A stretch of 11,267 nucleotides of DNA. Origin: Patescibacteria group bacterium (GTDB lineage Bacteria; Patescibacteriota; Minisyncoccia; Sungbacterales; GWA2-42-14). Position numbers and translations under genes: made by a program. The stretch spans positions 1 to 11,267 of the forward strand of contig JAGXAD010000007.1 of NCBI GenBank assembly GCA_018971745.1, written 5' to 3'. The notes beneath the pieces are model-generated. The model was given only the letters and a program-made list of their open reading frames with translations. It did not search any database and was not told the origin of the DNA. How positions within the stretch are numbered: the stretch's first letter is position 1; each line of letters starts with the position of its first letter. Below are positions 1-11,267 of this stretch, piece after piece.

Positions 1-457
1 CGGGTTGGTCGCCGTAAAGCAACTTTTCAAACACATAGCCGATGTAGCGGCGCGGATCGTCCAAAATCATGTTTAATTCCTGCAAAATCGCTCCGCGTTC
101 TTTTTCAACTTCGCTTTGTTTAAGCAGAGAATTAAAAAAAATGTCGGAAATCAAATCAAGCGCTTGTTCAAATTTTTGCGCCGGCACTTTCAAATAATAT
201 CCGGTGTGCTCGCGCGAAGTGAATGCGTTTGAATAGCCGCCCATTGCGTCAATTTCTTCCGCAATCATCTGCGTGTCCGGGCGGCGCTTCGTTCCCTTGA
301 AAAACATGTGCTCCAGAAAATGCGAAATGCCGTTTATTTCTTTTGTTTCATTGTTGGAGCCGGTATTTACCATAACCAAAATCGTGGCGGTGGTAACGCC
401 CTGCATCGGAATCGTAATCACGCGAAGGTTATTCGATAAAATAGTTTTTTTAAACAT
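1..457 (-). CDS. M16 family zinc metallopeptidase (insulinase/MPP-like), N-terminal part, runs off the left edge
   Basis: Translating the minus strand from the ATG at 457 gives 152 residues with no stop before the window edge, so the gene is cut off; family members usually have 400 or more residues. The protein has the inverted zinc motif HFLEH at residues 46-50 and a glutamate at 127 in LQELNM, exactly the HxxEH-x76-E spacing of M16 peptidases. H46 and H50 would bind zinc with E127, and E49 would be the catalytic base. Other family hallmarks are NTGSNNE (31-37), the GYSNAFTSREHT stretch (74-85) and EKERGAILQE. No signal peptide is visible, so it is probably cytoplasmic, as in the pitrilysin/YmxG-like processing peptidases. 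It starts 23 nt after the GNAT gene and may be cotranscribed with it or use a -10-like TATAGT just upstream. The substrate is not inferable. Codon use matches its neighbours. Confidence 0.93.
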   Translation of the reverse strand, partial: MFKKTILSNNLRVITIPMQGVTTATILVMVNTGSNNETKEINGISHFLEHMFFKGTKRRPDTQMIAEEIDAMGGYSNAFTSREHTGYYLKVPAQKFEQALDLISDIFFNSLLKQSEVEKERGAILQELNMILDDPRRYIGYVFEKLLYGDQP

Positions 458-468
458 AGTACCGAGAA

Positions 469-474
469 ACTATA
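469..474 (-). promoter_or_regulatory. Possible -10 element of the M16 peptidase gene
   Basis: The minus strand reads TATAGT here (5 of 6 matches to TATAAT), 11 nt before the ATG at 457. I see no convincing -35, and the site lies in A/T-rich DNA where such hexamers are common. If real, the leader would be only about 4-5 nt. Read-through from the GNAT gene is an equally good explanation. Confidence 0.25.
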
Positions 475-476
475 TA

Positions 477-497
477 AAATTTAGAATCTGGATTTTT
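477..497. repeat. Short 7-bp-period repeat at the GNAT gene end
   Basis: Three consecutive 7-mers (AAATTTA, GAATCTG, GATTTTT) straddle the GNAT stop codon at 481-483. The first two resemble units of the longer array at 4713-4754 (AAATTTA, GAACACG). It is short and degenerate, so it would not stand out without the other arrays. It supplies the last codons of the GNAT gene (SRF-stop). Confidence 0.35.
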
Positions 498-972
498 TTA
501 AAAAATATTCTTCCACAACCGCGGTTTCGCCGTCCGGATAAAAATTTTTTATCTCGCTGGTGATTTTGAAACCCGTCTTTTTCAATAAAGCGATAATCGG
601 CTTGTTGCTTTTCCGGCATGTCGCGTTCATTGACTCAAACTTTCCAAGACGCGCATACGCGATTGCCCATGTAATGAGCAATGTACCAAGCCCTTTTCTG
701 CGAAACCGGGGAATAATTCCGACCGATGTTAAATGCAATGCTTCGCGTTTTTTCTCATGCGTATCAGTCGCGTAATCGTACAATCCTGTATGCGGCTGAA
801 CGCTCCGATACCCAACCGGCTTTTTATTCACAAACACGATATAGTTCTGGTATTTTTCCCAACTTTCTTTATAAATCTGGTCTTGATATTCCGGAAAACT
901 CAATGTATCAAGTTGTTCCAGAATTTTCAAATCCCTCGGTAATTTTGCTTTTTTAATTTCAAGTTCCGTCAT
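481..972 (-). CDS. GNAT family N-acetyltransferase
   Basis: This is a predicted acetyl-CoA-dependent N-acyltransferase of the GCN5-related fold, 163 residues from the ATG at 972. Motif A is clear: LTSVGIIPRFRRKGLGTLLI, with the pyrophosphate-binding RRKGLGT at residues 91-97. After it come the second helix and KPIIALLKKTGFKI, the usual motif B (family GF in K-x-GF). The substrate cannot be read from the sequence; it resembles RimI-type acetyltransferases only in a general way. A GTG at 1002 in the same frame would add ten residues and overlap the upstream gene by 16 nt. The ATG is preferred because MTELEIKKAKLPRDL looks like a normal GNAT first strand. No Shine-Dalgarno is visible before either start. 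It lies 14 nt downstream of the unknown 142-aa gene and is probably cotranscribed with it. The C-terminus is formed by a 7-bp repeat. Confidence 0.88.
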   Translation of the reverse strand: MTELEIKKAKLPRDLKILEQLDTLSFPEYQDQIYKESWEKYQNYIVFVNKKPVGYRSVQPHTGLYDYATDTHEKKREALHLTSVGIIPRFRRKGLGTLLITWAIAYARLGKFESMNATCRKSNKPIIALLKKTGFKITSEIKNFYPDGETAVVEEYFLKKSRF

Positions 973-986
973 ATAATTTTTCGGCG

Positions 987-1415
987 TTAATCGTTTTTCC
1001 ACCAGCCGGAGAAAAAATTTTTTGGTTTTCTAGGCAAATCCTCCAATTCTTCCCGCGCTTTTCTTTGCAGTTCTTTCGCGGTTTCGCGATTCGTCAACAA
1101 ACTCTCAAGAACTTTTTCAGCGGTTTCTTTTTTAAGAATGGCAAGAAAATGGCTGAACCCGTCGGCATAGCGCAATCGTTCCTTGCCCGCGGCGGAACGC
1201 GCCATGCGAAACAACGCTTCCCCATACGGTTGCGCGTGCGTCTCAAGCTGTTTTTGAATTTTCTGATACGAAAAATCCGCGGTCAAAGGTAATCCGTTCG
1301 GGTCTTCAGTCCAATCCTCCCGCGCCTTCTCTATACCAACGAGCGCCTCATCGGCAATCTCTTTCATGTTTTCTTCAGGAGTTTTTTCTTGTTTTGACAA
1401 AGATTCTAAACTCAT
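987..1415 (-). CDS. Hypothetical charged, helix-rich protein, 142 aa
   Basis: I do not recognise this protein. It is coding: the ORF is closed by TAA at 987-989, uses the same codons as its neighbours and sits in a tight same-strand series. The product is rich in Lys, Glu, Arg and Ala, reads as mostly alpha-helical, and has no signal peptide, membrane span or cysteine cluster. A middle portion (FSYQKIQKQLETH, then GEALFRMARSAAGKERLRYADGF) and a long charged helix near residues 90-125 precede a Trp-containing tail (FFSGWWKND). The start is placed at the ATG at 1415, 10 nt after the glyQS stop. A longer frame opening at 1445 would overlap glyQS. Only a weak CGGA precedes the ATG. Translation is probably coupled to glyQS. 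No function is proposed. Confidence 0.7.
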   Translation of the reverse strand: MSLESLSKQEKTPEENMKEIADEALVGIEKAREDWTEDPNGLPLTADFSYQKIQKQLETHAQPYGEALFRMARSAAGKERLRYADGFSHFLAILKKETAEKVLESLLTNRETAKELQRKAREELEDLPRKPKNFFSGWWKND

Positions 1416-1425
1416 AGGACATCCG

Positions 1426-2742
1426 TTATTGTAATTTTTCTTCAAAATATGTTTGCAAATCTGCGATTGCGACCCTTTCTTGCTTCATCGTATCGCGGTC
1501 GCGAACCGTTACCGTTTCGTCTTCCAGCGTTTGATAATCAACGGTCACGCACCAGGGCGTTCCGATTTCGTCCTGCGAAAAATACCGTTTGCCGATGTTG
1601 CCGCGCTCGTCCCACGCGACCATAAACCGCTTACGCAAATCATCATAAATTTTTCCGGCGGCATCAGCCAATTGCGGCTTATTTGCAACAAGCGGAAACA
1701 CCGCGGCAGTATACGGCGCCAGGCGCGGATGCAGTTTTAACACGGCGCGCCCGGCTTCTTCCGCGTACGACTCAAGCAGTAAAAACAAAAGCGGACGATC
1801 AACTCCAGATGATGTCTCAATGTCCCAGGGCAGATATTTTTCTCCGGTGTCGGGGTCGGTATAGTGCAAATCAACTTTTGCATATTCCTGATGCCGGCGC
1901 AGGTCCCAATCGCCCCGATGGTGAATGCCCATCATCTCGTCCCACCCCCAAGGCGCTAAAAATTCAATGTCGCATGCGACGCTGGCGTAGTGCGCGCGCT
2001 CGTCCGACGCGTGATCGCGAAAGCGCAAATGCTCTTTGTGAAACCCGATGCTCAAAAACCAATCCATCCGGTTTTGTTTCCAGTATTGAAACCATTTTTC
2101 TCCTTCTTTTTCGTCGGGCTTAATGTAGAACTGCACTTCCATTTGCTCAAATTCGCGGCTGCGGAAAATAAAATTGCCCGGAGTAATTTCATTGCGAAAC
2201 GCCTTGCCGATTTGCGCCACGCCAAAGGGAACGCGCACGCGCGTTGAATCAATGATGTTTTTGAAATTGACCTGCGCGCCGTTCGTAATTTCTCCGCGCA
2301 AATATATTTCCGATTCTTTGCCTTCAATAACTCCCAAGTACGCGCGCACCAGAAGATTAAACTTCTGCGGCTCGGTCCAAAAAACTTTTTCTTTGTGCGT
2401 TTTTTCGTGAGCTCGCGTATCTTCGGGCTTATCCGCGCGAAACCGCGCATGGCACAATTTGCACTCAACCAAAGGGTCGGTAAACGCGGCAACATGACCG
2501 GACGCTTCCCACGCTTTCGGATTCATCATAATCGCGGCGTCAATCCCTACGATGTCGCGGCGCACCTGCACCATGTCGCGCCACCACCAATCCTTAAAAT
2601 TCTTTTTTAAGAGCGCGCCTAAGGGCCCGTAATCCCAAGTGCCGGCAAGCCCGCCGTAAATTTCGGATCCGGGAAATATAAATCCGCGCCGTTTCGCAAG
2701 CGCCACAATTTTTTCCATCTTATTTTGAGATTCTTGAGACAT
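1426..2742 (-). CDS. glyQS: Glycine--tRNA ligase, single-chain (alpha2, eukaryote/archaeal-like) type
   Basis: This is a class II aminoacyl-tRNA synthetase that charges tRNA-Gly with glycine in the cytoplasm, 438 residues. The N-terminus has KRRGFIFPGSEIYGG and WDYGPLGALLKKN (motif 1 region). Motif 2 is FRNEITPGNFIFRSREFEQ (183-201), followed by MEVQFY. The active-site end is SSGVDRPLLFLLLE near 311-323, and an anticodon-binding domain starts around HPRLAPYTAAVFPL (338-350) and continues through GTPWCVTVDYQTLED. The insertion after motif 1 carries CKLC (94-97) but not the usual second CxxC; instead H112 and H116 follow, giving C-x2-C-x14-H-x3-H. It is a compact version of the family. It lies 44 nt downstream of the DUF11-like gene, with a -10-like TAAATT exactly 7 nt before the ATG, so it may have its own leaderless transcript. 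Confidence 0.95.
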   Translation of the reverse strand: MSQESQNKMEKIVALAKRRGFIFPGSEIYGGLAGTWDYGPLGALLKKNFKDWWWRDMVQVRRDIVGIDAAIMMNPKAWEASGHVAAFTDPLVECKLCHARFRADKPEDTRAHEKTHKEKVFWTEPQKFNLLVRAYLGVIEGKESEIYLRGEITNGAQVNFKNIIDSTRVRVPFGVAQIGKAFRNEITPGNFIFRSREFEQMEVQFYIKPDEKEGEKWFQYWKQNRMDWFLSIGFHKEHLRFRDHASDERAHYASVACDIEFLAPWGWDEMMGIHHRGDWDLRRHQEYAKVDLHYTDPDTGEKYLPWDIETSSGVDRPLLFLLLESYAEEAGRAVLKLHPRLAPYTAAVFPLVANKPQLADAAGKIYDDLRKRFMVAWDERGNIGKRYFSQDEIGTPWCVTVDYQTLEDETVTVRDRDTMKQERVAIADLQTYFEEKLQ

Positions 2743-2749
2743 ATCGAAA

Positions 2750-2755
2750 AATTTA
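2750..2755 (-). promoter_or_regulatory. Candidate -10 element of glyQS (leaderless start)
   Basis: The minus strand reads TAAATT (fits TAnnnT, 4 of 6 to TATAAT), with exactly 7 nt to the glyQS ATG at 2742. The same spacing is seen before recO, ileS and the DUF11-like gene, which is the main reason for calling it. The -35 region is weak; the best candidate is ATCACA at an 18-nt spacer. Confidence 0.4.
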
Positions 2756-2786
2756 CAATTTTATTCAGTCTAATGTGATACCTAAA

Positions 2787-4706
2787 TCACGGCGCCACCT
2801 TCCATTCCGTATTTTTTGACTGCGGGTCGTCTTTCAATTCCGTGGTCAGATCGGGCGCGGTGTCGGACAATGACTGCGAAGTAAAACTGTCTGTGCCGTT
2901 AATCTGGGTTTGCCGCATCAAAACCGGCGCCTGCCCGGCGGTTTCCGGACCCGGATTCAGCACCACCTGAAACATAACTCCTGCGCGCGATCGCGCAATG
3001 CCCGTGTTTGCGGCAAGGGTTCCCAACGACCATGTTACCGTATTTGAAGAAGGATTATATGACACCTTGTCTTGATTGTCCCCCTGAACTACTCCTGCCC
3101 ACTGCACATTTGCCGGCAGAACTCCGCTTACCGAAACATCGTTCACATCATTTGTTCCGGTCTGCACCTGCCAATGAATCGTGTAACTGGTTGTCTTGCC
3201 AACCTGCGGAGACAGGGGCCCGGAATTTGGAATTACGGAATTGTAATAAAACGCGCGGGAAAACAGTTTGAGCACGGATGAAATTTTTATTGAAAGCAAA
3301 TCCTCGTAATGCAAAGAGGTGCCTTCAAGGTCGCGCGGCAGGACCCGCACGTCAATCGCGGCCCGCGCGTCTATGATAAAATTTTTCTTGGAAAAATCAA
3401 TGCCCGCGATGTTTTTCTTCACCTGCGCCGAAAAATCAACGGTTCCTTCCTGACCCGGCGCCAATTCCGTAAGGTCGCCCGAGGTTCCGGCGTCCCATAC
3501 AATCATATGATTTTGCGCGTCATAGGCCCCGTCTTTTACGCGAAGCGTCGCAAGGTCAAACAAATTTTCCGGAAATGTCTCCGTCAAAAACACGCCGCGA
3601 ATTGAACGGGACAAATTATTTTTATACGACAGGCGGATGGAAACCGTATCCCCGGGTAGCACGGTGCCGTCCCGGGAACCATTCATGTCCTGGCGCACCA
3701 GCAAAAAAGGCGAAGCAATTTTTACTTCTTTAACTCCTTGCGCGTACGGAACAAACTCGCGCGTATCGGAATTGTAATTTCCGATTTCCATTTTGAAAGC
3801 GCCGGTTTCTTCAGGCAGGCCGGAAACGGTTCCGGATATTTTAATTTTGATTGATTGCCCGGGTTGAACGTCTCCCAATTGCCAAATGTTGTTTTCGAAA
3901 AATGGCGCCGGATCCGCTCCGAGAAACGAAAACTGCGAAGGAAATGAAATTCTTAAAAATGAATTGGCAAACGCCGAGGACCCGTTTGAGCTGATTTCAA
4001 CGATACTGTCCAAGCGCTGATTATTGGAAACCACGTCCGGCGCGTCAATGGAAACGAGCAAGGGAACTTTCTGAATGATTGATTCAAAATCAGCCAGCTT
4101 GACCAGACGCGTTGAAATGTTCTCCGGCCGATACACGAAAGTCGCCTCAGCTTTTTTGCTTTCGCCTTCTTTGCCGAATATCAAAGCGCGAAAATCAAAT
4201 TCGCGCTCCTCGCCCGGATTAAGAATCGGCAGCGAAACGCGGGAGCGCAACGAACGTTTAACTGCGGCATCGTCGGAAACCGGTATGGAATCCGCGGGGT
4301 ACGAAAAAGAAATTTCCGCATCCTGAAACGAAACCGCGGAATTGTTGCGCACGACAACTTTCCAAAGCTCGCTCTCCCCCGCGTCAACACTGCCAGAACT
4401 CGCAATGTCTAAATTCACGTCGGAAGACGCAAAAAAAAGCGTATAGTAAATAACCCCAGCTGATACGGCAATGATTGAAGAAGTTGCGATAAAAAACCAG
4501 AACAAAAATTTTCTCCGGTTTATATTTGGAAATCGTCGTCTCATCGGAGTTTTGTTTGTTTGCGCTTCTTGTTCCGCTTCCCAAAACCGTTTTACCGGTT
4601 TTTCCCGTTCCGCGCGAATTTCTTTCATCACATCCGCATCCGGAGCAACCCGAGCCCGTTCCGTACCGGTATCAATTTTTCGTTTAAGGTCTTCTAAGGT
4701 ACTCAT
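2787..4706 (-). CDS. Large membrane-anchored surface protein with repeated DUF11-like beta domains
   Basis: The protein has 639 residues from the ATG at 4706; a TTG two codons earlier is also open but less likely. The first 55 residues are charged and should be cytoplasmic. A basic stretch (RRRFPNINRRK) precedes one membrane segment at about residues 67-92. The remaining roughly 545 residues would be outside the cell. They form several beta-sandwich-like units starting near 95, 210, 330 and 500, with DUF11/CARDB-type phrases such as GDTVSIRLSYKNN, FLTETFPENL, MIVWDAG, LAPGQEGTVDFSAQV and YTIHWQVQTG. Large DUF11-type proteins are common on cell surfaces and in CPR genomes; a role in envelope structure or adhesion is inference. 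No cysteines or sorting motif are evident in the outer part. It ends with TGA, 44 nt before glyQS. Its upstream region and the recO end share a 7-bp repeat array. Confidence 0.85.
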   Translation of the reverse strand: MSTLEDLKRKIDTGTERARVAPDADVMKEIRAEREKPVKRFWEAEQEAQTNKTPMRRRFPNINRRKFLFWFFIATSSIIAVSAGVIYYTLFFASSDVNLDIASSGSVDAGESELWKVVVRNNSAVSFQDAEISFSYPADSIPVSDDAAVKRSLRSRVSLPILNPGEEREFDFRALIFGKEGESKKAEATFVYRPENISTRLVKLADFESIIQKVPLLVSIDAPDVVSNNQRLDSIVEISSNGSSAFANSFLRISFPSQFSFLGADPAPFFENNIWQLGDVQPGQSIKIKISGTVSGLPEETGAFKMEIGNYNSDTREFVPYAQGVKEVKIASPFLLVRQDMNGSRDGTVLPGDTVSIRLSYKNNLSRSIRGVFLTETFPENLFDLATLRVKDGAYDAQNHMIVWDAGTSGDLTELAPGQEGTVDFSAQVKKNIAGIDFSKKNFIIDARAAIDVRVLPRDLEGTSLHYEDLLSIKISSVLKLFSRAFYYNSVIPNSGPLSPQVGKTTSYTIHWQVQTGTNDVNDVSVSGVLPANVQWAGVVQGDNQDKVSYNPSSNTVTWSLGTLAANTGIARSRAGVMFQVVLNPGPETAGQAPVLMRQTQINGTDSFTSQSLSDTAPDLTTELKDDPQSKNTEWKVAP

Positions 4707-4712
4707 GCGCAA

Positions 4713-4754
4713 GAATTTAGAATATAAAATTTAGAACACGGAATTTAAAATCGG
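4713..4754. repeat. 7-bp tandem array between and within recO and the DUF11-like gene
   Basis: Six consecutive 7-mers are in register: GAATTTA, GAATATA, AAATTTA, GAACACG, GAATTTA, AAATCGG. The array fills the short gap between the two genes, provides the recO stop codon and last codons (ending ILNSVF), and on the minus strand contains the TAAATT that could act as -10 for the DUF11-like gene. Confidence 0.6.
4714..4719 (-). promoter_or_regulatory. Candidate -10 element of the DUF11-like gene, inside the 7-bp array
   Basis: TAAATT on the minus strand lies exactly 7 nt before the ATG at 4706, the same hexamer and spacing as upstream of glyQS. It is itself part of a repeat unit (GAATTTA on the plus strand), so the match may be a by-product of the array. 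Confidence 0.35.
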
Positions 4755-5411
4755 ATATTCCTCTGCCGCACCAGCTCCCTTGCCATAATTTCGTTTGCTT
4801 CCCTGATAAAGATAGGTCTGAAAAATCTTTTTTACCGCAATGGCGCCCTGAACCGGATTTTTTCCCAAAGCAACGGCCGCATGCAACGGTTGCGCGCGAA
4901 AAGAAAATATCTCTTCAAGAAACGGAAACTCATCATTGGTTTCCGCGCGATGCTCGGGAAACAACCCAAGCAAATTTAAAAAATTTGCGTCAAACCAAAC
5001 CAACACTTTTTTCTGCGCGGCGGCGCTCACTTCCGGCTCGCGCTCCAAAAACAAAAATGTATTTTCAAACAATGCAAAAAATTTATTTGCGTCCCGCCGG
5101 TCTTCCAGCAAATATTCGCCTGCCAACGCCAAACAATGATACGCGGTTTCCAATTTCATCATATTTGACCGAATGCCCGGATAATATTCCCGCACTTCCG
5201 CGTGAATCAGGCGATACATATTTCTTCCCTCAACAAACGAAATGAGCGATTTGCTCATGAGCTCGCAGTGCCCGCGAAGTTTTGCTCCCTGTTTGCGCAC
5301 GCCCTTGGCAAACACTTTGATTTTTCCGAATTGCTCGCTTAACGCCGTAAGCATCAAATCCGCTTCGCCGTATTCTTCTTTTTTTACGATAAACGCTTCG
5401 GTGGTGTGCAT
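4731..5411 (-). CDS. recO: DNA repair/recombination mediator RecO
   Basis: RecO works with RecR (and RecF) to load RecA onto SSB-coated single-stranded DNA in recombinational repair. The protein has 226 residues from the ATG at 5411. The N-terminal OB-fold is typical: TTEAFIVKKEEYGEADLML, then LSEQFGKIKVFAKGVRKQGAKLRGHCEL. The helical C-terminal domain follows (YHCLALAGEYLLEDRRD, LVWFDANFLNLLGLFPE). The segment after LLGLFPE, where many RecO proteins have a four-cysteine zinc site, has no cysteines, a known variation. A start at 5420 would add three residues but overlaps the predicted -10 element, and RecO proteins normally begin close to the TEA motif. The last few residues (ILNSVF) are encoded by the 7-bp array. 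It is the first gene after a terminator and likely heads the left-hand transcription unit. Confidence 0.9.
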   Translation of the reverse strand: MHTTEAFIVKKEEYGEADLMLTALSEQFGKIKVFAKGVRKQGAKLRGHCELMSKSLISFVEGRNMYRLIHAEVREYYPGIRSNMMKLETAYHCLALAGEYLLEDRRDANKFFALFENTFLFLEREPEVSAAAQKKVLVWFDANFLNLLGLFPEHRAETNDEFPFLEEIFSFRAQPLHAAVALGKNPVQGAIAVKKIFQTYLYQGSKRNYGKGAGAAEEYPILNSVF

Positions 5412-5418
5412 TACATTC

Positions 5419-5427
5419 ATTATCGCA
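5419..5427 (-). promoter_or_regulatory. Extended -10 promoter of recO (leaderless)
   Basis: The minus strand reads TGCGATAAT, an extended -10 (TGn plus GATAAT, 5 of 6 to TATAAT), with 7 nt (gaatgta) to the ATG at 5411. It sits directly after the terminator at 5441-5463. Transcription would begin at or next to the A of the ATG, and no Shine-Dalgarno is present. No good -35 is visible, which fits an extended -10. Confidence 0.55.
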
Positions 5428-5440
5428 TGTTTTGAACAAA

Positions 5441-5463
5441 GAAAAAAGCCGCATAAAGCGGCT
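5441..5463 (-). terminator. Rho-independent terminator after the exported-protein gene
   Basis: On the minus strand a perfect 6-bp stem (AGCCGC / GCGGCT) with a 5-nt loop is followed by six Ts. The 5' arm of the stem overlaps the stop codon at 5462-5464. It separates the ileS unit from recO. Confidence 0.88.
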
Positions 5464-5911
5464 AATGGAGTGCTGGCGTATCTCCCGCAAACTCCGTAAC
5501 ATAGAGAAAAAATTCCAAATCTTTTGTAACCGTATTTATATGAGCCGCAAGATTAAACTCTTTTACCTCGCGCCAGCATGATCCGGCATACAGGTGACGA
5601 AAGAAAAAACGGTCTTCCGAAAATTCCCCGTTAACAATCTCAACCGCTTCCGCGCGCAAATAGCCGGGGTAGACGGCGCGATAATATAACGCAATTGCGC
5701 CGTCCCGAAAACGATATTCCCTGACAATTAAAGCGTCCATGGCAATGTCGCGGATTTGAAGAGGGATTTTTTTCTCCCAGGCAACGGTCCAGCCGTTTGG
5801 AAAATCATAAAACCCTTCAGGATTTTTACATTTGGTTTCTCCCGCAAACGCAGAACCCGCGCCGACCACAAAAACCAAAATCGCAATCGCCCAAAACAAT
5901 TTTTGTTTCAT
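5462..5911 (-). CDS. Small exported protein with Sec signal peptide, unknown function
   Basis: The protein has 149 residues from the ATG at 5911, which follows a weak GGGGG ribosome site; an in-frame TTG at 5920 is less likely. The N-terminus is a typical Sec signal: MKQK, a hydrophobic stretch (LFWAIAILVFVVGAG), and a probable cut after SAFA near residue 23. There is no lipobox cysteine at the cut site. The mature part of about 126 residues has two cysteines (C28 and C112) that could form a disulfide outside the membrane, and it alternates aromatic and charged residues in a way that suggests beta structure (ALIVREYRFRDGAIALYYR). I recognise no family. It lies 54 nt downstream of ileS and just before a strong terminator, so it is probably the last gene of the ileS transcript. 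No functional link to IleRS is evident. Confidence 0.75.
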   Translation of the reverse strand: MKQKLFWAIAILVFVVGAGSAFAGETKCKNPEGFYDFPNGWTVAWEKKIPLQIRDIAMDALIVREYRFRDGAIALYYRAVYPGYLRAEAVEIVNGEFSEDRFFFRHLYAGSCWREVKEFNLAAHINTVTKDLEFFLYVTEFAGDTPALH

Positions 5912-5965
5912 CGCCCCCAACGCTTCATACCGCTAAAAAGGAACTAATTTCAGAGTAATCAATCT

Positions 5966-8900
5966 CTATATTTTGTCAAGCCCAATCCATAGCTCCGCGC
6001 CGTCAAGACGCACTTCGCGCTCAATGCCGAATTGTTTTTTGCCGCCGATGGTAAATTGCTTTGCGCCGGATTCAAACATAATTTCTTTTTTCCATTTTTC
6101 CAGAATTGCTTCAATGGTTTTATTACCGGCAAACTGTATTTTAATTTTATGCTTCGGCTGCAAACCAAAATCGCGCCGCATCTCCTGAATGTTCCGCAAG
6201 ATTTCGCGAATCAAACCTTCTTCGCGCAGTGCTTCCGAAATGTGCGTATCCAATTCAACATCAGCAGAGATTTTGTCGTCAAAAACAACTTCCTTTACAT
6301 TAACTTCGTCTTTTATTAAATCCAAGAGGCCGCGTTCAACTTTCGACTTTACGCTTTTAACTTTTAACTTCGCCAGAGGTTGGCGCACTTTTATTCCCGC
6401 ATCCGCCCGCAACTTCAACGCTTGCGCAACAATCTCGCGAACCATTTTCATGTTTTCCAAAACTTTTAAGTTTCCGCTTTTAATTTTTGGCTTCGCAATC
6501 GGCCATTCTTCCAAATGCACGCTTGTAACTTTTAATCCGAGTTTCTTTTTTAATTCCTGATGCAGTACCTCGGCAAAAAACGGGGCAAACGGCGCAATCA
6601 GTTTTGCAAGCGTTACTAAAACATGCGCCGTGGTTTGACCGGCTTCTTTTTTTTCTTGCGCCGTTTCCGGCTTCTGAAACCTGCGGCGCGAGCGGCGCAA
6701 ATACCACTGCGAAAAATCACCAATCACAAATTCTTCAATCAAGCGCGCCGCATCCATAATTTCATACTCGTCAAGATTTTTCGTAACCCCAGCGACAACT
6801 TCCTCCAATCGCGCAATGACCCAAACGTCAAGAATATTTTTGGAATCCGGAATTTGGAATTTTGAAATTGGAAATTTATCAACATAAGTGTTGAATAATT
6901 GATGCGAATTCCAAAGCGTCCCGAAAAATCCCCGCGAGCGCAAAAGCAAATCTTTTTCATCAAATAATTTCGGATCGCCCGGATGATTGATGGTGTAAAA
7001 ATACCAGCGAATCACATCGGCTCCGTATTTTTGAATCATGGCCCACGGGTCAACCACGTTGCCTTTTGACTTGGACATTTTCTGCCCGTTTTTGTCCAGC
7101 ACGTGCCCGAGCGATATGACATTTTTGTACGGCGCGCCTTTTTGTAGAAGCGTTCCCACGGCAAGCATGGTATAGAACCATCCGCGCGTCTGGTCAATCG
7201 CTTCGGAAATAAAATCAGCAGGATACAATAATGTTCCAAAATTTTGATTTTTGATTTTTGATTTTTGACTTTGAGCCCAAGCGAACGGATAATGAGCTTG
7301 GGCGAACGGCATCGCCCCTGAATCAAACCATACGTCAATCACTTCAGGCGCGCGGCGCATTTTTGCGCGACATTTCGGGCATACCAAAAAAAACTCGTCA
7401 ACATACGGCCGGTGCAAATTTACCTCTCCGCGAAAATCATACGGCAGGGTGCGATACGCAAGTTTCATAATTTCCGCGGGCTTTACAAAATCCTTACCGC
7501 GCTTTTCTTTCCACAAAACGCTTTCTTCATTGCTCATGCCGGATGCCGCACCGGCCAAGGCCCAAATCGGATATTCGTGGCTAACAAGAAGTATTTTTTT
7601 ATTCTTGTATTTTTTTTCCGCCTCGCCGAAAAATTCCATCATACGCCGCTTCACATCGTTCAGCGATTCTCCTTCCGGCGGGCGTTTGGTAAATTTTTCA
7701 ATCATTGAATGATAATAGCGATGATATTCAATTACGGGTTTTCCTTCAAACGCGCCAATGTTGATTTCGCGAATACGCTCATCAATGACAATTTTTTTTA
7801 CGCCAAGCGTATCCGCAACGATTCGCGCGGTCTCCTGGGTCCGTTTCACGTCGGACGCGACAATCACATCTATATTTTCTTTGAGAAGTTTTTTTGCGGA
7901 TGCGGCAACTTGTTTTCTGCCGCGATCGGTCAGATGAAACCTATTCTTGCTGTTATCGGCAATGCCGAGCAATTGCGCCTCGCTCTCGCCATGGCGCATC
8001 AGAAAATATTCATTGCCCGATTTTTGCGCAAGCGCATCCAGTTCATCCAAACTCCCAATCAACTCTTGATGACGGCATTGTTCACACTCCCATACCGGAA
8101 GCGGCGTACCCCAATATCGCTCGCGCGAAAATGCCCAATCGCGCACCTCTTTTAAAAACTCCCCAAAACGGCCGTCACGCAGATGTTCAGGAACCCAGTG
8201 AATTGTTTCGTTATTTTTTAACAACTCATTGCGCAAAGAACTCATCCGAATCCACCACGAGTCCTTGGCAAAATACAAAAGCGGCGTATTGCACCTCCAG
8301 CAATGCGGATAGTCGTGCTCATGCATAAGCGCGAGATACAACAACTTCCGTTTTTTCAAATCATCAATAATAACCGCATCGGCGTCTTTGACAAATTTTC
8401 CTTGCGCAATAATTCCTTTTTTCATCGTGCCGTCCAAATTCACCGTACGCAATATCGGATAACGATCGCCATATTCTTTTTTCACAGCCTGCATATCATC
8501 ATCCCCGAATGCCGGAGCCAGATGCACAAAGCCGGTTCCTTCTTCGATCTCCACAAAATCTGCCGCAACAGTTACATACGGCATTTCCGATTCCGGATAT
8601 GGGGGTTTGTATTTTAAACCAACCAACGACTTGCCGGAAACTTTTTCAACGAGTTCAATAATTTCGAAATCTTTATGCGGCGGAGTTGTAGCCGACCAGA
8701 CATAATATTGGCTTTCTTGAGAATCAAGAAATGTCCTCCGGCGGCGAACCTTTTCTTGGGCAGTAAATTGTGTTGTGATTTTCCATTTTGTATACTCAAT
8801 TTTTGGATTCACGGCAACCGCGACATTCGCGGGCAGTGTCCACGGTGTTGTCGTCCAAACAAGCAGATACTCCGGCGCCTTGCCGTTGCCAGACCCGACT

Positions 8901-9562
8901 GGCTGCAAAAGCTTCATCATCACAAAAACCGAATTCTCTTTTATTTTCTGATACGCTCCAGGCTGGCCAAGTTCGTGCGACGACAAACCGGTTTGGCACC
9001 TCGGGCACCACGGCACGACTTTAAAATCTTTATACAGCAATTTTTTCTTCCAAATTTCTTTAATAATCCACCACAGAGTTTCCATATAATTCGGGTCATA
9101 GGTAATATACGGGTGCTCCATATCAAGCCAAAAGCCAATGCGCTTGGTAAGTTTTTCCCATTCACTTTTGTATTTCCACACGGACGCGCGGCATTGTTCG
9201 TTAAACCGCTCAATGCCGTACGTTTCTATGTCTTTTTTGTTTTTCAAACCCAACTCTTTTTCAACCGCAAGTTCCACCGGAAGTCCGTGCGTATCCCAAC
9301 CGGCTTTGCGCGCCACAAAAAATCCCCGCATGGTTTTGTACCGCGGAATCAAATCTTTGAACGCGCGCGCTTCCACATGATGGATGCCGGGAAGCGCGTT
9401 TGCCGTTGGCGGTCCTTCGTAAAACACAAATGATTTTTTACCCTTGGTTTTTGCCAAAGATTTCTCAAAAATTTTCTCGCGCTCCCACATTTCCAGAATT
9501 TTTTCCTCCCGCAGAGGCAAATTCAATTGTTTTTCGTCTAATTGTTTCTCGTCATCGGACAT
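5966..9562 (-). CDS. ileS: Isoleucine--tRNA ligase with an inserted histidine-phosphatase domain
   Basis: A class I synthetase that charges tRNA-Ile, 1198 residues against about 1000-1050 for relatives; the extra length is mostly an inserted domain. Numbering is from the ATG at 9562. The signature motif is GIHH (59-62) and KMSKS is at 828-832. The CP1 editing domain has WTTTPWTLPAN (236-246) and GTGFVHLAPAFGDDD (342-356). One zinc site is C186/C189 with C421/C424. A second (C493/C496 with C728/C731) is split by the phosphatase domain at about 518-709. Four 7-bp repeats add Lys-rich linkers near 764-775, 896-907, 1023-1034 and 1065-1076. From the lysine linkers on, the C-terminal tRNA-binding part is otherwise normal. 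An ATG at 9571 would add three residues, but the best promoter overlaps it. It stands alone after a terminator and probably reads through into the exported-protein gene. Confidence 0.96.
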   Translation of the reverse strand: MSDDEKQLDEKQLNLPLREEKILEMWEREKIFEKSLAKTKGKKSFVFYEGPPTANALPGIHHVEARAFKDLIPRYKTMRGFFVARKAGWDTHGLPVELAVEKELGLKNKKDIETYGIERFNEQCRASVWKYKSEWEKLTKRIGFWLDMEHPYITYDPNYMETLWWIIKEIWKKKLLYKDFKVVPWCPRCQTGLSSHELGQPGAYQKIKENSVFVMMKLLQPVGSGNGKAPEYLLVWTTTPWTLPANVAVAVNPKIEYTKWKITTQFTAQEKVRRRRTFLDSQESQYYVWSATTPPHKDFEIIELVEKVSGKSLVGLKYKPPYPESEMPYVTVAADFVEIEEGTGFVHLAPAFGDDDMQAVKKEYGDRYPILRTVNLDGTMKKGIIAQGKFVKDADAVIIDDLKKRKLLYLALMHEHDYPHCWRCNTPLLYFAKDSWWIRMSSLRNELLKNNETIHWVPEHLRDGRFGEFLKEVRDWAFSRERYWGTPLPVWECEQCRHQELIGSLDELDALAQKSGNEYFLMRHGESEAQLLGIADNSKNRFHLTDRGRKQVAASAKKLLKENIDVIVASDVKRTQETARIVADTLGVKKIVIDERIREINIGAFEGKPVIEYHRYYHSMIEKFTKRPPEGESLNDVKRRMMEFFGEAEKKYKNKKILLVSHEYPIWALAGAASGMSNEESVLWKEKRGKDFVKPAEIMKLAYRTLPYDFRGEVNLHRPYVDEFFLVCPKCRAKMRRAPEVIDVWFDSGAMPFAQAHYPFAWAQSQKSKIKNQNFGTLLYPADFISEAIDQTRGWFYTMLAVGTLLQKGAPYKNVISLGHVLDKNGQKMSKSKGNVVDPWAMIQKYGADVIRWYFYTINHPGDPKLFDEKDLLLRSRGFFGTLWNSHQLFNTYVDKFPISKFQIPDSKNILDVWVIARLEEVVAGVTKNLDEYEIMDAARLIEEFVIGDFSQWYLRRSRRRFQKPETAQEKKEAGQTTAHVLVTLAKLIAPFAPFFAEVLHQELKKKLGLKVTSVHLEEWPIAKPKIKSGNLKVLENMKMVREIVAQALKLRADAGIKVRQPLAKLKVKSVKSKVERGLLDLIKDEVNVKEVVFDDKISADVELDTHISEALREEGLIREILRNIQEMRRDFGLQPKHKIKIQFAGNKTIEAILEKWKKEIMFESGAKQFTIGGKKQFGIEREVRLDGAELWIGLDKI
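6335..6369. repeat. 7-bp-period repeat translated within ileS
   Basis: Five units end in ACT or GCT in register (TTCAACT, TTCGACT, TTACGCT, TTTAACT, TTTAACT on the plus strand). They encode the Lys/Val/Ser stretch KLKVKSVKSKVE between VRQPL and LLDLIKDE. Homologues have a short variable loop at this place. Confidence 0.6.
6461..6495. repeat. Degenerate 7-bp-period repeat translated within ileS
   Basis: Five 7-mers are in register: AACTTTT, AAGTTTC, CGCTTTT, AATTTTT, GGCTTCG. They encode AKPKIKSGNLKV, just after the EEWP motif. The units have diverged more than those at 7239-7273. Confidence 0.5.
6842..6876. repeat. 7-bp-period repeat translated within ileS
   Basis: Five 7-mers are in register: GGAATCC, GGAATTT, GGAATTT, TGAAATT, GGAAATT. 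They encode PISKFQIPDSK between the catalytic core and the anticodon-binding helical bundle, a position where homologues have a variable loop. Confidence 0.6.
7239..7273. repeat. 7-bp tandem array translated within ileS
   Basis: On the plus strand AATTTTG is followed by three perfect ATTTTTG units and a diverged ACTTTGA. On the minus strand it encodes QKSKIKNQN between HYPFAW and LLYPADF. This is the cleanest of the four arrays in ileS, and the region should form a surface loop. Confidence 0.75.
7436..8011 (-). other. Histidine-phosphatase (PGAM superfamily) domain inside ileS
   Basis: This marks the inserted domain, residues 518-709 of the IleRS. It contains the phosphohistidine motif LMRHGESE (R523, H524), the second arginine in SDVKRTQETA (R574), the acid in REINIGAFEG (E599) and the second histidine in LLVSHE (H662). 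It also has the PPEGESLNDVKRRM segment typical of the family. All four catalytic positions are intact, so phosphatase or mutase chemistry is expected. The domain is framed by IleRS sequence on both sides (GSLDEL before, LHRPYVDE after) with no frameshift. Confidence 0.93.
8713..8731. repeat. Perfect inverted repeat within the ileS editing domain
   Basis: TTTCTTGA and TCAAGAAA form a perfect 8-bp inverted repeat with a 3-nt loop (GAA), inside coding sequence for FLDSQESQ (residues 278-285). It lies in a roughly 20-residue stretch with an unusual RRRR run that is absent from the T. thermophilus enzyme as I recall it. Confidence 0.5.
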
Positions 9563-9569
9563 ATACACC

Positions 9570-9598
9570 ATGATAATGAATTTTTGCCGTTAAATCAA
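9570..9598 (-). promoter_or_regulatory. Candidate promoter of ileS (leaderless)
   Basis: TTGATT (4 of 6 to TTGACA) at 9593-9598 and TATCAT (5 of 6 to TATAAT) at 9570-9575 are separated by 17 nt. The -10 ends 7 nt before the ATG at 9562 and overlaps the alternative ATG at 9571. It follows the terminator at 9601-9625 immediately. No Shine-Dalgarno is seen. Confidence 0.5.
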
Positions 9599-9600
9599 AC

Positions 9601-9625
9601 AAAAAAGGGACAAAATTTGTGTCCC
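9601..9625 (-). terminator. Rho-independent terminator after the DUF2384-like gene
   Basis: On the minus strand GGGACA pairs with TGTCCC (6 bp, 7-nt loop with further A-T pairing possible), followed by six Ts. The hairpin starts one base after the stop codon of the 64-aa gene (9627-9629) and ends the argS unit. Confidence 0.87.
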
Positions 9626-9626
9626 C

Positions 9627-9821
9627 CTATGCCATATCGCCGCTTTGAGCGCTTTTAATAAATAACAGCACCCTCTGTTTCTCTCCGTCCGCCCAAAGTT
9701 CTTTCGGGCTTTTTCCTCTCAACAAATCATGCGGCTGATTCCAAAAAATCTGCAAATTATCTTCGCTCAACGCGTTACCAACCACCTTCCGAATCTCACC
9801 CGGAATAATATCTTTTGCCAT
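9627..9821 (-). CDS. MbcA/ParS/Xre-type toxin-binding domain (DUF2384-like) small protein, 64 aa
   Basis: The C-terminal 40 residues resemble the toxin-binding domain of Xre/MbcA/ParS antitoxins. An N-terminal helix (IRKVVGNALSEDNLQIFW) is followed by a loop (NQPHDLLRGKSPKELW) and a final GE-x-VL-x-FI helix that ends SGDMA, close to the usual pattern of a P, then L-x-G-x-(S/T)P-x-(D/E)L, then GE and VL. The usual N-terminal DNA-binding helix-turn-helix is absent; the protein is just this domain. In typical systems the partner is a RES-domain toxin, and none is present here. It starts 11 nt after argS with the sequence TAAGGAGGGGAAGTATG, a strong Shine-Dalgarno, and ends at a terminator, so it is cotranscribed with argS. 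It may be a free-standing regulator or binding protein rather than an antitoxin. Confidence 0.8.
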   Translation of the reverse strand: MAKDIIPGEIRKVVGNALSEDNLQIFWNQPHDLLRGKSPKELWADGEKQRVLLFIKSAQSGDMA

Positions 9822-9825
9822 ACTT

Positions 9826-9834
9826 CCCCTCCTT
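9826..9834 (-). promoter_or_regulatory. Strong Shine-Dalgarno of the 64-aa gene
   Basis: The minus strand reads AAGGAGGGG with 4 nt to the ATG at 9821, overlapping the argS stop codon. It is the only canonical ribosome-binding site I see in this window, and it fixes the start of the small gene. Confidence 0.85.
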
Positions 9835-11267
9835 ACATTTTTTTCGGCGCTGAAATTCCCAAAAGACCCAATAATGAATGTAGCACAATCCTCGTTGCTT
9901 TGACAAGCTCCAAACGCGCCTCGGTTATTGCCGGATCTTGCGTAATAATCCGATGTTTTTCGTAAAAATTATGAAACGATCCGGCAAGCTCAATCGCATA
10001 GCGCGTTAAACGATGCACTTGATAATCACGCGCCGTATCTTCAATCACTTCCGGAAACTGAATCAGTTTTTTTATCAACGCGATTTCTTCAGTTGTGTTT
10101 AATATTTTTATGACTTTTGAATTTTGATTTGCAATTTTGACTTTTGACTTTTGACTTTTGACTTTTTGTATAATACTCCGGCATCTTACAAATGCGTATT
10201 GAACATAGTAAACCGGATTTTTCAGCGAGCGCTCTTTCGCAAGCGCCATGTCAAAATCCATGTGCGCATCCGGAGAATGCGCTAAAAAGAAAAACCGCGC
10301 CGCGTCCAAACCGACTTCGCGAATCAAATCGAAAAACAAAATCGCGGTTCCGGCGCGCTTGGACATTTTTACCTCAACGCCGTCTTTCACGAGCCGCACG
10401 AGCTGTGTGATAATAACCTGCAATTTTTCTTCGGCAATGCCAAGCGCTTTTAGCCCGGCTTTCAAGCGCAACACATATCCGTGGTGATCCGCGCCCCAAA
10501 TGTCAATCACGCTGCTGAATTTTCTTATCGCAAATTTATCCCAATGATACGCCAAATCAGGCAATATATAGGTAGGGTCATTGTCCGAGCGCACCAAAAC
10601 CCTGTCTTCACTATCTCCAAATTTGCTTGCCCGAAACCATAAGGCACCATCTTTTTCGTACAGTAAATCGTTTTTTGACAATTGCTTGCGCGTTTTTTCA
10701 ACCAACCCTTTTTTATACAGTTCCTCCTCCTCAAACCATCGGTCAAATTTTATGTTCAAAACTTTTTCCGTGAATTTTTTGTTTTCTTTTTGGATTTCCT
10801 GCGCCAATAAATGCCCGACTTCTCCTTCAAGATTTTTTGAATTCTTTTTTTTGAACGCATTAATTTTCTTTTTAGCCTGCATGATAACCCGTTTTAATTC
10901 CGGCGTTAAATATGTCGTGCCTTTCCCCAATCCGGTTTTACCGAGTTCCTTGATTTGCGTGCTTGCTTTTGCGTTATTCACATAGTATTCGCGCGTTACC
11001 AAAAATCCCACGGTCGTCAGCACATTTGCAAGCGCATCTCCCAAAAACGCCCCTCTGCCGTTGCCGATGGTAAGCGCTCCGGTCGGATTTGCCGAAATAA
11101 ATTCTACTTGAATTTTTCCTTTTTTCTTTGCTCCGCTTCCGTATTTTTCTTTTTGTTTGACAATTTCAAAAAACTCTTTTTGTAACGCACTCTCGGTCAA
11201 AGAAAAATTGATAAATCCGGGCGAAGCAATCCGAATTTTGAATTTTGAATTTTGAATTTTGAATTCG
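9833..11267 (-). CDS. argS: Arginine--tRNA ligase, N-terminus cut by the window edge
   Basis: A class I synthetase that charges tRNA-Arg. The frame stays open to the right edge: beyond the TTG at 11200, which can look like a start, it encodes RIASPGFINFS, the end of the family's Add-1 domain. The TTG is therefore an internal leucine and roughly 90-100 N-terminal residues are missing. The active site has EFISANPTG, but the HIGH box reads TIGN (11060-11071) where homologues have HVGH. KMSKR is intact (10355-10369), as are WGADHHGYVLRLKAGL and the DALR-type anticodon-binding domain ending ISAPKKM. A 7-bp array (10112-10168) adds a Lys/Ser/Gln/Asn linker between the catalytic core and the anticodon domain, and another array lies at the window edge. 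The stop codon overlaps the ribosome site of the 64-aa gene, so the two are cotranscribed. Confidence 0.96.
   Translation of the reverse strand, partial: EFKIQNSKFKIRIASPGFINFSLTESALQKEFFEIVKQKEKYGSGAKKKGKIQVEFISANPTGALTIGNGRGAFLGDALANVLTTVGFLVTREYYVNNAKASTQIKELGKTGLGKGTTYLTPELKRVIMQAKKKINAFKKKNSKNLEGEVGHLLAQEIQKENKKFTEKVLNIKFDRWFEEEELYKKGLVEKTRKQLSKNDLLYEKDGALWFRASKFGDSEDRVLVRSDNDPTYILPDLAYHWDKFAIRKFSSVIDIWGADHHGYVLRLKAGLKALGIAEEKLQVIITQLVRLVKDGVEVKMSKRAGTAILFFDLIREVGLDAARFFFLAHSPDAHMDFDMALAKERSLKNPVYYVQYAFVRCRSIIQKVKSQKSKVKIANQNSKVIKILNTTEEIALIKKLIQFPEVIEDTARDYQVHRLTRYAIELAGSFHNFYEKHRIITQDPAITEARLELVKATRIVLHSLLGLLGISAPKKM
10112..10168. repeat. 7-bp tandem array translated within argS
   Basis: Units of GACTTTT and GAATTTT repeat with period 7, with four near-identical GACTTTT units at the right half and one imperfect middle stretch (GATTTGCAATTTT). 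Because 7 is not a multiple of 3, three units (21 bp) encode a 7-residue period, here QKVKSQKSKVKIANQNSK. Confidence 0.8.
11233..11267. repeat. 7-bp tandem array at the right edge, in the argS frame
   Basis: Four perfect GAATTTT units and a final GAATTCG reach the window end, so the array may continue. On the minus strand the argS frame passes through it without a stop and reads EFKIQNSKFKI immediately before RIASPGFINFS. Confidence 0.75.

Follow-up and report, generated by a model that had tools for sequence, protein, structure and literature searches.

A histidine phosphatase domain carried inside isoleucyl-tRNA synthetase in a class of Patescibacteria

Results

The ileS locus and its product

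We analyzed a stretch of 11,267 nucleotides (hereafter the window) from a Patescibacteria group bacterium of the class Minisyncoccia (assembly GCA_018971745.1, contig JAGXAD010000007.1). Its minus strand carries argS, ileS and recO, and the ileS product, an isoleucyl-tRNA synthetase (IleRS), contains a histidine phosphatase (HP). The features, in the direction of transcription, are:

9833..11266, minus strand: argS, upstream of ileS, running off the window; DALR_1 and tRNA-synt_1d domains
5966..9562, minus strand: ileS, IleRS with embedded phosphatase, 1198 aa from ATG 9562
9377..9388, minus strand: GIHH, residues 59-62, at the class I HIGH position; a non-canonical variant (GxHH)
8075..8086, minus strand: first half of the zinc site, C493-x-x-C496; the C493 column has C in 34/35 sequences and H in 1/35
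7406..8014, minus strand: whole insert, residues 517-719, phosphatase plus a C-terminal linker ending before LHRP; limits from the insert-family profile, alignment A3 and the AlphaFold2 (AF2) model
7523..8005, minus strand: Pfam His_Phos_1 (PF00300) core; E 3.1e-38; score 131.8 bits (cut-off 21.7)
7988..7996, minus strand: R523-H524-G525; R and H in 71/71 domains, G in 97%
7853..7855, minus strand: S570, invariant in the insert family (71/71 domains)
7841..7843, minus strand: R574, phosphate pocket (71/71 domains)
7766..7768, minus strand: E599, general acid position; E in 56 and D in 4 of 60 IleRS domains, E in 90% of 71
7667..7669, minus strand: E632, in the GES motif; unchanged throughout the insert family (71/71 domains)
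7577..7579, minus strand: H662, second catalytic histidine (71/71 domains)
7370..7381, minus strand: second half of the zinc site, C728-x-x-C731; the C728 column has C in 35/35 sequences
7067..7081, minus strand: KMSKS, residues 828-832, motif intact
4731..5420, minus strand: recO, downstream of ileS; RecO_N domain

Residue numbers (523-525, 574, 599, 662, 493/496, 728/731) count from ATG 9562; an alternative start at ATG 9571 gives 1201 aa (5966-9571, minus strand), and the frame is unbroken either way. The zinc columns were read from a 35-sequence alignment from which three duplicates (L001, L002, L008) had been omitted.

The protein scores 833.4 bits with the NCBIfam ileS equivalog model (cut-off 621.4), and it carries the class I signature as KMSKS together with the GxHH variant, of which G59, H61 and H62 are unchanged in all eight sequences of alignment A1. 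Judging from its sequence, the window synthetase is a type-2-like IleRS. A sequence-only reading of this DNA had described a complete HP domain embedded in IleRS, placed exactly between C493/C496 and C728/C731, with the synthetase motifs intact on both sides. All of this is borne out in the window protein, with HIGH present in its GIHH form. The order argS-ileS-recO is also that of relatives in which the phosphatase is a separate gene (see below); a His_Phos_1 search found no phosphatase gene in the argS-ileS gap of the window.

The insert is a histidine phosphatase

The insert is a complete branch-1 HP lying between the two CxxC halves of the second zinc site of IleRS. Its assignment to the HP superfamily is supported by a PF00300 score above the gathering threshold, by the full catalytic residue set (RHG 523-525, R574, E599 and H662, all present as originally read) and by an alpha/beta HP fold. 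The His_Phos_1 match spans 523-683 in the 1201-aa numbering, inside the tRNA-synt_1 catalytic region. When the window's own genome (89% complete) was searched, the same domain was recovered at E 6.3e-40, with no other His_Phos_1 match at E <= 0.001. H524 is presumably the phospho-acceptor histidine expected from the family.

An AF2 model of the insert alone, built from 8 sequences, was confident (mean pLDDT 92.0, pTM 0.88), and its ten best Foldseek matches were all HP enzymes (TM 0.73-0.78), the nearest being the phosphoserine phosphatase 4ij6 (TM 0.78). By sequence profile, the nearest structures were 4ij5 (93.9 bits) and PhoE. The full-length IleRS model, also from 8 sequences, was poor (pLDDT 62.9, pTM 0.44) and left the placement of the insert on IleRS, and the direction its active site faces, ill-defined.

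None of the listed NCBIfam HP models reached its cut-off with the isolated insert. The best was dPGM_arch (111.8 bits against 225), and both PspA NF045917 (84.2 against 350) and CobC, alpha-ribazole phosphatase (TIGR03162; 82.1 against 162.9), also scored below threshold, so that the substrate cannot be read from homology.

Conservation of the catalytic centre

We collected 97 HP domains, the set behind the catalytic-residue counts for the 60 IleRS-embedded and eight ValRS domains, after dropping one domain below 50 bits. The domains were gathered with a profile of the intact insert, which strongly decayed copies may have escaped, and loci duplicating longer ones were skipped. The set used for column conservation comprises 71 domains: 60 embedded in IleRS, from 58 proteins (two each in L084 and L085, with L087 counted apart), and 11 separate copies. 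The latter are what remains of 13 separate insert-like copies from 12 genomes (two in G301) after L131 and L132, which are unlinked, had been set aside.

R523, H524, R574 and H662 are unchanged in 60/60 IleRS-embedded domains. Of the 203 window columns, just six show no change in any of the 71 domains (R523, H524, S570, R574, E632 and H662); the median conservation of a column is 44%. The pattern indicates that the catalytic set has been kept by selection, as the sequence-only reading had proposed, and it is unexpected for a decaying or purely structural domain.

Distribution of the insert in the phylum

We examined 55 genomes, the window's and 54 relatives. Three (G023, G037, G047), in which ileS was not found or was incomplete, stand outside the count. 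Of the 52 judged genomes, 43 carry the HP inside the ileS frame, the window's included, and nine have an insert-less ileS (G006, G020, G025, G033, G035, G038, G039, G046, G051). Named carriers include Candidatus Sungbacteria, Brennerbacteria, Liptonbacteria and Harrisonbacteria, and a scan with a few exact peptide patterns recovered the same architecture from seven named contigs of GenBank; two of them may coincide with the surveyed G001 and G003. The earlier view of one continuous frame and a real fusion agrees with this recurrence. Recent acquisition of the insert was rejected, on its distribution and on base composition (0.461 in the insert, 0.459 and 0.440 in the flanks).

All genome searches were confined to the window's phylum, apart from 14 control genomes added in the family searches. 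Among 145 genomes sampled from the phylum, matches lying in a frame longer than 900 aa were present in 9/9 members of the window's class and in 14/136 others. Twelve of these 14 have IleRS carriers and three have valyl-tRNA synthetase (ValRS) carriers, one genome having both. In a survey of the class, the insert profile was searched against 237 genomes: 194 matched at E <= 1e-15 and 43 did not. The best 150 matches, from 148 genomes, were classified, the remaining 46 matching genomes having weaker matches that were left unclassified. Among the matches listed, the HP lies in a frame of at least 600 aa in 136 genomes (IleRS identity was checked for the frames that were fetched) and in a frame of less than 300 aa in 12. 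None of the 148 genomes is listed with it both inside a long frame and separate.

Among the nine insert-less genomes of the first set, only G039 has a separate HP gene adjoining ileS. The other eight have no adjoining HP gene, which implies that the phosphatase function can be lost. Insert-less forms are scattered on the IleRS tree, with clustering no stronger than that of shuffled labels. In three of these eight IleRS (L070, L071, L076) the linker motif of the insert's C-terminus is kept, probably as a deletion scar.

A separate phosphatase gene beside ileS

In G039, a gene of the insert family lies between argS and the insert-less ileS. We fetched the surroundings of the separate gene in all 12 genomes that have one among the matches listed. 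In nine of them (G039, G202, G274, G371, G284, G341, G244, G234, G301) an insert-less ileS follows immediately after the HP gene. The first ileS start is found at -7 to +14 nt relative to the stop of HP, four of the nine showing a 4-nt overlap, and the two genes are apparently translationally coupled. The order argS-HP-ileS-recO is found in eight of the nine, the contig of G301 ending before argS. Neighbours were labelled with Pfam in G274, G244 and G351, and elsewhere by BLAST against the window's proteins.

In the remaining three genomes, the argS-HP-recO slot is kept in G351 with no ileS found between, and the 11 kb fetched for G224 and for G286, two members of the same family, yielded no ileS. 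The second copy of G301 is on another contig; it adjoins argS there, and 1.7 kb beyond lies a fragment of ileS. G301 is listed with 6% contamination.

The IleRS of the nine genomes with the adjoining gene have other, mostly shorter linkers, and the motif of the insert's C-terminal linker is absent from them. In a 76-row IleRS tree, the adjoining form needs five changes, at least four of them forced by well-supported branches, and the insert-less form without a neighbouring phosphatase needs eight, at least seven of them forced. The adjoining form thus occurs in several places of the tree, suggesting that HP and ileS stayed linked while ileS was repeatedly rearranged or replaced; the same pattern would also arise by lateral transfer of ileS.

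The separate copies are basic (n=11; median core net charge +12, pI 9.7), and 29 other free HPs, L131 and L132 included, have a median core net charge of 0 and a pI of 6.9. IleRS-embedded domains have a median net charge of +3, which resembles that of the remaining IleRS sequence, and in ValRS domains the median is -1.5. The basic character of the separate copies may be a weak hint of RNA contact; AT-rich genomes alone could cause the difference, and the hint does not generalise to the other forms.

Similar domains in ValRS, tandem copies and odd architectures

HP domains also occur in the corresponding region of seven proteins that score best with ValRS models. Six of these are above the cut-offs of both TIGR00422 and PRK05729, and L080, which starts at a contig end, is above that of TIGR00422 only. 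The class survey contributed three further ValRS carriers, assigned by BLAST. ValRS carriers occur in scattered genomes, and four genomes (G002, G008, G016, G019) have an HP in both IleRS and ValRS. The second histidine is missing in one of eight ValRS domains. In five of the seven proteins, CobC is the HP model that scores highest with the insert, without reaching its cut-off.

At least two IleRS (L084, L085) carry tandem HP domains, and the IleRS of L087 has a GNAT and an HP domain, both at other positions. In trees of HP domains, several of the ValRS inserts are placed with the second domain of tandem IleRS, away from the common IleRS insert, so HP domains have probably been recruited more than once. 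The inner branches of these trees are weak, with 42 of 94 open in one and 36 of 85 in the other, the second tree having been computed after the domains of 20 loci (free HPs, long-branch or odd rows) were dropped.

The separate-gene form, the inside-or-separate distribution, the tandem copies and the ValRS parallel make up a wider pattern that extends beyond a single sequence and was not visible to the sequence-only reading.

Discussion

A phosphatase that probably works with IleRS

We consider it probable, though well short of certain, that the insert is a working phosphomonoesterase that belongs functionally to IleRS, acting most likely locally, inside or beside the synthetase. This reading is favoured by the invariant catalytic set, the inside-or-separate distribution, the linkage to ileS kept in several parts of the tree and the parallel in ValRS. 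Most sampled members of the class carry this phosphatase in the IleRS loop of the second zinc knuckle; some have it as an adjoining gene apparently coupled to ileS, and a few lineages have a similar domain in ValRS. HP enzymes work in two steps through a phosphohistidine. H524 would accept the phosphoryl group, R523, R574 and H662 would hold it, and E599 would serve as the acid.

The phosphatase would most likely act on something presented at or near the synthetase, a local action that we infer from the coupling to ileS and from the second HP domain in the ValRS of the same cell; the four genomes with both inserts argue against one freely diffusing substrate. Our leading guess for the target would be a phosphate on IleRS-bound tRNA(Ile), for example at an acceptor end that is phosphorylated or damaged and so prevents charging. 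A phosphorylated residue of IleRS, or a regulatory ligand on it, would come second, and AMP or another by-product at the synthetic site third. We give modest weight to the tRNA-directed version.

A more specific form of this reading would be a dedicated synthetase-phosphatase system in which phosphate is removed from tRNA(Ile) (in some organisms also tRNA(Val)) or from the synthetase before, during or after charging, as an extra catalytic or quality-control step performed in cis by an inserted domain or a coupled gene. We put this forward tentatively, as possible rather than probable. If true, the recurrent and partly independent recruitment of HP domains to the same zinc knuckle of IleRS and ValRS would be a case of convergent evolution of a dephosphorylation step.

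The solved enzymes closest to the insert (phosphoserine phosphatase, PhoE) act on small molecules, an observation that counts against the leading explanation. So do the eight insert-less genomes with no adjoining HP gene, the copies in G224, G286 and on the second contig of G301, and the ValRS domain that has lost the second histidine.

Alternative explanations

The phosphatase could instead regulate IleRS, either by stripping a phosphate from the synthetase or by binding a phosphorylated signal that alters charging. The domain is tethered or coupled to ileS, and other enzymes of the superfamily (SixA and PGAM5, for example) have proteins as substrates. The lid ahead of the GES motif, five residues shorter than its counterparts in PspA and PhoE, may leave the pocket more open. 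The conservation of the catalytic residues, however, suits an enzyme better than a sensor, and we hold regulation to be unlikely.

Hydrolysis of a by-product had been raised from the sequence, along with tRNA-end repair and regulation of charging. In this view the domain would remove the AMP or pyrophosphate that aminoacylation leaves at the synthetic site, and so pull the reaction forward. The tie of the domain to a synthetase gene would fit, as would the resemblance of ValRS inserts to CobC, an HP superfamily member that acts on a nucleotide-like phosphate. The soluble pyrophosphatase PF00719 was matched in only 8/55 genomes (one match weak) and in none of the other 47. A membrane H+-pyrophosphatase, however, is present in 39/55 genomes, the window's included, and the nine genomes with neither enzyme follow no rule: five have the insert, one has the separate gene (G039) and three have an insert-less ileS. 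A role as stand-in for a missing pyrophosphatase is therefore disfavoured, and this part of the original suggestion is weakened by the H+-pyrophosphatase of the window's own genome. Moreover, all synthetases share these by-products, yet the domain was seen just in IleRS and, rarely, ValRS, and an AMP phosphatase encoded separately would deplete the cell's adenylates. By-product clearing at the synthetic site appears unlikely, although we give it, like regulation of the synthetase, some weight.

We find it improbable that the insert serves metabolism, for instance as a phosphoglycerate mutase or a phosphoserine phosphatase, and only happens to sit in IleRS. Its best NCBIfam profile is dPGM_arch and its closest solved structures are phosphoserine phosphatases, but the failure of every listed NCBIfam HP model to reach its cut-off, the adjoining position of separate copies in 9/12 genomes and the presence of HP domains in both synthetases of four genomes all speak against such a role. 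An independent phosphoglycerate mutase (iPGM_N) is encoded in 46/55 genomes, including the window's, making a glycolytic mutase role, which the sequence-only reading had not put forward, in particular unlikely.

It is very improbable that the domain is a neutral passenger which a permissive loop has retained by chance or for structural reasons only. The site does accept tandem HP domains, one IleRS holds GNAT and HP domains elsewhere, and the scattered insert-less forms, three with a linker scar, imply that loss is tolerated. Against this, the catalytic centre is invariant over deep divergence, and when the domain is absent from inside IleRS it is repeatedly found as a coupled gene beside ileS.

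Finally, an assembly chimera or frame artefact can be dismissed, being refuted by the recurrence of the arrangement in 43/52 judged genomes and in named GenBank contigs, and by an insert composition that matches the flanks. On each point where the sequence-only reading had been open to refutation (the His_Phos match, the constancy of the catalytic residues and the integrity of the assembly), the outcome is in its favour.

Aminoacyl-tRNA synthetases with additional domains are known. In a very large group of uncultured bacteria with small genomes, our results point to a removal of phosphate that is tied to protein synthesis. With natural forms in which the phosphatase lies inside or beside IleRS, the partnership is directly testable with purified proteins, and the scattered genomes that lack the phosphatase are natural negative controls.

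Comparison with known systems

HP and IleRS are each known families. Searches of an open-access collection, with subscription papers and preprints outside its scope, did not find the combination described; such fusions may already be recorded in automatic domain databases.

Among known synthetases, Thermus thermophilus IleRS (1ile) is homologous to the window IleRS on both sides of the insert (809.7 bits). It aligns up to residue 483 and resumes at 489, a gap of five residues with no phosphatase where the window protein has about 200 extra residues; the sequence-only reading had likewise given this enzyme only a short linker. Priestia megaterium IleRS2 (8c8u-8c8w; 765.5 bits to 8c8w) also has no phosphatase, and type 1 IleRS of the same species scores 314.1 bits or less. 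The likeness of the window protein to type 2 IleRS extends to KMSKS and the anticodon domain, and its GxHH in place of HIGH corresponds to the motif change that the title of PDB entry 8c8w seems to refer to.

Among phosphatases, PspA (4ij5/4ij6), PhoE (1h2e) and CobC (6nru) resemble the insert in fold, sequence profile and catalytic residues. Unlike these enzymes, the window HP is embedded in a synthetase, and its lid is shorter than those of PspA and PhoE, as noted above. The bifunctional RNase H/acid phosphatase family (NF005567) is a further case of an HP fused to a nucleic-acid enzyme, with another partner, and the insert scores 96.3 bits with its model (cut-off 326). A parallel on the synthetase side is the NCBIfam model NF040702 (ileS_w_GNAT), an IleRS with an extra enzymatic domain. 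That domain is an acetyltransferase, and the window IleRS scores 294.3 with the model against a cut-off of 1999. Since such a model exists, IleRS proteins bearing an additional enzymatic domain are already a recognised architecture.

Possible turnover of ileS beside a retained phosphatase gene

Where the histidine phosphatase (HP) is a separate gene adjoining an insert-less ileS, the ileS genes of one family fall in two distant regions of the IleRS tree: that of genome G039 (locus L069) in one, and those of G202, G284, G244 and G301 (loci L129, L134, L137 and L139) in the other. Since ileS genes of the same family are thus split, the tree suggests that ileS was replaced within this family while the HP gene stayed in place. 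At locus L135 (genome G351) the HP gene, flanked by argS and recO, occupies the ileS slot itself, and ileS was not found in the 11 kb fetched around it.

Synthetases with additional domains

Four synthetases at other fetched loci had two HP domains, or an HP domain together with an acetyltransferase domain:

Synthetases with additional domains (locus, coordinates, strand, product)
L084, 1349-5749, minus: IleRS, 1467 aa, two tandem HP domains
L085, 1232-5671, minus: IleRS, 1480 aa, two tandem HP domains
L086, 2375-6208, minus: ValRS, 1278 aa, two HP domains
L087, 2138-6490, minus: IleRS, 1451 aa, GNAT acetyltransferase domain (666-764) and HP domain (920-1068)

In the HP trees, the second HP domain of the L084 and L085 proteins clusters with ValRS-type inserts; in one of these trees the first domain of the L086 ValRS has a very long branch (2.22). 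Both additional domains of the L087 protein lie elsewhere than the zinc site.

Genomic context and the HIGH motif

Soluble pyrophosphatase had no match in 47 of the 55 genomes (the window's own and 54 relatives), and membrane H+-pyrophosphatase was present in 39; the counts cover G000:C186:5617-7548, in the window's own genome, and the 54 relatives. Two further features lie in the window:

2787-4712, minus: 641-aa protein with a DUF11 match
9377-9388, minus: GIHH at the place of the class I HIGH motif of IleRS

By eye, the DUF11 protein of the window has a putative N-terminal membrane segment; a relative was found downstream of recO in 8 of 13 fetched neighbourhoods. Within GIHH, G59, H61 and H62 were unchanged in all eight aligned IleRS sequences. 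Among the nearest solved IleRS2 entries is 8c8w, a HIGH-motif variant that its PDB title describes as mupirocin hyper-resistant.
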